From Methylophilaceae bacterium 11 (lineage in GTDB: Bacteria > Pseudomonadota > Gammaproteobacteria > Burkholderiales > Methylophilaceae), in the NCBI GenBank assembly GCA_000525025.1, contig JCKJ01000001.1:434001-498000 (forward strand): a DNA stretch of 64,000 nt, written 5' to 3'. The position numbers were made by a program, and so were the translations under genes. Below, piece by piece: positions 1-64,000 of this stretch (position 1 is the stretch's first letter; each line of letters opens with the position of its first letter). Below the pieces are notes generated by a model. It ran no database searches and was not told the DNA's origin. It saw nothing but the letters and a program-made list of their open reading frames with translations.

Positions 1-1479
1 ATCTTCTGCGGCGTATTCGGCGGCAGTTTCTACTGTCACCTGATTAAAGCTGACTTGCTTGGCGCCTTTGCCTGCTACCTGTTCAAAACTGATGGGCGTG
101 ATGCCCAAATGGCGTTCACTTAACTCATCCATGCCATGACCGCGATGGCTTTCCAATACGTAAGATTGCAGCAACGTATCGTGCGCAATGCCGTTGAGTG
201 CGATGCCATGGTTGGCTAACACGTGTTTATCGTATTTTAAATTTTGCCCGACTTTTTTGAGCGCAGGGTTTTCTAAAATGGGCTTGAGTTTGGCAAGCGT
301 TGTATTGCATGGTAGCTGCGTCGGCGCATCAAAATAATCGTGAGAGAGTGGCAAATAAGCTGCCTCTCCCGATTGCACGCTAAACGAGACGCCCACGATT
401 TGTGCGGTCATCGGGTCAAGCGAAGTAGTTTCTGTATCGAAACAAAACAGTGAAGCTTGTTGCAGTTTGTCCAGCCAAGCATTCAGGTCGGCTTCGTTCA
501 GAATCGTATGATAGTCACGGCGCGTATCTGCTTGATAGTGAAAGTCAGTGTCAGCTTTAGTAACGGGTTGACTAACAGGCGGATTCCCAGAAGAGGCGTT
601 GGTAGTGTGGCTAGGCATATTGTCCAATTCACGCTTCCAGCTTTTGAACTCAAAGTGGTCAAATAATGCAGTGAGTTTCGCTTTGTCTGGCGCTTGCGCT
701 ACCAGCTCATCAAAGTGTTCGCGGATGCCGATATCGCAGCGGATAGTAATCAGCTCGCGCGCAGTGGGTAGCCAAGGCAGTGCTTTACGCAAGTTCTCGC
801 CCACCACACCTTTGATATTGTCTGCATTGGCTACGATATTTTCCAATGTACCGTATTCCTGCAACCATTTAACCGCAGTTTTGGGGCCGACTTTTTCAAC
901 GCCGGGCACGTTATCCGAGGTGTCGCCGATGAGCACTAAATAATCAATGATTCTTTCTGGAGGCACGCCAAATTTGTTTTGTACACCAGCAATATCCAAC
1001 ACATCATCGGTCTTGCGGAAGGCGTCACGCATGGTGTTGACCACGGTGATATGTTTGTTGACCAATTGTGAAATGTCTTTATCGCCAGTGGAGATAATGG
1101 TGTTGATGCCTTCACGTTCCGCCTGTTTGGCCAGCGCACCAATCACATCATCCGCCTCTACGCCATCTTCAATAATCAGTGGCCAGCCCATGGCGCGGAT
1201 AGTTTCAAACAGTGGCTCAATTTGCACACGTAAATCATCTGGCATGCTGGCGCGGTTGGCTTTGTATTCCGGGTAAATATCATCGCGGAAGGTCTTACCC
1301 TTGGCATCAAACACGCATGCACTATATTCGGCCGGATAATCTTTATGTAGACGGCGTAGCATGTTGAGCACGCCCTGAATGGCACCTACCGGTTCGTTTT
1401 TGCTGTTACGCAAATCCGGCATGGCGTGAAACGCGCGGTACAAATAAGAGGAGCCATCTACCAGCAATAATGTTTTCAT
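1..1479 (-). CDS. polA: DNA polymerase I, N-terminal part (cut by window edge)
   Basis: This is the 5' part of the replication and repair polymerase that removes RNA primers and fills gaps. About 493 codons are present and the frame stays open to base 1, so the polymerase domain lies outside the window. Residues 1 to about 290 are the 5'-3' flap nuclease, starting MKTLLLVDGSSYLYRAFHA and including the acidic GDTSDNVPG helix-hairpin-helix region. From about residue 330 a 3'-5' exonuclease domain begins, with the metal-binding Asp and Glu in FCFDTETTSL, so proofreading residues look intact in this part. The ATG at 1479 gives the usual family N-terminus. The gene is divergent from the LOG-family gene with about 185 bases between them. 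Identification is secure. Confidence 0.96.
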   Translation of the reverse strand, partial: MKTLLLVDGSSYLYRAFHAMPDLRNSKNEPVGAIQGVLNMLRRLHKDYPAEYSACVFDAKGKTFRDDIYPEYKANRASMPDDLRVQIEPLFETIRAMGWPLIIEDGVEADDVIGALAKQAEREGINTIISTGDKDISQLVNKHITVVNTMRDAFRKTDDVLDIAGVQNKFGVPPERIIDYLVLIGDTSDNVPGVEKVGPKTAVKWLQEYGTLENIVANADNIKGVVGENLRKALPWLPTARELITIRCDIGIREHFDELVAQAPDKAKLTALFDHFEFKSWKRELDNMPSHTTNASSGNPPVSQPVTKADTDFHYQADTRRDYHTILNEADLNAWLDKLQQASLFCFDTETTSLDPMTAQIVGVSFSVQSGEAAYLPLSHDYFDAPTQLPCNTTLAKLKPILENPALKKVGQNLKYDKHVLANHGIALNGIAHDTLLQSYVLESHRGHGMDELSERHLGITPISFEQVAGKGAKQVSFNQVTVETAAEYAAED

Positions 1480-1621
1480 ACGGGTTCCAAAAAGCGAGTA
1501 ACAAAGTGACTAAAGCAAACTTAGTTAAGTCGGTTATTCTAGCTTTTATCGCTATAAAACACATGGCGTTGTTTAAAAATTGTTTTCCTGTTGTGTTCCG
1601 CCAATTGAATTTAGCTGTGCA

Positions 1622-1630
1622 TGGTAGAAT
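1622..1630 (+). promoter_or_regulatory. Possible extended -10 promoter of the LOG-family gene
   Basis: The string TGGTAGAAT fits an extended -10 element (TGn followed by TAGAAT). It lies 34 bases before the start codon at 1665 and would give a leader of roughly 28 bases. No convincing -35 box is visible, which is tolerated in extended -10 promoters. This is inferred from sequence only. Confidence 0.35.
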
Positions 1631-1664
1631 CAAATGCATATATTGAGTAGGGCGAGTTTGTAAG

Positions 1665-2390
1665 ATGACGACAAGAAAATTACCACTAGTGACAGCGCCT
1701 GAGCTATTGAACGGCGATTCTGCCAGTTATGGCTCTTGGCATGCATTTGAAATCATGGCCGAGTTTGTAGGGGCGACCGAAAAACTCAAAGAAATTACCC
1801 CGGCCGTTTCTATTTTTGGTAGCGCCCGTACCAAGCCGGATCATCCTTACTTTAAGCTCACCGAAGAGATTGCCCGCCTGCTATCCGACTCTGGTTTTAG
1901 TGTGATTTCCGGTGGTGGCCCAGGTATTATGGAAGCTGCAAATCGCGGCGCATTTGCTGGCATAGGCCCTAGTGTCGGCTTGAATATCGAGCTGCCGTTT
2001 GAGCAGAGCGGCAATCCGTATCAAGACATTAGCCTGACGTTTAAATACTTTTTTATGCGCAAGGTGATGTTTGTAAAATATGCATCGGCCTATATTGTGA
2101 TGCCGGGTGGCTTTGGTACCCTGGACGAACTCATGGAAGCGATTACACTGGTGCAGACTGGTAAATCTCGCAAAATTCCTATTATTTTGGTTGGCACCAA
2201 ATTTTGGGCTGGCCTGATCGATTGGCTGAAAAATACACTGATTGCTGAAGGTATGGCGTCGCCAGAAGATATGTTGTTGATTCAGTCTATTGATGACCCC
2301 AAGCAGATTGTGGAAACCATTTTTAGACATTATGAATCTACAGGGTTTGAGCTCACACCGGCAGAGCGCAAAATCCAATTATATTTGTAA
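1665..2390 (+). CDS. LOG-family nucleotide phosphoribohydrolase (TIGR00730 type)
   Basis: This 241-residue Rossmann-fold protein belongs to the LOG (Lonely Guy) family, often labelled lysine decarboxylase-like. Family members cleave the base from nucleoside 5'-monophosphates (cytokinin riboside monophosphates in plants; purine or pyrimidine nucleotides in bacteria such as PpnN). Two hallmark motifs are visible: SGGGPGIMEAANRGA near residue 82, and PGGFGTLDE near residue 146, which carries the catalytic Glu region of the PGGxGTxxE signature. The start is supported by an upstream promoter-like element and by the family N-terminus. It stands alone, divergent from polA. The substrate cannot be told from sequence. 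Confidence 0.88.
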   Translation: MTTRKLPLVTAPELLNGDSASYGSWHAFEIMAEFVGATEKLKEITPAVSIFGSARTKPDHPYFKLTEEIARLLSDSGFSVISGGGPGIMEAANRGAFAGIGPSVGLNIELPFEQSGNPYQDISLTFKYFFMRKVMFVKYASAYIVMPGGFGTLDELMEAITLVQTGKSRKIPIILVGTKFWAGLIDWLKNTLIAEGMASPEDMLLIQSIDDPKQIVETIFRHYESTGFELTPAERKIQLYL

Positions 2391-2473
2391 TGCCCAGCAT
2401 TTTATTTATCGTGCCCAGCACTTATGGCCGGTGTAATTTGTTAAAATAATTAAAACTGTTAAGGAGAAGAAAA

Positions 2474-2833
2474 GTGCACCGTTTAAAGTTACTGTCTCAT
2501 GTGATGTGCATTTTCTTAGTCAGTGGATTTGCAATGACCAGCACGGCTGCTGAGCCAGCCAAAGCGCCACAGCGTGAGTTGTTAGAAGAAGTGCCGCCAC
2601 CTCCCAAAGTAATTGAGGGTGAGCCGATGGAAGAACCACAAATCACCATCCGCAAAAAGGGCACAGAGACCATCGAAGAGTACCGTATTAACGGTGAGCT
2701 ATACATGATGAAAGTCACCCCGCAAGGCGGCACGCCTTATTTTCTGCATAAAGATGATCCTAACGGTGGTTGGGTGAATATCGGCCCTAACCCACCTTTA
2801 TCTGTACCGCATTGGATACTATTCCGCTTTTAA
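2474..2833 (+). CDS. DUF2782 family exported protein
   Basis: This is a 119-residue protein of unknown function that I recognise as DUF2782. It starts at GTG, chosen because AAGGAG sits at 2461-2466, a good distance upstream. Residues 1 to about 26 form a signal peptide ending near STAAEP, so it is probably periplasmic. The mature part is proline- and glutamate-rich at first (VPPPPKVIEGEP), then carries the family core around ITIRKKGTETIEEYRING. It lies just upstream of thrB, a placement common in betaproteobacteria near polA. A terminator follows it, so it may be its own transcript. No catalytic residues are evident. Confidence 0.8.
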   Translation: MHRLKLLSHVMCIFLVSGFAMTSTAAEPAKAPQRELLEEVPPPPKVIEGEPMEEPQITIRKKGTETIEEYRINGELYMMKVTPQGGTPYFLHKDDPNGGWVNIGPNPPLSVPHWILFRF

Positions 2834-2837
2834 CCTG

Positions 2838-2866
2838 AAGAGGGCCATGCCCTCTTTATTATTTTG
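2838..2866 (+). terminator. Rho-independent terminator after the DUF2782 gene
   Basis: A perfect 8-bp stem (AAGAGGGC at 2838-2845 and GCCCTCTT at 2849-2856) closes a 3-base loop and is followed by a T-rich tract. It lies 5 bases after the DUF2782 stop and before thrB. Confidence 0.8.
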
Positions 2867-2886
2867 GTGATTTTTGTTTAACCAAC

Positions 2887-3813
2887 ATGTCTGTTTTTAC
2901 CACACTCACATCTGACGATGTTCGCGATTGGCTGACGCAATTTAGTATCGGCCAATTTCAGTCACTTAAAGGGATTGCTGCTGGCATTACCAATACTAAT
3001 TATTTTGTGACAACAGATGCTGCGCGCTATGTGCTGACCATTTTTGAAAAAAATGATTTTGATGAGCTGCCATATTTCGTCAATCTGATGGCACACTTGG
3101 CGCAACACGGAGTACCGTGTCCAGCACCTATTATGGATAAGCAGGGAATCGCGCTGCACCGCCTGAAAGGCAAGCCTGCATTGATGGTGAGTTGCCTGCA
3201 AGGTCAGGATATTAGCACGCCGAATGTTGCACAATGCCAGGCAGTGGCAACTACGCTGGCCAATATGCATTTGGCTGGGTTAAGTTTTCATCAACAATCA
3301 CACAATCAACGCGGGCAGGGCTGGCGCACCATGACCGCGCAGCAAGTCATGCCTAAAATGCAGGCCGATCAAAGCGCTTTGTTGCAGGCAGAGTTAGATT
3401 ATCAACATGGGTTAGACCTGACAGCACTGCCCCATGGCGTGATTCATGGCGATTTGTTTAGAGATAACGTGTTGTTTGATGGCGACCGGCTTGGCGGCTT
3501 TATTGATTTTTACTATGCGTGTCATGATGTGCTGGCTTATGATGTTGCGATTGCTGCCAATGAGTGGTGCATCAGTGAACATGGCAGTTTTGATACAGCG
3601 AAACGCGATGCATTTCTAGCGGCGTATCAAGCAGTAAGACCGTTTGAGCTGGCGGAACAGCAGCATTGGCAAGCTTTATTGCGTCGTGCGGCTTTGCGTT
3701 TCTGGTTATCGCGTTTATACGATTATCATTTTCCTGTAGCAGGCGAGTTAACGCATGCTAAAGACCCCATGCATTTTGAGCAAATCTTGAGACAACGCAT
3801 TCAGAGCGTATAA
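2887..3813 (+). CDS. thrB: Homoserine kinase (aminoglycoside-phosphotransferase-like type)
   Basis: This 308-residue cytoplasmic enzyme phosphorylates L-homoserine to O-phosphohomoserine, the penultimate step of threonine synthesis. It belongs to the APH/choline-kinase-like ThrB form found in many beta- and gammaproteobacteria rather than the GHMP kinase form of E. coli. The N-terminus carries GIAAGITNTNYFV, the nucleotide-binding loop typical of this type. The catalytic HGDLFRDNVL motif lies near residue 186, followed by GFIDFYYACHD, which contains the metal-binding Asp. Length is normal for the family. The gene follows a terminator, so it probably has its own promoter in the short gap before it. 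Confidence 0.93.
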   Translation: MSVFTTLTSDDVRDWLTQFSIGQFQSLKGIAAGITNTNYFVTTDAARYVLTIFEKNDFDELPYFVNLMAHLAQHGVPCPAPIMDKQGIALHRLKGKPALMVSCLQGQDISTPNVAQCQAVATTLANMHLAGLSFHQQSHNQRGQGWRTMTAQQVMPKMQADQSALLQAELDYQHGLDLTALPHGVIHGDLFRDNVLFDGDRLGGFIDFYYACHDVLAYDVAIAANEWCISEHGSFDTAKRDAFLAAYQAVRPFELAEQQHWQALLRRAALRFWLSRLYDYHFPVAGELTHAKDPMHFEQILRQRIQSV

Positions 3814-3860
3814 ACTAGCAGCAAGCACACCATTAATAGAAATACATTGGCAAGGTACCT

Positions 3861-4658
3861 ATGGCAATTTTAGAATCTCGCACCAAAACCGGATTAAGCT
3901 GGGTCAAAGAAAGTCTGGAGTTGTTTAAAACACAACCATCCAGATGGATGCTATTGGCCATCGCTTATGTCGGGATTTTTATGATGTTGCCTTCTATTCC
4001 GGGCTTGGGTATTTTTGCCTTGCTCACAGTATTAATTTGGCCAGTATTTATTGCATTTGCCGTGATGTTGTACCGCAACGCAGAAATGGGCAAGCAAGAA
4101 ACCGTACAAGCTGTACTGGCAAAAATTCAACCTAAATTCACGCTGCTGATGTTATTGGGGCTGGCCTGTTTGGTCTATGCCACATTGGCTACTTTTCTAT
4201 TGAATTCTGATATTCAAGGGCTAATGAGTTTTGCGGATAAAGGCGCGCAGATGAGTGAGTCAGAATATGTAAAATTCATGGATAAATTTATGCCGTTTAT
4301 CCTCAAGCTGCTGTTGCTGTTATTCCCTTTGTTTATTGCCACCTGGTTTTCACCAGTGCTTATCGTTATCAATAACTACACATTGGTCAAAGCCATTAAA
4401 TCCAGCATCGCCGGTGTGTTGCAATACACGGTAGCCATGGGTGCCGCGTGGTTAGTGCTATCAGCTGGCGTGATGGGCTTGATGTTAATCGTAGGTCTGG
4501 TGATTGGGGTGGTAGGCGCGCTGGTGCCAGCATTGGCACAGGCGCTGATGCCCATGTTGGTATTTGGCTGCTTACTGCTTGCTACAGCGCTCATGTTTGC
4601 GTTTCAATACGTCAGCTATCGCGATGTGTTTAGAGCCGCACCAGTTGAGTTACCCTAA
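3861..4658 (+). CDS. BPSS1780-family multi-pass membrane protein
   Basis: This is a 265-residue hydrophobic inner-membrane protein with about five to six predicted transmembrane segments. I recognise the overall form as the BPSS1780 family, which is common in betaproteobacteria and has no known function. The N-terminal soluble stretch (residues 1-25, GLSWVKESLELFKTQP) resembles the start of many glycerophosphodiester phosphodiesterase-like or DUF975-type membrane proteins. The gene lies 47 bases after thrB on the same strand and could be co-transcribed with it. It converges on uvrD. No catalytic motif is visible. Confidence 0.72.
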   Translation: MAILESRTKTGLSWVKESLELFKTQPSRWMLLAIAYVGIFMMLPSIPGLGIFALLTVLIWPVFIAFAVMLYRNAEMGKQETVQAVLAKIQPKFTLLMLLGLACLVYATLATFLLNSDIQGLMSFADKGAQMSESEYVKFMDKFMPFILKLLLLLFPLFIATWFSPVLIVINNYTLVKAIKSSIAGVLQYTVAMGAAWLVLSAGVMGLMLIVGLVIGVVGALVPALAQALMPMLVFGCLLLATALMFAFQYVSYRDVFRAAPVELP

Positions 4659-4694
4659 ACCTTAACTGCATTATCCTAATTGAGTAATCTTGAG

Positions 4695-4726
4695 CAAGCT
4701 GATACTGGCTCAAGCTGATACTGGCT
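4695..4726. repeat. Perfect 16-bp tandem duplication
   Basis: The unit CAAGCTGATACTGGCT occurs twice head to tail (4695-4710 and 4711-4726) in the short gap between the convergent BPSS1780-family gene and uvrD, ending 4 bases before the uvrD stop. It looks like a local replication-slippage duplication. No hairpin or T-tract supports a terminator here. Confidence 0.9.
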
Positions 4727-4730
4727 TGTG

Positions 4731-6896
4731 TTAAATCTTTTCCAATTTAGCGTATTCCATCATCAACGTCTTTAAGCCTTGGTGGCCAAAATTGATTTTG
4801 ATGGCTAGGTCACTGGCATTGCCTTCGTAGCTCACCACTACGCCATCTCCAAATTTTGCATGCCGCACACTTTGCCCGATTTTAAACGGGTACTGCTGGC
4901 TTGCGGAAGGCTTGGCCTGGTAGTTACCACCAGTCGCATAAGCTTTAGGCGTAGGCTTGCTGTTTAGCCGTTTGAGCAGTTCGTCCGGGATCTCATCCAA
5001 AAAGCGTGATGGAATGCCATAGCGCACTTGGCCGTGCAACATGCGGCTTTGCGCATGGCTTAAATACAGGCGTTGACGCGCGCGCGTCACCGCCACATAC
5101 ATCAAGCGGCGTTCTTCTTCTACGCCGCTGTTTTCATAAGTACTTTGTTCGTGTGGAAATAAGCCTTCTTCTACGCCGCTAATAAATACCGCTTTAAATT
5201 CCAAGCCTTTGGCGGCATGCACGGTCATCAACTGTAGCGCTTCACGCCCAACGTCTGCTTGATGTTCGCCGGCTTCTAAACTGGCATGGTTTAAAAACTG
5301 TGTAAGTAAATCGGCATCTTCCTCTACGTTGTTGTGGTTACCAAAGTCTTGGTTGCTAAAGGCTACCGCCGCGGTGACCAACTCTTCCAAGTTGGCAATG
5401 CGGTCTTCCCCTTCTTTATCAGCTTGGTAATGCGTTTTTAAGCCAGACATTGTAGTGGCTAACTCTGCTAGCTCTGGCAACTTAATGCCATAGGCTTGAT
5501 TCACCATCTCACGGATTAGCCCAACAAAACCATCGATACCTTTACCGCCTAATGTGCCATTGCCCACCTTATTGATAGCGGCTTGCCATAGGCTGCAGTT
5601 TTGCTGACGCGCTGCTTCTTGCAGTTGCTCTAAACTACGTGCGCCAATACCACGCGCAGGAAAATTGATGATACGCAACAGTGCCGTATCGTCATTAGCG
5701 TTGGCAATCAAGCGCATATAGGCCAATGCATGTTTGATCTCTGCACGTTCAAAAAAGCGTAAACCGCCATATACGCGATACGGGATATTGGCTGAAAATA
5801 GGGTGTGTTCCAAGATGCGCGATTGTGCATTGCTGCGGTAGAGTAAGGCCATATCCCCTAAGCTGGTGCCTTCGTTCTGCAGCATATTCACTTCATCCAC
5901 AATAAACTGCGCTTCGTCCGTATCGTTATAGGCATCATACACACGCACAGGCTCACCTTTACCGGCGGTGGTCCATAAATTTTTGCCTAAGCGATGTTTG
6001 TTGTGCGAGATAATCGCATTCGCAGCATCCAAAATATTGCTGTGCGAGCGATAGTTCTCCTCCAGCTTCACAATATTTTCTACATGAAAATCAGATTCAA
6101 AATCACGCATGTTGCCCACACGTGCACCGCGGAAACCATAAATAGATTGGTCGTCATCACCTACTGCAAAAATACAATTGCTGGTGCCGGCCAAGAGTTT
6201 TAACCACAAGTATTGCAGACGATTGGTGTCTTGAAACTCATCCACCAGAATGTAGTGGAAGCGGCTTTGGTAATGCTGGCGAATATGCGCATCGCGCTCC
6301 AGCAGTTCGTAACAACGCAATAGCAATTCGGCAAAATCGGCCACACCTTCGCGGTTGCATTGTTTATCGTATTCCTCGTAGATTTCTCGCAATTTTTGCG
6401 AATGTGCATCGTAAGCATCTACTGCATGTGCGCGTAGACCTTCTTCTTTGCAGCTATTGATATAGCCCTGTACTTGTTTGGGCGGGTATTTCTCATCGTC
6501 CACATTCATCAGCTTCATTAAGCGTTTGATGCTGGATAACTGATCCGCAGTATCTAAAATTTGAAACGTGCTGGGCAAGCCAGCCTCGCGATAATGTGCA
6601 CGCAATAGACGATTACATAAGCCGTGAAAGGTACCAGCCCACATGCCACGCGTGTTGATCGGCAACATAGCGGTTAGGCGCGTCAACATCTCTTTAGCCG
6701 CTTTGTTGGTAAAGGTCACCGCCATCAATCCCATGGGCGATACCTGTCCGGATTGAATCAGCCAAGCAATGCGGGTGGTCAGTACACGCGTTTTTCCACT
6801 GCCTGCCCCAGCTAAAATCAGCGCGGATTGTCGGGGGAGGGTAACGGCTTCCAGTTGTTTATTATTGAGGCCGGATAAGATTGAGTCGGTGTCCAT
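4731..6896 (-). CDS. uvrD: DNA helicase II (UvrD/Rep/PcrA family)
   Basis: This 721-residue superfamily 1A 3'-5' DNA helicase acts in nucleotide excision repair and mismatch repair. The N-terminus MDTDSILSGLNNKQLEAV carries the Q motif, followed by the Walker A LAGAGSGKTR near residue 30. The Walker B VDEFQDTNRLQ lies near residue 218, GDDDQSIYGFRGA follows as motif III, and VHAAKGLEFKAVF is motif V. The C-terminal about 50 residues (GQSVRHAKFGDGVVVSYEG) form the Tudor-like UvrD tail that contacts RNA polymerase in relatives, which favours UvrD over Rep. Length is as expected. The gene is transcribed away from the small-RNA candidate upstream of it. Confidence 0.95.
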   Translation of the reverse strand: MDTDSILSGLNNKQLEAVTLPRQSALILAGAGSGKTRVLTTRIAWLIQSGQVSPMGLMAVTFTNKAAKEMLTRLTAMLPINTRGMWAGTFHGLCNRLLRAHYREAGLPSTFQILDTADQLSSIKRLMKLMNVDDEKYPPKQVQGYINSCKEEGLRAHAVDAYDAHSQKLREIYEEYDKQCNREGVADFAELLLRCYELLERDAHIRQHYQSRFHYILVDEFQDTNRLQYLWLKLLAGTSNCIFAVGDDDQSIYGFRGARVGNMRDFESDFHVENIVKLEENYRSHSNILDAANAIISHNKHRLGKNLWTTAGKGEPVRVYDAYNDTDEAQFIVDEVNMLQNEGTSLGDMALLYRSNAQSRILEHTLFSANIPYRVYGGLRFFERAEIKHALAYMRLIANANDDTALLRIINFPARGIGARSLEQLQEAARQQNCSLWQAAINKVGNGTLGGKGIDGFVGLIREMVNQAYGIKLPELAELATTMSGLKTHYQADKEGEDRIANLEELVTAAVAFSNQDFGNHNNVEEDADLLTQFLNHASLEAGEHQADVGREALQLMTVHAAKGLEFKAVFISGVEEGLFPHEQSTYENSGVEEERRLMYVAVTRARQRLYLSHAQSRMLHGQVRYGIPSRFLDEIPDELLKRLNSKPTPKAYATGGNYQAKPSASQQYPFKIGQSVRHAKFGDGVVVSYEGNASDLAIKINFGHQGLKTLMMEYAKLEKI

Positions 6897-6973
6897 AGCG
6901 GTATTATCGCATGGCTACCGGTTTCAATTAACTGTGATAATAAAAATAGAAATTTAGACTAAAAAAGTTGGAA

Positions 6974-7117
6974 CTAAGCCCGAAAAGGCTTAGTCATAGA
7001 GTACATGATGTGCAAGTTGACGCTTGCCATCTTTCCGCTTCTTTCCTCCCTGAGCGGAAGCCTTAGACGATGAGGCTATTTGCCCCGATTTAATCCCCTT
7101 AATCGGGGCTTTTTTTG
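6974..7117 (+). ncRNA. Candidate structured small RNA with anti-Shine-Dalgarno loop
   Basis: The 325-base gap between uvrD and ung holds no plausible protein gene but has a chain of stems read on the plus strand. Stem 1 is CTAAGCC/GGCTTAG (6974-6993, loop CGAAAA). Stem 2 is GCAAG/CTTGC (7012-7027). Stem 3 is TTCCGCT/AGCGGAA (7033-7059) with a 13-base pyrimidine-rich loop containing TTTCCTCCCT. Stem 4 is AGCCTTA/TGAGGCT (7059-7077, sharing one base with stem 3). The last is a strong terminator, GCCCCGATT/AATCGGGGC (7082-7109), followed by seven or more Ts. Only the plus strand has the T-tract, and neither flanking gene is transcribed on plus, so the terminator implies an independent transcript. 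CCTCCC is complementary to Shine-Dalgarno sequences. The 5' end and promoter are not fixed. I do not recognise a named RNA family; it does not match SRP RNA, tmRNA or RNase P RNA. Confidence 0.6.
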
Positions 7118-7221
7118 TGCGGCGTTTATTTGTAAATAAATCTTAATTAAGTGTAAACAAGTTGTAATGCCATGACAAGCGGTTTATGTGCGTGCGCTCA
7201 TGACACACACCACTTACAACG

Positions 7222-7923
7222 TTAAAGCTGCCAATCAATAGGCGCTTGTCCATGCTCAATTAAATATTGATTAATGCTAGAAAACTGGTGGTTGCCAAAA
7301 AAACCACGATGCGCAGAGAGTGGCGATGGATGCACAGATTTAAGCACCAAATGGCGTTTTGCATCAATTACATCGCCTTTTTTCTGTGCGTAACTGCCCC
7401 ACAATACAAACACCAAACCTTCCCGATGCTTGTTCAATGCAGCAATCGCTGCATCGGTAAACTGCTCCCAGCCTTTGTTTTGGTGTGCACCTGCTTTGGC
7501 TTGTTCTACTGTCAGCGTGGCATTGAGCAACAACACACCTTGATCTGCCCACGGCGTTAAGTCACCATTTCTGCTCATCTTAATATTTAAATCGGCTGAG
7601 ATTTCTTTGAAAATGTTGAGGAGGGAAGGGGGTAAATCCATGCCTTGCGGCACCGAGAAGCTTAATCCATGCGCTTGTGGCTGTCCTTTATTATCTTGCC
7701 CGTGGTAGGGGTCTTGCCCAATAATTACCACGCGCACTTGATCAAACGGCGTGTGATTAAAAGCATTAAAAATCAGCGGTCCTGGCGGGTAGATAATTTT
7801 GCCGGCCGCCTTTTCTTGCTGAAGAAAAGCACGCAAGGCTTCCATATAAGGTTGATGGAGCTCGTCACCAATGACGGTTTGCCATGAAGGGGGGAGCTGT
7901 CCGGATTTTTGGAGTGCTGTCAA
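7222..7923 (-). CDS. ung: Uracil-DNA glycosylase, family 1
   Basis: This 233-residue enzyme removes uracil from DNA and starts base excision repair. The family 1 signatures are intact: the water-activating GQDPYHGQ near residue 70 with the catalytic Asp, and the DNA-intercalating [10 protein letters not shown] near residue 196 with the catalytic His. The central [11 protein letters not shown] strand is also typical. The start at 7923 gives a normal N-terminus ([14 protein letters not shown]). Downstream lie the IR and sRNA region, with no terminator of its own orientation that I can see. A second, decayed UDG-like gene of a different family lies at 32239. Confidence 0.96.
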
Positions 7924-7961
7924 AATAATACTTCTTGGGTTAGACGTGAATAATGTTTTGC

Positions 7962-8279
7962 TTATTGAACGCGTTTAAGCGTGCCCAGCTCCGTCACAGC
8001 AGAATCGTCGCCAGTGATGGTGTATTTTACAACGGTGCCTTTTGCTACCCCTGTTTTGTAAGTCACCAATATATCTCGCCCCTTGGCTTCATAGGTGACT
8101 TTCTCTGTGATATCGAGCGCGGTTACTTCACCTTGTTTGAATTCCATGGGGATGGAGATCAATCCATCCAAACGCCACTTACCTGCTAACTCTCCAGGGT
8201 TATCCAGAGTATTGTTTGCGCAGCCAATCAGTAGTGCAATGCAATAAAACGTAGTGAAAAAATATTGTTTGAATGGCAT
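7962..8279 (-). CDS. Small lipoprotein of unknown function
   Basis: This 105-residue protein starts at the ATG at 8279; longer in-frame versions extend into non-coding sequence and would bury the signal. The N-terminus [20 protein letters not shown] ends in a lipobox (LIGC), so it is probably lipid-anchored in the envelope. The mature part reads as a compact beta-rich domain ([20 protein letters not shown], then [15 protein letters not shown]), resembling small lipocalin-like or META-like folds that report on a property with a GKW start. It lies between ung and sodC on the same strand. No function is assigned. Confidence 0.62.
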
Positions 8280-8387
8280 AGTGCCGAGCCTTAAATGTGT
8301 GGAGACTGCAATAGATGCCCGTATCGTAATTGACGCTGTATTAATCGTCAAACTTAACGGTTTGGTAGGTTTATGTATATTGCATGC

Positions 8388-8410
8388 GGCGCACTGAAAA
8401 TGAGTGCGCC
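8388..8410. repeat. 8-bp perfect inverted repeat downstream of sodC
   Basis: GGCGCACT (8388-8395) and AGTGCGCC (8403-8410) flank a 7-base loop, 15 bases beyond the sodC stop. There is no T-tract on the sodC strand, so it may be a 3'-end stabilising hairpin or weak terminator rather than a standard Rho-independent terminator. Confidence 0.6.
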
Positions 8411-8425
8411 TAAAGTGCCACTGTT

Positions 8426-8947
8426 TTAATTGCCAATTACCCCGCACGCCACGCGCGCGCCACCACCGCCAAGAGGCGCAGGGTGATCGGAGTGGTTATC
8501 ACCACCGGCATGAATCATCAACGCGCGGTTTTTGACATCTGCCAGCTTTAGTCTTGGTGCAAGCACCGCATTGCTTGCGCTTCCATCAGTAGCTACGTAT
8601 AGCGGCGGAAGATCCCCAAGATGTCCGTCACCCCAAGGCTCGCCATGACGTTTTGTTGCTAATGGATCAAGATGAGCGCCCGCACCCAATGCGGCTACTA
8701 GAGCACCATCTTTTTCTGCTGCTGCGCACGATGGTTTCTCATGCACGTGAAACCCATGAAGCCCAGGTGGGAAGCCTTTGAGGGCCGGGTAAAAAGCAAG
8801 GCCGTAAGGCGTTTCAACAATGCGGATGGTGCCCACATCTGCGCCTATTCCTTGTGTTTCTGCTATGTTTAAATTAACGGTTATCTCGGCAGCGGTTGCT
8901 AGAGAGCTGGTAGCTAGTAGTGCAGCAAATACTATTTTGTTTTTCAT
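8426..8947 (-). CDS. sodC: Periplasmic Cu,Zn superoxide dismutase
   Basis: This 173-residue enzyme dismutates superoxide in the periplasm. Residues 1 to about 19 form a cleavable signal peptide ending at SLATAAE. Copper and zinc ligands are visible in order: [10 protein letters not shown] (two His and the first disulfide Cys), [20 protein letters not shown] (zinc His/Asp) and [16 protein letters not shown] (copper His). RVACGVIG provides the second disulfide Cys. Length is normal for bacterial SodC. The upstream flank contains a sequence resembling an integron recombination site, so the sodC promoter region may have been altered by insertion. Confidence 0.95.
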
Positions 8948-8974
8948 GATGTTTCCCTAGTGATGATTATTGAA

Positions 8975-9041
8975 AATCGGAGACTAATGTTTGAGTTATG
9001 AAGTTGCCCTTTGCTAGTCCCTCTTGACCGATTGGTTAGGT
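8975..9041 (-). other. attC-like (integron cassette) sequence, incomplete
   Basis: Read on the minus strand, downstream of the hypothetical gene at 9061-9555, the sequence begins with ACCTAAC (9041-9035), which fits the R'' box consensus RYYYAAC. It continues with AATCGG and GACTA, which can pair with TAGTC and CCGATT at about 8986-8975. The other end of the gene has GTTAGGT (9567-9561), fitting GTTRRRY, 5 bases before its ATG and exactly complementary to the R'' box. No complete R' box closes the structure at the sodC side, so this is either a relic, a secondary-site insertion, or chance. Confidence 0.35.
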
Positions 9042-9060
9042 AAAAGCGCAACTATGGAGA

Positions 9061-9555
9061 TCATAATTTTTCAGCGCGTTTTATAGGTTTGACGCGCACT
9101 CGATGACCGCGACCTGATTGAGTTGTGTATAAAATGAAGAACAAATAACCCTCATTTGCCATTTCAAGTACATCGTCCGTTTGGTCCGCAAGTCCCATCC
9201 ATTGGTCTCCCACTTCAAAGCGGTATGGGATTCGTTGTCCTTGAGATGGCTGGCTAATTATGAATGCCGTTTTAGGTTTTCGTTTGGTGACATACGCGCG
9301 CCACCAAGACTCGAAATACATACCACCCAAGTTCGTTATGGTTGTTGGTCTATCACCAACGTTGTATGCTGTGACCGAGACGTATGTTTTTTCGTCTGGC
9401 TCTATCCCACCAATTACTTTCATGTTCAGGGAAGCCGACACATCAATTTTCGCGCCGGAAGCTAGCCATTTGTATGCGTCCCACCCAAAAACAAAAGTAG
9501 ACACCACTGCGGCATAGGCAGCTATTCCAATAGTCCAGAGCTCAGCAGTAGTCAT
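9061..9555 (-). CDS. Hypothetical membrane-anchored protein, possible cassette gene
   Basis: This 164-residue protein is not recognised. Residues about 5-30 form one transmembrane segment (IGIAAYAAVVSTFVFGWDAY), followed by a soluble beta-rich domain with VTAYNVGDRPTTITNLG, a pattern seen in several unnamed proteins that sense or bind at the inner membrane. The start ATG at 9555 lies 5 bases after GTTAGGT. No typical operon partner exists: groEL and its terminator lie upstream and sodC downstream, all on the same strand. The gene looks like a single-gene insertion between conserved genes. Function is unknown; the reading frame is intact. Confidence 0.6.
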   Translation of the reverse strand: MTTAELWTIGIAAYAAVVSTFVFGWDAYKWLASGAKIDVSASLNMKVIGGIEPDEKTYVSVTAYNVGDRPTTITNLGGMYFESWWRAYVTKRKPKTAFIISQPSQGQRIPYRFEVGDQWMGLADQTDDVLEMANEGYLFFILYTTQSGRGHRVRVKPIKRAEKL

Positions 9556-9620
9556 ATTCTACCTAACGTAAAATAGCCATCCTAATTGACGGACTGTGTT
9601 GCGTCAAATATCAAATTCCA

Positions 9621-9648
9621 ATAAAAAACCTCGCCGAAGCGAGGTTTT
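9621..9648 (-). terminator. Rho-independent terminator of groES-groEL
   Basis: AAAACCTCGC and GCGAGGTTTT form a strong stem around the tetraloop TTCG (minus strand), followed by a T-run. It lies about 65 bases after the groEL stop. The plus strand also has a short T-tract, so it may work in both directions. Confidence 0.85.
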
Positions 9649-9711
9649 GTTTTTGAACGCTTGTTAGGGCATTTCAACTTCAATGCATCACTGATGCAGT
9701 GAGAAATGAAA

Positions 9712-11367
<1,656 letters not shown>

Positions 11368-11426
11368 CTATATTTGATCAATAGATGTTTTAAATTTGAT
11401 TATTCAACCTTAAATTTCCGTTGAAA

Positions 11427-11714
11427 TTATTCAACAATCGCCATGATGTCTTCTTCGCGCATCACCAATAATTCTTCGCCATCCACTTTTACAGTTTGGC
11501 CAGCGTATTTACCAAATAACACTTTGTCGCCAACTTTAACGTCTAAGGCATTCAATTTGCCGCTGTCGTCGCGTTTGCCATTGCCTACTGCTTGTACAAT
11601 GCCTTGATCAGGTTTTTCTGTTGCGCTGTCTGGAATCACAATGCCAGAAGCCGTTGTACGTACTTCTTCAGAACGTTTAACAATCACACGGTCATGTAGT
11701 GGACGAATTTTCAT
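11427..11714 (-). CDS. groES: Co-chaperonin GroES (10 kDa)
   Basis: This 95-residue protein forms the heptameric lid of the GroEL chamber. It begins [17 protein letters not shown] and carries the mobile-loop segment [13 protein letters not shown] around residues 20-32, which contacts GroEL. The C-terminal half includes [20 protein letters not shown], the usual beta-barrel core. It is the first gene of the groESL operon. Its leader of about 85 bases between the CIRCE element and the start codon contains no other gene. Confidence 0.98.
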
Positions 11715-11799
11715 TAGTTTTCTCCTTGGTGTATGCTTAAACTATCAAAAGTTTAAAAACAATAGTTTAAAAATGCGTTAGTAATTACGGTGCGTGATT

Positions 11800-11826
11800 T
11801 TAGCACTCACCTACCTTGATTGCTAA
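11800..11826 (-). promoter_or_regulatory. CIRCE operator (HrcA binding site) of groESL
   Basis: TTAGCACTC (11800-11808), a 9-base spacer, and GATTGCTAA (11818-11826) match the canonical CIRCE inverted repeat TTAGCACTC-N9-GAGTGCTAA with one mismatch. HrcA represses groE and often dnaK operons through this element. It overlaps the downstream edge of the sigma-32-type promoter, where repression would be effective. hrcA itself is not in this window. Confidence 0.9.
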
Positions 11827-11853
11827 TTTTGGGATGATTTTTATAAATTCAAG
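11826..11853 (-). promoter_or_regulatory. Sigma-32 (RpoH) type promoter of groESL
   Basis: On the minus strand CTTGAA (11853-11848) is followed after 14 bases by CCCAAAAT (11833-11826), matching the sigma-32 pattern CTTGAA-N13/14-CCCCATNT except in the fourth and sixth positions of the -10. The CIRCE element abuts it, so the expected start of transcription falls within the operator. Confidence 0.75.
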
Positions 11854-11901
11854 TGTAAAACTTAAAAAATCAGCCTTCTTTTTTGAGGTTGGAACATTAT
11901 T

Positions 11902-12495
11902 TTGTCGATAGAACCAAGTGAACAATCCCCAGGCGCAGAGATTGCGGTACAGCAGTTAAATTTGAGCTATTCGCAGGAGCAAGATCGCTTGCTGCTGAAA
12001 GTGGGTTTAAGTGACCAGACTGAAATCTTATTATGGTTAACGCAACGTGTTGCACGCATGATTTGGCAGCTGTTAAGCGCGGAATCGCATTTGCCTGCTG
12101 CGGTTGTCAGTCAAGCATCCTCAGCAAATATAGCGCCGCAACAGGCAGTGCAACAATTTAAGCAAGAAGTCAAAGCAGTAGAAACCTTGCAAAAGCTCGA
12201 TTTTGAAACTGCGTACCAGCCCAGAAAAGAGGCATTGCAAGCGGGTGGTACGTTAATTAAAGAGGTACAGTTACTGCAGGCAGATGCTTCAACACATCTC
12301 AACACGCAAGCCTTGGAAATGCAAAGCGTTGATGGGGTGAATCTGCGTTTGAATCTCACCAGCGAAACCGTTGTGGCAATATGCAATATGCTGCAACTCA
12401 GTACAAAAGAAGCAGGGTGGACGTTGAGCGCATCGGCCAGTGCAACTGCATCCATCGCCATCATTTCAACCGATCAAAAACAGGTATTACATTAA
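11902..12495 (+). CDS. Conserved hypothetical protein
   Basis: This is a 197-residue protein of unknown function. It starts at TTG at 11902, about 50 bases from the groESL promoter and divergent from it; GAGGTTGG lies upstream. The N-terminal part has the pattern LNLSYSQEQDRLLLKVGLSD followed by LLWLTQRVARMIWQLL, which I have seen in unnamed betaproteobacterial proteins. The rest is Ala/Gln-rich with a probable helical region. No signal peptide, membrane segment or catalytic motif is visible. The stop codon overlaps the ATG of the aldo/keto reductase by one base, so the two are likely co-translated. Confidence 0.6.
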   Translation: MSIEPSEQSPGAEIAVQQLNLSYSQEQDRLLLKVGLSDQTEILLWLTQRVARMIWQLLSAESHLPAAVVSQASSANIAPQQAVQQFKQEVKAVETLQKLDFETAYQPRKEALQAGGTLIKEVQLLQADASTHLNTQALEMQSVDGVNLRLNLTSETVVAICNMLQLSTKEAGWTLSASASATASIAIISTDQKQVLH

Positions 12496-13553
12496 TGGAC
12501 TACACCTTACTCGGAAACACGGATATTCGCGTGTCTAAAGTATGTTTAGGCACCATGACCTATGGTGACCAAAACACGCAGGCCGATGCGAATGATCAGC
12601 TCGATTATGCGCTTAGCCAAGGAATCAATTTTATCGATACGGCAGAGATGTATCCGGTGCCGCCGCGCGCTGAGACGGTGACGTGTACCGAAACCATTCT
12701 CGGCCATTGGATTAAGACCAAGCCGCGGGATAGCTTTATTTTAGCGAGTAAAATTGCCGGGCCCAGACGCGGCATGCATTGGATACGTGGCGGTCCTACT
12801 GGGCTGGATAGAGACAATATTCGCGCTGCCGTACACGATAGTTTGCAACGGCTGCAAACCGATTATCTGGATCTATATTATTTGCATTGGCCCGAGCGCA
12901 ATGTGCCGATGTTTGGCCAATATCAGTTTGACCCCCTGGCAGAATTAGACAAAGACGGTAACCCAATCGCTTGGGTCAGCATGCAAGCGCAGTTAGAAGC
13001 GCTAGATGAGCTGATTAAAGAGGGGAAAATCCGTGCGATTGGCTTGAGCAATGAGCAGCCGTGGGGATTGATGGAGTTTTTACGCATTGCCAAAGAACGT
13101 AATCTACCAAGAGTAGCCGCGCTGCAAAACTGCTATAACTTGATGAATCGCGGTATGGAATTTGGCATGACAGAAGTGCTGTACCGTGAGGGCATCAGCC
13201 TCATGGCGTACTCACCACTTGCATTCGGTCATCTCACAGGTAAGTATGTGGATGATCCACAAGCGGTGGGCCGTGTAACGCAATTTTTGGGCTATGCCCA
13301 ACGTTACAAAAAACCAGGTGTGCCCGAAGCCAGCAAACGTTACACGGCGCTTGCCCGTGCGTATGGTTTGTCACCTACTCAGCTTGCGCTGAGCTTTGTC
13401 TATCACCGCTGGTTTGTTGGCAGTACTGTGATTGGCGCTACCAGCATGACGCAGTTGGCAGAAAATGTATCGTCTTATTTTGTGAAACTAAACGCAGATG
13501 TGCTGGCAGAAATCGAACAGATTCATCTGACCATGATGAATCCTGCGCCGTAG
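12495..13553 (+). CDS. tas: NADP-dependent aldo/keto reductase, Tas-like
   Basis: This 352-residue TIM-barrel oxidoreductase is closely similar along its length to E. coli Tas, for example DAEMYPVPPR-like and DSLQRLQTDYLDLYYLHWP segments. The ATG at 12495 is chosen because it gives the family N-terminus MDYTLLGNTDIRVSKVCLG. The catalytic tetrad of the AKR family is recognisable: Asp and Tyr in FIDTAEMYP, Lys in ILASKIAGP, and His in DLYYLHWP. The C-terminal cofactor-binding end contains GSTVIGATSMTQL. Its physiological substrate is unknown; E. coli Tas was found as a suppressor of tyrosine auxotrophy. It overlaps the preceding gene by one base and ends at a terminator. Confidence 0.9.
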   Translation: MDYTLLGNTDIRVSKVCLGTMTYGDQNTQADANDQLDYALSQGINFIDTAEMYPVPPRAETVTCTETILGHWIKTKPRDSFILASKIAGPRRGMHWIRGGPTGLDRDNIRAAVHDSLQRLQTDYLDLYYLHWPERNVPMFGQYQFDPLAELDKDGNPIAWVSMQAQLEALDELIKEGKIRAIGLSNEQPWGLMEFLRIAKERNLPRVAALQNCYNLMNRGMEFGMTEVLYREGISLMAYSPLAFGHLTGKYVDDPQAVGRVTQFLGYAQRYKKPGVPEASKRYTALARAYGLSPTQLALSFVYHRWFVGSTVIGATSMTQLAENVSSYFVKLNADVLAEIEQIHLTMMNPAP

Positions 13554-13576
13554 CGCGCAGATGACGTGGTTACATT

Positions 13577-13602
13577 AACCCTGTAACATATAGGGTTTTT
13601 AT
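13577..13602 (+). terminator. Rho-independent terminator after tas
   Basis: AACCCT (13577-13582) pairs with AGGGTT (13592-13597) around a 9-base loop, followed by TTTATT. It lies 24 bases after the tas stop. The stem is short but extended by A-T pairs. Confidence 0.6.
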
Positions 13603-13632
13603 TGCCTCTGACCATTCGTCAAGAAAGTCTGC

Positions 13633-13974
13633 ATGTCACCACTCCCCAATTGCCCGCAATGCCAATCCGAATACACCTATGAAGATGGTGACCAGTATAT
13701 TTGCCCCGAGTGTGCGCACGAGTGGAGCAAAGCTGCGCGTGCTGATAGCGAAGACACTACAAAAGTAGTGCGCGATGCCAATGGCAATGTGCTGCAAGAT
13801 GGCGATAGCATCACCGTGATTAAAGATTTGAAAGTCAAAGGCTCTTCATCTGTGGTGAAGGTGGGGACCAAAGTCAAAAATATCCGCTTGGTAGATGGTG
13901 ACCATGACATTGATTGCAAAATTGATGGGTTTGGTGCGATGAAATTGAAATCTGAGTTTGTGAAAAAAGCATAA
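13633..13974 (+). CDS. yjdM: YjdM/PhnA-like zinc-ribbon protein
   Basis: This 113-residue cytoplasmic protein has a zinc ribbon at residues about 7-28 with two CxxC pairs (NCPQCQ and ICPECAHEW). It is followed by the PhnA-type SH3-like beta domain, with [16 protein letters not shown] near residue 56. This matches YjdM (formerly PhnA) over its full length. The family was once linked to phosphonate use, but the phosphonoacetate hydrolase is a different protein, so no enzymatic function should be assumed. It stands as a single gene between a terminator and pldA. Confidence 0.9.
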
Positions 13975-14071
13975 AGTTAAATCCCTTTGTAGGATAAGCA
14001 CTGATAGTGCGTGTAGGCGCGTGGTGATACATTCTCAACTATCATACTGGTAGTACTTTTGTCGAATAGGG

Positions 14072-15211
14072 ATGGTCATCATGCAAGGAATTAAAAATAA
14101 AACGGCTCAAGCATGGGCTGTAGTAATGCTTTGTTGGCCAGCGCTATTGTTTGCACAAACGCCCGTCACGGTTGAGCAAGCACTAATCAATTGCAAAAAA
14201 TTATATCCCTCTGAATTTGAATCAAAAAAGCGCTTAGCTTGTTTTGATAGCATCAGTACACCAATAGAGTTTGTAGCAGAAACCACGCCAACCAACACTG
14301 TTACTGAAGGGGATGGGGATGCACCCAACGCCATTGCGAAAACAGCACCGCCTATTGCCATTGAAAAACCCAGTACGCTTAGTTATTTAGAGAGAAAGTG
14401 GCGGTTAACATCTCAGGGCGATTGGAGCATCAGCGATTTTGAAACGTATAAATCCAATTATTTGTTGGTGACCAAAACGAATAATACGAACGATACACCG
14501 CAATCCCCAAGCTATATCAATACAGAAGATCGGCATTTGGATGATAAAGACTTGCGGTTTCAAATCAGCTTAAAAACGGAGATGATGAACAACATTCCCA
14601 TCGTGCGTGAGCTGCCTTATGTCACCAGCTCCCGTATCTGGGCAGCTTATACCCAGCAATCTAATTGGCAGGTATTTGATTCTGCAGCTTCAAGGCCTCT
14701 ACGTGAGAATGTGTATGAGCCGGAGATTGTGTTGTCATTGGGTATCGATAACGAAGTGGATGGCGAAAAGAAACACTATATTCCCAGGATGCTCAATGTT
14801 GGCTTGGTGCACCAATCCAACGGACGTTCAAACCCAACGTCTAGAAGTTGGAATCGCTTTTATTTGGAAAGCGGTTGGGAGCTGAGCGATAGCCTCTCGT
14901 TAATGGTGCGCCCGTGGTGGCGCATTCCTGAATCAGAAGACGATAACCCAGACATTGAAAAGTACATGGGTTATGGTGATATGAGTATTCGCTGGGAAGA
15001 CCGTAAGCGTAAAAACGCAGCGACGCTATTGCTACGAAATAATTTACGCAGCGACAATAAAGGATTTGCGCAATTGGATTTACAGCGGCAAGTGATGAAC
15101 AACCCTTACCTCAAGTTGCATCTGATGGCTTCTAGCGGCTACGGTGCTAGCTTGTTAGATTATAACCATAGCCAAACTATATTGGGTGTGGGTATCTCTC
15201 TAGGAGAGTAG
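14072..15211 (+). CDS. pldA: Outer-membrane phospholipase A (OMPLA)
   Basis: This 379-residue outer-membrane beta-barrel enzyme hydrolyses acyl chains of phospholipids that reach the outer leaflet, keeping lipid asymmetry. An N-terminal signal peptide (AVVMLCWPALLFAQ) precedes a region of about 100 residues before the barrel. The active-site motif is plain: LVHQSNGRSNPTSRSWNR contains the catalytic His and Ser in the OMPLA arrangement. A second in-frame ATG at 14081 is a possible start. The segment between signal and barrel is longer than in E. coli PldA, as in other betaproteobacteria. It converges on rlhA with 28 bases between. Confidence 0.92.
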   Translation: MVIMQGIKNKTAQAWAVVMLCWPALLFAQTPVTVEQALINCKKLYPSEFESKKRLACFDSISTPIEFVAETTPTNTVTEGDGDAPNAIAKTAPPIAIEKPSTLSYLERKWRLTSQGDWSISDFETYKSNYLLVTKTNNTNDTPQSPSYINTEDRHLDDKDLRFQISLKTEMMNNIPIVRELPYVTSSRIWAAYTQQSNWQVFDSAASRPLRENVYEPEIVLSLGIDNEVDGEKKHYIPRMLNVGLVHQSNGRSNPTSRSWNRFYLESGWELSDSLSLMVRPWWRIPESEDDNPDIEKYMGYGDMSIRWEDRKRKNAATLLLRNNLRSDNKGFAQLDLQRQVMNNPYLKLHLMASSGYGASLLDYNHSQTILGVGISLGE

Positions 15212-15239
15212 GTCACGGTTAAACTTAAATGAGATAAGT

Positions 15240-17168
15240 TTAACTGGGCGTGTATGCGCCTTTGGGGAAGAAATTGATAGCTTGCGGTGGGCCCAGTTTT
15301 AAAATAGGTTTTCTAATCTGACCCATCACGTGCATCTCGCACGGTTTGCAATCAAACTTCAGAGTGTAACGATCGTTGCCACTAATCAACGTCATGGGTT
15401 CTGCCGTGACGGTGCCTTGTACACCAATCACGCCTTTGGCCTCTTTCGGGCAAAGCCCGTGGCTAAAACGTAAGCAGTGTTTGGTGATCATCACTGGCAC
15501 TTCGCCTAATTCTTCATTGGCTTCGTACGCTTTGGCGATAATTTTTACGCCGTGCTTGTGATAAAAATTACGTGCTTGCTGGTTATAGACATTGGCTAAG
15601 TAAGTCAGGTTGTCCTCTGGGTAGATTGCAAGCGGCTCATTGGCTGGGCGACGCAACGGGCGCTGATAACTTAATGCACGTGTCTGAATCAGCTGTTCAA
15701 TGGCTTCACGGCGAAGATTGTTTATAGTTGAAGCAGGGATAAACCAAGCTTGTGCAAGCTCCAAATGTATTTCTTTGGCTATAAAGTCAGTGTTGCCGAG
15801 CTTGCCTAGGTTCTCACGTACGCTTGTTTCTGCTTTTGCAGTGTCGTTAGCTGCTTGTTTTTCCGCCGTAATTTGCGCTGTTGCACTCAAGCCCTGTGCA
15901 TCCGTGACGGTGAGCGCAAAGCCATCGCGCGTTTCATAAACAGTCATGCTCACTTCAATTTTGCGTACGGCAGAATCTTTTTCGAGTAAACGCATAAACG
16001 CGTGGTCGCGATTTCTATACATCAAGGTGTTGTTACGGATATCGACTGGCATTTCATTTGGAAAAATACGCTTGTCTTCCACCGTGTTGACTCGCAACCC
16101 CACCAACTCTTTATGCACATCAAAAAAGCATACGCCATCACCGTTATGTAACTCAACGTCGGTGGATATTTCAATAAAGTCTTTGCCTACTTTAGTGACT
16201 TTACCTAGTACTTCACCCGAAAATTTTGGCGTATCAAATGCACCAATATCGGCCTGACGGCCATTGGCAAAGTAGTCGGTGGCGCTACGGTTAAACGTCT
16301 TTTCTGGTTGCGGGGTAAAGGTATAAGTGGTATTGCCCGCTGAGGATTTTTGATACTCAGGATAATGATCTAGGATTTCATCCAATAGCTGGCGGTAGTG
16401 TGCGGTAGCATTTTTAACATAGGGTAAATCTTTATAACGGCCTTCAATTTTGAAAGAGCTCACGCCTGCATCAATCAGGGCGCGCAGATTGGCGCTTTGG
16501 TCGTTGTCTTTCATGGATAGAAAGTGTTTATCTTTGCCCAAGATACGACCTTTTTGGTCCTCTAGTGTGTATGGCAAGCGGCATTCCTGTGAGCATTCGC
16601 CGCGATTGGCACTACGTCCAGTATGTGCATGGCTGATAAAACATTGCCCGCTGAATGCCACGCACAATGCGCCGTGGATAAAGTATTCCAAGTTGCAAGT
16701 GGTGGCTGCTGCAATTTTTTTGATGGTAGGAATATCTAGCTCGCGCGCCAACACAATTTGACTAAAGCCGACTTGATCTAAAAATTGAGCTTTTTCTACC
16801 GTGCGGATATCCGTTTGCGTGCTGGCGTGGAGTTGGATAGGTGGTAAATCCATTTCCAATAAGCCCATGTCTTGCACAATCAGCGCGTCCACTTCTGCAT
16901 CATAAAGCTGATGCACCAACTGACGTACGCCTTCTAATTCGTTATCGTGAAAAATCGTGTTCAGCGCGACAAACACTTCTGCATGATAGTGATGCGCATG
17001 TTTTACTAATCGCGCAATATCGGCCACCGTATTGGGTGCTTTTGCGCGCGCACCAAACGCTGGGCCGCCAATATAGACAGCATCGGCGCCATGGTTGATG
17101 GCTTCAATACCGAACTCTGCATTTTTGGCAGGGGCAAGTAGTTCTAAGTGGCGACGCGTTTTTAGCAT
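15240..17168 (-). CDS. rlhA: Peptidase U32-family 23S rRNA hydroxylation protein, RlhA type
   Basis: This 642-residue protein matches E. coli RlhA (YdcP) in the parts I can recall, for example HGADAVYIGGPAFGARAKA near the start, the cysteine cluster (SGQCFISH, GRSANRGECSQECRLPYT) and the DUF3656-type C-terminal half ending with FDCKPCEMHV. RlhA is needed for 5-hydroxycytidine at C2501 of 23S rRNA, probably using an iron-sulfur cluster and prephenate. The ATG at 17168 is chosen because earlier in-frame starts add a hydrophobic, non-conserved extension. It is divergent from bioA with 101 bases between. The U32 peptidase label is historical and does not imply protease activity. Confidence 0.88.
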   Translation of the reverse strand: MLKTRRHLELLAPAKNAEFGIEAINHGADAVYIGGPAFGARAKAPNTVADIARLVKHAHHYHAEVFVALNTIFHDNELEGVRQLVHQLYDAEVDALIVQDMGLLEMDLPPIQLHASTQTDIRTVEKAQFLDQVGFSQIVLARELDIPTIKKIAAATTCNLEYFIHGALCVAFSGQCFISHAHTGRSANRGECSQECRLPYTLEDQKGRILGKDKHFLSMKDNDQSANLRALIDAGVSSFKIEGRYKDLPYVKNATAHYRQLLDEILDHYPEYQKSSAGNTTYTFTPQPEKTFNRSATDYFANGRQADIGAFDTPKFSGEVLGKVTKVGKDFIEISTDVELHNGDGVCFFDVHKELVGLRVNTVEDKRIFPNEMPVDIRNNTLMYRNRDHAFMRLLEKDSAVRKIEVSMTVYETRDGFALTVTDAQGLSATAQITAEKQAANDTAKAETSVRENLGKLGNTDFIAKEIHLELAQAWFIPASTINNLRREAIEQLIQTRALSYQRPLRRPANEPLAIYPEDNLTYLANVYNQQARNFYHKHGVKIIAKAYEANEELGEVPVMITKHCLRFSHGLCPKEAKGVIGVQGTVTAEPMTLISGNDRYTLKFDCKPCEMHVMGQIRKPILKLGPPQAINFFPKGAYTPS

Positions 17169-17269
17169 GTGGAACAAAAAAATATTTAAAAACAGCATTT
17201 TAGACCAAAGTACTGTTTTGCACGACATTTTGCATGAATGTACGTGTGAAAACATCGTACAATTTGCGC

Positions 17270-18589
17270 ATGAGTGAAAACCAATCTTTAATTGCGCGTA
17301 GCTTACAAGCAGTGTGGCACCCCTGTACGCAAATGAAACATCATGAGCAATATCCGCTTATACCCATCGCGCGTGGAGAAGGGGTTTGGTTATACGATAC
17401 AGAGGGCAAGCGCTACTTAGATGCAGTCAGTTCTTGGTGGGTCAATTTGTTTGGACATAATCATCCCACCATCAAAGCCGCTATTAAGCAGCAACTGGAT
17501 ACGTTAGAGCATGTGATGTTGGCTGGTTTTACGCATGAGCCGGTGGTTGCGCTGTCTGAACAGCTGGCCAAGCTCACAGGTTTAGGCCATGCGTTTTATG
17601 CCAGTGATGGTGCGAGCGCTACAGAGATTGCGCTCAAGATGAGTTTTCACTATTGGCGCAACAGTAGTAAGTCTAGTAAAACCAAGTTTATCAGCCTGCA
17701 AAACAGTTATCACGGTGAAACATTAGGTGCGCTGGGCGTGACCGATGTGGCGATTTTTAAAGACACGTATGCGCCTTTGCTCATGCAATCGTCACAAATG
17801 CCTAGCCCGGATTTTAGGTTGGCCGAAGTTGGGGAGAGTGCCGAGCAGTTTGCGTTGCGTTGTGCTGATGCATTGGAAACCTATGTGGCCGCACACCATG
17901 AGGAATTGGCGGCATTTATCATAGAACCAATCGTGCAATGCGCTGCTGGCATGGGCATGTATCACCCCGTGTATTTACAACGTGCTAGGGAAATTTGCAC
18001 GCAGTACCATGTGCATTTAATTGCAGACGAAATTGCGGTGGGCTTTGGGCGTACCGGAACGATGTTTGCCTGTGAGCAAGCCGCGCATCAGGTGAGTGAT
18101 ATTGCAGATTTCGTATGCTTATCTAAAGGCATTACTGGAGGCTATTTGCCATTATCTGTAGTGCTCACTCAGGATCATATCTATCAAGCTTTTTATGATG
18201 ACCGCACGGTAAAAGGGTTTCTGCATAGCCATAGTTATACTGGCAACCCCTTAGCCTGTAGTGCTGCGCTCGCAACTTTGGCTATTTTTGAGCAAGAGCA
18301 GGTGTTGCTCAAAAGTCAGGCCACTTCACAGGCGATACAAGCGAAAATGCAAGCACTTACTCACTTGCCTATTCAATATCTACGTCATCAAGGTATGATG
18401 CATGCGTTTGATGTGCAAACACATAACCCACAGTTCTCACGGGATTGTTACGCAGGCGGATTAGCCCATGGTTTGTTGTTAAGGCCTATCGGTAACACCG
18501 TTTACTTTATGCCGCCCTATGTGATCTCCGCAGATGACATTGATTGGATGGTGACGCAGACCGCATTGGTAGTGCAACAAGCTTTATGA
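17270..18589 (+). CDS. bioA: Adenosylmethionine-8-amino-7-oxononanoate aminotransferase
   Basis: This 439-residue PLP-dependent class III aminotransferase makes 7,8-diaminononanoate from KAPA and S-adenosylmethionine in biotin synthesis. MSENQSLIARS at 17270 is chosen as start; an upstream ATG at 17234 lies inside the likely promoter region. Family motifs are present: VWHPCTQMKHH near residue 12 (substrate pocket), HGETLGALGVTD, ADEIAVGFGRTG near residue 256, and the PLP lysine in CLSKGITGGYLPL. Its stop overlaps the dacB start (ATGA). Other biotin genes are not in this window, so the pathway is split on the chromosome. Confidence 0.95.
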   Translation: MSENQSLIARSLQAVWHPCTQMKHHEQYPLIPIARGEGVWLYDTEGKRYLDAVSSWWVNLFGHNHPTIKAAIKQQLDTLEHVMLAGFTHEPVVALSEQLAKLTGLGHAFYASDGASATEIALKMSFHYWRNSSKSSKTKFISLQNSYHGETLGALGVTDVAIFKDTYAPLLMQSSQMPSPDFRLAEVGESAEQFALRCADALETYVAAHHEELAAFIIEPIVQCAAGMGMYHPVYLQRAREICTQYHVHLIADEIAVGFGRTGTMFACEQAAHQVSDIADFVCLSKGITGGYLPLSVVLTQDHIYQAFYDDRTVKGFLHSHSYTGNPLACSAALATLAIFEQEQVLLKSQATSQAIQAKMQALTHLPIQYLRHQGMMHAFDVQTHNPQFSRDCYAGGLAHGLLLRPIGNTVYFMPPYVISADDIDWMVTQTALVVQQAL

Positions 18590-19983
18590 AACGTTTAACC
18601 CTATTTTTCGTCCTCAGCTTGCTGCATGTATTGGCCTATGCAGCATTGCCAACCGCGGTATCCGACGCATTAAAACATGCAGGTATTCCACAAGAAAATG
18701 TGGCTGTTTATGTACAAGCTGTCGATGCTAATATGCCGGTACTCAGCCTGAATGCAGATAAGCCGATGAACCCTGCGAGCGTGATGAAGCTGGTCACGAC
18801 TTATGCTGCTTTAGAAAAACTCACGCCTGCGTATCGCTGGAAAACAGAAGTGTATCGTGATGGTGAGGTGAAGCAGGGGGTGTTGTATGGGGACTTGGTC
18901 ATCAAAGGCTATGGCGATCCTGATTTTCAACCCCACCATTTTTGGCAATTGCTGATGCAATTACAACAGCTAGGGATTCGCAAGGTTACTGGCGATTTGG
19001 TCATTGATAAAACCTACTTTACTCCACAAGCAAACAACATAGCTTTCGATGATGAGATATGGCGTGCCTACAACGCTCCGCCTAGCGCATTCTTGGTGAA
19101 TGGCCGTAAAACTAGCTTGCAATTTCAGGTGTTGGACAATCAGGTCTATGTTCATCAAGAGTTTCCATTGCCGCAAGTCAATGTTGAGCAACATCTGACG
19201 TTACGTGCGGGCGAGTGTGGCGATTGGCGTAGCAATATCGACTACAAAGTGGTGCCGGAAAAAAGCCGTGTCAATGTGTATATCACAGGTAGCTACGCTA
19301 CAAGTTGCGAGTCTCGTTATTTGGAGCTGAGTTTGTTCAATGATGAAGAGTATGCGCTGTATACATTTAAGACTTTGTGGAAAGAGTTGGGCGGTGTCTT
19401 TGGTGGAAAGCTTAACATCTGCCCAATCCCAGAACGTGCAGTCAAAATGCTTGATCACTGGTCAGCGCCTTTGGGTGAGCAAGTGCAAGACATCAACAAA
19501 TGGAGCAATAACTTAATGGCTCGGCAATTATTGCTCACTTTGGCGGCGGTGGATGATGCAACCTTGGCTACAGAGCAACACGGCGCTGAAGTCATCAAGC
19601 AACAGATGGTAAAGCTGAATATGCCGATGGGCGCATTGGTGGTGGAAAACGGCTCTGGCTTGTCAAGACTAGAACGCGTGAGTGCAGGACAGTTAGGCGG
19701 TATGTTGGTGCGTGCGTTTCATCGCCCTGTCATGCCCGAACTGATGGCCTCGTTACCCATTCTGGGTTTGGATGGTACAGTAAAAACTAGAATGCAAGCT
19801 TCTGATGTGCAAGCAAAAGCACACCTTAAAACAGGCTCTATTAATGGTGTCAGTGCAATTGCGGGCTACATACTGGGCCAAGATCAGCGCCGGTATGTCA
19901 TGGTGATGCTGGTGAATGATGCAAAATCCGGTCAAGCGAGAGCCGCCCAAGATGCATTGATCACATGGGTCTATCAGCATTAA
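18586..19983 (+). CDS. dacB: D-alanyl-D-alanine carboxypeptidase/endopeptidase (PBP4 family)
   Basis: This 465-residue periplasmic penicillin-binding protein trims and cleaves peptidoglycan cross-links. The start at 18586 overlaps the bioA stop as ATGA and gives a signal peptide (RLTLFFVLSLLHVLAYAA). The three serine-peptidase motifs are visible: SVMK near residue 65 (nucleophile and Lys), SNN near residue 306, and KTGS near residue 413. The large domain inserted between the first two motifs is typical of class C PBPs such as DacB. Overlap with bioA suggests co-transcription, though the two pathways are unrelated. Confidence 0.93.
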   Translation: MKRLTLFFVLSLLHVLAYAALPTAVSDALKHAGIPQENVAVYVQAVDANMPVLSLNADKPMNPASVMKLVTTYAALEKLTPAYRWKTEVYRDGEVKQGVLYGDLVIKGYGDPDFQPHHFWQLLMQLQQLGIRKVTGDLVIDKTYFTPQANNIAFDDEIWRAYNAPPSAFLVNGRKTSLQFQVLDNQVYVHQEFPLPQVNVEQHLTLRAGECGDWRSNIDYKVVPEKSRVNVYITGSYATSCESRYLELSLFNDEEYALYTFKTLWKELGGVFGGKLNICPIPERAVKMLDHWSAPLGEQVQDINKWSNNLMARQLLLTLAAVDDATLATEQHGAEVIKQQMVKLNMPMGALVVENGSGLSRLERVSAGQLGGMLVRAFHRPVMPELMASLPILGLDGTVKTRMQASDVQAKAHLKTGSINGVSAIAGYILGQDQRRYVMVMLVNDAKSGQARAAQDALITWVYQH

Positions 19984-20130
19984 AAAACATGCCAGTCTCA
20001 TACGTCAAAATTGACCCACACGGGCTATTGTGGCGTGGTCAATAAAGTCCTAAATTGGTTTATGCGTTAAAGGTTAATCGAATCTAAATCAGCATAACAA
20101 TAATCAAAAATAAATATAGTGTTGACGCCA

Positions 20131-20145
20131 AATAATCTGATTATT
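20131..20145. repeat. 7-bp palindrome in the leader of the small PEP-CTERM-like gene
   Basis: AATAATC-T-GATTATT is a perfect inverted repeat, ending 2 bases before the GGGAGGAG ribosome-binding site of the gene at 20157. Its location suits an operator or a translational hairpin. An AT-rich stretch precedes it; no clear -10/-35 pair is visible. Confidence 0.45.
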
Positions 20146-20156
20146 CGGGAGGAGCT

Positions 20157-20471
20157 ATGTTTAACAATGTGTTTCTTCGTATCGTACTTCTTTGCGGTTT
20201 ACTACTTGCATTCACCGCCCATGCGGCAATCGATGGGTTTGTAAACGCGTCAAAGCCACGCCCGGCAAGTATTCAAGTGTCTAGCAGTGACAATGTCGGC
20301 AATGATTATTATCAAGTAGCGCTTGCTGTAAAAATGATGGATGTGCGTACTGACGCCAATGCTTATTTGGCTACAGCCAGTATGCAAGACCAAGGCTTAC
20401 CTAGACCAGTTTGGGCGCTTGCTTGTGGCTTGGCTTTTCTGAGTGTAATGAGACGACGTTTGAGTAGATAG
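20157..20471 (+). CDS. Small exported protein with PEP-CTERM-like tail
   Basis: This 104-residue protein has a signal peptide (residues 1-23, ending AFTAHA) and a short low-complexity mature part. Its C-terminus, LPRPVWALACGLAFL followed by SVMRRRLSR, has the three-part layout of exosortase sorting signals: a short Pro motif, a hydrophobic helix and a basic cluster. The canonical PEP triplet is replaced by PRP. Methylophilaceae often encode exosortase systems elsewhere. A strong GGGAGGAG ribosome-binding site sits 4 bases before the ATG. The gene has its own terminator and so is monocistronic. Function unknown; the sorting-signal reading is my inference. Confidence 0.6.
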   Translation: MFNNVFLRIVLLCGLLLAFTAHAAIDGFVNASKPRPASIQVSSSDNVGNDYYQVALAVKMMDVRTDANAYLATASMQDQGLPRPVWALACGLAFLSVMRRRLSR

Positions 20472-20485
20472 AACCTACAGATGGT

Positions 20486-20516
20486 AAAAAAGGGAGCTAA
20501 GATAGTTCCCTTTTTT
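20486..20516 (+). terminator. Rho-independent terminator
   Basis: AAAAAAGGGAGCT pairs with AGTTCCCTTTTTT (one G-T pair) around loop AAGAT, ending in a T-run, just after the small PEP-CTERM-like gene. It also excludes a longer version of the next gene starting at 20481. Confidence 0.85.
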
Positions 20517-20588
20517 ATTGTGAATTATCAGTCAATTCCGAATTTCAAGTATCATATTGGATTGCTTATTATTCAAGTGAACTCTCGT

Positions 20589-21059
20589 ATGAAACGCATT
20601 CAAAGTAGATGGTTCTTAAGCTTATGTGCAGCCCTTGTTGTCTCTGGCTGTCAAGCAGAGACAGCTCCCACCAATAACACTCAAGAAGGAAAACCAGCGA
20701 TGACAACGCAAATTACAGAATTACAGAAAATTGATACACAAGTGGGCACTGGCCGTGAAGCTGAAGTTGGCTTCAACGTGACTGTGCATTACACCGGCTG
20801 GTTATATGACCCAGCTGCAGAAGACAAAAAAGGTAAGAAATTTGATAGCAGTGTCGATAGAAAAGAGCCGTTCAATTTCTTTTTAGGTGGCGGACAAGTG
20901 ATTCAGGGCTGGGATGAAGGCTTTGCCGGCATGAAGATTGGTGGTAAGCGTACGCTTATCATTCCACCAGAAATGGGCTATGGTGCACGTGGTGCGGGTG
21001 GAGTGATTCCGCCGAATGCTACTTTAGTATTTGATGTGGAACTGCTCGACGTTAAATAA
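20589..21059 (+). CDS. Lipoprotein FKBP-type peptidyl-prolyl isomerase
   Basis: This 156-residue envelope protein has a lipoprotein signal (residues 1-20, lipobox VSGC) and a single FKBP domain in its C-terminal about 110 residues. Core residues of the isomerase pocket are visible: [37 protein letters not shown] and the [20 protein letters not shown] loop (read separately). These are the residues that line the proline-binding cleft. The ATG at 20589 is chosen since the upstream in-frame start at 20481 overlaps a terminator. It would speed proline isomerisation in the periplasm. It is followed by a long inverted repeat. Confidence 0.92.
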
Positions 21060-21133
21060 AGTCAACACTTTGCGAGCACCCGCTTTGCGAATTGCTTGCT
21101 TAGAGCATTGCGTTGCCATATGGCGTTGCTAGG

Positions 21134-21183
21134 TCGAAAAATCCTGCTTACATACTACATGTATGCCGCGCAGGCTTTTTCGA
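21134..21183. repeat. 50-bp imperfect inverted repeat
   Basis: The arms pair as TCGAAAAA/TTTTTCGA, CCTGC/GCAGG and CATAC/GTATG around the loop TACAT, with short mismatches between these blocks (T opposite C; TTA opposite CCGC). It sits in the 199-base gap between the FKBP gene and the OsmC-family gene. The rest of the gap has no gene I can support. The layout resembles dispersed palindromic repeats; only one copy was noticed in this window. Confidence 0.75.
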
Positions 21184-21258
21184 TATCGTGTCTTACCTGG
21201 CTTAGAAATTGATGGTTTTGCGGCTGGAGACAGTCATCAATAGATTTAGGGTTCAATC

Positions 21259-21690
21259 ATGAAAGTAAGAATCAAATGGGTGGAAGGCGTGAGTTTTGTC
21301 GGTGAATCCGAAACTGGTCACGCGGTGGTATTGGATGGCGCGCCAGAGAATGGTGGCCGTAATATCGGCATGCGTCCCATGGAAATGTTGCTGATTGGGA
21401 TGGGCGCTTGCACCTCATTCGATGTAGTCGCCATTCTAAAAAAAGCAAGACAGCCCATTGTGGATTGTGTGGCGGAAATTCAAGCTGAACGTGCAGCGGA
21501 GATTCCCAAAGTGTTCACCAAAATACATGTGCACTTTGTGATCACGGGCGATGGCTTGAATGAATCCCAAGTGGAGCGTGCAGTTAAACTATCTGCCGAG
21601 AAATATTGCTCAGCGTCCATTATGCTGAGCAAAAGTGTGGACATTACACATGACTTCGTTATTCAACCAACGACTCAACAGGGCGCATAA
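21259..21690 (+). CDS. OsmC-family protein, YhfA-like
   Basis: This 143-residue protein belongs to the OsmC/Ohr superfamily of small thiol peroxidase-like proteins, closest in form to the YhfA subgroup (MRPMEMLLIGMGACTSFDVV). Two conserved cysteines are visible: in GACTSFD near residue 54 and in KYCSASIML near residue 117, the pair used in Ohr/OsmC peroxidases. Substrate is not known for YhfA-type members. The gene ends with TAATG overlapping the next start, so it is co-transcribed with the VOC-family gene, forming a small stress or detoxification pair. Confidence 0.85.
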   Translation: MKVRIKWVEGVSFVGESETGHAVVLDGAPENGGRNIGMRPMEMLLIGMGACTSFDVVAILKKARQPIVDCVAEIQAERAAEIPKVFTKIHVHFVITGDGLNESQVERAVKLSAEKYCSASIMLSKSVDITHDFVIQPTTQQGA

Positions 21691-22091
21691 TGCATAGACC
21701 ATCCGGGATGGTGGGTATTCGCCATGTCGCCTTGTTTGTGCAAGATATGGAATCAGCCATTGATTTCTATACACGCATAATGGGGATGCACATTGAGTGG
21801 CATCCAGACCCAGACAATGTGTATCTGACCAACCAAGGGGATGTATTTGCGTTGCACCGTGTGGATTACACCCCGCAAGCGCAACAGCGCTTAGATCATA
21901 TTGGGTTTGTGCTAGATAGTCCTGAAGCCGTCGATACTTGGCACGCCTATTTTTTATCGCACCAAGTACGTATTACTGAAGCGCCCAAAACGCACCGGGA
22001 TGGTTCCCGTGGTTTTTATTGCTTGGATAGCGTAGGGCACTTACTTGAGTTGATTTATCATCCGCCTATCATGCGCAGCTTGATACAATAG
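21690..22091 (+). CDS. VOC/glyoxalase-superfamily protein
   Basis: This 133-residue protein has the vicinal oxygen chelate fold: paired beta-alpha-beta-beta-beta units starting at GIRHVALFVQDMESAIDFYT (His metal ligand) and at LDHIGFVLDSPEAVDTW. A Glu near the C-terminus in HLLELIYHPP could complete the metal site. This suits a lyase or dioxygenase of the glyoxalase group, but the reaction cannot be assigned. It overlaps the OsmC-family gene by one base and is convergent with the DUF2322 gene. Confidence is good for the family, low for function. Confidence 0.82.
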   Translation: MHRPSGMVGIRHVALFVQDMESAIDFYTRIMGMHIEWHPDPDNVYLTNQGDVFALHRVDYTPQAQQRLDHIGFVLDSPEAVDTWHAYFLSHQVRITEAPKTHRDGSRGFYCLDSVGHLLELIYHPPIMRSLIQ

Positions 22092-22098
22092 GGATCGT

Positions 22099-22425
22099 TT
22101 AGTTGGATGGATTGTCTGTGATTTTGACAGTCAGTGGTGCTTCGTTTTCTAGAATATTTAATAAGCGGTCTACATTGGGGTGTTTACCCGGACAGTTTTC
22201 CGCATCCTCGGTGTGTTCTGCATACAATGACAATCCCTCTACCGCAGCATCTAGCGTAATTGCCCCGTACATCTTGTAAAGATGGTGATAGACCTTGAGT
22301 GAGCCTAGGCTACCAGGCTTGTTCTCAATGACGCCCGCCGGCTCGTTATTTTCGTCAAATAACTCAATGCGCTGCACATGGTCGGCACTGTCAAGCGTTA
22401 ATAGAATGTCGCTAAATTTTTGCAT
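22099..22425 (-). CDS. DUF2322 family protein
   Basis: This 108-residue protein of unknown function is recognised as DUF2322 from its conserved core, ENKPGSLGSLKVYHHLY near residue 34 and LYAEHTEDAENCPGKHPNVD near residue 67. No signal peptide, membrane segment or obvious active site is present, so it is likely cytoplasmic. It lies 28 bases downstream of coq7 on the same strand and could share its transcript. It is convergent with the VOC-family gene. Confidence 0.75.
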   Translation of the reverse strand: MQKFSDILLTLDSADHVQRIELFDENNEPAGVIENKPGSLGSLKVYHHLYKMYGAITLDAAVEGLSLYAEHTEDAENCPGKHPNVDRLLNILENEAPLTVKITDNPSN

Positions 22426-22453
22426 GGTTTACCTAAATCTTGTAGAAATAAAA

Positions 22454-23077
22454 TTAAACATAGTAAGCAGTCTTGGTCATGATTTTAGAGGCGAATTTCA
22501 TACCAAACTGTACAGGAATCGGCAGTGCCACGCCGCCCAATTGATGCGCAGTATCTGCATGCTCGCGTTCGTCAGCTTGCATTTGTGCTACGATTTTTCG
22601 CGTTTTGTGGTCTGCGGGTGATAGTACCTCCAAGTGGCTTGCCAAATGTGCTTCCACTTGTTTTTCGGTTTCTGCCAAAAACCCCAAATTCCAACGGTCA
22701 CCTAATAATCCTGCTACTGTACCCAAGCCAAAACTGCCCACATACCACAACGGATTTAACAAGCTTTTGCGTCCGCCCAGTTCATGAATGCGACCTTCAC
22801 ACCAAGCCAAATGGTCGGTTTCTTCGGTTGCCGCTTGCTTTAACGCATTGACGATGGTGGCGTCACGCGATACAAAGGCTTGGCCGCTGTACAGCGCCTG
22901 TGCACACACTTCGCCTACATGATTAATGCGCATTAGCGCCGCAGCTTGATTTTTTTCTGCAGTTGAAAGTGGTGCTTCTTCGGTATTGCCATCTGGTCTG
23001 GCACGTGAGGCAACTGGTTGCGCAAAGAGCGTACGCAATCCAGTGTCAAATGTAGTAATCAATCGATCTATCATCAT
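22454..23077 (-). CDS. coq7: Demethoxyubiquinone hydroxylase
   Basis: This 207-residue di-iron monooxygenase hydroxylates 2-polyprenyl-3-methyl-6-methoxy-1,4-benzoquinone, the penultimate step of ubiquinone synthesis. The two ferritin-like iron motifs are visible: [18 protein letters not shown] (Glu) and [19 protein letters not shown] (E..H), then a second pair in HLASHLEVL and [14 protein letters not shown]. The N-terminal about 35 residues are variable as usual. Coq7 (rather than UbiF) is the normal form in many betaproteobacteria. It lies 9 bases after glcF on the same strand. Membrane association is peripheral. Confidence 0.95.
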
Positions 23078-23086
23078 ATGCGTAGT

Positions 23087-24277
23087 TTAATCTAATTCGG
23101 ATTTAAACCCCATCTGTTTTGCAATCAGCACAACGGGATGCAGGATTTTAATCGGCATCGCTTGTTGTCGAATACCCGAACCTAGTTGCATGGCACAGCC
23201 AATATTCGAGGTCGCTAAATAATCGTAAATATCCCCCTCTAGCGCCACCATTTTGTCTGCCAACAGCGCTTGCGCCATTTCCGGTTGTTGTAGCATGTAA
23301 GTGCCAGCGCCGCCACAGCACTGCATATTGCCTTTCATCGCAGACACTTGAATCTGCGGTATGCGATGCAGCAATGTGGCTACGGATTTTCCGGATTTCA
23401 TGACATTGCGTAAGGTACATGGCTCATGTAATGCAACATGGACGGGTAAGGGGCTTAACGCGACGTCATTCCAATCGCATTGCGTCAAAAAGTCACTGAT
23501 GTCTTGCACAGGTAGCTGTGTGTAATCTTTTAAGCCAGCCCCACATCCGCTGGCTGTCGTGAGTACAGGTAGACCATTCTCAAAAGCATCCACGTTATTG
23601 GCGATCAATTGCTCTGCAGTTGTACTCTCCCCTTGTTGGCGCGCAATGCCCCCACAACAGCTTTGTGCTGGTGGAATGTGTACGTCATACCCAAGGCGTG
23701 TGAGTACATGAATGCTCGCCCTTAGGGTTTCGGCATCAAAAGCATTGGTGATGCAACCTAAGAACAAATTCACAGCACCACGTTTGGTCTGCGTTGCGGG
23801 GTAAAAAGCTTGCCAAGTTTGTGTGTGTGTCAGTGGCGGCAGCAATGCAATTTTGTGTGAAATATTTACATTCAGTTTACTCAATATCGCTAAACCGCCA
23901 ATACGTTGCACTATTCGTAATAGTTGGCTACTAAGGCGCAAAGCGAATGGCTTTTGCGTCAACCAGTATAACCAATTCGCGAGTGTATTCGGCTGTTGGG
24001 TAATGCTGCGTGTACTATCAATCAGTGCACCATAACGTACGCCATTGGGGCATGCTGTTTCACAGTTACGGCAACTTAAGCATGCGTTGATATGCGCTTT
24101 AAAGCGTGCATTGTTGGGGATGATTTCTTTGGCAACGGCACTGATGAGTTGAATGCGTCCGCGTGGTGAGTCTGCTTCTGAGCCGGTTTTAAAATATGTG
24201 GGGCAGTGTGGCAAACACAGTCCGCAGGCGACACATCGATCGGCTTCCTGAATGGTGTGTTGGATAGATAAGGTCAT
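23087..24277 (-). CDS. glcF: Glycolate oxidase iron-sulfur subunit GlcF-like
   Basis: This 396-residue protein has two 4Fe-4S ferredoxin motifs at the N-terminus (CVACGLCLPHCP near residue 17 and CLSCRNCETACP near residue 67). Two CCG domains follow, with QSCCGGIARQ and MQCCGGAGTY. This is the layout of GlcF, which passes electrons from the flavin subunits of glycolate dehydrogenase to quinone. No glcD or glcE is adjacent: the neighbours are coq7 downstream and ctpA upstream. The flavin partner must be elsewhere or different, as in related lactate or glycerol oxidoreductases. Family identity is firm; substrate is not. Confidence 0.82.
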   Translation of the reverse strand: MTLSIQHTIQEADRCVACGLCLPHCPTYFKTGSEADSPRGRIQLISAVAKEIIPNNARFKAHINACLSCRNCETACPNGVRYGALIDSTRSITQQPNTLANWLYWLTQKPFALRLSSQLLRIVQRIGGLAILSKLNVNISHKIALLPPLTHTQTWQAFYPATQTKRGAVNLFLGCITNAFDAETLRASIHVLTRLGYDVHIPPAQSCCGGIARQQGESTTAEQLIANNVDAFENGLPVLTTASGCGAGLKDYTQLPVQDISDFLTQCDWNDVALSPLPVHVALHEPCTLRNVMKSGKSVATLLHRIPQIQVSAMKGNMQCCGGAGTYMLQQPEMAQALLADKMVALEGDIYDYLATSNIGCAMQLGSGIRQQAMPIKILHPVVLIAKQMGFKSELD

Positions 24278-24310
24278 GTCTACTTACAAAATAAAGCTTG
24301 CTACCATAGT

Positions 24311-24360
24311 AAAACAAAGCCCCGCAGGTTTCTACTTGTTAAGTGAAAAACATGCAGGGC
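24311..24360 (-). terminator. Probable terminator after ctpA
   Basis: On the minus strand GCCCTGCATG pairs with CCTGCGGGGC (one G-T pair, one mismatch) around a loop of about 20 bases and is followed by TTTGTTTTA. It lies about 50 bases after the ctpA stop. The long loop lowers confidence. Confidence 0.5.
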
Positions 24361-24411
24361 ATTGTTCAGTCCAGCCGGATATCAGTCCGGTGTAATCATT
24401 GAGTGAGCCGG

Positions 24412-25833
24412 TTATTTTTTGGTGTCGCTCACTTTTGCCGGCTCTGGGGCTTTTTGTACTGGTAAGCCTTTCAATACGTTCATGGCTTGATTAAATTGGA
24501 AGTCATCTTTGCTGGCAGGCTCAATCGGGCCTTTAGCTTCTGCAAATTTTTTCTCATTCAATTTTTCTTTGGCTACAGGCGCTTTAGCTGCATCTTCCTC
24601 TTTTTTAGCAGCATTATTATCAGTTGGGTTAGATAAGTGCTTGCTCAAATCTGCCTCGTGCAGGCTGAGAGAAGGGTCAGAGCCATCTTCTACCACAATG
24701 TCCGGCACAATGCCTTTGGCCTGAATAGAGCGGCCGTTTGGCGTGAAGTAACGTGCAGTGGTTAACTTGATTGCACTACCATTGTTCATTGGCAAAATCG
24801 TTTGCACGGAACCTTTACCAAAGCTTTGAATGCCCAAGATCGTGGCGCGTTTGTGATCTTGCAATGCGCCCGCCACAATTTCCGACGCTGAAGCGGAGCC
24901 TGCATTGATGAGCACGACCATTGGAATTTGTTTGTATTCTTCAGGCAAGTCTTTTAAATAGTCTGTTTTTCCGCGACGTGCATAGTCACCCGGCGTGGCA
25001 GATAAGCGCATTTTAGAATCCGCTACACGGCCTTCTGTGTATACCACTAAATCATTTTTTGGTAAGAATGCCGCAGATACACCGACCGCTGCATCCAGTA
25101 AACCACCTGGATTGTTACGCAGATCAAGCACCAAGCCTTTAAACGGGCCTTTGTTTTGTTCACGTAATGTTTTCAGTGTTTTGGCTAAATCTTCACCGGT
25201 GTGTTCTTGGAACTGGCTGACTCGCACATAACCGTAGTCTTTTTCAATCAGTTTGTTTTTCACGCTTTGTGATTTGATGATGGCGCGGGTCAATGTAAAG
25301 CTCAGTGGCTTTTCCTCACCTTTACGTATCACAGTCAGCGTAATTTTAGTGTCTGGGGTGCCGCGCATTTTTTTCACGGCATCATTTAGTGTCAAGCCCC
25401 GTACTTGCGTTTCGTCCAACTTCATAATCAAGTCGCCAGATTTTAAGCCTGCTTTGTAAGCTGGGCTGTCTTCAATCGGTGTGACTACTTTGACTAAGCC
25501 GTCTTCCATCGCCACTTCAATGCCTAAGCCGCCAAACTCGCCTTGTGTACCCGCTTGCAAGTCTTTGTAGGCATCTGCATCCATAAACGTAGAGTGCGGG
25601 TCTAAGCCTTGTAGCATGCCGGACAACGCTTCGTTGATGAGTTTTTTGTCTTCAACGGATTCGACATAATCGGATTTTACTTTGCTAAACACTTCTGCAA
25701 ATACACGCAGTTCATCAATGGGTAATTGAGGGGCTAAGTTTTTTTCTGCCCAAGCAGAGATATTTAAACTCACCAATACGCCAATGAGCACGCCAGAACC
25801 AATCAGACCGAATTTTTCTAATGAAGAACGCAT
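24412..25833 (-). CDS. ctpA: Carboxy-terminal processing protease (S41 family)
   Basis: This 473-residue periplasmic serine protease has an N-terminal membrane anchor or signal (GVLIGVLVSLNISAWA), a PDZ domain at about residues 90-180 (GGLGIEVAMEDGLVKVVTP, then AGLKSGDLIMKLDE), and an S41 catalytic domain. The nucleophile Ser lies in NAGSASASEIVAGAL near residue 312, with the general-base Lys in SFGKGSVQTI. The C-terminal tail of about 70 residues is rich in Lys, Ala and Glu and is probably disordered. CtpA-type proteases cut C-termini of envelope proteins, often with a lipoprotein adaptor. No adaptor is adjacent here. Confidence 0.94.
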   Translation of the reverse strand: MRSSLEKFGLIGSGVLIGVLVSLNISAWAEKNLAPQLPIDELRVFAEVFSKVKSDYVESVEDKKLINEALSGMLQGLDPHSTFMDADAYKDLQAGTQGEFGGLGIEVAMEDGLVKVVTPIEDSPAYKAGLKSGDLIMKLDETQVRGLTLNDAVKKMRGTPDTKITLTVIRKGEEKPLSFTLTRAIIKSQSVKNKLIEKDYGYVRVSQFQEHTGEDLAKTLKTLREQNKGPFKGLVLDLRNNPGGLLDAAVGVSAAFLPKNDLVVYTEGRVADSKMRLSATPGDYARRGKTDYLKDLPEEYKQIPMVVLINAGSASASEIVAGALQDHKRATILGIQSFGKGSVQTILPMNNGSAIKLTTARYFTPNGRSIQAKGIVPDIVVEDGSDPSLSLHEADLSKHLSNPTDNNAAKKEEDAAKAPVAKEKLNEKKFAEAKGPIEPASKDDFQFNQAMNVLKGLPVQKAPEPAKVSDTKK

Positions 25834-25970
25834 GTAAAACCTTTATAGTGAATAGGTAAATAGAACAGCTAGAGTAAGAGTTGCTTACAAAACAATAGGT
25901 TCATTTTCCGCTATTTCAATATAATTGCATATACCCAATGCGCAGAATTTAATGAATTTTAAGGTGAGAC

Positions 25971-26273
25971 ATGCAAAAACATGTAGTAGAGATTGAGTTT
26001 TGTACCCAATGCAGATGGCTGCTACGCGCGGCTTGGCTGGCTCAAGAACTATTGACAACATTTGAACAGGACTTAGCTTCCGTGAATTTAGTGCCGGGCA
26101 CTGGCGGCATATTAGAGGTGCGTTTAAATGGCGCAGTGTTGTACTCACGCAAAGCAATGGGACGGTTTCCAGAGGCCAAAGAGCTCAAGCAATTGATACG
26201 AGATGTGATTGATCCAGAACGCAGTTTGGGGCACAGCGATGGCCATCAGGCCGATAAACCGAGTGCTTCTTAA
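25971..26273 (+). CDS. SelT/SelW/SelH-family (Rdx) protein
   Basis: This 100-residue thioredoxin-like protein has a CxxC motif at FCTQCRWLLRAAWLA near residue 10, the signature of the bacterial Rdx/SelW-like family with Cys in place of selenocysteine. The second half (LEVRLNGAVLYSRKAMGRFP) gives the conserved beta strand and helix seen in this family. Its redox partner is unknown. It lies about 100 bases upstream of the ferritin-like gene on the same strand and divergent from ctpA. Confidence 0.88.
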   Translation: MQKHVVEIEFCTQCRWLLRAAWLAQELLTTFEQDLASVNLVPGTGGILEVRLNGAVLYSRKAMGRFPEAKELKQLIRDVIDPERSLGHSDGHQADKPSAS

Positions 26274-26374
26274 CTGAGACTCGCAATGTGAACTATTCTC
26301 AATTCTGCAAGGGTTGAAAAGTTTGGTTACACTGCGGTTGTCGTATCGAATAATCAGGTGCAAAGGAGCATAAA

Positions 26375-26836
26375 ATGGCAACAGATCACGCAGCAAGTAC
26401 CCCGGTAGTCAAAGCATTGAATACTATTTTAGAGTTTGAATTAGCCGGCGTAGTACGTTATACACATTACGCATTGATGGTGTTTGGTTACAACCGTATT
26501 CCAATTGTATCCTGGCTGCGTAGCCAAGCAGCAGAATCGCTTACACATGCCGATAAAGCGGGTGAGCTCATTACGCACTTAGGTGGTCACCCCTCATTAT
26601 CGATTGGGCCTTTGCTAGAAACGCATAATCACGATATCGGCGATATTTTGCGCGAATCATTGGCGCATGAAACCGCTGCACTCAATAGCTATAAAGCTTT
26701 GCTGAAGCTGGTAGAAGGTGAGTCTGTCATGCTGGAAGAATATGCGCGTGAAATGATTTATCAAGAAGAATTACATTTGGGCGAAGTGGATAAAATGTTG
26801 CGTAAGCCAGGTGAAATTGCAAAATTTCATGAGTAA
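26375..26836 (+). CDS. Ferritin-like/bacterioferritin-type protein
   Basis: This 153-residue four-helix-bundle protein carries carboxylate and His residues in a ferritin-like order: LEFELAGVVRYTHYAL (E, H), SLTHADKAGELITHLGG (E/H region), LAHETAALNSYKALL and YQEELHLGEVDKML (E..H). This suits a di-iron centre and iron storage or detoxification as in bacterioferritin or Dps-like proteins, though it is not a standard Bfr by memory. AAAGGAG sits 6 bases before the ATG. It ends before a strong bidirectional terminator. Confidence 0.82.
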   Translation: MATDHAASTPVVKALNTILEFELAGVVRYTHYALMVFGYNRIPIVSWLRSQAAESLTHADKAGELITHLGGHPSLSIGPLLETHNHDIGDILRESLAHETAALNSYKALLKLVEGESVMLEEYAREMIYQEELHLGEVDKMLRKPGEIAKFHE

Positions 26837-26913
26837 GTGGTGAATGCAAGGCGTTATTCTAGGCACAATATTTTTCCGTAATATTTTTCTAGAAGCAATA
26901 CTTAAAGCCTAAT

Positions 26914-26946
26914 AAAAAAAAGCAGCTTCAGTTGGCTGCTTTTTTG
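26914..26946. terminator. Bidirectional terminator between ferritin-like and NlpC/P60 genes
   Basis: AGCAGC/GCTGCT forms a stem around an 8-base loop, flanked by eight As on one side and T-tracts on the other, so it works on both strands for the convergent genes. Confidence 0.85.
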
Positions 26947-26960
26947 TTGCGTGTGGTGTC

Positions 26961-27491
26961 TTAATGAGGGTTTTCCGGAGCGGCTTCAATGCGCTGCGCA
27001 CCGTTAAAACGCTTGTTCCAGTATGCGCTGTCCATGCTTTCTACGCGCACGCTGCCACCAGCACTGGGCGAGTGAATGAATTTGTTGTCGCCCATATAAA
27101 TACCTACATGTGAGAACGCAGTTTTTAATGTATTAAAGAACACTAAATCGCCGGGCTGCAATTCATCTTTTTTAACGGTCTTACCCATTTGGCTAATGGC
27201 GCGCGCGGTTGGGGGAAGTGTGATTTTGGTGGCTTGGCTAAACACATAGCGCACAAAGCCACTACAATCAAACCCAGTTTCGGGCGATTTTCCGCCATAT
27301 TTATATTGAATGCCGGTTAGGCTAAGCGCTTGCATCAAGACTTCTTGTGCTTTATCCGACCAAGTTGGTGTGGTGTTGACTGCCTCTGGCGTTTCTTCAG
27401 CCATCGAGGCGTGGTTTGCAGCTTTAATCAGATCATCTGCAAGACAGATGTTGCTGCATAACAAGCTCATCAGAAAGAGTAATTTGTACAT
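26961..27491 (-). CDS. NlpC/P60 (C40) cell-wall endopeptidase
   Basis: This 176-residue exported protein cleaves peptide bonds in peptidoglycan stems. Residues 1-18 form a signal peptide (LLFLMSLLCSNICLADD). The catalytic Cys lies in GFDCSGFVRYVF near residue 90, the catalytic His in FSHVGIYMGDNKFIHSPS near residue 137, and a third polar residue follows in IHSPSAGG. Length is as usual for small family members such as Spr/MepS-like enzymes. The gene has a good leader 3' of a terminator that ends the preceding gene. A single-domain enzyme; no LysM or SH3 domain is seen. Confidence 0.92.
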   Translation of the reverse strand: MYKLLFLMSLLCSNICLADDLIKAANHASMAEETPEAVNTTPTWSDKAQEVLMQALSLTGIQYKYGGKSPETGFDCSGFVRYVFSQATKITLPPTARAISQMGKTVKKDELQPGDLVFFNTLKTAFSHVGIYMGDNKFIHSPSAGGSVRVESMDSAYWNKRFNGAQRIEAAPENPH

Positions 27492-27502
27492 AGAAACTGA
27501 TC

Positions 27503-27541
27503 AATAAAAAAGCCTATCTGTCATTGTCTGCAGATAGGCTT
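27503..27541 (-). terminator. Strong terminator of the glycine-zipper gene
   Basis: An 11-bp perfect stem (AAGCCTATCTG and CAGATAGGCTT) with a 10-base loop is followed by TTTTTTATTG on the minus strand, 11 bases after the gene at 27552-27839. Confidence 0.9.
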
Positions 27542-27551
27542 GAGTGATTGA

Positions 27552-27839
27552 TTATTGTTTTGCCATTGCGTTTTTGACTGCGCCGACAATAGCGAGTAAT
27601 ACTGCGCCACCCACTCCGCCACCTGCCACTTGAGTGATGATGGTGCCAATATCCATGCTACCAGCTGCAGCAGCACCGCCAACGCCTAACATGCCGAGTA
27701 GCTGACCACCAATACCACCACCTAAAATACCCACCAATGAGTTACCAAGCGTGCCTAAGCTTGCATTTTTCATTAGATTGCCTGCAATGTTGCCACCTAC
27801 TGCACCACTAATTAACTGAATAATAAGACCTAGATCCAT
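27552..27839 (-). CDS. Glycine-zipper membrane protein with internal duplication
   Basis: This 95-residue hydrophobic protein starts at 27839, where GGGAGG lies 4 bases upstream; a TTG start at 27851 would include the ribosome-binding site. It has two similar halves: MDLGLIIQLISGAVGGNIAG and MDIGTIITQVAGGGVGGAV, each followed by KNA, with a Gly-rich middle (GILGGGIGGQLLGMLG). Such GxxxG-rich helices pack in membranes. I do not recognise a family name; similar small proteins occur widely in proteobacteria without known function. It ends at a strong terminator and starts about 180 bases from the divergent dinG gene. Confidence 0.65.
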   Translation of the reverse strand: MDLGLIIQLISGAVGGNIAGNLMKNASLGTLGNSLVGILGGGIGGQLLGMLGVGGAAAAGSMDIGTIITQVAGGGVGGAVLLAIVGAVKNAMAKQ

Positions 27840-28021
27840 ACAACCTCCCAAAATAATATTGATACAAGGTACAAAAAATGTGATTTGGTGAAACGTACAG
27901 CATGCTTAGGCTAACAGGCTATTATTCGTATGACAAGATTATTTTTGCAGATTAAATGTGAAAAAGCCTTAAATAACAGGATGTTTGCGGAAAATTTACA
28001 TATTCATGGGATAATTTTGGG

Positions 28022-29959
28022 ATGTCAGTTCCATCATCATTACACGACGTTTTTAAAACGGGTGGTGCATTAGCACAAGCAATCGAAGGTTTCAGCGAGC
28101 GCACGCAACAGCTTGAAATGGCGTTGGCGATTGAGTCCGCAATTCAGGAAAACAAGCAATTGGTAGCAGAAGCAGGCACCGGTACCGGCAAAACCTTTGC
28201 CTATTTAGTCCCTGCGCTACTTTCCGGGGGTAAGGTCATTATTTCCACCGGGACGAAAACCTTACAAGACCAATTATTTAATCGTGATTTACCCAATGTG
28301 CGAGATGCACTCAAAGTGCCAGTCACGGTAAGTATGCTCAAAGGCCGTGCCAATTATGTCTGCCATTATCATTTGGCACGGGCCAGCCAAGAAGGGCGTT
28401 TTGCCTCGCGCGAGGATGCGCAATATCTCCCAATCATTCAAAGTTTTGCAGAAAACTCACCCACTGGTGACAAAGCTGAACTAACAACTGTGCCTGAAAA
28501 CGCGACAGTCTGGCAGCAAGTCACCTCCACCCGTGATAACTGCTTGGGGCAGGAGTGCCAATATTACAAAGAGTGCTTTGTGATGGAAGCGCGCAAACAG
28601 GCGTTGGCTGCGGATGTGGTGGTGGTCAATCATCATTTGTTTTTTGCCGATGTGATGTTGCGTGATGAAGGCGTGGCCGAACTGCTGCCTAGCGCCAATA
28701 CCGTCATTTTTGATGAGGCACATCAACTGCCGGAAGTGGCCGGCTTGTTTTTTGGTGAGGATATCTCTACCAGCCAGTTGATGGAGTTAGCGCGCGATTG
28801 CATGATGCTGTACTTGAGTATTGCCAAAGACTGTGCAGCGTTGGGTGATGCTGTGCCTGTGCTGGAAAAAGCCTGTAAAGATTTTAGGCTGGTGTTCCAA
28901 TACGAAGGCTCGCGTATGCAGGTGCAAAAAGCATTGGCATTGAAAAAATTTGAAACCGCTTTTAGCGATATGCAAGCGGCGTTGCGCCAACTCAATGCCG
29001 TGCTAGATACGCAAGCAGCACGTGACCCGGCGCTGGAAAAATGCTGGCAACGTGGTGAGGCCTTGTTAGCGCAACTCGAAAGTTGGCTGAAAGCCAGCAA
29101 TACCAATTTAGTGCGCTGGGTTGAGGTGTTTACGCAAAGCGTGCAATTGCATGCTACACCGCTGAGTGTGGCAGAAAGTTTTGGTAAGCAATTAAACGCA
29201 CAACCGCGCGCTTGGATATTTACATCGGCTACGTTGGCGGTGAAAAGTGATTTTAGCCATTACATTGCCCAAATGGGCTTGCATGCTGCGGCTACTGGGT
29301 TTTGGGAGAGCCCGTTTGATTATGGCAACCAAGCCTTATTATATGCACCAGCCAATATGCCAGACCCGAATAGTTCTGCCTATACTGCCGCCGTGGCTGC
29401 AGTCAGTTTGCCTGTGATTCAAGCCAGCCGAGGGCGGGCGTTTGTATTATGTACCTCACTCAAGGCCATGCGCGAAGTGCATGCGCTGCTAAAAGAAGCT
29501 TTTGCCGAACAGGGCATGGAGTATCCATTGTTGATGCAAGGCGAGAGTACACGTACTGAGTTGCTGGACCGCTTTCGTACGCATGGCAATGCCGTGTTGG
29601 TCGGCTCGCAAAGCTTTTGGGAGGGCGTGGATGTGCGTGGCGAAGCGCTGAGTGCAGTGATTATTGATAAGTTGCCATTCGCACCGCCCGATGATCCCGT
29701 ACTGTCTGCGCGCATTGATAAAATGAACGAGGAAGGCAAAAACGCCTTTATGGAATACCAATTGCCGTATTCCGTGATTACCTTAAAGCAGGGTGCCGGC
29801 CGATTGATTCGAGATGAACAAGACCGAGGCGTATTGGTAATTTGCGATCCACGCTTGATTACCAAACCCTATGGCAGACGCATCTGGCAAAGCTTGCCGC
29901 CATTTAAGCGCACTAAAGAGTTGGCGGACGTAGAGGCGTTTTTTGAAGGGGAGTCCTGA
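28022..29959 (+). CDS. ATP-dependent DNA helicase, DinG/YoaA family
   Basis: This 645-residue XPD-like superfamily 2 helicase is likely to unwind DNA 5'-3' with an iron-sulfur cluster. Walker A is EAGTGTGKTFAYLVP near residue 49, and the DEAH box is VIFDEAHQLPEV near residue 227. Four Cys suited to the 4Fe-4S cluster lie in between: YVCHYHLA, then NCLGQECQYYKECF. Motif VI appears as LKQGAGRLIRDEQDRG. Without a nuclease domain it matches YoaA-type helicases, which help repair blocked replication. The gene ends 4 bases before an AT-rich hypothetical gene. Confidence 0.93.
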   Translation: MSVPSSLHDVFKTGGALAQAIEGFSERTQQLEMALAIESAIQENKQLVAEAGTGTGKTFAYLVPALLSGGKVIISTGTKTLQDQLFNRDLPNVRDALKVPVTVSMLKGRANYVCHYHLARASQEGRFASREDAQYLPIIQSFAENSPTGDKAELTTVPENATVWQQVTSTRDNCLGQECQYYKECFVMEARKQALAADVVVVNHHLFFADVMLRDEGVAELLPSANTVIFDEAHQLPEVAGLFFGEDISTSQLMELARDCMMLYLSIAKDCAALGDAVPVLEKACKDFRLVFQYEGSRMQVQKALALKKFETAFSDMQAALRQLNAVLDTQAARDPALEKCWQRGEALLAQLESWLKASNTNLVRWVEVFTQSVQLHATPLSVAESFGKQLNAQPRAWIFTSATLAVKSDFSHYIAQMGLHAAATGFWESPFDYGNQALLYAPANMPDPNSSAYTAAVAAVSLPVIQASRGRAFVLCTSLKAMREVHALLKEAFAEQGMEYPLLMQGESTRTELLDRFRTHGNAVLVGSQSFWEGVDVRGEALSAVIIDKLPFAPPDDPVLSARIDKMNEEGKNAFMEYQLPYSVITLKQGAGRLIRDEQDRGVLVICDPRLITKPYGRRIWQSLPPFKRTKELADVEAFFEGES

Positions 29960-29963
29960 ATTT

Positions 29964-30608
29964 ATGAGTCAAAATAATAAGGAATTTACAGTTGCAACTT
30001 ATACCATGGATGAATGGGCTCAAATAAAGACAAAGGCTGCTGAAAGTTTAATGCTTCCGGTTGGTAACGAAATTGAGTATTCGATTTCATTTATAGCCTT
30101 ATTGCTTCAAGCACAAAATGAACGTTGGTTTGATGTTAATAGTGTGTCTGACGAGGTTAGATGTTTAGCTGGATTGTCATCATGTACTGTAACTAAAGAC
30201 GCTGAACCACTATTTAAAAATGAATTTAGAGGTCAAGATTTTTGGCATAAACATTTTTTTGATGCGCGATTTATACCGAAGAATATTTCAAATGAGCTAA
30301 AAAGAGATAGTGCAGAGTTCAAACTATGGATAAATAAAGAGTTTGAATCGTTGCCAGAAGATGAAGCATTGCGAATTAATTGGTTAATACATCAATATTC
30401 GATTGGTGCATTAGAATATAGGGCAGGTATTCATGAAAGTGTTTCTAGGCCTACCGATAAAAAGCGTATTACTGGTGAGTGGATAATATATAAGCCATAT
30501 CAAGGGAAGTTATATTTTTTAGATATAGCTTTTCATAATCAAGGTAGTGAACTTTACCGTACTCTAAAAGCACACTGTGAAGCTGAGTATCCTTTTCTAT
30601 TTCATTAA
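29964..30608 (+). CDS. AT-rich orphan gene of unknown function
   Basis: This 214-residue protein is not recognised. The start at 29964 (MSQNNKEFTVATYTMDEWA) is chosen over an upstream ATG at 29943 that overlaps the helicase gene. Codon use is visibly AT-rich (many AAA, ATT, TTA, AAT), unlike the helicase before it and arfB after it. The sequence is mostly charged and aromatic with no signal peptide or membrane segment. The C-terminal part (TGEWIIYKPYQGKLYFLDIA) looks like a compact alpha/beta fold. The gene sits tightly between dinG-like and arfB, which suggests it was inserted into the cluster. No function is proposed. Confidence 0.62.
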   Translation: MSQNNKEFTVATYTMDEWAQIKTKAAESLMLPVGNEIEYSISFIALLLQAQNERWFDVNSVSDEVRCLAGLSSCTVTKDAEPLFKNEFRGQDFWHKHFFDARFIPKNISNELKRDSAEFKLWINKEFESLPEDEALRINWLIHQYSIGALEYRAGIHESVSRPTDKKRITGEWIIYKPYQGKLYFLDIAFHNQGSELYRTLKAHCEAEYPFLFH

Positions 30609-30619
30609 GCTCGTAACAG

Positions 30620-31036
30620 TTGAATTTAATCATCATCCCAGAAGCTGAATACGAACTCACCGCCATTCGCGCGCAAGGAGCGGGCGGACAAAACGTCAAT
30701 AAAGTATCGAGTGCGATTCACCTGCGTTTTGATATTCATGCTTCATCTTTAAGCGACTGGCTGAAGACGCGTTTACTAGAGAGCAAAGATAGCCGGATTA
30801 CGGAACAGGGCGTGTTGATTATTAAGGCACAACAATTCCGTACGCAAGAAGCCAATAAAAAAGACGCGATTAAACGCTTGCATGAGATAGTGAGTGCCGC
30901 GAATTTTGTGCTTCCAACACGTTATGCCACACGCCCTACACGTGCTTCACAAAAGCGCAGAGTCGAGGGAAAAGTACAGCGCGGTAAAATCAAGCTAGGG
31001 CGCGGTCGTGTAGATTATGGCAAAATAGGCGAATGA
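30620..31036 (+). CDS. arfB: Alternative ribosome-rescue factor / peptidyl-tRNA hydrolase ArfB
   Basis: This 138-residue protein releases peptides from ribosomes stalled at mRNA ends. It starts at TTG at 30620 and carries the catalytic GGQ in AIRAQGAGGQNVNKVSSA near residue 22. The basic C-terminal tail (RASQKRRVEGKVQRGKIKLG) enters the mRNA channel in homologs. Length is normal for YaeJ/ArfB. It lies upstream of tsaB and rimI, which fits a translation-related cluster, though a 43-base gap separates it from tsaB. Confidence 0.94.
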   Translation: MNLIIIPEAEYELTAIRAQGAGGQNVNKVSSAIHLRFDIHASSLSDWLKTRLLESKDSRITEQGVLIIKAQQFRTQEANKKDAIKRLHEIVSAANFVLPTRYATRPTRASQKRRVEGKVQRGKIKLGRGRVDYGKIGE

Positions 31037-31079
31037 TTTTTCACATCTGTTTTGCAGATGGCACAGCCCACACATACTC

Positions 31080-31769
31080 ATGAATTTACTCGCTTTTGAT
31101 ACCTCTACTGAATTTTTGTCTATTGCCCTACAGGTAGGTGTGCAGTCTTGGGCGTTTGATGTTGAGGCTGGTGCAACCGCCTCTCAGCGTATTTTGCCGG
31201 AGATTCACGCCCTATTACAAAGCGCTAATATTGAATTAACCGCGCTGGATGGTGTTGCATTTGGCGCCGGGCCTGGTGCATTTACCGGTGTGCGTGTTGC
31301 TTGTGGCGTCGCCCAAGGCTTGGCATTTGGTGCAAACCTGCCAGTAGTAGGGGTGCACACCTTAATGGCAGTCGCGCAGGCCAGCGGACAAGATAAAGTG
31401 ATTGTTTGTCAGGATGCGCGGATGGGTGAGGTGTATTTTGCGGTCTATGAGAAAGTAACGGATGTGTGGACAACGATCTCTCCGGCAATTGTATGTAAGC
31501 CAGAGCTAGTGCCAGCGCTCACAGGCAGCGATTGGGTAGGCGCGGGCAGTGGTTGGGGGGTGTATGCGCCACAATTAACGGCTATATATGCAGATCAGTT
31601 ACGTAAAATACTGCCAGCCGTGACGCCGAATGCGCAAGCTATTTTGGCATTGGCGCAACCTATGTTTTTGGCTGGATTAGCACAAGCGGCAGAAGACATT
31701 GCACCGATTTATATTCGGAATCGTGTTGCTTTAACCACGCAAGAGCGTGCACAGGGGTTGCGTATATGA
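31080..31769 (+). CDS. tsaB: tRNA threonylcarbamoyladenosine biosynthesis protein TsaB
   Basis: This 229-residue ASKHA-fold protein partners TsaD and TsaE in forming t6A at position 37 of ANN-decoding tRNAs. The N-terminal LLAFDTSTEFLSIAL and the GPGAFTGVRVACGVAQGLAF motif near residue 62 are typical. TsaB lacks catalytic residues but dimerises with TsaD. Length is normal. Its stop overlaps the rimI start (ATGA), so the two are translationally coupled. Confidence 0.94.
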   Translation: MNLLAFDTSTEFLSIALQVGVQSWAFDVEAGATASQRILPEIHALLQSANIELTALDGVAFGAGPGAFTGVRVACGVAQGLAFGANLPVVGVHTLMAVAQASGQDKVIVCQDARMGEVYFAVYEKVTDVWTTISPAIVCKPELVPALTGSDWVGAGSGWGVYAPQLTAIYADQLRKILPAVTPNAQAILALAQPMFLAGLAQAAEDIAPIYIRNRVALTTQERAQGLRI

Positions 31770-32242
31770 GTGCGGTATTAGCGCAAGTATTGGCATTGCG
31801 GCCCATGCAGATGGAGGATATGGAGGCTATCATGGCGATTGAGCCTACTATTTACTCGCATCCGTGGACACGTGGCAATTTTGTAGATTCGCTCAACTCA
31901 GGATACAGCGCTTGGGTGCTGTTACAACAACAAAAAGTCATTGGCTATGCTTTAATGATGATGGTGCTGGATGAAGCGCATTTGCTCAATATTAGCGTGG
32001 CTAAGCCCCAACAAAAACAGGGCTTAGGCCGCTATCTGCTGACGCATATGATTGAAATTTCCAAGCGTCACAAGGCCGCCAATATGTTTTTGGAAGTGCG
32101 CACGAGTAATCTTTCTGCCATCACTTTGTACGAAAGTATGGGTTTTTGCGAGATGGCGATACGCCGAGGATATTATCCTGCTGACCCGGTTATCTTTAAA
32201 TCGGGGCGTGAGGATGCGATGTTAATGGGGCTGGCCTTATGA
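31766..32242 (+). CDS. rimI: Ribosomal protein S18-alanine N-acetyltransferase
   Basis: This 158-residue GNAT-family enzyme acetylates the N-terminal alanine of ribosomal protein S18. The acetyl-CoA-binding core is visible as ISVAKPQQKQGLGRYLLTH near residue 72 (Q/R-x-x-G-x-G/A), and the C-terminal LEVRTSNLSAITLYESMGF carries the acetyl-acceptor side motif. Length is normal. The gene overlaps tsaB upstream (ATGA) and the UDG-like gene downstream (ATGA). In many proteobacteria rimI is followed by a functional family 4 or 5 uracil-DNA glycosylase gene, and here a decayed relative takes that place. Confidence 0.93.
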   Translation: MSAVLAQVLALRPMQMEDMEAIMAIEPTIYSHPWTRGNFVDSLNSGYSAWVLLQQQKVIGYALMMMVLDEAHLLNISVAKPQQKQGLGRYLLTHMIEISKRHKAANMFLEVRTSNLSAITLYESMGFCEMAIRRGYYPADPVIFKSGREDAMLMGLAL

Positions 32243-32847
32243 GTGTAACGCGTGAAGATATATTCCGTGAGTTAGAACTACTGCCAGTATGGCAATTGAA
32301 TTCTGCACAGGTGGCGGCACCTCGGCCTGTGTCTCAATCTATTGCTACACCTAAAGTGGCTGATGTGCCTGAACCCCCGCAAATCATTTTGCCACCGGAA
32401 ATTGAAACGCCTCATTCAACGCTGTCTCCAGTATCGGCAGAACCGCCGCTAGAAAAAGTGGCGGTGACATGGCTATTGTATTGCCCGTTACCAGATGCCA
32501 ATATTGAAGCGCCTGCCAGTGCAGACATGCTGACGTTATTGAAGAATATGATCAATGCGATGCAACTATTGTCTACTGACTATCAACTGGTACATGATGA
32601 GCAAGTGTTGCTGCGCTATCAACCTGAGTACGCACTGCTGTTTGGTTTGGCCGCCGCCAATACTTTTTTGGGCACGCAAGCGCCAGACGTGGAAACTTTA
32701 GGCAACCAACCTGTTCTGCATGCACAAAGCAATTGCTGGGTGATCGATCATCCAGCAGATCTACTGCAAACCCCCATGCTTAAACGCAATGCATGGCGTG
32801 TGATGTGTGATGCTAAAGCGTATGCAACGCAGAAAAATACGCAGTAA
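32239..32847 (+). CDS. Degenerate uracil-DNA-glycosylase-like protein (UDG-superfamily relic or paralog)
   Basis: This 202-residue protein lies in the slot after rimI that usually holds a family 4/5 UDG gene. Two ends look like that family. The start MSVTREDIFRELELLPVWQL resembles the N-terminus of such genes, and the end WVIDHPADLLQTPMLKRNAW recalls the conserved HPAYLL..P..KRKAWEDL segment. ALLFGLAAANTFLGTQ resembles the ALG..AA..LLG strand before it. The central catalytic GExPGxxED region and the iron-sulfur cysteines are missing; in their place is a Pro-rich linker of about 70 residues. It could be a structural remnant or a non-catalytic paralog. Frame is intact. This is an inference from recalled motifs. 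Confidence 0.6.
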   Translation: MSVTREDIFRELELLPVWQLNSAQVAAPRPVSQSIATPKVADVPEPPQIILPPEIETPHSTLSPVSAEPPLEKVAVTWLLYCPLPDANIEAPASADMLTLLKNMINAMQLLSTDYQLVHDEQVLLRYQPEYALLFGLAAANTFLGTQAPDVETLGNQPVLHAQSNCWVIDHPADLLQTPMLKRNAWRVMCDAKAYATQKNTQ

Positions 32848-32964
32848 ACGCGTATAGTGCATCATCAGGCAATATAGCTTAGGCTTGAAATTGCTAGCTT
32901 AACCGCCATCTTTTAATCAACGATCATTGCACAAACATATTCCACACTAATTAAGGAGTGAATC

Positions 32965-33564
32965 ATGCGTCAACTTTATACCAAACTACTTCCGTTGTTA
33001 CTGGTGCTGGGTTTGTCCGGCTGCGGATACAATGCATTTCAAACGCTGGATGAAGAAACCAAGGCCAGTTGGTCAGAAGTGCTCAACCAATATCAACGCC
33101 GTGCCGATTTGGTACCTAATTTAGTGGAGACTGTAAAAGGCTATGCCGAGCACGAAAAAGAAGTGCTGACTGAAGTGGCCGATGCACGTTCTAAAGTAGG
33201 CAGCATTCAAGTGACCCCAGAAGTGCTGAACGACCCGGAAGCGTTTGCTAAATTCCAAGCGGCTCAAGGTCAATTAACAAGCGCACTATCACGCTTAATG
33301 GCGGTGGCTGAGAATTACCCTAACTTGAAAGCAGACCAAGGCTTTAGAGATTTACAAGCGCAGTTGGAAGGCACGGAAAACCGTGTGACCGTGGCACGTA
33401 ATCGCTATATTGAATCAGTGAAAGAATACAATATTTCAGTGCGCAGTTTCCCCAATAACTTAACGGCCATGATGTTTGGCTACAAAGCAAAACCTTCATT
33501 TACCGTAGAGAATGAAAAAGCCATTTCCTCTGCGCCTAAAGTTGATTTTGGAAACACTAAATAA
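32965..33564 (+). CDS. lemA: LemA-family lipoprotein
   Basis: This 199-residue protein has a lipobox (VLGLSGC, residues 14-20) and the LemA coiled-coil helical domain: WSEVLNQYQRRADLVPNLVE near residue 37, then SRLMAVAENYPNLKADQGF. LemA proteins are widespread membrane-attached helical bundles often next to TPM-domain genes, as here. AAGGAG lies 6 bases before the ATG at 32965. Function is not established. The gene begins the lemA-TPM-TPM group. Confidence 0.93.
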   Translation: MRQLYTKLLPLLLVLGLSGCGYNAFQTLDEETKASWSEVLNQYQRRADLVPNLVETVKGYAEHEKEVLTEVADARSKVGSIQVTPEVLNDPEAFAKFQAAQGQLTSALSRLMAVAENYPNLKADQGFRDLQAQLEGTENRVTVARNRYIESVKEYNISVRSFPNNLTAMMFGYKAKPSFTVENEKAISSAPKVDFGNTK

Positions 33565-33610
33565 TCTACGTGATGGTAGTGAATTACACGGCATTACGCA
33601 GGTGAACGTC

Positions 33611-34468
33611 ATGTTGAAACTAGTGCAGTGGGTGCTGCTAGTGCTGAGTTGGATTGCACTGCCGGCATTTTCTGCGCCTATGGCAATCCCGGCACTGACT
33701 TCACCGGTCACTGATTTAACACAGACCTTATCCCCTCAATCGCAGCAGTCGCTTGCACAAAAGCTTAACCAATTGTCGAAAGAAAAAGGCAGTCAGATCG
33801 CGGTGCTGATAGTGGATACGACACAGCCAGAAGACATTGCCCAGTTTGGCATACGTGTCGCTGAGGCTTGGAAAATCGGGCGTGACAAGCAAGATGATGG
33901 TGTGATTATTATTGTGGCCAAAGCAGACCGTAAAATGCGCATTGAGGTAGGTTACGGATTAGAAGGCGCTATCCCGGATTTAACTGCCAAACGCGTGATT
34001 AGCGAGACCATGGCACCGCGTTTTCGCCAAGGTGATTTTGAGGGTGGCCTCAACGCTGCGATCGATCAATTAACAGCGTTGATTGCAGGTGAAGCGCTGC
34101 CTGCGCCACAAAAAAAATCGTCGCAAGGTGGTGGGTTGTTAGAGTGGTTGCCTATTTTGATGTTTGTGGCCATTTTTACCGGTATGGTGCTGCGCAGTAT
34201 ATTTGGTACCTATGCTGGCAGCGCGCTCAATGGTGGCGCGCTCAGTGTGTTGGTGTGGGTGTTGGGCGGTGCATTGCTCACGGTAGGATTAGTCTTTATT
34301 GCCGCATTTATTTTCACACTAGCTATGGGTGGTAATCGCGGTGGTGGTTATGGCGGTTACCCAACTGGCTATGGTGGCGGCTATGGTGGTGGTGGTTTGA
34401 GTGGGCGTGATATTTTTAGTGGTGGCGGTGGTGATTTTGGCGGCGGCGGCGCTTCTGGAGATTGGTAA
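33611..34468 (+). CDS. TPM-domain protein, YgcG-like (membrane)
   Basis: This 285-residue protein has a signal peptide (residues 1-21, VLSWIALPAFSAP), an N-terminal TPM domain (DLTQTLSPQSQQSLAQKLNQL, then KIGRDKQDDGVIIIVAKADRK) and a C-terminal part with two transmembrane segments (GALLTVGLVFIAAFIFTLA). The tail is Gly-rich (GGGYGGYPTGYGGGYGGGG). The TPM domain is extracytoplasmic and linked to photosystem II repair in chloroplasts; in bacteria the role is unknown. The ATG at 33611 gives a clean signal peptide; an upstream start would overlap lemA. It follows lemA by 46 bases. Confidence 0.9.
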   Translation: MLKLVQWVLLVLSWIALPAFSAPMAIPALTSPVTDLTQTLSPQSQQSLAQKLNQLSKEKGSQIAVLIVDTTQPEDIAQFGIRVAEAWKIGRDKQDDGVIIIVAKADRKMRIEVGYGLEGAIPDLTAKRVISETMAPRFRQGDFEGGLNAAIDQLTALIAGEALPAPQKKSSQGGGLLEWLPILMFVAIFTGMVLRSIFGTYAGSALNGGALSVLVWVLGGALLTVGLVFIAAFIFTLAMGGNRGGGYGGYPTGYGGGYGGGGLSGRDIFSGGGGDFGGGGASGDW

Positions 34469-34469
34469 T

Positions 34470-34979
34470 ATGAAGAGACTGCATCCCATTCTGCGTTTTA
34501 TGCGACACGCACTGAGTACGCCGTGGCATGTGCGCCGCCATTTCTCGCCACAAGCGCTGCGGCGCATTGAGGCCGCCATTGCCAATAGTGAGCGCCTGCA
34601 TGCAGGGGAGATGCGCTTTGTTGTTGAAGCTGGCTTGCATCCTATGGATATTATTTGGAAGAAAACTCCCAGGCGACGTGCGCTGGAATTATTTGGGCAA
34701 TTGAATATTTGGGATACCGAACATAACAATGGAGTGCTGATTTATTTGCTATTGGCTGACCGTGATGTGGAAATCGTGGCCGACCGTGGCATTCATCGCT
34801 TGGTGAGAGATGATGGCTGGGAGTCAATCTGCCACCATATGGAACAGCAGTTTAGACAAGGTGCTTTTGAGGAAGGTGTTGTGAGTGGCATCGCCGAAAT
34901 CGGCGCATTATTGAGCCAGCATTTTCCCACGCAGAATGAGCAGCGTAATGAGCTCTCAAATCGTCCAGTGGTGCTGTAG
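34470..34979 (+). CDS. Second TPM-domain protein
   Basis: This 169-residue protein has a TPM domain without the long Gly-rich membrane tail of the previous gene. The core includes IAEIGALLSQHF and GVLIYLLLADRDVEIVADRG near residue 88, and DGWESICHHMEQQFRQG. It has no signal peptide or transmembrane helix that I can see, so the domain may face the cytoplasm or be exported another way. It starts at 34470, two bases after the previous stop. LemA with two TPM genes is a recurrent gene set. The next gene overlaps its end. Confidence 0.88.
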   Translation: MKRLHPILRFMRHALSTPWHVRRHFSPQALRRIEAAIANSERLHAGEMRFVVEAGLHPMDIIWKKTPRRRALELFGQLNIWDTEHNNGVLIYLLLADRDVEIVADRGIHRLVRDDGWESICHHMEQQFRQGAFEEGVVSGIAEIGALLSQHFPTQNEQRNELSNRPVVL

Positions 34980-35571
34980 TTTATATTGTTTAGTATTGGC
35001 GCTCGGCGCACATGCCGATATGGCCGACATTAACCGTATTTTTCGCCAGTCTCCTAGTTTGGATCGTATGGAGATTTGTCATGGCGGCGGTTGCGCAAAG
35101 TTATCGCTGACCCAACTCTCGCAAGCGGAGTGGGATCAAATCACGTATTTATTTTCACCAATGCCGGAAGATGCACTGCAAGAACGTTTGATGATTGCGC
35201 GCGCAGTAGGCAAGTTGGAGTCACTGATAGGCGTCAATATTGGTACCGCTGGTGATAAAGCAGGTACTTTTAATAACGCCAAGTTTCCTGGTCAATTGGA
35301 CTGTAATGACGAGTCCATCAATACCACCACTTATTTGCGCTTGCTCGTCCAAGCTGGGTTGGTGAGGCATCACGCAGTGGAAGATACCCGCACTCGACAT
35401 TTCTTTTTTTCTGGCTGGCCACATACCACTGCGGTGATTCGCCAAACCGATACTGGGCAGCGCTATGCGGTGGACAGTTGGTTTTATGATAATGGGCAGC
35501 CTGCGACGATTATACCGTTTGAAGTTTGGAAAGATGGGTATGTGCCGGAGGACAGTCCGGTACCGCGCTAA
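34936..35571 (+). CDS. Exported protein with possible Cys-His-Asp triad
   Basis: This 211-residue protein overlaps the second TPM gene by 44 bases, with alternative starts at 34936 and 34948. Residues about 8-28 form a signal peptide (QWCCSLYCLVLALGAHAD). The mature part contains QLDCNDESINTTTYLRLL near residue 122, WPHTTAVIRQ near residue 160 and YAVDSWFYDNG near residue 176. That order (Cys at a helix start, His at a strand, Asp in the next strand) is the layout of transglutaminase-like and papain-like cysteine enzymes. I do not recall a named family, so this is an inference. It is the last gene of the lemA-TPM group, which has no terminator I can see. Confidence 0.65.
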   Translation: MSSVMSSQIVQWCCSLYCLVLALGAHADMADINRIFRQSPSLDRMEICHGGGCAKLSLTQLSQAEWDQITYLFSPMPEDALQERLMIARAVGKLESLIGVNIGTAGDKAGTFNNAKFPGQLDCNDESINTTTYLRLLVQAGLVRHHAVEDTRTRHFFFSGWPHTTAVIRQTDTGQRYAVDSWFYDNGQPATIIPFEVWKDGYVPEDSPVPR

Positions 35572-35659
35572 CGGTCGTCACAAACTCTGCTGACTAATTG
35601 ATCGATTCCCTATAAAATTCATCCTTCTCAAGATTTGCTAGTTAAAGGCTATATTCGCT

Positions 35660-37369
35660 ATGCGCGCTTCAAAATTTTTTATTGCCACCCAAAAAGAGGC
35701 ACCTGCCGATGCAGAACTCATCAGCCACAAATTGATGGTACGTGCAGGCTTAATCAAAAAGCTAGGCAGTGGCCTGTATAACTGGATGCCGCTTGGCTTG
35801 CGTGTGTTACGCAAAGTTGAAAACATTGTGCGCGATGAAATGAATAAAGCCGGTGCGTTGGAGTTGCTGATGCCTGCCGTACAACCTAAAGAACTGTGGG
35901 AAGAGACAGGTCGCTGGGCAGTATTCGGGCCACAAATGCTCAAAATTCAAGATCGCCATGAACGCGATTTCTGTTTTGGCCCAACGCATGAGGAAGTGAT
36001 TACCGATATTGCACGTAAAGAAATCAATAGCTATAAACAATTGCCGTTGAATTTTTATCAAATTCAAACCAAATTCCGTGATGAGATTCGCCCACGTTTT
36101 GGGGTGATGCGCGCCCGTGAGTTTTTGATGAAAGACGCGTATTCGTTTCATACCAGCTACGACTGTTTGCAGAACACCTATAGCGAGATGCACCAAGCCT
36201 ACAGCAATGTATTTACGCGTTTGGGGCTCAAATTCCGTGCGGTCAAAGCAGATTCAGGCGCCATTGGTGGTGATGGCTCACAAGAGTTTCACGTGCTGGC
36301 CGATAGCGGTGAAGATGCGTTGGCTTACTGTGAGCAATCCGATTACGCAGCCAATGTGGAATTGGCTGAAGCTGTGACGACGATAACCCGCGCAGCGCCC
36401 AGTGAAGCCATGCGTGAAGTCGATACGCCAAAACAAACCGCCTGTGAAGATGTGGCAAAACTGTTAGGGGTTGGCATTGAACGCACGGTGAAAGCGGTGG
36501 CCTTTGTTGCACAAGAAAAGTTTTACCTCGCATTGTTACGTGGTGACCACATGCTGAATGAAGTAAAACTGACAAAATTGTCAGGTTTGGCCGATTTTAG
36601 GCTGGCCACTGAAGAAGAGATTCGCGCCAATTTAAATTGTCCACCCGGCTTTATTGGGCCGGTCAATGTAGGTGCAAACGTGCATGTGATTGCAGATAGC
36701 ACGGTTGCAGCCATGAGCGACTTTATTTGTGGGGCGAATAAACCTAAATTCCATTTGGCTGGCGTGAATTTTGCTCGTGATTTACAGGAGCCTAGCGTGG
36801 TGGCCGATATCCGCAATGTAGTTGCGGGTGATATCAGCCCAGATGGCAAAGGCACATTGTCTCTTTGTCGTGGTATTGAAGTCGGGCATATCTTCCAATT
36901 GCGTACCAAATATGCCAAGGCCATGAATGCGACTTATTTGGACGAGCATGGACAATCGCAAGTCATGGAAATGGGCTGTTATGGCATAGGCGTATCTCGT
37001 ATCGTGGGTGCTGCCATTGAGCAAGGCAATGATGACAAAGGGATTATTTTCCCATTGAGCATGGCACCGTTTGAAGTGGTAATTTGTCCAATTGGGATGG
37101 ATAAAAGCGATCAAGTGAAAACAACGGCTTTACAGCTTTATGCAGATTTAACAGCGGCCGGTGTCGATGTGTTACTCGATGATAGAAATGAACGCCCGGG
37201 CGTCATGTTTGCGGAAAGCGATTTGATGGGTATACCACATCGGGTTGTGATTGGTGATCGCGGTTTGGCTGAGGGTAATGTGGAATATAAATCACGTAAA
37301 TCGCCTGATGCACAAACGATCGCGTTACCAGATACTTTAAATTTTATTCAACAGGTATTAATCAGTTAA
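35660..37369 (+). CDS. proS: Prolyl-tRNA synthetase (bacterial type)
   Basis: This 569-residue class IIa synthetase attaches proline to tRNA-Pro. Motif 1 lies at [20 protein letters not shown], motif 2 near [18 protein letters not shown], and motif 3 at [17 protein letters not shown]. The editing INS domain (which removes Ala-tRNA) sits between motifs 2 and 3, as expected for this length. The C-terminal anticodon-binding domain contains [19 protein letters not shown]. Start and length are normal. It precedes a lytic transglycosylase gene by 20 bases. Confidence 0.97.
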
Positions 37370-37389
37370 AAAAGTGACTTAATAGATCC

Positions 37390-37983
37390 ATGCGTAAAAC
37401 TCTTTTCATTGTGCTGATGTGTCTCGTGGCTACTTGCTTTGCAGGTGGTCAGCGTGAAGAGCCGCTATCGAATAGTGTGAAGGCGGTGATGCAAAAATCC
37501 ATCAGTGATTTGGCGGCGCCGCAGTTGATATTTGATAATCCGGCAGAGGGTGAGGCTTGGCTTGAGCAAATGTCAGTGAGGCTGCAAAAGCGCATTCCTG
37601 ATGAGACATACAGAAGAGATTTCTTGAGATCAGTTCATTACGAGGCCACGCGGGCAGGGTTGGATCCGCAAGTGGTATTAGGGTTAATCCAGGTGGAAAG
37701 TGGGTTCAAAAAATATGCGGTATCGAGTGTGGGCGCGCGTGGTTATATGCAAGTGATGCCATTTTGGGTGCGTAGTATCGGCAGTCAAGATCATAATTTG
37801 TTTGATATGCGCCTAAACTTACGCTATGGATGCACAATTTTAAGGCACTATTTAGACATTGAGCGTGGTAATTATTTTCGTGCACTAGGTCGCTACAATG
37901 GTAGCCTTGGTAAGCCCCAATACCCTAATTTAGTTGTCAATACTTGGCGTAAGCACTGGGATTACGTAACCGCATCACGTTAA
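37390..37983 (+). CDS. Lytic transglycosylase (SLT domain)
   Basis: This 197-residue exported enzyme cleaves peptidoglycan glycan strands to form 1,6-anhydroMurNAc. Residues 1-19 form the signal peptide (LFIVLMCLVATCFAGG). The SLT domain contains GLIQVESGFKKYAVSSVGA near residue 97, with the catalytic Glu in VESGF, then GYMQVMPFWV and the GRYNGSLGKPQYPN segment. Length fits a small single-domain enzyme. It follows proS closely and could share its transcript, though the roles differ. Confidence 0.93.
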   Translation: MRKTLFIVLMCLVATCFAGGQREEPLSNSVKAVMQKSISDLAAPQLIFDNPAEGEAWLEQMSVRLQKRIPDETYRRDFLRSVHYEATRAGLDPQVVLGLIQVESGFKKYAVSSVGARGYMQVMPFWVRSIGSQDHNLFDMRLNLRYGCTILRHYLDIERGNYFRALGRYNGSLGKPQYPNLVVNTWRKHWDYVTASR

Positions 37984-38194
37984 ACACCTCGCTTCAAACT
38001 CTCCAACTCGCCCTAGATTGGGGCGGTCAAATTTAAAAAAACTTGCAACATGCACCAAAATGAGACTAGACTGCGTTTCAGTTAGCGCATGGCGTTCTTG
38101 TGCTTAAAGTTTTAAACAAGGGCTGTATGCACTAACGATTTAGCATAGAAGACTTTTTTAAAAATGAGCAGGACCAAAACAAAGGGAGAACAGA

Positions 38195-38698
38195 ATGTCG
38201 AAGTTAACAGCATTGGCAGTAAGTATCGCGGTTTTAGGGGGCGTTTGGGCATTTTTAGCTTTTAATCCATTGGCAAGTGTTGCGCTGGTGTGGGTTGGGT
38301 TTATTGCATGGGGGTGTTTTTTCCATACGGGTGGAGACACCGCAGCATTACAAAAAACAATCGCAGGCATGGTGTATGGTGCAGTGATTGCCGGGGTTGC
38401 GCTGTACTTGGTGAACTCAGGTATGCTGGCTGGTTTGGGTGTATTGGCAGTGCCAGTCATTATTGCTGTCACTGTATTTTTGTTGGTAATTGTGGCGGGC
38501 TGTAACCTTTTGTCTGTTGTGCCTGCTAATGTCTACGGCTATGCAGCTGCAGCTGGTTTGGCGTTAACCGCTGGCTCTGCTGCCAATGTGACTGCATTAG
38601 ATGCTACTAACCCTGTGATTATGGTGATTATTTCAACTGTCATTGGTGCGTTGTTCGGGCTGGCCTCTGGTAAGCTTGCAGGTGCGCTTGGTAAATAG
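38195..38698 (+). CDS. DUF1097 membrane protein, YcdZ-like
   Basis: This 167-residue protein has about five transmembrane segments and matches the DUF1097 family (YcdZ in E. coli). The N-terminus (LTALAVSIAVLGGVWAFLAF) and the motif TGGDTAALQKTIAGMVYG near residue 48 are typical. The function is unknown; transport-related proposals remain unproven. AAAGGGAGAAC precedes the ATG. A leader of about 210 bases separates it from the previous gene, and I see no gene in it. Confidence 0.85.
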   Translation: MSKLTALAVSIAVLGGVWAFLAFNPLASVALVWVGFIAWGCFFHTGGDTAALQKTIAGMVYGAVIAGVALYLVNSGMLAGLGVLAVPVIIAVTVFLLVIVAGCNLLSVVPANVYGYAAAAGLALTAGSAANVTALDATNPVIMVIISTVIGALFGLASGKLAGALGK

Positions 38699-38715
38699 CT
38701 TGCTCCTGTAACAAA

Positions 38716-38747
38716 AGAAAAACCGCATCTCGATGCGGTTTTTTTGT
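38716..38747. terminator. Bidirectional terminator
   Basis: AACCGCATC and GATGCGGTT form a 9-bp stem with a 2-base centre, flanked by A- and T-tracts, between the convergent DUF1097 gene and the hypothetical gene at 38766. Confidence 0.9.
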
Positions 38748-38765
38748 ATCTGTTGCGATTACATT

Positions 38766-39734
38766 TTATTTGACGACTTTAAACCCACAATAGGTGCCAA
38801 ACTCGCCTTCGGTTTCGTGATACACAAACAACATATCATTGGTATAGCCGAGTCCGTTGTAATGGTTTTGTGCACGCAACTTCATGTCTTTGGGTAATTC
38901 GCTTTTGGCAATAAATTTCCCGGTCAGGTCAAACACCAGCGCTGCTTTGTGATCGACATCCAGCAACACAAGCTCATGGCCTTTCACGCCGGTATACGCA
39001 ATAAAATGATCGCTGATATCATCGTGCAGAACATTCGGGGTTTTAAAATCCAAGCTAATCTCACTCAGTTTTTCGCGATTCTTTGGATCTACAATCCACA
39101 CAATATTGCTGCGCTCTTGTTTGGCAAAGTAGCGCTTATTCTCAGCGTCGTAGGTGGGCATGGTAGCAGCATCACCAAACGCAGGGTTAAATTGAATCAC
39201 TTCGCCAGAGGTGTCTTTGACTTCACCGGTCTCAGCCAAATCGATCGAGTAAATGCCGGTGTTCGGTGAGAAGCCAACACTACTGGAAATATTGTAGGTC
39301 ACCGTTTCTAGCTTGCCAGTATTGGGGTTGAAGTAGATCGAGCGATTGTCATAGCCTGGCTTTGCCGAGTTGATGTATTTGCCCTCTTTGGAGTATGCAT
39401 GAATCTCAGACTTGGAGCTGGGTGCTTCAAACTCAGAGCCTATCGGCGCCAATCCGCCATCGGCAATGTAGTAAGTCTGATTGAAAGGGACATAGGCAAC
39501 GGTCATCGGACGTGTGGTTGGTTTTTTAACCAATGGAATCTTAATGCCTAGTTGCGCCTCGGAGATAACTTCAGCTTGCAGAGACGGCGTGCATAGCGCG
39601 CCTGTTGAAATGAAGATAGCCATTAGGCTTGGCTTGAATACAGAGTGGCGCAATTTGAATCCCCGTGTAATAAATACGTATGATAAATAAATGATTGTGA
39701 TAAATAGTAGTGCAATCGAATAGTCAATCGACAT
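38766..39734 (-). CDS. Hypothetical exported protein, probable beta-propeller
   Basis: This 322-residue protein begins with a hydrophobic segment (residues 5-22) and a second one (about 37-53, ending LQAEVIS) that could serve as signal peptide; M38 at 39623 is an alternative start. The rest is rich in repeated short beta patterns such as GIYSIDLAETGEVKDTSGE, IVWIVDPKNREKLSEI and LVLLDVDHKAALVFDLTGK, as in six- or seven-bladed propellers. I do not recognise a family. It lies 20 bases after queA on the same strand and may share its transcript. Function unknown. Confidence 0.6.
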   Translation of the reverse strand: MSIDYSIALLFITIIYLSYVFITRGFKLRHSVFKPSLMAIFISTGALCTPSLQAEVISEAQLGIKIPLVKKPTTRPMTVAYVPFNQTYYIADGGLAPIGSEFEAPSSKSEIHAYSKEGKYINSAKPGYDNRSIYFNPNTGKLETVTYNISSSVGFSPNTGIYSIDLAETGEVKDTSGEVIQFNPAFGDAATMPTYDAENKRYFAKQERSNIVWIVDPKNREKLSEISLDFKTPNVLHDDISDHFIAYTGVKGHELVLLDVDHKAALVFDLTGKFIAKSELPKDMKLRAQNHYNGLGYTNDMLFVYHETEGEFGTYCGFKVVK

Positions 39735-39754
39735 GGTTTAAGTCAACATAGTTC

Positions 39755-40786
39755 CTACAGTGTTGCACGTTCAATCAGCATGGCATCCCCATAACTAAAA
39801 AAGCGGTATTGCTGCCTAATAGCATGTTCATACGCCGACATGATGTGGGTATAGCCAGCAAAGGCTGACACTAGCATCATTAAGGTGCTTTTGGGCAGGT
39901 GAAAGTTAGTCAGCAAGCGATCCACCACATTAAAAGAATAGCCAGGCGTAATGAAAATATTGGTTTCGCCGCTACCTGCTGTCAGTGGTCCGTGTTGTGC
40001 TGCACTTTCTAAAGCTCTCAGCGCGGTAGTGCCAACGGCCAAAATGCGTCCGCCATTTTGACGAGTGGATTGAATCAAGGCCACGGTTTCTTCCGGAATA
40101 TGGTAGTGCTCACTGTGCATTTTGTGGGCGCTAATCTCATCTACCTTGACTGGCTGAAAGGTGCCTGCCCCTACGTGTAAGGTCACATAAGCAATACGAA
40201 CACCCATCGCCTGTATATTACTTAGCATGGTTTCATCAAAATGCAGACCGGCAGTTGGTGCGGCGACTGCGCCAGCATGTTTCGCATATACGGTTTGGTA
40301 GCGTGTTTCGTCTTCAGATTCGGCTGCATGTGTAATATAAGGTGGCAGTGGCAAATGCCCATACTGATCCAGTAGATTAAAGATAGACGATGCGTGATGA
40401 AATTTGAGTAAAAATAAATCATCTTGGCGCGCGGTGACTTCTACTTCAATGGCGTTCTCTAACAGTAGTCGCGCACCGGGTTTGGGCGCACGCGATGCGC
40501 GTACATGGGCTAGCGCTTCGTGGTCATTCAGTACACGCTCGATCATGATTTCCACAGCACCTCCTGTCGACTTTTGTCCAAACAGCCGCGCTTTGATCAC
40601 GCGCGTGTCATTGAAGATAACGAGGTCATGCGGAGATAACCAGTCTGTCAGGTGTGCAAATGTACCGTCCACCAGTTGACCGGAATTGCCATCCACATGT
40701 AACAGGCGGCTACCATTACGTTTTTCTGCCGGAAATTGTGCAATTAACTCAGAAGGTAAATAAAAATCGAATTCTTGGGTTCGCAT
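39755..40786 (-). CDS. queA: S-adenosylmethionine:tRNA ribosyltransferase-isomerase
   Basis: This 343-residue enzyme converts preQ1 in tRNA to epoxyqueuosine by transferring and rearranging the ribose of SAM. Family motifs include DFYLPSELIAQFPAEKRNGSR at the start (read in parts), VAAPTAGLHFDE near residue 171, and LTNFHLPKSTLMMLVSAFAG near the C-terminus. Length is normal. The start at 40786 is standard. No tgt gene is adjacent in this window; the previously described hypothetical gene follows it. Confidence 0.96.
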   Translation of the reverse strand: MRTQEFDFYLPSELIAQFPAEKRNGSRLLHVDGNSGQLVDGTFAHLTDWLSPHDLVIFNDTRVIKARLFGQKSTGGAVEIMIERVLNDHEALAHVRASRAPKPGARLLLENAIEVEVTARQDDLFLLKFHHASSIFNLLDQYGHLPLPPYITHAAESEDETRYQTVYAKHAGAVAAPTAGLHFDETMLSNIQAMGVRIAYVTLHVGAGTFQPVKVDEISAHKMHSEHYHIPEETVALIQSTRQNGGRILAVGTTALRALESAAQHGPLTAGSGETNIFITPGYSFNVVDRLLTNFHLPKSTLMMLVSAFAGYTHIMSAYEHAIRQQYRFFSYGDAMLIERATL

Positions 40787-40801
40787 AATGCGAATAGCTT
40801 G

Positions 40802-40810
40802 TTATAATAG
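40802..40810 (+). promoter_or_regulatory. Extended -10 promoter of tRNA-Leu
   Basis: TGTTATAAT is a near-perfect extended -10 element (TGn then TATAAT), about 28 bases before the tRNA 5' end. No clear -35 box is visible. It is the best promoter-like element in the gap before tRNA-Leu. Confidence 0.6.
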
Positions 40811-40837
40811 CGAAGTTGCACATTATATACCTCCTGC

Positions 40838-40924
40838 CGGGATGGCGGAATTGGTAGACGCACGGGACTCAAAATCCCGCGTTGGAAACAACGTGCCGGT
40901 TCGATTCCGGCTCCCGGCACCAGC
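40838..40924 (+). tRNA. tRNA-Leu (anticodon CAA)
   Basis: The acceptor arm GCCGGGA pairs with TCCCGGC, followed by A and an encoded CCA. The anticodon loop is CTCAAAA with anticodon CAA (decoding UUG). The long variable arm (about 13-15 bases, GTTGGAAACAACG region) is typical of class II leucine tRNAs, and GGTTCGATTCC gives the T loop. Length of 87 bases fits. It is the only tRNA seen in this window. Confidence 0.96.
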
Positions 40925-40996
40925 AATCGTAAAATACATCTGCGATGGCTAGATATTAAGTAAATATAACCGCATAAAATCATCATGGTACGACGC

Positions 40997-41022
40997 AAGG
41001 GCTTGAAAAAGCCCTTTTTTTG
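40997..41022 (+). terminator. Rho-independent terminator after tRNA-Leu
   Basis: AAGGGCTT pairs with AAGCCCTT around a short loop, followed by a T-run. It lies about 73 bases after the tRNA, so the primary transcript has a trailer that is processed. Confidence 0.8.
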
Positions 41023-41109
41023 TGCTATTTTTCACGGGCTTGTAACAGTTTGTAACAAGTCTTAAGTATGTTGTTACAAGATTGGTTGTCTGTCACTGGG
41101 ATTTGTTCC

Positions 41110-41571
41110 ATGCTATCAGTGTTTGATTACAAAATTATTGCGCGACCAAATAACTCCCTGACTTCTGAGGGTGCTTATAAGTTGTTAGCGATTCTTGCAG
41201 TGATTGCATTGATGGTTGCGGTGGGGTTTACGCATATTGGGGCATGGTTAGTGTTGCCGTTTGCTGGGTTGGAATTGTTGGCATTTGCGTTAGCGTTCTA
41301 CTACATTAGGTTGCATGCTGCTGATTTTGAGAGCATTACAATCGATGGTGACCAAGTGCTGGTCGAAAAAAAACACAATCGAGATGTGAGTGCGACAGTG
41401 TTTCAGCGTTATTGGACACAGGTCAGTGTGAAAGAATCCGCAGGCGGTAAGCATGCACTAATGATTGGATCGCACGGCAAAGAGGTGGAGTTTGGCAAGC
41501 ATTTTATCGACGATGAGCAGCGACTTGCTCTGGTGCGAGAACTAAAAAAGAAATTAAGAAACATTAACTAA
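41110..41571 (+). CDS. DUF2244 membrane protein
   Basis: This 153-residue protein matches the DUF2244 family, with two transmembrane segments (LLAILAVIALMVAVGFTHIG and LVLPFAGLELLAFALAFYYI) and a cytoplasmic C-terminal half (ESITIDGDQVLVEKKHNRD near residue 78, KEVEFGKHFIDDEQRL). The start at 41110 is chosen since GGGA sits 9 bases upstream and it preserves the family N-terminus. It lies 16 bases upstream of ctaC and appears to be part of the oxidase operon, as in other betaproteobacteria; the function is unknown. Confidence 0.85.
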   Translation: MLSVFDYKIIARPNNSLTSEGAYKLLAILAVIALMVAVGFTHIGAWLVLPFAGLELLAFALAFYYIRLHAADFESITIDGDQVLVEKKHNRDVSATVFQRYWTQVSVKESAGGKHALMIGSHGKEVEFGKHFIDDEQRLALVRELKKKLRNIN

Positions 41572-41587
41572 ATTTGATTTTGGAGTA

Positions 41588-42760
41588 ATGGAGATGCAAG
41601 TGTTTAAAAAAATTGGGGTAGGTTTAGCTGCATTGCTGGCTTCGCTCAATGTATATGCGGATTACAGTTGGAACTTTCCTGAGCCAGTGACCCCAATGGC
41701 GTTGGATACATTGCATGTGCACAACAAATTCATGATTATTACTGCGATTATTTTCTTCGCAGTGCTCGCAATTATGATTTATTCAATTTTTGCACACCGT
41801 AAAAGCAAGGGTTACAAAGCCGTTGCAGACAAAGCGCCATCTACAGCCGTAGAGATTTTTTGGACACTGATCCCTTTTGCAATTCTGCTCTTAATTGACT
41901 TTGTGATCATGGGTATTCCGGCGTACCACAGTGTGGTGATGATGGAAGACACGCGTGATCAATCGAATATGGTCATTAAAATTACCGGTTCACAATGGCG
42001 TTGGCAATATGAGTACTTAGATGGTGACGCAAAAGGCATTAAATTCGTCAGCAACTTAGTGACGACAGATGACCAACTGCACAATAAAGCAGAAAAAGGT
42101 GAGCACTACTTATTAGAAGTGGATAATCCTTTGGTGTTGCCAGTGGGTGAGAAGGTGCGTATTTTGATGACAGCATCTGATGTGCTACATAACTGGTGGG
42201 TGCCTCAGTTTGGTTCATCACGTGTGGCAGTGCCTGGTTTTATTCGTGAAACATGGGTGCAAGTGGAAAAAGCTGGTACTTACCGCGGCCAATGTAAAGA
42301 ATTGTGCGGTAAAGGTCATGGTTATATGCCTGTAGTGGTCAACGCCGTGCCGATGGAAGAATACAAGGTTTGGGTTGCTAAAAAGCAAGAAGAACAAAAA
42401 GCGGCAAGCGAAGTCAAAGAAATGACTAAAGAAGACTTGGTTGCGCAAGGTAAAACTGTATACGAGAAAAACTGTGCCGTATGTCACCAAGTGACGGGTG
42501 CTGGTTTGCCTCCTGCTTTCCCTGCACTGACAGGCAGCAAAATCGCAACTGGGCCGATTTTTGGCGCAGATGGAAAATATTTAAAAGACAGTCATCTGGA
42601 TCGTTTATTAAACGGTAAAGGTGTCATGCCGGCTTGGAAGGCAACGTTGAATGATACTGAGATTGCTGCAGTGATTACTTACGAAAGACAAGCGCTAGGT
42701 AATGCAGCAACCGTAGACCCAATTGTTCAGCCTACGCAAGTTAAAGCGGCACGTGAATAA
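41588..42760 (+). CDS. ctaC: Cytochrome c oxidase subunit II fused to cytochrome c
   Basis: This 390-residue protein has a signal peptide (residues 1-24, ending NVYAD), two transmembrane helices (IITAIIFFAVLAIMI and EIFWTLIPFAILLLIDFVI) and a periplasmic CuA domain. CuA ligands lie in DVLHNWWVPQFG (His) and GQCKELCGKGHGYMPV (Cys-x3-Cys, His, Met). A C-terminal cytochrome c domain follows, with the heme site CAVCHQ near residue 297 and a likely axial Met in KGVMPAW. This is the Caa3-like fused form of subunit II. The ATG at 41594 is an alternative start. It is in the operon with ctaD. Confidence 0.96.
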   Translation: MEMQVFKKIGVGLAALLASLNVYADYSWNFPEPVTPMALDTLHVHNKFMIITAIIFFAVLAIMIYSIFAHRKSKGYKAVADKAPSTAVEIFWTLIPFAILLLIDFVIMGIPAYHSVVMMEDTRDQSNMVIKITGSQWRWQYEYLDGDAKGIKFVSNLVTTDDQLHNKAEKGEHYLLEVDNPLVLPVGEKVRILMTASDVLHNWWVPQFGSSRVAVPGFIRETWVQVEKAGTYRGQCKELCGKGHGYMPVVVNAVPMEEYKVWVAKKQEEQKAASEVKEMTKEDLVAQGKTVYEKNCAVCHQVTGAGLPPAFPALTGSKIATGPIFGADGKYLKDSHLDRLLNGKGVMPAWKATLNDTEIAAVITYERQALGNAATVDPIVQPTQVKAARE

Positions 42761-42803
42761 TTAGTATTTTTTTAAATAGTTCTAAGGCGATTAGGAGAGC
42801 ATT

Positions 42804-44396
42804 ATGAGTACTACAACTGTAGCGCATCATGAAGAGCACAGCGATCACCCAACCGGTATCATGCGTTGGTTGACAACAACAAATCACAAAGACATTGGTA
42901 CGATGTATCTTACCTTTTCTTTAATTATGTTCTTGGTGGGGGGCTCAATGATTTTGGGTATCCGTGCCGAGTTATTTAAGCCAGGTCTTCAGTTGATGAA
43001 CCCTGACTTTTTTAACCAGTTGATTGGCGTGCATGCGTTGATCATGATTTTCGCGGCCTTGATGCCTGCAGCCACTGGGTTTGCTAACTGGATGATCCCG
43101 TTGCAAATCGGTGCACCAGATATGGCGCTTCCGCGTTTGAATAACTGGGGCTTCTGGTTACTTCCTCCTTCAGCAATTCTACTTACCTTACCATTTACCT
43201 TGGCTTTATTTGGCATTGGCGATGGTGCACTAGCAACAGGCTGGACATTCTATCCGCCGCTATCAGTGCAAGGCGGTATCGGTGTAGATTTCGCGATTTT
43301 TGCCGTTCACTTATTGGGTATTTCATCTGTGATGGGTTCTATCAACATCATCGTGACTTTATTCAATATGCGCGCACCTGGCATGACGTTGATGAAAATG
43401 CCAATGTTTGCATGGGGCTGGTTGATTACTGCATTCTTATTGGTTGCGACTATTCCTGTATTGGCTGGTGCAGTGACCATGTTGTTGACAGACCGTCACT
43501 TCGGTACGCACTTCTTTGATGCGGCTGGTGGTGGTGACCCAATCATGTTCCAACACTTGTTCTGGTTCTTTGGTCACCCAGAAGTGTATATTTTGTTACT
43601 GCCAGTATGGGGTTTCATTCCACAAATCTTACAAACATTCTCACGTAAACCAATGTATGGCTACAAGGCACAAGTGTACTCACTATGGGCAATTGGTGCG
43701 TTAGCTGTGGTTGTTTGGGCGCATCACTTCTTTACAGCGGGTATGCCTGTGCCTGCATTGCTCTACTTTATGTATAGCACGATGGCGATTTCACTCCCAT
43801 TGGCCGTGTTGTTCTTCTGCTGGATTAAAACCATGTGGAAAGGCTCCATGACCTTTGAAACACCGATGTTGTTTGCGGTGGGTTGGATTATCTTGTTCGG
43901 TATCGGTGGTTTAACCGGCTTGGTATTGGCGGACGTAGCAGCTGATGCGCAATACCACAACAGCTATTTCGTTGTAGCGCACTTCCACTACACACTGTTT
44001 GCTGGCGGTATCATGGGTATCATGGCAGGCGTGTACTACTGGTTGCCAAAAATGACTGGTCATATGTACAACGAGAAGTTAGGTAAACTGCATTTCTGGT
44101 TAACTGCTATTTCTTTCAACGTGACTTTCATTCCACAATTCTTTGTTGGTTTAGCAGGTATGCCACGTCGTATTCCTGACTATGCATTGCAATTTGCAGA
44201 GTTCAATATGATCTCGACCATCGGTGCCTTTATCTTGGGTCTATCGCAATTGTTGTTTGTGTATAACATCATCAGTTGTGCTCGAGGCGGTCAAAAAGCA
44301 ACAGATAAAGTGTGGGAAGGTGCAGAAGGCTTGGAATGGACATTACCATCTCCACCGCCATACCATAGCTTTAACGAACAACCTGTTATTAAGTAA
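42804..44396 (+). CDS. ctaD: Cytochrome c oxidase subunit I
   Basis: This 530-residue protein is the catalytic subunit of an aa3-type heme-copper oxidase that reduces oxygen and pumps protons. About twelve transmembrane helices are present. Heme and copper ligands are visible in HALIMIFAALMPAATG (heme a), WFFGHPEVYILLLPVWGF (CuB His with the cross-linked Tyr region), AHHFFTAGM (CuB His pair) and FVVAHFHYTLFAGG (heme ligands). GAGGAGAG-like sequence precedes the ATG. It is followed by a small gene and ctaG. Confidence 0.97.
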   Translation: MSTTTVAHHEEHSDHPTGIMRWLTTTNHKDIGTMYLTFSLIMFLVGGSMILGIRAELFKPGLQLMNPDFFNQLIGVHALIMIFAALMPAATGFANWMIPLQIGAPDMALPRLNNWGFWLLPPSAILLTLPFTLALFGIGDGALATGWTFYPPLSVQGGIGVDFAIFAVHLLGISSVMGSINIIVTLFNMRAPGMTLMKMPMFAWGWLITAFLLVATIPVLAGAVTMLLTDRHFGTHFFDAAGGGDPIMFQHLFWFFGHPEVYILLLPVWGFIPQILQTFSRKPMYGYKAQVYSLWAIGALAVVVWAHHFFTAGMPVPALLYFMYSTMAISLPLAVLFFCWIKTMWKGSMTFETPMLFAVGWIILFGIGGLTGLVLADVAADAQYHNSYFVVAHFHYTLFAGGIMGIMAGVYYWLPKMTGHMYNEKLGKLHFWLTAISFNVTFIPQFFVGLAGMPRRIPDYALQFAEFNMISTIGAFILGLSQLLFVYNIISCARGGQKATDKVWEGAEGLEWTLPSPPPYHSFNEQPVIK

Positions 44397-44424
44397 TTTA
44401 TTGTTGAGTAACTAAGGAAATATG

Positions 44425-44445
44425 GGGCTTGGTACAGCCAAGCCC
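44425..44445 (+). terminator. Hairpin between ctaD and the small assembly gene
   Basis: GGGCTTGG and CCAAGCCC form an 8-bp perfect stem around TACAG, 29 bases after ctaD. The following T-tract (TGTTTTA) is weak, so this may attenuate or protect the 3' end of the ctaD message rather than fully terminate it. The small gene begins 9 bases later. Confidence 0.6.
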
Positions 44446-44453
44446 TGTTTTAA

Positions 44454-44567
44454 ATGGAACAAAAAGAAGCTTTAAAAAACGCACGCAACAAAAAAATTGC
44501 CATCATTATTGGTGCCATTGTGTTCGTTTGGTATGTGGTTTCGATATTTACTGTTTGGCATCAGTGA
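44454..44567 (+). CDS. Small single-helix protein, likely cytochrome oxidase assembly type
   Basis: This 37-residue reading frame (MEQKEALKNARNKK, then IAIIIGAIVFVWYVVSIFTV and a short tail) has a basic N-terminus and one transmembrane helix. In betaproteobacteria a protein of this size and form, sometimes called cytochrome oxidase small assembly protein, lies between ctaD and ctaG. Position and topology match; sequence identity cannot be checked here. No strong ribosome-binding site is visible, but the hairpin before it may affect its translation. Confidence 0.65.
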   Translation: MEQKEALKNARNKKIAIIIGAIVFVWYVVSIFTVWHQ

Positions 44568-44603
44568 TTTTGACCGGTAAATGTCATTGTAGGTGTGGGT
44601 TCA

Positions 44604-45149
44604 ATGGCTGAGCATCATTCGACAGAGCAGAAAGCTGCCAACAAAAAATTGGCCATCAAAGTACTGTATGTGGTCATTGGCTCGTTGCTGTTTGCTTTTG
44701 CATTAGTGCCTTTGTACGATGTGTTGTGTTCGATTACCGGTTTAAATGGTAAAACTGACAATACCGCGGCAACGTTGGCAAAAGCAAAAGTAGATGCTTC
44801 AAGAATGGTGACGGTACAGTTTGTGTCTGCAGTGATGCCTGGTTTGGGTTGGAACTTTTATCCCAAGCAAACGAGTGTGACGCTACACCCTGGTCAGGTT
44901 GAAACGGTATTGTTTGTGGCAAAAAATACGACCAGTGAAACTGTGTCTGGTCAGGCGGTGCCAAGTGTAACGCCAGGTAAAGCATCAACGCACTTAAAGA
45001 AAATCGAGTGTTTTTGTTTCGTGAATCAGGCCTTAAAGTCTGGTGAAACAAAAGAAATGCCGTTAAGGTTTTTTATCAGTCCTGATTTGCCAAAAGATGT
45101 GAAGGAATTGACGCTGTCATACTCATTCTTTAAAGCACCGGGTAAGTAA
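44604..45149 (+). CDS. ctaG: Cytochrome c oxidase assembly protein CtaG (Cox11)
   Basis: This 181-residue protein delivers copper to the CuB site of subunit I. An N-terminal transmembrane helix (VLYVVIGSLLFAFALVPLYDVL) anchors it to the inner membrane, with the copper-binding domain in the periplasm. The signature IECFCFVNQ near residue 134 carries the conserved Cys pair. The ATG at 44604 is preferred to a GTG at 44595. It lies downstream of ctaD and the small gene and upstream of ctaE, as is usual. Confidence 0.94.
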   Translation: MAEHHSTEQKAANKKLAIKVLYVVIGSLLFAFALVPLYDVLCSITGLNGKTDNTAATLAKAKVDASRMVTVQFVSAVMPGLGWNFYPKQTSVTLHPGQVETVLFVAKNTTSETVSGQAVPSVTPGKASTHLKKIECFCFVNQALKSGETKEMPLRFFISPDLPKDVKELTLSYSFFKAPGK

Positions 45150-45219
45150 TGAAGCAGTAAAGTAATACGCAGTTTAATCGTTGTTAAATATAAATATTAG
45201 TATGCTTGGGAGTTAGCGC

Positions 45220-46131
45220 ATGGCAACACATTCTGAAAATCAATATTTTGTGCCACACGGAAGTATTTATCCTTCAATACTTTCTGCTGGTTTGTTATCA
45301 ATGGCTTCAGGATTTATATTTTCTGTCGCAACGGATCGTGGCGGCAAGTCGCTGGCTTACCTTGAAGGTCCTGGCCACTGGATGATGTACTTTGGTTTAG
45401 CCGTTGTGGTATTCATGATGTTCAAGTGGCTGGGCACTGTGATTACTGAGAGTATGACCGGTAAATACAAAAGCTGGGAAGACAAGTCATTCCGCTGGGG
45501 TATGGTGGTCTTTATTGCTTCAGAAGTGGCATTTTTCTCAGCCTTCTTCGGTGCTTTATTCTACATGCGCGTACTGTCTGTACCCGATTTGGCGAGTTAC
45601 GCACCAGACATCACGCCCTACAAAGACTTTTTGGCTGTTTGGCCTTCACAAGGTCCGGGTGGTCATGTACTAGGTGCAGAATACACACCAAACCCTGCTT
45701 TTAAGCCAATGCACTGGTCTGGTTTGCCACTGATTAACACCATTTTGTTATTAACTTCTGGCGCGACCATTACTTGGGCACATTGGGGTTTGATTAAGAA
45801 CAACCGTACGCAATTAATTATTGGTATGTTCTTAACAGTAGCACTGGGTATTGCTTTCTTGATTTGCCAAGGCATGGAATATCATCATGCGTATACTGAA
45901 ATGGGTTTAACGCTTGGTAGCGGTGCTTATGGCGCTACGTTCTTTATGCTGACTGGCTTCCATGGTTTCCATGTGACCATTGGTACGATTATGTTGATTG
46001 TGATCTTATTACGTTGCATGAAAGGCCACTTTACGCCTGAGCATCACTTTGGTTTTGAAGGTGTGGCTTGGTACTGGCACTTTGTGGATGTGGTGTGGTT
46101 AGGCTTGTTTATCTTTGTTTACATGCTGTAA
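45220..46131 (+). CDS. ctaE: Cytochrome c oxidase subunit III
   Basis: This 303-residue membrane protein is the third core subunit and stabilises proton uptake in subunit I. Seven transmembrane helices are expected from the pattern, and the conserved segments FRWGMVVFIASEVAFFSAFF and FHGFHVTIGTIMLIV are visible. Its C-terminus (YWHFVDVVWLGLFIFVYM) is typical. Length is slightly long for bacteria because of a loop of about 30 residues near residue 115. It ends the first oxidase block and is followed by a bidirectional terminator. Confidence 0.96.
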   Translation: MATHSENQYFVPHGSIYPSILSAGLLSMASGFIFSVATDRGGKSLAYLEGPGHWMMYFGLAVVVFMMFKWLGTVITESMTGKYKSWEDKSFRWGMVVFIASEVAFFSAFFGALFYMRVLSVPDLASYAPDITPYKDFLAVWPSQGPGGHVLGAEYTPNPAFKPMHWSGLPLINTILLLTSGATITWAHWGLIKNNRTQLIIGMFLTVALGIAFLICQGMEYHHAYTEMGLTLGSGAYGATFFMLTGFHGFHVTIGTIMLIVILLRCMKGHFTPEHHFGFEGVAWYWHFVDVVWLGLFIFVYML

Positions 46132-46142
46132 TCAGTAGAATG

Positions 46143-46175
46143 AAAAAAGGGCGATGCAATGCATCGCCCTTTTTA
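46143..46175. terminator. Bidirectional terminator after ctaE
   Basis: GGGCGATGCA and TGCATCGCCC form a near-perfect 10-bp stem with A-tracts before and T-tracts after on both strands, between convergent ctaE and the DUF2909 gene. Confidence 0.9.
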
Positions 46176-46193
46176 TTTATGTTGGCATTTGCG

Positions 46194-46406
46194 TTAAAGC
46201 GAGTGTCCGATAAGCCCAAAATAAGCGGCGATAATCAAGGCAGCAAATAAGGTAATGGATAACCCAATTCTCACAGTTAGTGCTTTTACTGTACGGTCAT
46301 TGCCTCTTTTGTCTTTCATTAGAAAAAACAGTGCCGAGAACAGACTGCTGACAATGATGATTAACACGAGTACGGTTGCAATTTTAATCCACATGATAAT
46401 GTCCAA
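46194..46406 (-). CDS. DUF2909 twin-transmembrane protein
   Basis: This 70-residue protein has two transmembrane helices (IKIATVLVLIIIVSSLFSALFF and SITLFAALIIAAYFGLIG, read in parts) separated by a basic loop (MKDKRGNDRTVKAL). I recognise it as DUF2909, found between ctaE and surf1 on the opposite strand in many betaproteobacteria. Its role is unknown, though the location suggests a link to oxidase biogenesis. A start at 46394 (MWIK) is also possible. Confidence 0.8.
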   Translation of the reverse strand: MDIIMWIKIATVLVLIIIVSSLFSALFFLMKDKRGNDRTVKALTVRIGLSITLFAALIIAAYFGLIGHSL

Positions 46407-46445
46407 TATGTTTACTTTAAAGATTATGCGACTGGCTAATTAAAA

Positions 46446-47216
46446 ATGCAATTTAACTTTCTGCACAATTCATTTAAGGGCAACTGGCGGTTTGAAACAA
46501 ATTGGATCAGCACACTGATTGTGCTGGTGTGTATTCCACTGTTTATCAAACTTGGTTTATGGCAATACCATAAAGCGGCGACTAAACAGGCGATTCAAGA
46601 CCAATATCAAACCAGCTTAACGAAAAAAATTGCACAGTTAACAGATCATTTGAACGCGCCTGAAGCATTACAGTTTCAGCAAGTGCAGGTTTCCGGCCAT
46701 TATGAGACGCAGTATCAGATACTGATTGATAATCAGGTTGAGGATAGTCAGGCCGGTTTTCATGTCGTGACGCCTTTTAAAATAGAGGGTACTGAGCGCT
46801 ATGTGTTGATCAATCGTGGCTGGGTTGTAGGCGCTGCTGATCACCAAGCCTTACCTGTATTTGATACATCGACAACAACACAAGAAATTAAGGGCATGGT
46901 GTGGATTCCTTCTAGTAAAATATTTACGCTTGAAGAAAAACCGAATACGGCGGCTGAACAGAATAAACCATGGGCGCTGGTGTGGCAGCATTTGGATATG
47001 AAAAAATATCATCAGCTGGCACCCATTCCGATATTGGATGTCATTATCAAACTGGACCCAACCGTGGCAAAAGATGGGTTTGTAAGAAACTGGCAAATGC
47101 CACCCAGTAAAATCATGACCAATCTTGGTTATGCCTATCAATGGTTTGGATTTGCTTTCGCTACCCTAGCGATTTATTTATATACCAGCGTGAAACGCGT
47201 GCAAACAAAAGAGTAG
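46446..47216 (+). CDS. SURF1-family oxidase assembly protein
   Basis: This 256-residue protein belongs to SURF1/Shy1, which helps insert heme a into subunit I. Two transmembrane helices bracket a periplasmic domain: WISTLIVLVCIPLFIKLGLWQ near residue 21 (with the conserved WQ pair) and YAYQWFGFAFATLAIYLY near the C-terminus. The conserved segment RYVLINRGWVVG lies near residue 118. It begins the second oxidase block and is followed by the thioredoxin-like gene by 3 bases. Confidence 0.92.
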   Translation: MQFNFLHNSFKGNWRFETNWISTLIVLVCIPLFIKLGLWQYHKAATKQAIQDQYQTSLTKKIAQLTDHLNAPEALQFQQVQVSGHYETQYQILIDNQVEDSQAGFHVVTPFKIEGTERYVLINRGWVVGAADHQALPVFDTSTTTQEIKGMVWIPSSKIFTLEEKPNTAAEQNKPWALVWQHLDMKKYHQLAPIPILDVIIKLDPTVAKDGFVRNWQMPPSKIMTNLGYAYQWFGFAFATLAIYLYTSVKRVQTKE

Positions 47217-47219
47217 ATT

Positions 47220-47825
47220 ATGCAAAATGAATTGAATATAGAGGCTGCGCAGCAACGTCGCGGCCGCATGATATTTTTGATGATGGCGGTTTTCTTTATC
47301 GTGCCCATCGTTGTGGTCGTCACCATGATTAAAATGGATTGGCGACCTGGTGGCCAAAGTCTTGGTGAGTTAGTGCAACCACCACGCCTACTTCAGGCCG
47401 ATGCACACTTATTGGATGTGAAAGGTACGGCGCTGCCCAAGTTTTGGGGCGACAAATGGAATATGGTGTATGTGGCCAATGCCTGTGAGCAATCATGCTT
47501 AAATAAACTGCACGATATGCGTCAAATCCATGTGTCGACGTATAAAGACATTATCCGTGTGCAACGCGTACTGATAACGCATCAAGCTGATGTGAATGCA
47601 ATGCAGACGATGTATCCGGATATGCTGATTTTGAATCAATCCGTAGAGAGTATCGATGCGCTGGCCAAACAATTTAATATTCAGGCCGAAGATGCGCTAG
47701 TGGGCAACCGCATTTATTTTGTGGATCCGCTAGGTCATCTGATGATGAGCTATCCGCAAACGACCCCAGCAGCCAATATTCGGAAAGATTTGGTTCGACT
47801 ACTCAAATTCTCTTGGGCGGGATAA
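47220..47825 (+). CDS. Membrane-anchored thioredoxin-like protein, SCO-like
   Basis: This 201-residue protein has one transmembrane helix (residues 17-37) and a periplasmic thioredoxin-like domain. The motif ANACEQSCLNKLHDMR near residue 86 gives a CxxxC pair, as in SCO1/SenC copper chaperones. The usual third SCO ligand, a His in a VDPLGH-like place, may be FVDPLGHLMMSYP near residue 170. It is not a standard SCO sequence but could do a related copper or redox step. No sco1 gene follows ctaB in this window. Confidence is good for the fold and low for the role. Confidence 0.7.
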   Translation: MQNELNIEAAQQRRGRMIFLMMAVFFIVPIVVVVTMIKMDWRPGGQSLGELVQPPRLLQADAHLLDVKGTALPKFWGDKWNMVYVANACEQSCLNKLHDMRQIHVSTYKDIIRVQRVLITHQADVNAMQTMYPDMLILNQSVESIDALAKQFNIQAEDALVGNRIYFVDPLGHLMMSYPQTTPAANIRKDLVRLLKFSWAG

Positions 47826-47832
47826 ACGTATC

Positions 47833-48816
47833 ATGATATTTAAACGATTAAGTCTTATCGCTATGCTCACTGCCCTATGTTTAGTGTCGTTGGGGGCGTA
47901 TGTTCGATTGTCTGATGCCGGACTGGGTTGCCCGGACTGGCCAGGCTGCTATGGCGCTTTGACAGTGCCACAAAGTGTAGACGCTATTGCGCAAGCGCAG
48001 ACGGTGTACCCCCATGCGCCGGTAGAGGCTGGGAAAGCTTGGAAGGAAATGGCACACCGTTATGTTGCTGCTGTATTGGGCTTGATGGTGCTTGCATTGT
48101 TTATATTGGGCTGGAAAAACAAATCATCCATTCGCACCTCGCCTTGGGTGACCACTGGCTTAGCTGGCCTCATTGTCTTTCAAGCCTTATTGGGCATGTG
48201 GACAGTCACGCTGTTATTAAAACCAGTGGTGGTCAGTGCACACTTATTAGGCGGCATGAGTACGCTGGCCATATTAGTATGGATTGCGCACCGGCATTGG
48301 GGGACACAAATTGGACGCCATATGATTCCAGCCAGCTATCACTGGCTGATACGGGTTGCCTTATTGGTCTTGTTTGCCCAAATCTTTTTGGGTGGATGGA
48401 CCAGTACTAACTATGCAGCATTGGCGTGTACTGACTTCCCTACCTGTCACGGACAATGGCTGCCGGCCATGGATTTTAAAGATGCGTTTCACTTGCATCG
48501 CGAATTAGGTGAAAGTGCGGATGGTGGAAATCTTACCTTAGCATCCCTTACTGCGATTCAATGGACACACCGTATCGGTGCAGTCATTACATTGATTTAT
48601 TTAGGTTTTATGGCAGTAAATGGTTTAAAATACGGCCAATTAAAAACATTAAGTATTGCGTTGTTGTGCGTGCTGTTAGCCCAGATTAGTTTGGGCATCG
48701 CTAACCTGTTATTGCATCTGCCTTTGGTGCTAGCGGTTGGCCACAACTTTGGTGCGGCGTTACTCGTTGTGATTGTCGTATTGTTGAATTCAAAAATTAC
48801 CGCGCAGTCGCGTTAG
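47833..48816 (+). CDS. ctaA: Heme A synthase (Cox15)
   Basis: This 327-residue membrane enzyme converts heme O to heme A by oxidising the C8 methyl group. About eight transmembrane helices form two related halves. The conserved segments [17 protein letters not shown] near residue 36 (Cys and structural loop), [19 protein letters not shown] with its heme-binding His, and [19 protein letters not shown] with the second-half His are all visible. It overlaps or abuts ctaB (tag/gtg) at 48816. Gene order surf1-SCO-like-ctaA-ctaB is typical. Confidence 0.95.
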
Positions 48817-48851
48817 TGCAATGCGGCATTAAAGACAGAAAAGAGTTTGAA

Positions 48852-49751
48852 TTGAGTGTGAGTTTTGCAAATCAGTTAGATGCGTTTGGCGTCAGTGTTA
48901 AAAATTTCTATGCGCTATGCAAGCCGCGTGTAACAGCGCTGATTGTATTTACCGCACTCATCGGCATGTTTATGGCCACACCGGGAATGGTGCCGTGGGA
49001 TATTCTTATCGCTACCACCATCGGCGTTGCATTTTCATCCGGTGCTGCCGCTGCTTTTAACTGTTTGATTGAACACAAAATTGATGCAGTGATGGCGCGC
49101 ACACGTGGCCGACCTTTGCCAACTGGACAGGTTTCCAATAAAGAAACCATGGTATTTGCCACCATTTTGGGTGGTGTAGGCTTGGCAATTTTATATCTAT
49201 TCGTGAATCCACTGACCATGTGGCTCACTTTTGCCACCTTTGTTGGCTACGCAGTGATTTATACCGTGTTTTTAAAACCAGCCACGCCGATGAATATCGT
49301 GATTGGCGGCGCCTCTGGTGCAATGCCACCGATACTGGGCTGGGCAGCGGTGAACAATAACGTATCCCCCGAATCACTCATTATGTTCTTGATTATCTTT
49401 GCTTGGACGCCGCCGCATTTTTGGGCGTTAGCATTGTATCGCCGTGAAGAGTACGCCAAAGTAGGTATGCCGATGCTGCCGGTCACCCACGGCGAAGCAT
49501 TTACCTTGCTGCACATCCTGCTCTACACCATTATTTTAGTGGTGGTTTCACTGATGCCGTATGGCTTAGGCATGAGTGGTCTGATTTATTTGGTGTCTTC
49601 ACTGGTATTGAATGCCGTATTTTTGGCTTATGTGATTGGCTTGTATCGTCAATATTCGGATGATCTGGCTAAAAGAACATTCAAATACTCGATTCTTTAT
49701 TTGAGCTTGATCTTTGCTGCCTTGTTGGTGGACCACTACTGGAAATATTAA
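48852..49751 (+). CDS. ctaB: Protoheme IX farnesyltransferase (heme O synthase)
   Basis: This about 299-residue membrane prenyltransferase attaches a farnesyl group to heme B, forming heme O for CtaA. Motifs are visible: [16 protein letters not shown] near residue 23, [21 protein letters not shown] (the first Asp-rich DxxxD region, read in parts) and [18 protein letters not shown] (second catalytic loop). The start is uncertain: TTG at 48852 has AAGAG 6 bases upstream, while GTG at 48816 abuts the ctaA stop and would give 311 residues. Both keep the same domain. It ends the oxidase locus before galE. Confidence 0.93.
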
Positions 49752-49847
49752 TTCTGTTTGATTTCATACGATACAAACGGGCTATGGTAATTCAAAACAA
49801 TTACTTGTAAGCTTTTGATTACTTATTACTAGAATTAGCATTTATCT

Positions 49848-50864
49848 ATGACCGTATTAGTCACCGGCGGCGCCGGCTACATAGGCTCCCACACTTGCCT
49901 GCAATTGCTACAATCTGGCCAAGAGATTGTCGTATTGGATAACTTCTCTAACAGCCAATCTACATCGCTGGCGCGCATTCAACAGATATCAGGTGTTGAG
50001 TTCCCAACGATTATCGGCGATATTCGTGATAAAACCGTCCTGAGAGACCTGTTTAGCAAGTACTCGATTTCAAGTGTGATTCATTTTGCAGGCTTAAAAG
50101 CAGTGGGCGAATCCACTGAAAAGCCCATGATGTACTACGATAATAACGTGGCAGGTAGCTTGAGTTTATTGCAGGTCATGGCTGAGTTTGGTGTCAAAAC
50201 CATCGTATTTAGTTCATCTGCCACCGTGTATGGTGACCCCGCTTCGGTGCCGATTCGTGAAAATTTCCCTTTGAGTGCGACTAACCCGTATGGGCAAACT
50301 AAGCTGATGATTGAGCATATGCTCCGGGATATTTATCAGGCTGATAATACTTGGCGTATTGGGATCCTGCGTTACTTTAACCCAATAGGCGCGCATGAGA
50401 GCGGCATGATTGGGGAAGATCCCAATGGGATTCCGAACAACTTGCTACCCTATGTAGCCCAGGTTGCTGTGGGTAAGTTAAAAAAATTAAGAGTATTTGG
50501 CAATGACTATCCCACCCATGACGGTACCGGCGTGCGTGATTATATTCATGTGGTGGATTTGGCCGAGGGGCATTTGGCAGCGTTGCGCTACTTGGAAAAA
50601 GCGCCTAACCTATTGACGGTGAATTTAGGCACAGGTCATGGCTACAGTGTATTGGACGTGGTGAACGCATTTTCCAAAGAATCTGGCATTGAAATTGCTT
50701 ATGAGTTCATGCCGCGCAGAGCTGGAGATGTTGCGTTGAATTATGCTGATCCAGCATTGGCAAAAACTTTGCTGGGATGGACTGCATCAAGAGATCTCGC
50801 GCAAATGTGTGCTGATACGTGGCGTTGGCAATCTCATAACCCATTAGGATATAAAACAGAATAA
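49848..50864 (+). CDS. galE: UDP-glucose 4-epimerase
   Basis: This 338-residue short-chain dehydrogenase-type enzyme interconverts UDP-glucose and UDP-galactose. The N-terminal VTGGAGYIGSHTCLQLL binds NAD, SSSATVYG and NPYGQTKLMIE give the catalytic Ser and Tyr-x3-Lys, and GTGVRDYIHVVDLAEGH is typical of the family. Length is normal. It lies just upstream of an undecaprenyl-phosphate sugar transferase gene on the same strand, so both probably serve exopolysaccharide synthesis. Confidence 0.95.
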   Translation: MTVLVTGGAGYIGSHTCLQLLQSGQEIVVLDNFSNSQSTSLARIQQISGVEFPTIIGDIRDKTVLRDLFSKYSISSVIHFAGLKAVGESTEKPMMYYDNNVAGSLSLLQVMAEFGVKTIVFSSSATVYGDPASVPIRENFPLSATNPYGQTKLMIEHMLRDIYQADNTWRIGILRYFNPIGAHESGMIGEDPNGIPNNLLPYVAQVAVGKLKKLRVFGNDYPTHDGTGVRDYIHVVDLAEGHLAALRYLEKAPNLLTVNLGTGHGYSVLDVVNAFSKESGIEIAYEFMPRRAGDVALNYADPALAKTLLGWTASRDLAQMCADTWRWQSHNPLGYKTE

Positions 50865-50921
50865 TTGAAGCGGTGCGCGTAAAATAGATTCAACCGCACC
50901 AACTTGTTACTCAATAATATA

Positions 50922-52313
50922 ATGAAGTCATCACAGCCGTTAGTTTATAGTAAAGAACTGACTATCCAGTCTTTGATCAAGATGCTGGCAGACCCAGTAT
51001 TGATGATTGCTTCTCTCGTCATGCTCAGTGTGTACTTTGGCGAGGAATTGGATGAGAAATACTATCTGATCGCCATGCTGATTTTTGCCATTAGCTTTCC
51101 TGGCACTTGGTATAAAAACACCTCCATCTGGCAGCAGTTTATAGGTATCCTCACCGACTGGTTTTTCATCGTTGCGGTCATTTTATTCTTCGGTTATTCC
51201 ACCAGTTACCTCAATGTATTTCCACGCAATATGATTATGTATTGGGTGCTCATCACACCCATACTGATTTTATTGGTACATATTGCGGTCGATAGCTACC
51301 TGACCAGTAACCTGTATCGCGAAGCTGTCACGCGCAATGCGGTGATTGTGGGCGTGGGTAATCAGGGCATGCAATTACGTGATCGCATGGATAGTGATTT
51401 GGAACTAGGTCTACAATTCAAAGGCTTCTTTGATGACCGCGATCTCAGCCGTACTGTGCTGGAAGATCATAATAGTTTGCAGCTGATGGGAAGAATCAGC
51501 GAGCTGTCTGACTATGTGCGTAAAAACAGCATTGATATTATTTACATCGCGTTACCAATGACTTCGCAGCCTCGGGTGCTCGATTTACTGGACGGCTTAA
51601 AAGACACCACAGTGTCTATTTACTTTGTGCCGGATATTTTTGTGTTTGATTTGATCCAAGCACGTATTGACGATGTCGGTGGTATTCCTGTGGTGGCGGT
51701 GTGTGAAACACCATTCTCTGGCTTCAACGGCTTTATTAAACGCGCGAGTGATATTGTGCTATCACTGATTATCCTGTTACTGATTTCTCCCGTTTTACTG
51801 GCAGTGGCGATTGGCGTGAAGCTAAGCTCTAAAGGGCCGGTGTTGTTCAAGCAGCGCCGTTATGGCTTAGATGCCGAAGAAATTTTGGTCTATAAATTTA
51901 GATCCATGACGGTAGAAGAGAATGGCGATAAAGTCACACAGGCCACCAAAAACGATGTACGCATTACACGGTTTGGCCGCTTTATTCGTAAGACTTCTTT
52001 GGATGAATTGCCGCAGTTCATCAATGTGTTACAAGGCCGCATGAGTATTGTCGGGCCAAGGCCGCATGCGGTTGCGCACAATGAGATGTACCGTAAAGTG
52101 ATTAAAGGCTACATGATTCGCCACAAAGTGAAACCGGGCATTACAGGCTGGGCACAGGTGAATGGCCTGCGCGGCGAGACAGATACTGTCGATAAAATGG
52201 AAGCGCGTATTGAGTTCGATTTAGACTACTTGAGAAGCTGGTCTTTGTCTTTGGACTTGAAAATTATCGTGCGTACCATCTTACTGGTATTTAAAGACAG
52301 AAACGCTTATTAG
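50922..52313 (+). CDS. Undecaprenyl-phosphate glucose phosphotransferase
   Basis: This 463-residue membrane enzyme starts polysaccharide synthesis by transferring a sugar phosphate to undecaprenyl phosphate. The N-terminal half has about four transmembrane helices, then a Rossmann-like CoA-binding-type domain (NAVIVGVGNQGMQLRD). The bacterial sugar transferase domain begins near residue 275 with GFIKRASDIVLSLIILLLIS and includes KQRRYGLDAEEILVYKFRSM and RKTSLDELPQFINVLQGRMS. This is the WcaJ/EpsB-like polyprenyl glycosylphosphotransferase form. No glycosyltransferase cluster follows. The start at 50922 lacks a clear ribosome-binding site. Confidence 0.92.
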   Translation: MKSSQPLVYSKELTIQSLIKMLADPVLMIASLVMLSVYFGEELDEKYYLIAMLIFAISFPGTWYKNTSIWQQFIGILTDWFFIVAVILFFGYSTSYLNVFPRNMIMYWVLITPILILLVHIAVDSYLTSNLYREAVTRNAVIVGVGNQGMQLRDRMDSDLELGLQFKGFFDDRDLSRTVLEDHNSLQLMGRISELSDYVRKNSIDIIYIALPMTSQPRVLDLLDGLKDTTVSIYFVPDIFVFDLIQARIDDVGGIPVVAVCETPFSGFNGFIKRASDIVLSLIILLLISPVLLAVAIGVKLSSKGPVLFKQRRYGLDAEEILVYKFRSMTVEENGDKVTQATKNDVRITRFGRFIRKTSLDELPQFINVLQGRMSIVGPRPHAVAHNEMYRKVIKGYMIRHKVKPGITGWAQVNGLRGETDTVDKMEARIEFDLDYLRSWSLSLDLKIIVRTILLVFKDRNAY

Positions 52314-52322
52314 CGCAGTCTT

Positions 52323-52505
52323 TTAGCGCTCTACACGTTGTTGGTATAAACGTTCGTAAGTATCCATTTCTGCATGTAAACGCACAATGTCATATACAGT
52401 AACAGTGCCTAAACCAATCGCCTCATGCGCATAATTTGCCCGATGCATTTCCATGGCTTGTATGCGTTCATTTCTTAAATCACGTAACTTATTCAATAAT
52501 TTCAT
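52323..52505 (-). CDS. Small hypothetical protein
   Basis: This 60-residue protein starts at 52505, with AGGAG 6 bases upstream; a longer version starting near 52631 lacks such a site and is rejected. The sequence (MKLLNKLRDLRNERIQAM, then VTVYDIVRLHAEMDTYERLY) is mostly helical and charged, without a signal peptide. It is convergent with the sugar transferase gene with 9 bases between. I do not recognise a family. Its promoter must lie close to the kup remnant on the other strand. Confidence 0.6.
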   Translation of the reverse strand: MKLLNKLRDLRNERIQAMEMHRANYAHEAIGLGTVTVYDIVRLHAEMDTYERLYQQRVER

Positions 52506-52612
52506 CGTAATCTCCTGTGAAGTTTTCTTGTTGAATAGCGCCAGTCTACGTATCAATTGTTTCAGTTTGATGAGCATTTCGTCGATAGTCCGCTCTGTAC
52601 TGCCTAAAAATT

Positions 52613-52828
52613 CTGCAAGACTTGATTGCATCGTATGGCTTGGCGTATGCTCATAACACTTCTTATTTCGTGAGTCGGGAGGCGGTGGTGCCTGGCCCTG
52701 GTGGAAAAATGGCTCATTGGCGAGATCAACTGTTTGCGACTATGTCGCGCAATGCAGGCAGTGTAGTGAGTTATTTCAATATCCCTAGCAACAGTGTGAT
52801 TGAGTTGGGCACACGCATCCATATCTAA
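52613..52828 (+). pseudogene. kup: 3' remnant of a Kup-type potassium transporter gene
   Basis: About 72 codons ending at TAA 52828 read as the end of a Kup potassium uptake protein: HNTSYFVSREAVVPGPG, then KMAHWRDQLFATMSRNAG, SVVSYFNIPSNSVIELGTRI, which I match from memory to the conserved Kup tail (SYFxSREx...MxxWRxxLFxxMxRNA...FFxLPxxxVxELGTxI). The transporter's twelve transmembrane segments and about 550 upstream residues are absent; upstream bases hold only the start of the small minus-strand gene. There is no proper start. It looks like the leftover of a deletion. Confidence 0.8.
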
Positions 52829-52868
52829 CACATCACTGATCTAATCACTCTCTGGGCTCAGACTTAAA

Positions 52869-52903
52869 CAATTGGCATGTGTTGTTGTGGCACATGCCAA
52901 TTG
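52869..52903. repeat. Perfect 13-bp inverted repeat
   Basis: CAATTGGCATGTG (52869-52881) and CACATGCCAATTG (52891-52903) flank a 9-base loop, 40 bases after the kup remnant stop. No T-tract follows, so it is not an obvious Rho-independent terminator. The gap 52829-53175 (about 350 bases) otherwise holds no supported gene. Confidence 0.85.
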
Positions 52904-53175
52904 CATTCACATATCGGTTTCTTTGCCAAATTCTCATGATACAAAGTAATGCCAATAAATGACTTGTACGGTAAACTATTTGCGTAATAGCTATATTAAG
53001 CAGGTTTTTCTGTAGCTATTCGATAAGACTTTGTGATGGAATACGCGTAAAGTCTTCAATGGTATAAGCGAATGGTTGGGTATGCCTGTGGGCAATGGTG
53101 GTGGCGTGTTTAATTTATATCGTATTACATGTGATCAAAATTGAATGTACATCATTCATTAGGGTGCCTGAATCA

Positions 53176-56100
53176 ATGCGCGTGTTGCAATTTAAGCTTT
53201 ATTTAACTACTTGGTGTGTGGGTTGTCTGCTTATGGCTACTGGCATGCAAGCGGACGCGCGCAGTCAAGTGAAGCTGCAATTAAAGTGGCACCATCAATT
53301 TCAGTTTGCTGGTTATTATGCTGCCTTAGAAAAAGGCTACTACCGGCAAGAAAATCTAGATGTGGAGATTATTGAAGGTGGCAAGCAAAGGCCGCCTGTC
53401 AAGCAACTGCTGGCCGGTGCTGCAACCTATGCCATTGGCGATTCCGATATTCTCATTGACCGTGTGGCAGGCAAGCCGATTGTTGCAATTGCCTCTACTT
53501 TCCAACACTCTCCTTATGTGCTGTTGAGCTTGCGCGAGCAGCAAATATTTAGTCCTCAAGATTTAATTGGCAAACGCATCATGCTCTCGAATGGTTTGGG
53601 CGAAGCGCAGTTTATAGCGATGATGAATAAGCAGGGCATTGATATGAAGCTGCTGAAGATCGTGCCTCACACTTGGAACTTGAATGACTTAACGCAAGGT
53701 AAGGTGGATGTCATGTCTGCTTATGCTTCTGTTGAGCCGATACAGCTGGAATTACAAGGTTATTCGCCTGCCATATTAAGTACACAAAAGTTTGGGGTGG
53801 ATTTCTATGGCGATATTCTGTTTACCACTGAGCAAGAAATTCGCACCCATCCTGAGCGTGTAGAAGCATTTTTGCGCGCCACCAAAAAAGGCTGGAATTA
53901 TGCATTTAGCCATCCGGAGGAGTTGGCTGACCTCATTCTTAAAAAAGAAAGTGTTTCAAAAAACGGTATCACCCACGACACCTTATTGAGAGAGGCTTAT
54001 GCCATGAGGCCCTATGTGATGTCTGACATTGTTGAAGTGGGGCATATGAATCAAGAGCGTTGGGCGCATATAGCAAAAACACTGTCAGACCTCAACATGA
54101 TCCCCAAACGCTATGTGTTGGATGGCTTTATCTATCACCCCAAAAGCAATATGGATGCAAGTGCTGCACGCTGGTTAGGTGGGTTAGGGCTGGCGTTACT
54201 TGCATTGATAGGCACTGTATCGGTATGGAATTTACAGATTCGTAGAAAAGTACGTATTAGAACAAAAGCCCTTCAAGACGAAGTCCTAAGGCGAGAGCAC
54301 GCAGAGGAGCTACTCAAAATTGCCGGTGAGGCGGCAAGGTTAGGGGGGTGGATTTTAGAGCTAGAGGAACAGCGCGTGCTGTGGTCGGATGAAGTCGCGG
54401 CCATTCATGATTTGCCGGCCGGCTATACGCCCAGTATTGAAGAGGGCGTAAGTTACTTTGTGCCAGAGCATCGCCATATCATTCAAAAAGCTGTGCACGA
54501 CTGTATTCATCAGGGCGAGCCATACGACTTGGAGCTGGAAAAAATCACGGCTTTAGGTCGCCGAATTTGGGTGCGCACTATTGGGCAACCAGTGCGCGAT
54601 GCGTATGGCAATATTGTCCGATTGCAAGGTGCTTTTCAAGATATATCCGAACGTAAGAAATTAGAAGCATTTAAAATGGGGCAGCGTGCCATTTTAGAAA
54701 AAATTGCGGTCGATGCAACTCTGAATGAGATATTGCATGCCGCAGTAGCATTGATAGAGGCGCAGTTTCCACACTGTTTGTGTTCTGTCATGTTGCTGGA
54801 TCATGACGAAATGCATCTGGCGGATGGCGTCTCGATTAAGTTGGACGCTCGCTATGTGACACAACTGCACGGACTCACCATTGGTGCGCGGGCAGGCTCG
54901 TGCGGAACTGCCGCATATGAAAAAAGACGGGTCGTTGTCACTGACATTGCACAAGACCCGCTGTGGGAAAGTTACCAACACTTGGTGACAGACTTTGGTC
55001 TAAAAGCCTGTTGGTCCTCTCCTATCTTTTCGAGCAAACAAAAAGTACTAGGCACGTTTGCCGTGTATTACCAAACAGTGGCGGGGCCAACCGATGCTGA
55101 GCTTGAGTTAGTGGATGCACTTTCCCACTTGCTTGGTATTGCCATCGAGCGCCACCAATCGCAACAACATTTACGCTTACTGGAGACCGGGATTGCCAGG
55201 CTGAATGATGTTGTGATGATTACCGAGGCAGAGCCGATTGACGCTGGTGGGCCGCGTATTCTGTTCGTCAATGATGCCTTTGAGCGGGTGACCGGATATA
55301 GCCGCGAAGAAGTGATTGGTAAATCGCCACGCATATTGCAAGGCGAGCATACGCAAAAAGAAGAGTTAAGAAAAATCAAACAGGCACTTCAGGATTGGCA
55401 GCCAGTACGGGCCGAGGTGATTAACTATAAAAAGTCCGGCGAAGAGATTTGGCTGGAGTTGGATATTGTCCCAATCAGCGATGACACTGGCTGGTATACC
55501 CATTGGGTGGCAGTAGAGCGTGATATTACGCAGCGTAAGCAGGCCGAAAGCAAAATCCAGCAACTGGCGTTTTATGATCCGATGACCAACTTGCCCAATC
55601 GGCAGTTGTTGCTTGACCGCTTAGAACAGCGCCTTGCTTCCAGCACACGCACACATCATGCTGGCGCGGTTATCTTTATTGATTTGGATAATTTTAAATC
55701 ACTCAACGACACGCACGGGCATGATGTGGGTGACTTATTGCTGATTGAGGTGGCGCAGCGCGTGGTGGCGTGTGTGCGGGAAACCGATACCGTGAGTCGA
55801 TTGGGCGGCGACGAGTTTGTGGTGATTATTGACGAGCTTGATGAAAACCTGCAAGAGGCGGCAGTACAGGCCAGCGCAGTGTGTGAAAAAATACTCAATA
55901 GCTTTAAAAAGCCGTTTCATTTAAAGCAATATGTGCATCACAGCTCGCCTAGTATTGGCGTTACGCTGTTTAACTACCAACAGCCCACTACTGTGGATGA
56001 ACTATTAAGGCGTGCAGATTTGGCGATGTACAAAGCCAAAAGCTCCGGCCGCAATACCTACCGATTCTTTGACCCGCAAATGCAAGCGGTGGTCAATGAC

Positions 56101-56880
56101 CGTGTATCCCTTGAGGGGGATTTGCATTTGGGGATTCGCTATCAGCAGTTTGAGCTGTACTACCAGCCGCAGATGGATAGTGCACGGCATGTGATTGGCG
56201 CAGAAACTTTGATTCGCTGGCATCATCCTGACCGCGGCTTGGTGATGCCCGGCCAGTTTATTCAATTGGCAGAAGACTCAGGCCTGATCTTGCCGATTGG
56301 CCAGTGGATACTTGAAACCGCCTGTAAACAGTTATTGGCTTGGGCCGCACAGCCGCATACTGCACACTTGGTGCTTGCTGTGAATGTGAGCGCGCGTCAA
56401 TATTTACAAGCGGATTTTGCAGAAAAGCTGATTGCACTGCTAGATAGAACAGGTGTAGACCCTACGAAGTTGAAGTTGGAACTGACGGAAAGTATGTTGG
56501 TGGAAAATGTAGAAGACATCATTGTTAAAATGTCTGCACTCAAAGCCAAAGGCGTGGGCTTCTCTTTAGATGATTTTGGTACGGGTTATTCTTCGCTTTC
56601 TTACTTAAAACGTTTGCCACTCGATCAGCTAAAAATTGATCAGTCCTTTGTGCGTGATGTGATGACTGATCCCAATGATGCTAGCATCGTACGCGCGATT
56701 ATTACCCTAGGGTTAAATTTGGGCTTGGATGTGATTGCCGAAGGCGTGGAGACAGAGGCGCAATTGCAAATATTGCTGGCCAATGGCTGTAAAGCATTTC
56801 AAGGGTATTTGTTCAGCAAGCCTGTGCCTATTACACAGTTCGATAGCTTGCTGAATGCAGCCACACTTCCAGCCAATTAA
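53176..56880 (+). CDS. NMT1/THI5-like sensor, PAS-GAF-PAS-GGDEF-EAL protein
   Basis: This 1234-residue protein makes or degrades cyclic di-GMP under control of a periplasmic domain. An N-terminal signal is followed by an NMT1/THI5-like substrate-binding domain (VKLQLKWHHQFQFAGYYAAL near residue 34 through about 310), and a transmembrane helix lies near residue 335. Then come PAS (about 385-497), GAF (about 505-665) and PAS (about 668-795), GGDEF (RLGGDEFVVII near residue 875, with an I-site RETD five residues before it) and EAL (about 975-1225). The EAL signature reads ETL (GAETLIRW), with DDFGTGYSSLSYL and QGYLFSKPV intact. The start at 53176 fits the signal peptide. Which activity dominates is unknown. 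Confidence 0.9.
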   Translation: MRVLQFKLYLTTWCVGCLLMATGMQADARSQVKLQLKWHHQFQFAGYYAALEKGYYRQENLDVEIIEGGKQRPPVKQLLAGAATYAIGDSDILIDRVAGKPIVAIASTFQHSPYVLLSLREQQIFSPQDLIGKRIMLSNGLGEAQFIAMMNKQGIDMKLLKIVPHTWNLNDLTQGKVDVMSAYASVEPIQLELQGYSPAILSTQKFGVDFYGDILFTTEQEIRTHPERVEAFLRATKKGWNYAFSHPEELADLILKKESVSKNGITHDTLLREAYAMRPYVMSDIVEVGHMNQERWAHIAKTLSDLNMIPKRYVLDGFIYHPKSNMDASAARWLGGLGLALLALIGTVSVWNLQIRRKVRIRTKALQDEVLRREHAEELLKIAGEAARLGGWILELEEQRVLWSDEVAAIHDLPAGYTPSIEEGVSYFVPEHRHIIQKAVHDCIHQGEPYDLELEKITALGRRIWVRTIGQPVRDAYGNIVRLQGAFQDISERKKLEAFKMGQRAILEKIAVDATLNEILHAAVALIEAQFPHCLCSVMLLDHDEMHLADGVSIKLDARYVTQLHGLTIGARAGSCGTAAYEKRRVVVTDIAQDPLWESYQHLVTDFGLKACWSSPIFSSKQKVLGTFAVYYQTVAGPTDAELELVDALSHLLGIAIERHQSQQHLRLLETGIARLNDVVMITEAEPIDAGGPRILFVNDAFERVTGYSREEVIGKSPRILQGEHTQKEELRKIKQALQDWQPVRAEVINYKKSGEEIWLELDIVPISDDTGWYTHWVAVERDITQRKQAESKIQQLAFYDPMTNLPNRQLLLDRLEQRLASSTRTHHAGAVIFIDLDNFKSLNDTHGHDVGDLLLIEVAQRVVACVRETDTVSRLGGDEFVVIIDELDENLQEAAVQASAVCEKILNSFKKPFHLKQYVHHSSPSIGVTLFNYQQPTTVDELLRRADLAMYKAKSSGRNTYRFFDPQMQAVVNDRVSLEGDLHLGIRYQQFELYYQPQMDSARHVIGAETLIRWHHPDRGLVMPGQFIQLAEDSGLILPIGQWILETACKQLLAWAAQPHTAHLVLAVNVSARQYLQADFAEKLIALLDRTGVDPTKLKLELTESMLVENVEDIIVKMSALKAKGVGFSLDDFGTGYSSLSYLKRLPLDQLKIDQSFVRDVMTDPNDASIVRAIITLGLNLGLDVIAEGVETEAQLQILLANGCKAFQGYLFSKPVPITQFDSLLNAATLPAN

Positions 56881-57082
56881 TTTTAGGCACACTGCTTAAT
56901 CGCTGAAATCACTATTGCAGCCGTTTTGTATCAGCACAACAATGCAATAATTTATACGGTAAATAAATAGTGAGCGAATATTTGATGGGCTCACTAAAAA
57001 TGTGTAAAGTGAAGCCATCAGCCGCGTCTGCGTTGACTCACACGCTGTTAAGCCTGTGTGACTGTGTTAAGGAGTGCTTTCA

Positions 57083-58069
57083 ATGCGACAATCAGTATCA
57101 TGCCCAGTACCTGCCAATGAACCTCAGCGCATTGCGTCATTGTATGCGTATGATATTTTAGATTCGTTGCCAGAAATGGACTTCGATACGCTAGCCAGTG
57201 TTGCTGCCAATGCTTTGAAAATGCCAGCAGCCGTGATTGGGCTGATGGATTCCGAGCGATTATGGTTTAAGTCACAAATCGGTTTGGGTGTCACACATCT
57301 TGATCGTAGTATTGCATTTTGTGCGCATGCCATTATGCGACCAGATGAGGTGCTGGTCAGCGAAGATTTAACAAAAGATGCTCGGTTTGTGCATAACCCG
57401 CTGGTGACCAACGCCCCCAATTTAAGATTTTATGCAGGCGCGCCACTCATCAATCAACAGGGCTATGCGCTTGGGACCATTGCCGTAGCCGATACACAAC
57501 CCAGAACACTGTCCGATGCAGAAAAGCAGTTGTTAAAAGACTTTGCCAAACTTGTAATTCTGGCAATAGAAAGCCGTAAAACTGCCACGCTGCTGCAAAA
57601 ATTGGCCATGACAGATCAATTGACCGGCTTACCTAATCGTGTGCACTTTGAGCGTGTGCTCAATGCGGAAATCTCACATGCCAAACGTAGCAAGATTCCC
57701 TTTAAGTTGTACTTGATGGATTTGGATAATTTTAAATGGATCAATGATACCTTTGGGCACCCCGCAGGAGATGAGGTGTTACAGGAAGTGTCGCAACGCA
57801 TGCTCAATGAAATTAGGGCAGAAGATTTGCTAGCGCGTTTAGGTGGCGATGAGTTTGGTTTGATTGTGCGTGGCGACTGTAGTCAGTTTAAAGATACCAT
57901 CACCTCGAGGATGGCCTATGCGGTATCTGCGCCACTGACGTTATCCAATGGCAGCGAAGTGAGCGTAGGGATGTCTATCGGCAGCGTTGCGTTCTCTGAG
58001 TCTGTTGATTCTATTGGCGAACTGCTGGGTGTTGCAGACGAGTTGCTGTATCAACAAAAGCGAAAGTAA
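57083..58069 (+). CDS. GAF-domain diguanylate cyclase
   Basis: This 328-residue cytoplasmic protein has a GAF domain at about residues 15-155 and a GGDEF domain at about 165-325 with LARLGGDEFGLIV near residue 253. An inhibitory I-site motif RAED lies five residues before GGDEF, so product feedback is expected. AAGGAG is 8 bases before the ATG at 57083. It lies about 200 bases after the larger cyclic-di-GMP gene on the same strand, suggesting a signalling pair. Ligand of the GAF domain is not known. Confidence 0.93.
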   Translation: MRQSVSCPVPANEPQRIASLYAYDILDSLPEMDFDTLASVAANALKMPAAVIGLMDSERLWFKSQIGLGVTHLDRSIAFCAHAIMRPDEVLVSEDLTKDARFVHNPLVTNAPNLRFYAGAPLINQQGYALGTIAVADTQPRTLSDAEKQLLKDFAKLVILAIESRKTATLLQKLAMTDQLTGLPNRVHFERVLNAEISHAKRSKIPFKLYLMDLDNFKWINDTFGHPAGDEVLQEVSQRMLNEIRAEDLLARLGGDEFGLIVRGDCSQFKDTITSRMAYAVSAPLTLSNGSEVSVGMSIGSVAFSESVDSIGELLGVADELLYQQKRK

Positions 58070-58076
58070 TCCGCTG

Positions 58077-59264
58077 TTAGGATGACAAGCCCAGCGTTCT
58101 GAGGTTGGCCAATCGCCCGTGATAGAGCGCAGAGACCAAATCTGACTGTGTAACGATACCCACAAGCCTCTGCTCACTATCGACGACCGGAATATGGTGC
58201 AATACTCGGCCTTGCGTCATCAGTGGAATCAGCTCAATGATATGCATATCGGCGCTCGCTGTGACTACGGGTGAACTCATGATTTGACCGACAACTTCTG
58301 GTTTGTCTGCATGATGGCCAGCGGTGCGTCGGATGAATTGCTTGAGTTTGACTTCAAAATTATCATACACCTCAAGGTTTGCATTTTTCATAAAATCAAT
58401 TTGCGTGATGATACCAATGACCAAGTTGCTTTTATTGACCACGGGCAGCGCCTTGATTTTATGCTGGCGCATCAGCGCCCAGGCCTCTTCCAGCTCTGTA
58501 CCAAACTCTACGCTAATTACCTCTGTCGACATGATGTCGCGGCATTTGATTTCACCAAAGCGTCTGCGATACGCATGCATCTCGGTTTGTTGAAACAGTT
58601 TTTCCAGATCATCACGGCTGATATACAACAGCTCGTTATTTTCTTTCAATACTTCATTCAAGTCATCTGTGGTAAACCCAAACCGCAATTCTGGTGGAAT
58701 GGTTTCGTTGGCAGCTTCTTTTTTTCTATGCCGAGCATGATGTGGGTATTCGTGCCGGGTGGTGGTATGAAAAACGATGGCGGTGATAATCAGAATGACA
58801 GAATTCAGTGCTACCGGCGCAGCTACAAACCAATACCCTAGCGCATGAATGGCTGGCCCGCCCAACACTGCGGTGAGTGCAACCGCGCCACTTGGGGGGT
58901 GCAGGCAACGCATGCATAACATCAGTAAAATGGAGGCGCCCACAGCAATCGAAGCTGCCAACATGGGATTGGGAATCCATATGGCGCAGGTGACGCCGAC
59001 TAATGCGGCAACCAGATTGCCACCTAATAAAGACCATGGTTGTGCTAATGGGCTGGCTGGTAATGAAAACAGTAGTACCGCGGAAGCCCCCATAGGGGCA
59101 ATCAAGTAAGGGACACTGGAGAGTTCGCCAGTGATAAGGTATGTAGATACGGCTGTTAGCGCGATACCTGCAAATGCACCGATAGCAGCGCGCAAGCGCT
59201 CACGGTTGGAAATGACGATGGCTTCCGGTACAAAGCCAGACAGCCAATCATATAGTCTGATCAT
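58077..59264 (-). CDS. HPP-family membrane protein fused to CBS domains
   Basis: This 395-residue protein has an N-terminal HPP domain with about four transmembrane helices and the signature CLHPPSGAVALTAVLGG near residue 130. Its C-terminal half is a pair of CBS domains (DIMSTEVISVEFGTELEEAW and QIMSSPVVTASADMHIIELI). HPP proteins have been linked to nitrite transport in some organisms, and the CBS pair usually senses adenosine nucleotides. The ATG at 59264 is preferred to one at 59309. It is convergent with the GAF-GGDEF gene and lies near fpr. Confidence 0.88.
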   Translation of the reverse strand: MIRLYDWLSGFVPEAIVISNRERLRAAIGAFAGIALTAVSTYLITGELSSVPYLIAPMGASAVLLFSLPASPLAQPWSLLGGNLVAALVGVTCAIWIPNPMLAASIAVGASILLMLCMRCLHPPSGAVALTAVLGGPAIHALGYWFVAAPVALNSVILIITAIVFHTTTRHEYPHHARHRKKEAANETIPPELRFGFTTDDLNEVLKENNELLYISRDDLEKLFQQTEMHAYRRRFGEIKCRDIMSTEVISVEFGTELEEAWALMRQHKIKALPVVNKSNLVIGIITQIDFMKNANLEVYDNFEVKLKQFIRRTAGHHADKPEVVGQIMSSPVVTASADMHIIELIPLMTQGRVLHHIPVVDSEQRLVGIVTQSDLVSALYHGRLANLRTLGLSS

Positions 59265-59353
59265 GTAAAGCTCGTTGGATTCAATAGACGCTGATTTTAC
59301 ACTGTGCACTTTTTCAGTGCATGTGTTATTTTCTGCGTCAGTTGATCTCCTGA

Positions 59354-60130
59354 TTATTTTTCAACAAACGCGCGCTCAATCACATAGTCTGCCGGGTCGC
59401 CAATACGTGGCGATACACGGAAACCGCGTGCATCCAGTAGCGCTTCTGTGTCTTTGAGCATTTGCGGGCTACCGCATATCATGGCTCTGTCATGCTCAGG
59501 GCTTAATGGCGGCAGACCGATATCGTCAAACAGTTTGCCACTGTTGATCAGATCGGTAAGTCGGCCTTGATTACGGAAAGGTTCTCTGGTGACGGTTGGG
59601 TAGTAAATGAGCTTTTGTTTGACTTCATCACCAAAAAACTCGTTATTGGGCAGTACGTTTTCAATAAAGTCTGCGTAAGCCAGTTCATTCACATTCCGCA
59701 CACCGTGAATTAACACCACTTTTTCAAAGCGCTCATATACTTCAATGTCTTGAATCAAACTCATGAAAGGCGCCAAGCCAGTGCCGGTAGAAAGAAAGTA
59801 AAGGTGTTTGGCAGGCGTTAAGTCATGAATCACCAACGTACCGGTCGGTTTTTTGCTGACGAGCAACTCGTCGCCGACTTTCAGGTGCTGGAGTCTTGAA
59901 GTGAGCGGGCCATTGGGCACTTTAATGCTAAAGAACTCTAAATGCTCTTCATAGTTGGGGCTGGCAATACTGTAAGCGCGGGTGAGGGGGATGCCATCCA
60001 CCTCAAGCCCAATCATCACAAATTGGCCATTTTCAAAACGCAGGCCAGGGTCACGCGTCGTTGTAAAACTAAATAAAGTATCGTTCCAGTGGTGAACGCT
60101 CAATACGCGTTCAGAAGTGTATTTGCTCAT
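59354..60130 (-). CDS. fpr: Ferredoxin/flavodoxin-NADP reductase
   Basis: This 258-residue FAD enzyme exchanges electrons between NADP(H) and ferredoxin or flavodoxin. FAD-binding RAYSIASPN is near residue 49, the NADP-binding STGTGLAPFMSL near residue 114, and AMICGSPQMLKD marks the C-terminal nicotinamide site. The C-terminal end VIERAFVEK is typical of bacterial Fpr. It lies 11 bases downstream of etfA on the same strand, so it is probably transcribed with the ETF genes, a placement that is not standard. Confidence 0.93.
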   Translation of the reverse strand: MSKYTSERVLSVHHWNDTLFSFTTTRDPGLRFENGQFVMIGLEVDGIPLTRAYSIASPNYEEHLEFFSIKVPNGPLTSRLQHLKVGDELLVSKKPTGTLVIHDLTPAKHLYFLSTGTGLAPFMSLIQDIEVYERFEKVVLIHGVRNVNELAYADFIENVLPNNEFFGDEVKQKLIYYPTVTREPFRNQGRLTDLINSGKLFDDIGLPPLSPEHDRAMICGSPQMLKDTEALLDARGFRVSPRIGDPADYVIERAFVEK

Positions 60131-60141
60131 GAATTAAATTC

Positions 60142-61101
60142 TTATGGTTGTGATTGAATGGAGGCAGTGAGTGATGGCACGACTTCAAATAAGTCACCCA
60201 CCAAGCCGTAGTCTGCTACTTGGAAAATAGGGGCATCAGGGTCTTGGTTAATCGCCACGACCACTTTGCTGTCTTTCATGCCGTAAGTGTGTTGTACGGC
60301 GCCAGAAACGCCAACCGCAATATATAACTCTGGTGCCACAGTCACGCCAGTTTGGCCCACTTGGATATCATTCGGTGCAAAACCTGCATCTACTGCGGCG
60401 CGCGTAGCGCCGAGTGCAGCGCCTAATTTAGAGGCCAATGGCGCAAGAATTTGCTCAAAATGTTCTGCGCTACCCAATGAGCGGCCACCAGAAATGACCA
60501 CTTTAGCGGAGCTGAGTGGTGGACGCTCCGATTGGCTACGGAATTCAGAAACCCAGCGTGATGCAGGTGTGGCGGGCAGTGCTGCTATCGTATCGATTTC
60601 AGCCGGTGCTTGCGTGCGTGCGGCCTGTGGAAAACGGCTGCTATGTATCGTCAGTATCTGCAATGTATCGCTACTTTGTACGGTGGTGTAAATATTGCCT
60701 GCATACACGGCACGTACATAGGTTTGGTTCGCTTGAATTTCCAATACATCAGAGATCATGGCGACATCCAGCAATGCGGCAGCACGCGGCAGAATATTGC
60801 GGCTAAAGGCAGAATGCGCAGCAAGGATAACGGAATAATCACGCCCTAATTGTGAAATCAGCTTGGCTGCATCTTCAGCGAGCGTGTGCGCAAATGCTGT
60901 GCTATCGCTGTAGATAACGCGGCTTACGCCTTGAATCGTGGCGGCGGCCTGTGCAATAGAGTTTGCATCATGCCCCAGTACCAATAACTCTACAGGCTGG
61001 TTCCAAAAAGCGGCCGCGGCTACGGCGTGATATACGCCCTCTGATAAGGAGCGGCCATCATGCTCTGCCAAAATCAATGTTTTGTTAGCGGTAGTGCTCA
61101 T
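60142..61101 (-). CDS. etfA: Electron transfer flavoprotein, alpha subunit
   Basis: This 319-residue subunit holds the FAD of the ETF dimer and receives electrons from acyl-CoA and other dehydrogenases. The C-terminal FAD domain carries [14 protein letters not shown], then [20 protein letters not shown] and [15 protein letters not shown] (read separately), as expected. The N-terminal half is the variable ETF domain. Its start overlaps etfB by 4 bases (ATGA). In methylotrophs ETF also serves amine dehydrogenases, which were not seen in this window. Confidence 0.95.
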
Positions 61102-61850
61102 AGTGATATCCCTTCATGCGCGCGCAATTTTTCTAATAACTCAGTCACGCTATTGACCTTAATCCCCGCTTTTCTTGCAGGCGGTTCGGCAACTCTTAAT
61201 AAGCGTACGCGTGGTGTGATGTCGTCTGACAGCGTATTCGCTGCAAGCGTTTCAATGATTTTCTTTTTCGCCATCATTAAATTGGGCAGTTTGACAAAGC
61301 GCGGTGCGTTCAAGCGTAAATCTGTAGTGACAACAGCGGGCAATTGCAAGGCCAGTGTTTCCGTGCCGCCATCTACTTCGCGCGTCACAGTCGCTTCATT
61401 GCCAGCAATCTCAATGGCAGAAGCAAACGTCCCTTGTGGGTAATCCAAGAGTGCGGCAAGCATTTGACCCACTTGGCCAGCATCATCATCCACAGCTTGT
61501 TTGCCCAGTAAAATCAGCTGCGGTTGCTCTTTTTCTACCACGGCTTTGAGTAACTTGGCGACAGCTAATGGCTGTACCTCGCTTTCGTTTTCTACCAATA
61601 CGGCACGGTCAGCCCCCATCGCCAGTGCGTGTCTGAGCACATCTTGATGTGCAGCATTGCCGATGCATACCGCGACAATTTCGCTGGCGATGCCTTTTTC
61701 TTTGAGGCGAATTGCTTCTTCAATAGCATTTTCATCAAATGGATTGATGCTCATTTTTACGCCCTGCGTATCCACATCAGAGCCATCTGCTTTCACGCGT
61801 ACTTTGACGTTATAATCAACCACACGTTTGACTGCGACCAGTATTTTCAT
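61098..61850 (-). CDS. etfB: Electron transfer flavoprotein, beta subunit
   Basis: This 250-residue subunit binds AMP and forms the ETF dimer with EtfA. The N-terminus [20 protein letters not shown] is typical, and the segment [19 protein letters not shown] near residue 46 gives the conserved ETF fold. The [20 protein letters not shown] part near residue 120 lines the AMP site. Length is normal. It is the first gene of an etfB-etfA-fpr transcript and divergent from the LysR gene by about 100 bases, which includes a palindromic operator. Confidence 0.95.
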
Positions 61851-61925
61851 GTCAGAAATCCTTTGTAATTGCTGTGTATTTTACAGTAGCGTATAATATT
61901 TACCAAATGGATTGTATTGATAAAA

Positions 61926-61946
61926 TGTATCTATAAAATAGATACA
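61926..61946. promoter_or_regulatory. LysR-type operator palindrome between etfB and lysR
   Basis: TGTATCTA and TAGATACA flank TAAAA in a perfect inverted repeat containing ATC-N9-GAT, a form of the LysR T-N11-A motif. It lies 8 bases before the LysR-gene start and about 75 bases before etfB, so binding could repress lysR and control the divergent ETF operon. Confidence 0.7.
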
Positions 61947-61953
61947 AAGGACG

Positions 61954-62880
61954 ATGAAATTTAGCTTAAGACAATTAGAGATATTTGTGGCGATTAGCCG
62001 CACTGCCAGTGTGTCACGCGCTGCAGACGATTTGTCATTGTCTCAATCAGCGACCAGTACGGCATTAAGCGAATTAGAACGCCAATTCGATTTGCAACTA
62101 TTTGATCGTGGAGGTAAAGCGCTGCGCATCAATGAAACGGGATTGCAGCTATTACCACGCGCTGTGGAGCTGTTAGATCGTGCCAAAGAGATCGAACACT
62201 TACTACAAGGTCATGCTGGATTTGGCCATATGCGCATTGGCGCGACACTTACCGTAGGTAATTATTTGGCTACTATATTGGTTGCCAAGTTTTTGCAAGA
62301 TCATCCGGAAAGCCGTATTCAGCTGCAAGTGCACAATACGCAAACCATTGTGCAGCAAATTGCTAACCACGAGCTAGACCTAGGCTTGATTGAGGGCGAT
62401 TGTAATCATCCGGATATTGCTGTGCAGCCATGGATCGCCGATGAGCTGGTCGTGTTCGGCGCACCCAATCACCCATTGGCCAATCAGAAAAAGGTGAGTG
62501 TAGAACAACTATTGCAAGAGCCTTGGATTCTGCGCGAAAAAGGATCTGGCACGCGTGAAACGTTTGATAAAGCTTTTCACAGCATGCATTCCAGACTCAA
62601 AATTCGATTAGAGCTTGAACATACAGAAGCGATTAAGCGCGCAGTTGAATCTGGCTTAGGCATTGGCTGTATTTCGCGCTTGGCGCTCAAAGATGCATTT
62701 AGACGAGGTAGTTTGGTGCCGATTGCCACGCCAAGTCTGGATCTCAGCCGCAATTTTTATTTTTTGTGGCATAAGCAAAAGTATCAAACAACTGGCATGC
62801 GCGAGTTTTTAGCGTTGTGTAATGCGTTTACCGCGGGGGTAACGCGCAGCGATCTAGTGAACTTGCCGGATGTAGCATAA
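61954..62880 (+). CDS. LysR-family regulator, YeiE-like
   Basis: This 308-residue regulator has an N-terminal winged helix (LRQLEIFVAISRTASVSRAA at residues 5-24, then QSATSTALSELERQFDLQLF) and a periplasmic-binding-like effector domain. Parts of it match E. coli YeiE as I recall it, for example LFDRGGKALRINETG, EPWILREKGSGTRETFDKAF and EAIKRAVESGLGIGCISRLAL. YeiE responds to sulfite in enterobacteria; whether that holds here is unknown. Its own operator lies in the leader. It is upstream of etfD by 38 bases, so regulator and ETF-QO are likely co-transcribed. Confidence 0.9.
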   Translation: MKFSLRQLEIFVAISRTASVSRAADDLSLSQSATSTALSELERQFDLQLFDRGGKALRINETGLQLLPRAVELLDRAKEIEHLLQGHAGFGHMRIGATLTVGNYLATILVAKFLQDHPESRIQLQVHNTQTIVQQIANHELDLGLIEGDCNHPDIAVQPWIADELVVFGAPNHPLANQKKVSVEQLLQEPWILREKGSGTRETFDKAFHSMHSRLKIRLELEHTEAIKRAVESGLGIGCISRLALKDAFRRGSLVPIATPSLDLSRNFYFLWHKQKYQTTGMREFLALCNAFTAGVTRSDLVNLPDVA

Positions 62881-62918
62881 CGGTGATAGAAATACGGATA
62901 TAGAAATAAGGAACAGCG

Positions 62919-64000
62919 ATGGAACGTGATGTGATGAATTATGATGTGCTGATTGTCGGTGCAGGCCCCGCAGGGCTATCGGCTGCGATTAAGATCAAGC
63001 AGCTGGCACAACAACAAGGGCAAGAAATCAGTGTGTGTGTACTTGAAAAAGCGTCAGAAGTCGGTGCGCATATCATGTCCGGCGCCGTCATCGATCCCAT
63101 TGCACTGAATGAGTTGATTCCCGATTGGCAAGAGAAAGGTGCACCACTGAAAACTGCGGTGCAGGATGATCAATTCTTGATTTTGGGTAAAACCAAGCAC
63201 TGGACGATTCCACACTGGCTATTACCACCGCTGATGAAAAACCACGGTAACTATATTGTGAGCCTTGGCGATGTTTGTCGTTGGTTGGGCGAGCAAGCTG
63301 AAGCACTTGGCGTGGAAATTTATGCGGGCTTTGCTGCGCAATCTATGTTGTACGATGAGAGCGGCGCAGTGGTGGGGATTATCACTGGCGATATGGGGCG
63401 TGATGCACAGGGCGAACCGACTGCACAATTTACACTAGGCATTGAAATCAGAGCTGCGTACACACTGATTGCTGAAGGTGTGCGTGGTTCGCTGACACGT
63501 GAGTTAGAAACCAAGTTTGATCTACGTAAAACAGCTTCGCCACAGAAATATGGATTGGGCTTTAAAGAAATATGGCGTGTGCACGCGGAACAACATCAGC
63601 CAGGGCTGGTGCAGCACAGTTTGGGCTGGCCACTCAACGCAGATACTGGCGGCGGCTCGTTTATCTACCACTACGGCGAGCAATTGGTGTCGATTGGTTT
63701 TGTTGTGCATTTGGATTACGCCAATCCACATTTATCTCCGTTTGAAGAATTCCAGCGCTTTAAAACGCATCCGGCCGTCAAGGCACTATTAAAAGAGGGT
63801 AAACGCTTAAGTTATGGTGCCAGAGCGATTAGCGAAGGTGGCCTACAGTCATTGCCTAAATTGATCTTTCCGGGTGGCGCACTCATTGGCTGCAGTGCTG
63901 GCATGGTGAATGTGCCACGCATCAAAGGCAGCCATAATGCAATGAAGTCCGGCATGCTTGCTGCAGAGGCTGTATTGAATGCTATTCAATCGCCCAATAC
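62919..64000 (+). CDS. etfD: Electron transfer flavoprotein-ubiquinone oxidoreductase (cut by window edge)
   Basis: About 361 codons of the membrane-associated enzyme that passes electrons from ETF to ubiquinone are present. The N-terminal FAD motif is YDVLIVGAGPAGLSAAIKIK near residue 8, followed by GAHIMSGAVIDPIALNELIP, which is characteristic of ETF-QO. AQEGAGGSFIYHYGE-like and GFVVHLDYANPHLSPFEEFQ segments also fit. The 4Fe-4S cysteines lie near the C-terminus, beyond base 64000. AAGGAA lies 6 bases before the ATG. It is downstream of the LysR gene and divergent from etfBA. Confidence 0.95.
   Translation, partial: MERDVMNYDVLIVGAGPAGLSAAIKIKQLAQQQGQEISVCVLEKASEVGAHIMSGAVIDPIALNELIPDWQEKGAPLKTAVQDDQFLILGKTKHWTIPHWLLPPLMKNHGNYIVSLGDVCRWLGEQAEALGVEIYAGFAAQSMLYDESGAVVGIITGDMGRDAQGEPTAQFTLGIEIRAAYTLIAEGVRGSLTRELETKFDLRKTASPQKYGLGFKEIWRVHAEQHQPGLVQHSLGWPLNADTGGGSFIYHYGEQLVSIGFVVHLDYANPHLSPFEEFQRFKTHPAVKALLKEGKRLSYGARAISEGGLQSLPKLIFPGGALIGCSAGMVNVPRIKGSHNAMKSGMLAAEAVLNAIQSPN

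Follow-up and report, generated by a model that had tools for sequence, protein, structure and literature searches.

The gap between uvrD and ung in Methylophilaceae bacterium 11 very probably encodes a real small RNA (sRNA) of a described family, listed in Rfam as RF02837, 'Burkholderia RNA 7 (anti-hemB)'. From conserved sequence features and from analogy with studied sRNAs, we consider it probable that this anti-hemB member is transcribed by RpoE under envelope stress and that its C-rich loop would silence G-rich ribosome-binding sites. We analysed a stretch of 64,000 nucleotides (contig JCKJ01000001.1, positions 434,001 to 498,000), here called the window, whose coordinates are used throughout. 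Folding of the gap predicted a row of plus-strand hairpins, the last of which is a strong intrinsic terminator, and the features of the locus are as follows.

4731 to 6896, minus strand: uvrD (Pfam UvrD)
6970 to 6976, plus strand: sigma-E type -35 element GGAACTA (promoter pattern and profile scoring)
6972 to 6995, minus strand: probable intrinsic terminator of ung, inside the promoter spacer (terminator-like; compensated stem in loci L001, L021, L026 and L027)
6994 to 6998, plus strand: sigma-E type -10 element TCATA, after a spacer of 17 (promoter pattern and profile scoring)
7005 to 7117, plus strand: inferred sRNA of about 113 nt, 5' end within 3 nt either way (-10 element, 105-nt length of ncS04, terminator, fold z of -6.6)
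7007 to 7031, plus strand: 5' hairpin GATGTGCAAG...CTTGCCATC (predicted fold)
7032 to 7116, plus strand: RF02837 anti-hemB match over the whole model, 1-81 (56.9 bits, gathering score 49.5, E = 1.3e-10)
7034 to 7058, plus strand: C-rich hairpin with its loop at 7041-7051 (predicted fold and per-locus stem comparison)
7045 to 7052, plus strand: putative anti-Shine-Dalgarno seed CCTCCCTG (CCTCCC in 78 of 81 model-found loci)
7059 to 7077, plus strand: third hairpin GCCTTAG/GAGGC (predicted fold)
7082 to 7116, plus strand: intrinsic terminator, whose loop at 7091-7100, TAATCCCCTT, has a second C-run (predicted fold)
7222 to 7923, minus strand: ung (Pfam UDG)

The terminator stem, GCCCCGATT/AATCGGGGC at 7082-7109, is followed by T7 on the plus strand. 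Folding agreed with a first-pass annotation of this DNA on the stems of the gap, on the plus-strand terminator with its T-run and on the letters of the C-rich loop. The loop sequence stood as given, but the minimum-energy fold closes the loop to 11 bases rather than 13. Four stems had been assigned to the RNA; the later ones fall within the inferred RNA, but the first (6972-6995) probably lies outside it, since it occupies the promoter spacer and looks like a terminator when read on the minus strand. This palindrome is kept with letters changed on both sides (AAGCC/GGCTT against AAGGC/GCCTT) in L001, L021, L026 and L027, and between 6967 and 6998 the probable minus-strand terminator of ung shares its bases with the plus-strand sigma-E type promoter. 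We placed the RNA start near 7005 because of the promoter spacing at the Burkholderia ambifaria locus (L053) and the 105-nt length of ncS04. The region 6960-7125 folded well on the plus strand (z = -4.8) and also on the minus strand (z = -3.3), with 0 of 200 shuffles as good in either case, and the inferred RNA at 7005-7117 gave z = -6.6, again with 0 of 200 shuffles as good. Hairpins that served only to terminate transcription in both directions, or that came from the 3' side of ung or uvrD, would suit two minus-strand neighbours and a minus-strand terminator at 6972-6995. This explanation is very improbable, because the family match and the loop both lie on the plus strand, from which neither of the two genes is read. 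Elsewhere in the window, a tRNA gene lies at 40836-40919 (Rfam RF00005).

The first-pass annotation had suggested that the family might be undescribed. This is contradicted by the Rfam scan, in which the full 81-position RF02837 model matched the window above its gathering score (56.9 against 49.5 bits), and we dropped the novel-family reading. No other place in the 2.79-Mb genome matches RF02837 at E ≤ 0.001. Covariance searches across this genome and 60 relatives found the family in 53 of the 61 (50 above the gathering score). In the loci compared, the stems covary and the loop is nearly constant. The original proposal of a separate sRNA, transcribed from the plus strand and bearing an anti-Shine-Dalgarno loop, is well backed by family membership, by conservation of the loop and stems and by a conserved promoter. 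A class-wide scan gave a match at E ≤ 0.001 in 168 of 369 genomes, a figure that exaggerates the spread of the family because 3 of 14 control genomes match too; by stricter measures, the gathering score is reached in 21 of the 369 and E ≤ 1e-6 in about 94, counted by hand. Several copies of the sRNA lie close together in some places (G231, G323 and G339, with up to four matches each, and G322, G210, L234, L239 and L088). One locus also has a c-di-GMP-I riboswitch (L244:2037-2121, 77.9 bits) some 450 bases from the sRNA, on the same strand.

The family has been met experimentally in Burkholderia cenocepacia. There, according to the available part of PMC5688073, its member ncS04 is a 105-nt RNA detected by Northern blot, with a 3' end mapped by RACE, that was unchanged in all seven qPCR conditions, and the accessible text of PMC4603805 has it running opposite to both flanking genes and copurifying with Hfq. 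The one of these two papers that concerns biofilms describes CU-rich unpaired stretches in seven of its candidates, and its available text does not say whether ncS04 is among them. A review gives hemB as the predicted target and RybB as a homologue of Bc7 (available section of PMC6321483). Bc7 is probably the same RNA as ncS04/RF02837, to judge by the name used in Rfam and by copurification with Hfq. The available parts of these three sources (PMC5688073, PMC4603805 and PMC6321483) give no function for ncS04 or Bc7, and a literature search that covered few subscription journals found no published sigma-E link or function for RF02837.

The loop was then compared locus by locus. CCTCCC fell within the opening 45 bases of the match in 78 of the 81 loci found by the covariance model, a count made free of any anchor, with L007 (CCTCCT), L023 (ACTCCC) and L252 (ACCCCCT) as exceptions. 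It sat in a hairpin loop in 76 of 78 anchorable loci, in a test that was anchored on the loop and excluded L184, L248 and L252; the covariance model itself favours the loop, and these figures for its constancy are partly biased. Around it the stem occurs in many compensated variants, such as CCCGCT/AGCGGG, CCACGCT/AGCGTGG, TCCTGCT/AGCAGGA and GCATG/CATGC. We used these per-locus stems in place of an RNAalifold consensus because RNAalifold, run on a MAFFT alignment of 53 loci picked by hand from 118, misaligned the first stem and placed pairs within the loop. The alignment is also no evidence of loop constancy, since all of its rows were anchored on CTCCCT and the loop was constant by construction in 26 of the 53 (those from L031-L150). 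A second C-run in the terminator loop is present in 111 of 188 loci and reads TCCCCTT in the window (C-run at 7095-7098). Comamonadaceae-type members (L043, L048, L074, L040, L092 and similar) have a GTGTGACAGCAAAA stretch of the third hairpin in common, as well as TTAAAT or TAACAT-like -10 elements.

Upstream of many cores we saw GGAACTT, 15-17 bases and TCWNA, which corresponds to the sigma-E consensus and was then tested. A promoter score of at least 10 of 11 was reached by 84 of 149 loci (L001-L150, with L081 unscored) against 0.7% of shuffles that keep dinucleotides. In a larger set, scored with a restricted distance and G or T as first base, 119 of 193 loci reached it against 0.37% of shuffles that keep base composition only, leaving 74 without a good sigma-E type site; 5 of 198 loci with short upstream sequence (including L081) had no score, besides L184, L248 and L252. 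Model-found loci alone, which are independent of the loop pattern, had the site in 62 of 77 cases. The site is kept beside hemB, polA and uvrD alike, and it goes with the second C-run of the terminator loop (92 of 116 loci with the site against 19 of 72 without, uncorrected for kinship). By group, counted on 52 loci that we assigned by record title out of 80 with titles, it was found in 8 of 9 Paraburkholderia/Caballeronia/Pandoraea loci, 16 of 20 other beta- or gammaproteobacterial loci, 0 of 21 of Comamonadaceae type and 0 of 2 from Burkholderia sensu stricto. These upstream sequences point to a sigma-E type promoter at a fixed distance in most lineages, a putative feature that we did not find noted for RF02837 in the literature searched.

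A profile built from 66 sRNA promoters outside Methylophilaceae, again judged against composition-only shuffles, was then applied to rpoE upstream regions from the genome itself and 30 loci of relatives. Of these 31, 21 beat all 40 shuffles and 27 were reached by at most two; the four that failed were L199, L206, L207 and L228. In 14 of 16 congeners the site lies 196-198 bases before the matched domain, and the genome's own rpoE has TGAACTA-N17-TCTCT at 201 bases (13.1 bits, reached by 0 of 40 shuffles). The window promoter, GGAACTA-N17-TCATA, is a weak instance (10.0 bits, reached by 1 of 40 shuffles). Among Methylophilaceae sRNA upstream regions, 9 of 39 were reached by one or more shuffles, with L134, L181 and L185 as clear failures. 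Searched across the genome, the sigma-E pattern gave 6 matches against 10 for the reversed control, which is uninformative by itself. The genome encodes one full RpoE (TIGR02939, 301 bits), besides five weak sigma matches, and from their order the three frames after rpoE are probably rseA, rseB and rseC. Together, the promoter sequences suggest that RpoE, the sigma factor of the envelope-stress response, turns the sRNA on. An RF02837 sRNA with housekeeping sigma-70 transcription and a metabolic role, in which the sigma-E-like site is a remnant, would account for the weakness of the window site, for the unregulated ncS04 in qPCR and for sigma-70-like -10 elements seen by eye upstream in Burkholderia and Comamonadaceae. 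We regard it as unlikely, because most lineages, and most loci within the genus of the window, retain the sigma-E site, and a sigma-70 scan found no plus-strand promoter at the sRNA start.

The gene neighbourhood bears on the name of the family. By tblastn, the flanks of 198 loci contained engB with hemB (70), hemB (26), engB with polA (17), engB (14), polA (7) or none of these (64), and 39 of the last 64 have uvrD, like the window. There, polA is at 1-1479, about 5.5 kb off, and the sRNA adjoins uvrD and ung instead. The B. ambifaria locus L053 has hemB (ALAD) and an engB-like GTPase as neighbours. The name anti-hemB suggests cis-antisense control of hemB, a gene that flanks 96 of the 198 loci by tblastn and 92 by clustering and that is the predicted target of Bc7 (available section of PMC6321483). 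However, in 80 of the 92 loci hemB stops upstream of where the RNA should start, at least 28 bases before CCTCCC (median -99), and hemB is no neighbour in the window, which leaves cis-antisense control extremely improbable. The window copy resembles RF02837/ncS04 (probably Bc7) in its full-length match above the gathering score, loop, terminator and similar length. It differs in lying at uvrD-ung, whereas the Burkholderia copy lies at hemB-engB, in having a sigma-E type promoter where that of Burkholderia is sigma-70-like, and in the second C-run of its terminator loop, which the B. ambifaria locus lacks.

Two experimentally studied sRNAs share features with the family. ErsA of Pseudomonas (RF01719) is dependent on sigma-22 and represses algC by pairing with its ribosome-binding site, with Hfq, according to the available text. 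It has in common with the window sRNA a C-rich loop and a sigma-22/sigma-E promoter, and it also has a polA neighbourhood; in contrast, its C-rich loop is in the terminator hairpin, it is without the CCTCCCTG hairpin, and RF01719 gave no match at E ≤ 1 in the window at 6900-7230. In a Pseudomonas-like genome (G222, with RsmY above cut-off), ErsA (115.7 bits) lies downstream of polA with TGAACTT-N16-TCATA upstream, and RF02837 is absent among the matches listed. The sX13 RNA of Xanthomonas (RF02232) always lies downstream of polA and represses via C-rich loops mRNAs with G-rich targets near the start codon, independently of Hfq (available part of PMC3771888); it differs from the window sRNA in its CCCC loops, its Hfq independence and its degenerate promoter. 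Three clear sX13 loci have polA alongside and only a degenerate promoter. In these loci (L331-L333), a common promoter-like stretch, GAACC ... GTTATA, stands in place of the sigma-E site.

Searches with both models gave a mixed picture. In an all-Rfam scan of 24 distinct anti-hemB loci, RF01719 matched two weakly (L242, 30.3 bits; L232, 30.0 bits) and RF02232 matched two below gathering (L254 and L256). RF02232 matched in 15 genomes, in 0 of 14 control genomes and not in the genome of the window. Separate searches placed RF02232 and RF02837 at one place in three genomes (G231, G142 and G294), and among the matches listed their places differ in four (G075, G081, G124 and G183). The RF02837 matches listed include none of the three genomes in which sX13 scored above cut-off (G072, G225 and G334), nor two others with an RF02232 match (G292 and G426). 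The common polA/engB/hemB surroundings and the double matches make a link of RF02837 to ErsA and sX13 possible on sequence grounds. In the broadest form of this proposal, the three would be one ancient family at a polA-engB(-hemB) locus, a sigma-E-driven repressor with C-rich loops. It would serve most Betaproteobacteria, and many Gammaproteobacteria outside the enteric group, as their envelope-stress sRNA, and would have been rewired to a housekeeping promoter in Burkholderia and Comamonadaceae. We think this could as easily be wrong as right. The clear sX13 genomes and G222 are without a listed RF02837 match and the places differ in four genomes, which lowers the odds of this proposal and, slightly, our confidence in the main reading.

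Considering the C-rich loops of sX13 and the action of ErsA on algC, we propose by analogy that the window sRNA would block G-rich ribosome-binding sites. RpoE would transcribe the RNA of about 113 nt during envelope stress, the exposed CCUCCCUG loop would pair with such sites and block initiation, and in many members the second C-run in the terminator loop would help pairing; Hfq would probably take part. Other RNAs offer parallels. The Betaproteobacteria toxic sRNAs (RF02278), double-hairpin RNAs, likewise set CU-rich loops opposite ribosome-binding sites, but they are shorter and multi-copy according to the available text, and in the window RF02278 scored 21.4 bits against a gathering score of 50. 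Anti-Shine-Dalgarno regions are also found in the Neisseria NmsR siblings, which are paired and under stringent response, and in the alphaproteobacterial cuckoo sRNAs; homology to either was judged by the Rfam scan alone.

The first-pass annotation put forward the genes at 20157 and 27839 as possible targets. GGGAGG does precede their ATGs (plus and minus strand, respectively), but the two sites are no evidence of targeting, because across the genome GGGAGG-N3-11-ATG is no commoner than its reversed control (27 matches each) and the proposal fares no better than chance. Ten of the 27 start frames of at least 60 aa in the fetched DNA, and some of these ten were judged to be internal starts. The frame at 20157-20471, with GGGAGG as its Shine-Dalgarno sequence, encodes a short protein that has a signal-like start and belongs to no Pfam family. 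The pattern CAGGGAGG-N3-9-ATG occurred in 58 of 61 genomes, far above the reversed control, an excess that we set aside since any Shine-Dalgarno-like pattern would show the same; 19 of 30 such loci from relatives give frames under 90 aa.

The exact loop complement, CAGGGAGG, is found 7 times in the genome, once within the sRNA itself. Of the six sites elsewhere, one (G000:C1:1130146) lies 7 bases upstream of the start codon, ATG, of an autotransporter of 1213 aa with its beta-domain (PF03797, E = 8.6e-39). Each of the other five is followed within 22 bases by short frames or by frames that may be internal, one starting with GTG (at least 161 aa) and one with TTG (98 aa). This autotransporter, with CAGGGAGG as its Shine-Dalgarno sequence, is the best single candidate target. 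Sigma-E sRNAs such as MicA and RybB have targets in the outer membrane, and an autotransporter would suit an sRNA of this kind. We take surface proteins to be the most likely target class. Similar-looking ABC-2 permease genes at L274 and L329 both have GGGAGG-type Shine-Dalgarno sequences, a possible conserved target.

The sX13 study raised the question of whether related sRNAs of like action are encoded at other polA loci (available part of PMC3771888), and the sequences compared here suggest that many such loci do encode them. The family was already described; what regulates it and how it acts are new proposals of this analysis. They would give an Rfam family that extends from Burkholderia to Methylophilaceae a regulator (RpoE) and an active site (the CCUCCCUG loop) that can both be tested, and the family may be linked to ErsA and sX13, two sRNAs already studied by experiment.
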